Shown here piece by piece: positions 1-9,149 of a DNA stretch of 9,149 bases. The notes below the pieces were generated by a model. It was not told the DNA's origin and did no database searches. It saw only the letters and a list, made by a program, of their open reading frames with translations. The translations under genes and the position numbers were made by a program. Each line of letters opens with the position of its first letter. Within the stretch, counting starts at the first letter, position 1. This stretch comes from Deltaproteobacteria bacterium RIFOXYA12_FULL_61_11 (lineage in GTDB: Bacteria; Bdellovibrionota_F; JAHFAK01; YA12-FULL-61-11): NCBI GenBank assembly GCA_001799195.1, contig MGSU01000151.1:3324-12472 (forward strand), read 5' to 3'.

Positions 1-1
1 G

Positions 2-955
2 CTCCCACCCGGATTCGCGTACCTGCTCCAGGTCCGAGCGACCTGCCTGATCGGCCGCACCAAGACCATCGGCCGCAGCGATGCCGCTGGGACTCCCCAG
101 CTCGTCTTCGATTTCAGCGACCTCAAATGCACGGTCTGCGCTCGCAAGCGCGAGTGCGACCTCTGTCACAACCCCCATGTGGTCAGGCTCGACCACCTCA
201 ACCAGCTGGCGGTGTTCCGGCAACTGCGCGAGCTCTTCGACCGACGCCGAGAAGCCGTGGAACTCCTGCCGGAAGCCGACGCGAATTTCCTCCGCAACCT
301 TGCTACCAAACAGTTCGGCTTGCGCTTCGTCCCCTCGGTGCGTTGCCCGGTGGGCCACGTGGCCGAACTCCTGGGAACCTGCTCGACCGACCCCGACCTC
401 CTGGTCTTCGACCTCCAAGACCTTCCCTGCTCGCGCTGCGCTCATCGCGAGGCCTGTGCCCATCACCGTCACGAGGTTACCTATAAACTTTTCGACGCTA
501 CCCGTACCACGGACCGCTGGGTAGGGCTGAAACTGTTCCCGATCAAACGGTTCGGCAGCTTCGTGCGAGCACTCGCGCATTGTGAAGGGCAGGCTCCGGA
601 GGAACAGCTCCCCCAGCCCTGTCTCGTGGGCTACCTCTATTGCCGCCTCCAAGCCGACGGCACGGTGCTGCCCTGTTGCAAAGGAGCCCGGCTGCCCCTG
701 GGGTCAATCCTGGAACAGGACCTCGAGGCGATCTGGCGCGGTGCGCCGGCCCGCCGTTTCCGTGAACTCGGTTCGAAGAAAGAGTGCCTCTGCGAACGAC
801 TGGCCCTCTTTCCCTGTCGCGAATGCGACAATCGCGGGCTCAACAACGAGATGGTCGCCGCGCTCCAGGCTACTCACAGGTCCTCGGTCCGCGAGGGTGC
901 CGGGGCTGGTCAGGACGAGCGCCTCGCACTTGCTATTGCGAGGCTCGAGCGATGA
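2..955 (+). CDS. SPASM-domain protein, probable radical SAM enzyme, 5'-truncated by the window edge
   Basis: The frame is open from the first full codon (nt 2) to TGA at 953-955, giving 317 visible residues. A GTG at 179 could serve as an internal start, but the sequence before it repeats sequence after it, so the real start is very likely upstream of the window. Numbered from nt 2, residues 15-60 and 115-160 hold two copies of a cysteine-rich unit containing LVFD, then C-x2-C-x5-C-x2-C (C43, C46, C52, C55) or its H-ending version (C143, C146, C152, H155). Residues about 207-275 resemble a SPASM domain: C207, a DG-VLPCC segment (C225, C226), a GSI...IW...RFRE stretch, C262, C264 and a final C-x2-C (C272, C275). 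SPASM domains bind auxiliary Fe-S clusters in radical SAM enzymes that modify peptides or proteins. The barrel itself is not visible and is inferred to lie upstream. The stop overlaps the next start as ATGA, so the two are probably co-translated. Substrate unknown. Confidence 0.8.
   Translation, partial: LPPGFAYLLQVRATCLIGRTKTIGRSDAAGTPQLVFDFSDLKCTVCARKRECDLCHNPHVVRLDHLNQLAVFRQLRELFDRRREAVELLPEADANFLRNLATKQFGLRFVPSVRCPVGHVAELLGTCSTDPDLLVFDLQDLPCSRCAHREACAHHRHEVTYKLFDATRTTDRWVGLKLFPIKRFGSFVRALAHCEGQAPEEQLPQPCLVGYLYCRLQADGTVLPCCKGARLPLGSILEQDLEAIWRGAPARRFRELGSKKECLCERLALFPCRECDNRGLNNEMVAALQATHRSSVREGAGAGQDERLALAIARLER
44..481 (+). repeat. Two diverged cysteine-rich protein repeats, 300-nt period
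   Basis: Within the first gene, nt 44-181 and 344-481 encode matching units with an ungapped 100-residue offset. The aligned positions are C15/C115, VFD 35-37/135-137, DL 40-41/140-141, C43/C143, C46/C146, C52/C152 and C55/H155. The nucleotide copies are clearly diverged, so this is an old duplication rather than a recent tandem repeat. The ligand spacing suggests a metal site (zinc or Fe-S), which is inference. More copies may lie upstream of the window. Confidence 0.7.
940..943 (+). promoter_or_regulatory. Shine-Dalgarno for the radical SAM/SPASM gene at 952
   Basis: GAGG ends 8 nt before the ATG at 952, inside the end of the preceding gene. It supports 952 as the start over the longer open frame that reaches back to 784, whose upstream part merely overlaps the preceding gene. 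It fits translational coupling through the ATGA overlap. Confidence 0.55.
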
Positions 956-2637
956 GAACCTGGCGGCCCTCGCATTTTCCCCGCAACGTCATGCTCCAGA
1001 CCCATTCGCACTGCAATTCCGGCTGCGAATTCTGTCCCTACCCCACCCTGCGCGACACCCTCACCCACGGTTACATGCAGGACGCCCTGTTCACCCGTAT
1101 CATCGAGCAGCTCCGCGGACGGTCGGAGGTGAAGAGGATCCTCCTGTACTTGATGAACGAACCGCTGCTCGATCCCGCTCTGATCGAACGTATCCACCAG
1201 GCCAAAGCCGCCTGTCCCTCGGCCATGGTCCACCTCATGACCAACGGGCTGGCCCTCGACCCGGCCCTGGCTGCCGGTTTGATCGCTTCCCCCCTCGACT
1301 GGGTAGGCTTCTCCGTGCACGCGGCCACCGAGGAGACCTATCGCAGGATCACCGGACGGGAAGGTTACCGAGCCGTGGTCGAGAACATCAAGGACTTCCT
1401 GCGCCTTGCCGGTGCAGCGGGCAAAGACCTCAGCCGCTACGTCATGATCAACCTCACGCGCTCCCCGGAACATCTCGCCGACCCCGAGCGCGACCAAGCC
1501 CTGGCGACCTGGCGAAACCTGGGCATCACCCGGGTGGAGTACTTCGACCATCCCATCAGCAGGGCCGGGAACGTCCCGACCATACAGAAGGCCGAACGCC
1601 AAGGGCTCAACGGGTGCGCCTCAATCTGGGCTACCGAGATGCTCCACGTCCTGTTCAACGGCGACGTCGTCCCGTGCTGCATGGACTGGAGCCGCGAACA
1701 AGTCCTGGGTAACCTGGAGCGGGAAAGCATCGAGTCTCTCTGGAACGGCCCGGCGTATACGTCCTTCCGCAAGCAGCTCTTCGGCCTCAGTCCCCTACCT
1801 CCGGATTTTCTCTGTACCCGCTGTGAGGCTTCCATCCCGATGACCACCGATACCTCCCCCCCTGCCGTCATCGTGTTCGACGCTCCCCTGGGAGAAGACG
1901 ACCTCCATCACGTGCTGCACCGTCTCGAAGGCGAAGCAGGAGAAGAATTCTTCTTCAGTCCTCGCAGCCGCATCGGGGTTCCCGAAACACTGTTCAAATT
2001 CTTGGAATTGCTTGATTCCCACGATCTGCGGCACCAACATCTGGCGCTGAGCCTCAACCGCTACGACCATTTGGACGAAGCCACCCTGCGATCGCTGCGC
2101 GACTTCGGAGTCCAGCGCCTCTACCATTTCGGCGGCAGCTTCTGTGCCGAAACCCTCCGCCGCAGGAACCTCTCCTACACCCCTAGGCAACTGGCCGAGG
2201 TCCTGCAGCGGTGCATCGCGCTCGGCCTGCGCAACGACGTGCAGATCGACCTCTGTTTTCCCGGAGAAACCGAAGAGCAGTTCCGCGAAAGCGTGGCCTT
2301 CGTCGCCCGCCACCACGCCTTGCTCAATGGCACCCTGGAACTCCGCCCCTTCTCTTTCGAACGGGGTTCCGTGTTCCACCTCCACCCCGAACGCTATGGG
2401 CTGATCATCATCGACGATGCCTTCCTCGACGGCTGGCACTACCAGGGCTACAACAATCACAGCTATCGACGTAAGAAACTCAACGAATTCCAAATCGTCC
2501 TGAACCATTTCGGCGTAGCCAATCGGATGCACGCGCTCACCTTGATCGAGCGGCGCGATCCGACCATGGAGGCCGCGGTGATACGGCGCTTGGTAGGTCC
2601 AGAGAGGAGCGAGGTCCATGGAAGGCATCAATCGTAA
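952..2637 (+). CDS. Radical SAM/SPASM protein with a C-terminal second half-barrel
   Basis: The 561-residue product starts at ATG 952, chosen for the ATGA overlap, the GAGG 8 nt upstream and the radical SAM motif close behind. The 4Fe-4S/SAM motif is C21-x3-C25-x2-C28, followed by barrel-like elements (LYLMNEP, HLMTNG, VGFSVHA). Residues about 222-291 form a SPASM-like domain: C222, NGDVVPCC (C242, C243), a GNL...SLWNG stretch, then C288-x2-C291. Family knowledge says such proteins abstract hydrogen from peptide, protein or small substrates and use the SPASM cysteines for auxiliary clusters. Residues about 305-561 are extra: a segment with YDHLDE, FGVQRLYHFGGSFCAETLRRR, and a PGETEEQF motif at 437-444 resembles the second half of a B12-type or Elp3/HemN-like radical SAM barrel, but no second CxxxCxxC accompanies it. 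It overlaps the ribonuclease gene by 20 nt, implying co-expression. The substrate is not identifiable; the radical SAM call is firm. Confidence 0.92.
   Translation: MRTWRPSHFPRNVMLQTHSHCNSGCEFCPYPTLRDTLTHGYMQDALFTRIIEQLRGRSEVKRILLYLMNEPLLDPALIERIHQAKAACPSAMVHLMTNGLALDPALAAGLIASPLDWVGFSVHAATEETYRRITGREGYRAVVENIKDFLRLAGAAGKDLSRYVMINLTRSPEHLADPERDQALATWRNLGITRVEYFDHPISRAGNVPTIQKAERQGLNGCASIWATEMLHVLFNGDVVPCCMDWSREQVLGNLERESIESLWNGPAYTSFRKQLFGLSPLPPDFLCTRCEASIPMTTDTSPPAVIVFDAPLGEDDLHHVLHRLEGEAGEEFFFSPRSRIGVPETLFKFLELLDSHDLRHQHLALSLNRYDHLDEATLRSLRDFGVQRLYHFGGSFCAETLRRRNLSYTPRQLAEVLQRCIALGLRNDVQIDLCFPGETEEQFRESVAFVARHHALLNGTLELRPFSFERGSVFHLHPERYGLIIIDDAFLDGWHYQGYNNHSYRRKKLNEFQIVLNHFGVANRMHALTLIERRDPTMEAAVIRRLVGPERSEVHGRHQS
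2605..2609 (+). promoter_or_regulatory. Shine-Dalgarno for the RNase E/G gene
   Basis: AGGAG lies 8 nt before ATG 2618 and within the last codons of the upstream radical SAM gene. It is the strongest ribosome binding site in the window. It fixes the RNase start at 2618 and so confirms the 20-nt gene overlap. Confidence 0.75.
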
Positions 2638-4123
2638 ACTCCTGATCACCGGTAACCCCTTCGAATGCCGGGCCGCTTTACTGGAGAACAACGTCCCCGT
2701 CGAATTCTTCGTCGAGAGGTCCAATGACCTCGGGTTGGTCGGCAATATCTACAAAGGAGTGGTGGCCAGGGTCTTGCCGGGAATGCAGGCGGCCTTCATC
2801 GACATCGGGTTGGAGAAATCGGCCTTCCTCTACGTCAATGAGGTGATACCGGACAACTCCAGCTTGCTCGCCGAGGACGACGAGCTCGGGGAACCGCAGC
2901 TACGGCCGCGGGGGAAAGAACGCATCGAAAACCTGCTCCAGCAAGGTCAGGAAATCCTGGTCCAGGTTTCCAAAGACCCCATCGGGACCAAGGGGGCCCG
3001 GCTCACCTCCAACATTTCCTTGCCCGGTCGGTTCCTCGTCTACCTACCCCTCGTCGACCACGTCGGTGTGTCCAAGAAGATCGAGCGAGAGGCCGAACGC
3101 CAACGGCTCAAGGACTACGTTCTCCAGAACCGCCCGACCCAAGTCGGGTTCATCGTCCGCACGGTCTGCGATGGCGCGCGCGTGACCAAGCTCAAGAGCG
3201 ATATGGAATACCTCGCGATGCTCTGGGAGGATATTCTCAAACGGCAAGAGAGCGTCAGCGGTCCCGAACTGATCCACCAGGAGCTGACCCTGCCGTTACG
3301 ACTGGTCAGGGATATCCTCTCCGACGAAGTCGACGAGTTGGTCATGGACCACGCCGAGATCCACCGCGACGTCCTCCGGTTCGTCCAGAAGTTCATGCCC
3401 AGGCAGAAGAAGAAGATCGTCCTGGACCAGGACAACGCCCTGCCCTTGTTCGAACGCTACGGTCTGGAGTTGGAGATCGAACGCAGCCTCGAACGCAAGA
3501 TCTGGCTCAAGTCGGGGGGATACATCGTCATCGACCCCACCGAGGCCCTTGTTTCCATCGATGTCAACACCGGCAAATACGTCGGCACGGCCAGCCAGGA
3601 GGAGACCATCCTCAAGACCAACCTGGAGGCGGTCAAAGAGATCGCCTATCAACTCCGACTGCGGAATATCGGAGGCCTCATCGTCATCGACCTGATCGAC
3701 ATGCCGCGCGAGAGCGACCGCACCCTGGTTCATGCCACGCTCCTGGAAAGCCTGCGGAATGACCGCGCCCGTTCCAAGGTACTCAAGTTCTCGGAGCTCG
3801 GGCTGGTCGAAATGTCCAGGAAGCGCGTGCGCGAGAGCCTCAATCAGGTCCTCATGGAGCGCTGTCCCTATTGTCATGGCAAGGGATTGCTCAAATCGGC
3901 CACGACCTTGGCCCATGCGATCTTCCGGCAGGCGTGCCGCGAATTGAACCAGCAAGACCAGGCTTCCCAGGTACTGGTCCACGCTCATCCCACCATGATC
4001 GACGCAATCTATAGCGAAGAACGGGAACTCCTCGACCACCTCGAAACGACCTACAAAATTTCCGTTGTCTTTCGTCCGGAGGACGGGTACCATGTCGAAC
4101 GATTCAAGGTGGTGGTTCAGTAA
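2618..4123 (+). CDS. rng: Ribonuclease G (RNase E/G family endoribonuclease)
   Basis: The 501-residue product matches the size of RNase G (E. coli about 489) and lacks the long C-terminal scaffold of RNase E. The order of elements is that of the family. An S1-type RNA-binding region spans about residues 38-130, with IYKGVVARVLPGMQAAFIDI and LTSNISLPGR. A 5'-sensor segment IVRT follows (R181, T182, corresponding to R169/T170 of RNase E). The DNase I-like catalytic core contains D315 in SIDVNTGK and D358 in IVIDLIDM, the expected Mg-binding aspartates. A C416-P-Y-C419 zinc-link follows SRKRVRESL. A modest acidic insertion occurs near residues 84-92. Known members cleave single-stranded A/U-rich RNA, mature the 16S rRNA 5' end and take part in mRNA decay in the cytoplasm. 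The gene is translationally coupled to the radical SAM gene upstream and ends 12 nt before the next gene. Confidence 0.96.
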   Translation: MEGINRKLLITGNPFECRAALLENNVPVEFFVERSNDLGLVGNIYKGVVARVLPGMQAAFIDIGLEKSAFLYVNEVIPDNSSLLAEDDELGEPQLRPRGKERIENLLQQGQEILVQVSKDPIGTKGARLTSNISLPGRFLVYLPLVDHVGVSKKIEREAERQRLKDYVLQNRPTQVGFIVRTVCDGARVTKLKSDMEYLAMLWEDILKRQESVSGPELIHQELTLPLRLVRDILSDEVDELVMDHAEIHRDVLRFVQKFMPRQKKKIVLDQDNALPLFERYGLELEIERSLERKIWLKSGGYIVIDPTEALVSIDVNTGKYVGTASQEETILKTNLEAVKEIAYQLRLRNIGGLIVIDLIDMPRESDRTLVHATLLESLRNDRARSKVLKFSELGLVEMSRKRVRESLNQVLMERCPYCHGKGLLKSATTLAHAIFRQACRELNQQDQASQVLVHAHPTMIDAIYSEERELLDHLETTYKISVVFRPEDGYHVERFKVVVQ

Positions 4124-4135
4124 TCCGTCCGCGAG

Positions 4136-5932
4136 GTGTTCCCCATCGTCTACCACTTCGAAGAAACGTTGCTGCAGATCTCCGGTGAAGCCCACTCCGG
4201 CATCTTGTCCATAACCGTCGGCGCCGAGCTCGAGGGCCGGGTCTTCTTCAAAGAAGGCTTGGTCATCCACAGTCAGCTCCAGCCAAGCAGCGATCTGCTC
4301 GGCAACCTCTTGGTCCTGCTCGGGCACCTTTCCGACGAGGACAACGATTATCTCGTCAAGGAATATCGCCAGACGACCCAGGAACGGGAAATTGGGCAAT
4401 ACGGACAACTCCTCATCGCTCGGGAATACCTCGAGGAGGAGGAACTCGAGTCCCTCCTGGCTCTGCAACTCAACCTGCGGCTCTTTCGTTTACTCGCCCA
4501 GCTCGAGTACAAGGCCAATTTCATCCACAAGAAGGCTGCCCTCTTCAAAAGCACCCTGGTCCAGCTCCAGCCCAACGACATACTCGCTTTTCTCGACAAC
4601 CTGTTGGCACCCAGTGCGACCGAGCAACCCTATGCGACCTTGCTCCGATCCCGAACCACCGAGGAGAGCTACGACCTCTCGGTGACCAGCCTCGGCGCGG
4701 TGCTCTGGAAGCTGCGGCTGATCGGTTTCGACGGGACCCTGGAGCTCGAAGCCCCCCCCACGAGCGGAGTGTGCAAAGGCTTGCGCTTCGACGGGGGTAT
4801 ACCAACCGACCTGTTGGGCTTCGACCAGGACGAAGCCCTGGCCACGCTCCTGGTGACGGGGAAGTACCTCTCTCCGAAAGATGCCGCGGAACTACAAGAC
4901 GCAGCGAGGGACCGCAACCTCTCCTTTTCAGAGGTCCTCACCGGCGCCAATGGATTGTTCGATCAAGCTACCCTTGCTCGCCACTTGGTCACGGTGCGTC
5001 GGCGAGGTTGTCTGACCCTGCTCCAACTAGGTCGAGGAACCGCCCGCCTCGTCGCGGCAGCTCCAGGGACCGAGCACCCGAACCCCGCCGGAACCTGCAA
5101 GCCCCTCCACGCGAAACCTCGAACGGAGACCACTCCGCAACCTCCCGAAGAAGAAGAACTCGAGACAGAACCTTCCTTCGTCGACTCCGAGGGCGAGGTC
5201 CCGATCACCCCGCAGAAAACTCAACGCCGCCCCGGACAACCCGCTCCGAGCCTGCGTTTCCAATGCCGAGGCAGCAAGATCGAGATCCTCACCGGTTCGG
5301 TCATCCTCCTGGCAAAACTCTACCGGGACCAACTCAGCAGGGGTGTCCTCGAACTCCGCCACCCCAAGGCCGCGTATTACAAAGACTTCAAAGTGTTCAT
5401 TCGCCACGAACGAGATCTCCACGGTCCCTACGTGGCCGTCTCCGATCCGAGCAAACGTACGTTGGTGTTCCAGGATTTCTCCCACCACGTAGACGCAAAG
5501 TTCCGCAAAATCCTGTTCGATCTCCACGCCACCGCTCCTCCCGAGACGAAGAAGGAACTCGAATCCCTTCTCGATCTTTCGCTCCCGGCTCGGATCAAGG
5601 TGACCCTCGCGCTGCATCGCGAGCAGGTCTTCCGTAGGCTGCTCTTCCCGGTCCTCCCCATCGTCGCGGTGTTGGCGCTGGCCCTCGGACTCCTGTTCGC
5701 CCTGAGCAGAGAGGACGATGGTTCCGACTTCGACAAGAGCACGATCACCCGCCGCGAAGCGCTCAACGCCGTGTACAAGAGCGGCGATATCCGTACCATC
5801 GAGAAAGACTCGGAAGCCACTATTTTCCTGGTACTCAACAGTGGCTCGAAAATTGAGGTCACCCGAGAGGTCTACGACCAGTGCGACACCATGGTACGCA
5901 AAAAAATCAATATCCTGCGACGTATGAAATGA
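4136..5932 (+). CDS. Double PATAN-like (DUF4388) domain membrane protein
   Basis: The 598-residue product starts at GTG 4136, 12 nt after the RNase stop and in the same frame. No in-frame ATG exists near the N terminus and the SD is weak (GCGAG abutting the start), so translation may depend on coupling. Residues about 11-120 match the PATAN/DUF4388 pattern: SGILSI, EGRVFFKEGLVIHSQ, GNLLVLLGHLS, then YGQLLI...YLEEEELESLLALQ. Residues about 188-296 repeat it: FDGTLELE, GLRFDGGIP, ALATLLVTGKYLS, FSEVLTGANGLFDQATLARHL. Residues 310-372 are a Pro/Glu-rich linker. Residues 372-490 form an unrecognised globular region. A hydrophobic helix spans about 502-523, with basic residues before it and acidic ones after, suggesting N-in/C-out topology and a roughly 75-residue extracytoplasmic tail. 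PATAN domains are linked by family knowledge to signalling and adaptor roles in gliding, motility and envelope processes. The specific function is unknown. Confidence 0.8.
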   Translation: MFPIVYHFEETLLQISGEAHSGILSITVGAELEGRVFFKEGLVIHSQLQPSSDLLGNLLVLLGHLSDEDNDYLVKEYRQTTQEREIGQYGQLLIAREYLEEEELESLLALQLNLRLFRLLAQLEYKANFIHKKAALFKSTLVQLQPNDILAFLDNLLAPSATEQPYATLLRSRTTEESYDLSVTSLGAVLWKLRLIGFDGTLELEAPPTSGVCKGLRFDGGIPTDLLGFDQDEALATLLVTGKYLSPKDAAELQDAARDRNLSFSEVLTGANGLFDQATLARHLVTVRRRGCLTLLQLGRGTARLVAAAPGTEHPNPAGTCKPLHAKPRTETTPQPPEEEELETEPSFVDSEGEVPITPQKTQRRPGQPAPSLRFQCRGSKIEILTGSVILLAKLYRDQLSRGVLELRHPKAAYYKDFKVFIRHERDLHGPYVAVSDPSKRTLVFQDFSHHVDAKFRKILFDLHATAPPETKKELESLLDLSLPARIKVTLALHREQVFRRLLFPVLPIVAVLALALGLLFALSREDDGSDFDKSTITRREALNAVYKSGDIRTIEKDSEATIFLVLNSGSKIEVTREVYDQCDTMVRKKINILRRMK

Positions 5933-5945
5933 TGTGAGCCGGCCG

Positions 5946-7574
5946 ATGACCCGTTTCGCTCTCATCGGTCAAGCCGACCAAGGCCTCGACACCTTCCTCC
6001 AGCGTTGCACCGAGAAAGGGCTCGACCTGGAATTCCTGCCGAACTTCGAGACCGCCGTAACCGCGCTCTCGCGCTATGATCACGACGTTCTCCTCATCCA
6101 GAACCAGGCGACGTTCCTCCCAGAGTTGGAGCAACTGCTCGCCGTCAATCCCCTGCTCAATGGTTCCTCTCGCCTGTACCTCGGCGCCGGGAATGCCGCC
6201 GAAACCCTTGGACCACGCCTCCTGCCGCCGTATACCGGGGAAGCAGTGGTCGCCACCCTCGCAACCCTTATGGCCAGCACCCGGCTGCTCGCCCTCGAGC
6301 CGAACAGTTTCCGTCGACTACTCCTCCACTGCTACCTCGCCGAATGGACCGCGACGCTGGTCATTCAAGGTGAGCGCCTCCAAGCCAAACTCCGCTTCCT
6401 CGGAGGTCTCCCTCTGCACGTTTCCCACAACGCCCTCGACCTGGCCTCGCTCTCGGTGGAAGAACAACGCTTCTTCACCGCCGAACAGCTCCTCACGCCG
6501 GAGGCCTTCGTTCAGTACCTCACCAAGTACCAAGACGATATTCCCCAACGCAATACCCTCTTCCTCTCACCCTACTATGGTGATCTGCTCGCGGCGGTGC
6601 ATGCGGGAACGTGCCGGTACCGGCTCCACCGTCATTCGCCGGCTGCCCTGACCCATCCGCGAGAGCAACGCCGACGTCACGAGCGATTCTACCGGGAACT
6701 CCTGGCAAAGCCGCTGGGCGGGCGACTTCCCCGCATCGATGGACTTGGCATCGTCCCCAACGCCTTGGTGTTGCGCAACCTCTTCGCCTTGGCCCCTGAT
6801 ACCCGCGAAGTGCTCAAACACCTGAAGATCGATCATTCCCTGACCTCGATCTACCACAACGTTCGTTTGCGCCGCGGAGCGATTACCCGGGCCTGCGCCC
6901 AACTCTGCAGTCTCGGGCTCGTCCTCCCCTTCCCGCGAGGAACCTCTCTCCAGCCCCCTCCCGAGGTTGCAGATCTGATCGACGCCTATCTACCGGTGGT
7001 CTTCGTCCAGCGCCGCCGCCGAGCGGTGCTGCCGGTCACTGCCCTTCTGCTGGCCCTAGGCCTCCTGCTCGTGGGGGGACTCTGCTTCTTCCTCCACTGG
7101 AGTGGAGCCCTTCCTCAACCCCAACGAGCGGTGAGCACGGTCGCGGTGGCGAGCAGGGGCGCCGCTCCCTCCGACCTCGCGTCCGGGTTGGACCAGGCTG
7201 AGCATCTGCTCGCGGCCGGCGACCTGGCTGGCTCACGGGGCGTACTGGAAGCCACGCGCTCGCTGGCCACGACTCCTGCCGACCGGGCGCAGGTCCTGCT
7301 GGTGCTGGGCAAACTGGAAACCGAAGCGGGGAACCACCTCCCCGCACTGCGAGCGCTGGAACAAGCCCTCGCTCTGACCCCCGACCAGGGTCCGATCCAC
7401 CTCGCCTTGGGCAACCTCCACCTCGCCCGCTTCCGCCTCGAACGCGACCTCGCCGCCAAAGAGGCCGCGGTGCGTCATTACTTCCAGTACCTCGAGCGTT
7501 CGGGGGGGCAAAAGAACCAGGAGACCGTGGACGTCATCATCGACATCATTGATTACCTGAACGAGAACGAGTAA
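5946..7574 (+). CDS. Receiver-like/PATAN-like cytoplasmic region with TM helix and TPR domain
   Basis: The product is 542 residues from ATG 5946. GTG 5934, one nt after the previous stop, would add four residues. ATG is preferred because MTRFALIG is a typical first strand of a receiver domain and a GAG lies 7 nt before it, but the choice is weak. Residues 2-111 resemble a response-regulator receiver without the usual acidic pair or an obvious phospho-acceptor Asp (the strand reads HDVLLIQN), so a pseudo-receiver is inferred. Residues about 120-215 look like a diverged PATAN domain (LLLHCYLAEWTATLVIQG, then LRFLGGLPLHVS). Residues about 271-331 are compact and perhaps winged-helix-like. One hydrophobic helix lies at about 360-383 behind an RRRR cluster, placing the N terminus in the cytoplasm. 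Residues about 410-520 hold two to three TPR-type helix pairs, one ending GNHLPALRALEQALALTPD, presumably outside the membrane. It resembles the preceding gene in plan and probably works with it. Function unknown. Confidence 0.75.
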   Translation: MTRFALIGQADQGLDTFLQRCTEKGLDLEFLPNFETAVTALSRYDHDVLLIQNQATFLPELEQLLAVNPLLNGSSRLYLGAGNAAETLGPRLLPPYTGEAVVATLATLMASTRLLALEPNSFRRLLLHCYLAEWTATLVIQGERLQAKLRFLGGLPLHVSHNALDLASLSVEEQRFFTAEQLLTPEAFVQYLTKYQDDIPQRNTLFLSPYYGDLLAAVHAGTCRYRLHRHSPAALTHPREQRRRHERFYRELLAKPLGGRLPRIDGLGIVPNALVLRNLFALAPDTREVLKHLKIDHSLTSIYHNVRLRRGAITRACAQLCSLGLVLPFPRGTSLQPPPEVADLIDAYLPVVFVQRRRRAVLPVTALLLALGLLLVGGLCFFLHWSGALPQPQRAVSTVAVASRGAAPSDLASGLDQAEHLLAAGDLAGSRGVLEATRSLATTPADRAQVLLVLGKLETEAGNHLPALRALEQALALTPDQGPIHLALGNLHLARFRLERDLAAKEAAVRHYFQYLERSGGQKNQETVDVIIDIIDYLNENE

Positions 7575-7587
7575 GGTTGCGGCAGGA

Positions 7588-7609
7588 GCAGGGACAACGT
7601 GATCCCTGC
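7588..7609 (+). terminator. Hairpin between the operon and the Rel/Spo gene
   Basis: GCAGGGA (7588-7594) and TCCCTGC (7603-7609) form a perfect 7-bp stem with an 8-nt loop, 14 nt after the previous stop. No T-run follows, so it is not a standard intrinsic terminator. It may be a weak terminator, a pause site, an mRNA-protecting hairpin or an operator-like palindrome. The rest of the 79-nt gap shows no promoter I can defend. Confidence 0.35.
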
Positions 7610-7640
7610 GCCATCGGCGATCTCAGCGTTGCCCGGGCAC

Positions 7641-7644
7641 GAGG
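7641..7644 (+). promoter_or_regulatory. Shine-Dalgarno for the Rel/Spo gene
   Basis: GAGG lies 9 nt before ATG 7654 and supports that start. No alternative ATG or GTG occurs in frame between the in-frame TGA at 7600 and 7654. Confidence 0.6.
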
Positions 7645-7653
7645 TTCCCCACC

Positions 7654-9149
7654 ATGAGTCAAGAGCAAGCCACGACGCTCGATCAGGAAGCCCATTCCCA
7701 ACAACTCCAAGTCCTGCGCGAGCAGATCCGCGCCACCCTTGGCGACGAGGACCGACCCCGCTTCGACCTCGTGTACAGCTTCGCCGAGGAACTCCACCGC
7801 GGCCAGAAGCGTAAGTCCGGAGAGCCCTTCCTCATCCACCCCCTGGAAGTGGCCAAACTGCTCGTCGAACTCAACCTCGATGCCTCCAGCATCTTCGCGG
7901 CCATCCTCCACGACATCGTCGAGGACACCGCGGTCAGCATCGACGAGGTCCGCTCCCGCTTCGGCGAAGAGATCGCTACTCTGGTCGACGGCGTGACCAA
8001 GATCTCGAAGATGACCTTCCAATCCCGCCAGGAGAGTCAAGCCGAGAACTTCCGCAAGATGCTCCTCGCCATGTCCAAGGATCTGCGGGTCATCCTGATC
8101 AAGTTGGCCGACCGCCTGCACAACATGCGCACCCTGAACTACATGCCCGAGAAGAAGCAAGTGCGCATCGCCAACGAGACCCTCGAGATCTATTGCCCCT
8201 TGGTCAACCGCCTGGGCATCTCCTGGATGAAGCTCGAACTCGAGGACCTCTGCCTGCGCTACCTCAAACCCGACATCTACTTCGCGCTCAAGGAGAAGGT
8301 CTCGGCGACCAAGAAGGAACGTCAGGATTACATCGGCAAAGTGCTGGAGATCATCGAGAAAGAGATCGCCCAATCCGGGTTGACCGCCAAACTCTCGGGC
8401 CGTCCCAAACATTTCTACAGCATCTACAAGAAGATGGAGCGTCGAAACCTCGATTTCGAGCAGATCCACGACGTCATAGCCTTCCGACTCTTGGTCAAGA
8501 ACAACCGCGAATGCTATGACGCCCTGGGCGTGCTGCACTCGATCTGGAAGCCCATCCCCGGCCGCTTCAAGGATTTCATCGCCCTGCCCAAAGAGAATTT
8601 CTACCAATCGCTGCACACCACCGTGATCGGTCCCTTCGGCGAACGGATCGAGATCCAGATCCGCACCGAAGAAATGCACCACATCGCCGAATACGGCATC
8701 GCGGCCCACTGGAAGTACAAAGAGCGCGACGCGCGCAGCGCTCAACGGGATCAGACCACCTTCAACTGGTTGCGTCAGATCGTCGAGCTCCAGGGAGAAC
8801 TCCACGATCCCACCGAGTTCCTCCAGACCTTCAAGGTCAACCTCTTTCCCGACGAGGTCTACGTCTTCACCCCGGGTGGTGAGGTCAAGGCCCTGCCCAA
8901 AGCCGCTACCCCGGTCGACTTCGCCTACGCGGTCCATTCCGAGATCGGCAATAAATGCGTCGGCGCCAAGATCAACGGCAAGATCGTCCCGCTCAAGACC
9001 AAGCTGCAGAACGGGGACATCATCGAGATCATCACCCGGGAGGGCCAACATCCGAACAAAGATTGGCTCAAGTTCGTGGTCACCTCCAAGGCCAAGACCA
9101 AGATCCGCCAGATCATCCGCAACGAGCAGCGCGAGCAGAGCCGCATGAT
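7654..9149 (+). CDS. rel: Bifunctional (p)ppGpp synthetase/hydrolase (RelA/SpoT family), 3'-truncated
   Basis: The frame is open from ATG 7654 to the window edge, giving 498 full codons. Rel/Spo proteins usually run to about 700-750 residues, so roughly the last third is missing. The N-terminal HD hydrolase domain has its expected residues: FLIHPLEV, ILHDIVEDT with H86-D87 and E90-D91, and KLADRLHNMRT. The synthetase domain follows with SGRPKHFYSIYKKM, IHDVIAFRLLV, and G-RFKD (R304-D307) before FIALPKENFYQSLHTT. The RxKD form, rather than ExDD, is the type known from bifunctional enzymes, so both synthesis and hydrolysis of (p)ppGpp are expected. A TGS domain begins at VYVFTPGGEV and continues through DFAYAVHSEIGNKCVGA. 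The helical and C-terminal regulatory (ACT) regions lie beyond the edge. It acts in the cytoplasm in the stringent response. A 79-nt gap separates it from the upstream genes, so it may have its own promoter. Symbol could also be relA or spoT. Confidence 0.97.
   Translation, partial: MSQEQATTLDQEAHSQQLQVLREQIRATLGDEDRPRFDLVYSFAEELHRGQKRKSGEPFLIHPLEVAKLLVELNLDASSIFAAILHDIVEDTAVSIDEVRSRFGEEIATLVDGVTKISKMTFQSRQESQAENFRKMLLAMSKDLRVILIKLADRLHNMRTLNYMPEKKQVRIANETLEIYCPLVNRLGISWMKLELEDLCLRYLKPDIYFALKEKVSATKKERQDYIGKVLEIIEKEIAQSGLTAKLSGRPKHFYSIYKKMERRNLDFEQIHDVIAFRLLVKNNRECYDALGVLHSIWKPIPGRFKDFIALPKENFYQSLHTTVIGPFGERIEIQIRTEEMHHIAEYGIAAHWKYKERDARSAQRDQTTFNWLRQIVELQGELHDPTEFLQTFKVNLFPDEVYVFTPGGEVKALPKAATPVDFAYAVHSEIGNKCVGAKINGKIVPLKTKLQNGDIIEIITREGQHPNKDWLKFVVTSKAKTKIRQIIRNEQREQSRM

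Follow-up and report, generated by a model that had tools for sequence, protein, structure and literature searches.

The question raised by this locus is whether the 257 codons that continue behind the SPASM domain of a radical SAM protein encode a second radical SAM domain and, if they do, what such a domain could still be doing there. The window, by which we mean the whole stretch of 9,149 nucleotides that was analysed, covers the 3' portion of contig C151, which belongs to a draft genome of 342 contigs with a completeness of 87%. The features that matter for the question are listed below in window positions; the giants are multi-module proteins from another phylum, to which we return.

2 to 955, plus strand: 3' part of the upstream gene, the SPASM end of the local giant-2 counterpart
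952 to 2637, plus strand: whole ORF, 561 aa, radical SAM plus SPASM plus cluster-less barrel
952 to 1563, plus strand: N-terminal radical SAM barrel with CNSGCEFC at residues 21-28 (Pfam PF04055, E 5.6e-23)
1615 to 1824, plus strand: SPASM-type auxiliary-cluster domain with C222, C242, C243, C288 and C291 (Pfam PF13186, E 5.4e-13)
1864 to 2541, plus strand: cluster-less six-stranded radical-SAM-type barrel and C-terminal extension, residues 305-530
1867 to 1932, plus strand: barrel strand 1 (AVIV) and helix 1, with the RGCxxxCxxC loop of about 21-24 residues missing between them
2134 to 2166, plus strand: GSFCAETLRRR, the strand-4 site, GVES in intact modules (G 98%, E 95%), with E replaced by G395
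2251 to 2283, plus strand: strand-5/helix-5 turn, DLCFPGETEEQ, with FPGE kept and C435 in place of the G (98%) before it

The ATG of the 561-residue ORF overlaps the stop codon of the upstream gene (ATGA, 952-955) in the manner of an operon. Counted from this ATG, codon 305 falls on position 1864 and the reading frame runs to 2637, exactly where the original prediction had placed the extra domain; the domain examined here is residues 305-561 (window 1864-2634). The part in front of it, residues 1-300, is apparently an intact and canonical radical SAM/SPASM enzyme. The Pfam matches span residues 19-151 for Radical_SAM and 226-291 for SPASM, the CX3CX2C motif is formed by C21, C25 and C28, and all five SPASM cysteines are present and invariant in a two-row alignment with genome G036. 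PADLOC gave a viperin match to the N-terminal barrel alone (34 bits), which we read as general radical SAM likeness and not as viperin identity.

Residues 305-561 alone match positions 62-165 of the 166 in PF04055 with an E value of 2e-5, at a score of 25.2 bits that lies below the curated cut-off of 29.5 bits, while a profile made from four intact B12-radical-SAM modules of one protein from another phylum, without the window sequence, matches them at E 3e-15. On these sequence comparisons the Radical SAM match exceeds chance, and the claim of a second, cluster-less radical SAM domain behind SPASM stands. A larger profile aligns nearly without gaps from profile position 48 (strand 2) to the profile end, and homology detectable in the sequence begins at strand 2. 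Residues 293-345 score no better than shuffled sequences against B12 and radical SAM profiles, and the idea that strand 1 is a relic of a B12 domain was dropped since the stretch scores like the shuffles against the B12 profile. Several B12-type or HemN-type NCBIfam models match the domain weakly, among them a HemN-type profile (E 1e-4) and NF006064 (21.4 bits against a cut-off of 504). The domain had been proposed to be of B12 or of Elp3/HemN type; the former is the likely one, as it groups with B12-radical-SAM modules, whereas a HemN or Elp3 origin was dropped because the profile matches are merely weak. With the domain as query, phmmer obtained no meaningful match in the PDB; a comparison with PHROGs was likewise negative and no relative turned up on viral contigs; the phage records gave one partial match (23.5% identical).

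The predicted fold is in line with this assignment. AlphaFold models the domain with pLDDT 78.8 and pTM 0.77 from an alignment of 9 rows of true radical SAM proteins, which biases the model towards that fold, and places strands at domain residues 2-5, 28-31, 59-64, 83-89, 123-130 and 156-162 with helices between them; strand 1 corresponds to residues 306-309, within AVIVF. In VIA-align, domain residues 1-229 superpose on the B12-dependent enzyme MgmA (9ccb) with Z 15.7 over 208 residues at 3.7 A, followed by MiaB (Z 15.0), TsrM (13.5) and RimO (13.4), and Foldseek recovers these families too, at best with 4e-6. The superpositions on MgmA, MiaB and RimO start at residue 1 of the model and extend to about residue 220. 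The matched stretch of RimO starts at its residue 139 and its CX3CX2C falls slightly later, within the stretch that begins at 142 in the profile alignment, so the domain model begins with strand 1 itself. A full-length model, whose alignment holds no homologous rows before helix 2 of the domain, predicts a helix at 315-326 and a strand at 333-335 once more, in the positions of helix 1 and strand 2, and a short strand at about 305-309 with low confidence. Altogether, a complete six-stranded barrel that has lost nothing but the loop for the cluster and the B12-binding domain in front is a well-supported model, and together with the sequence homology it makes the domain a member of the radical SAM superfamily by fold and descent. 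The structural check that had been suggested for the domain thus returned a radical SAM fold, but not the half TIM barrel (strands 4-6) that had been expected, since model and superposition contain all six strands. The fold is shared over nearly the whole domain with the B12-dependent enzymes MgmA, TsrM and OxsB, and the six-stranded barrel also with MiaB/RimO and HemN/Elp3-type enzymes (Z 12.8-15.0). The latter are catalytic and carry CX3CX2C, unlike the barrel described here, and we know of no such enzyme fused behind SPASM.

What the barrel has lost was read from an alignment with 64 intact modules, in which columns kept in at least 75% of the modules were regarded as conserved. The domain skips 21-24 columns after strand 1 and before helix 1, exactly at the RGCxxxCxxC of the intact modules. 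All three cluster cysteines are missing, and neither CX3CX2C nor any other three-cysteine loop follows strand 1. Also lost are a conserved R (94%), N (84%) and K (94%), the strand-2 D (97%, here P337), the G (98%, here F393) and E (95%, here G395) of GVES in strand 4, and the strand-5 G (98%, here C435). The strand-2, GVES and strand-5 positions are presumably SAM contacts, going by what is established for the superfamily. G386 (100%), S396, L402, G425, FPGE (436-439), W495 and R506 are retained, so that the pattern is one of retained turn and packing positions and lost cluster and SAM positions. B12-dependent radical SAM enzymes possess a B12-binding domain, CX3CX2C, GVES and fnD, all of which are here either absent or substituted; SPASM stands directly in front of the barrel, where a B12-binding (Rossmann) domain would be expected. 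With cluster loop, SAM residues and B12 domain all lost, canonical radical SAM chemistry should be impossible for this barrel. The original prediction was thus largely right in its observations, as GSFCAETLRRR (residues 395-405) and PGETEEQF (437-444) are found and no CxxxCxxC occurs after residue 291, although its GxRxxxF-like segment is not present in the domain. In its interpretation it was half right: the second barrel is indeed degenerate in both cluster loop and conserved catalytic residues, but it is not half a barrel.

The domain contains just three cysteines, C398, C421 and C435. One may ask whether these ligate a metal or cluster unconventionally at the barrel's top, so that the domain would bind metal or SAM through new ligands. 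C398 and C435 do lie just behind strands 4 and 5, where intact modules have S (88%) and G (98%), and probably on the face that binds SAM in the relatives; such a function is nevertheless very improbable, as no two of the cysteines are within six residues of each other and R, D, GVE and G, all conserved in the intact modules, have been lost too.

Relatives of both halves are found in phylum FEN-1099, which we take to be Lernaellota. Each of the seven genomes of this phylum, to which G036 belongs, encodes an N-terminal radical SAM/SPASM domain that shares 41-44% identity with residues 10-300 and has B12-radical-SAM modules behind it. In six of the seven, giant 1 is a single frame of 2,363-2,606 aa in which radical SAM/SPASM is followed by four [B12-binding + radical SAM] modules, each of which has CX3CX2C, as opposed to the one dead barrel of the 561-residue protein; in the seventh (G061) the frame is broken into pieces of 407, 1155, 671 and 535 aa. 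Giant 2, present in several FEN-1099 genomes, has about 1,950-2,100 aa and three modules followed by a C-terminal radical SAM/SPASM part. The loci are:

Giant 1: L035:12211-19287, L072:3366-10457(-), L073:5452-13035, L074:9473-17293, L075:10450-17565, L076:9456-16823
Giant 2: L037:4953-10997(-), L078:7251-13571(-), L079:8542-14775, L080:1531-7377(-), L106:9328-15540

Beside giant 1 (L035:1387-10500 and L044:374-8196) we observed radical SAM/SPASM domains in fusion with glycosyltransferase and carbamoyltransferase-like proteins, together with two NAD-epimerase-like genes, and to judge from their gene content these surroundings look like a glycan or secondary-metabolite cluster. B12-radical-SAM proteins with CX4CX2C instead (CPWHRCTYC, CAWGRCHFC, CGWGHCTFC) were seen at L040:5362-7170(-) and L103:4278-6254(-) and 14283-16271(-).

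In a tree, each module position of the giants forms its own clade across genomes, which indicates that module order and number are old. The domain joins module 2 of giant 2 with support 94/80 (94/90 without distant rows), although the AU test also allows an origin from module 4 of giant 1 (p 0.217), and it sits on a very long branch of 3.7-4.3 changes per site; alignments A5 and A6, in which the modules were split between both barrels, had been discarded. Descent from a B12-radical-SAM module, perhaps module 2 of giant 2 or module 4 of giant 1, is likely. When 386 varied genomes were searched with the domain, the matches better than 1e-8 came from the giants, from a tandem array in G383 and from one protein with a single module in the same genome as the window. 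No second cluster-less copy was found in these genomes, nor was a close homologue that shares the fusion of radical SAM/SPASM and barrel.

It is conceivable, though we think it unlikely, that the barrel is a decaying relic, left when a deletion joined the tail of a B12-radical-SAM module onto a radical SAM/SPASM gene, and drifting since without function. The very long branch and the odd amino-acid make-up of the domain would fit this, as would the CX3CX2C retained in every giant module of the seven FEN-1099 genomes and the counterpart in G383 and G392, from a third phylum, where the radical SAM/SPASM protein (44-45% identical) is a short stand-alone ORF without a barrel. Against drift, all 257 codons are open in frame and both halves follow the codon preference of the contig; through the barrel the in-frame bias is like that of its neighbours, at +0.23 per codon compared with -0.30 (SD 0.05) for random synonymous codons. 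Such a normal preference would argue for coding kept over a long time, while being no substitute for a selection test. The hydrophobic strands and the FPGE turn are retained, a full barrel is still predicted, and the sequence has diverged far more than a recent accident that happens to lack a stop would allow. The long branch fits decay and a new role alike, and any purifying selection on the barrel is conjectural.

The assembly itself bears on a further alternative, a joining of unrelated pieces in a metagenome contig by assembly or binning. It is fragmented, as its contig count and completeness indicate, and the contig contains two runs of N (L034 529-620 and 3229-3323), the second of which ends one base before the window. 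The two halves, however, meet within a single open frame that contains no N, and their codon use is similar. The best further match elsewhere in the genome reaches only 26% identity, which rules out the misjoining of a near copy, and the FEN-1099 giants pair the same N-terminal domain with B12-radical-SAM modules downstream. Of all the explanations weighed here we consider such an artefact the least credible, with hardly any chance of being correct.

The contig also informs about the neighbouring gene. Before the window it encodes one B12-radical-SAM module tail, one complete module and a radical SAM barrel, and the complete module of the upstream gene joins the module-3 clade of giant 2 with support 100/99. 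By this placement, the upstream gene is taken to be the local counterpart of giant 2. Its insert before SPASM (window 120-480) has the cysteine-rich spots KCTVCARKRECDLCH and PCSRCAHREAC, and giant 2 has a similar spot, QQCRECELIEHC; these spots resemble a finger or cluster site.

We think it rather probable that a retired B12-radical-SAM module makes up residues 305-530, one that no longer catalyses and likely serves as a scaffold for docking or for holding a substrate. It would descend from a [B12-binding + radical SAM] module that stood in tandem with others in a giant, next to a radical SAM/SPASM enzyme. The B12-binding domain would have been lost, the [4Fe-4S] loop excised between the first strand and the first helix, and the SAM-holding residues substituted, with the six-stranded barrel and its C-terminal extension retained. 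Chemistry would then be carried out by the N-terminal radical SAM/SPASM part, which has all expected cysteines, and the dead barrel may act as a covalently attached scaffold. The gene overlap suggests joint production with the B12-radical-SAM/SPASM protein encoded directly upstream, which could be the docking partner. That the barrel is kept as a structural or substrate-binding module, as the original prediction had also supposed, is the most likely reading, though an inferred one.

The arrangement can in some respects be compared to Dph1-Dph2, two radical SAM partners of which one has no working SAM pocket and is yet needed (PMC11048331). The likeness is an analogy only, as Dph1-Dph2 belongs to a non-canonical family, its partners are separate subunits and Dph2 still binds a cluster (PMC11048331). 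In the open full-text literature, to which the search was confined, we found no description of an inactive, degenerate, pseudo- or tandem radical SAM domain. A barrel that retains its fold and has lost its cluster and SAM sites would be annotated as an enzyme, because annotation goes by the fold profile. As for the giants, their three or four complete B12-radical-SAM modules make them look like multi-module radical enzymes undescribed in the open literature. It is tempting to speculate, although we hold it to be quite unlikely, that they work like an assembly line, with modules in fixed order on one carrier-bound or peptide substrate, and that the barrel in the window is such a module turned into a non-catalytic docking unit; if so, it would be the radical-chemistry counterpart of the inactive domains of modular synthases. 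The multi-module giants may be a more interesting discovery than the dead barrel. If the latter is kept by selection, it would be a clear case of a radical SAM pseudoenzyme in one chain with a radical SAM enzyme that is apparently active, and its own recognition of a substrate or partner would become testable.
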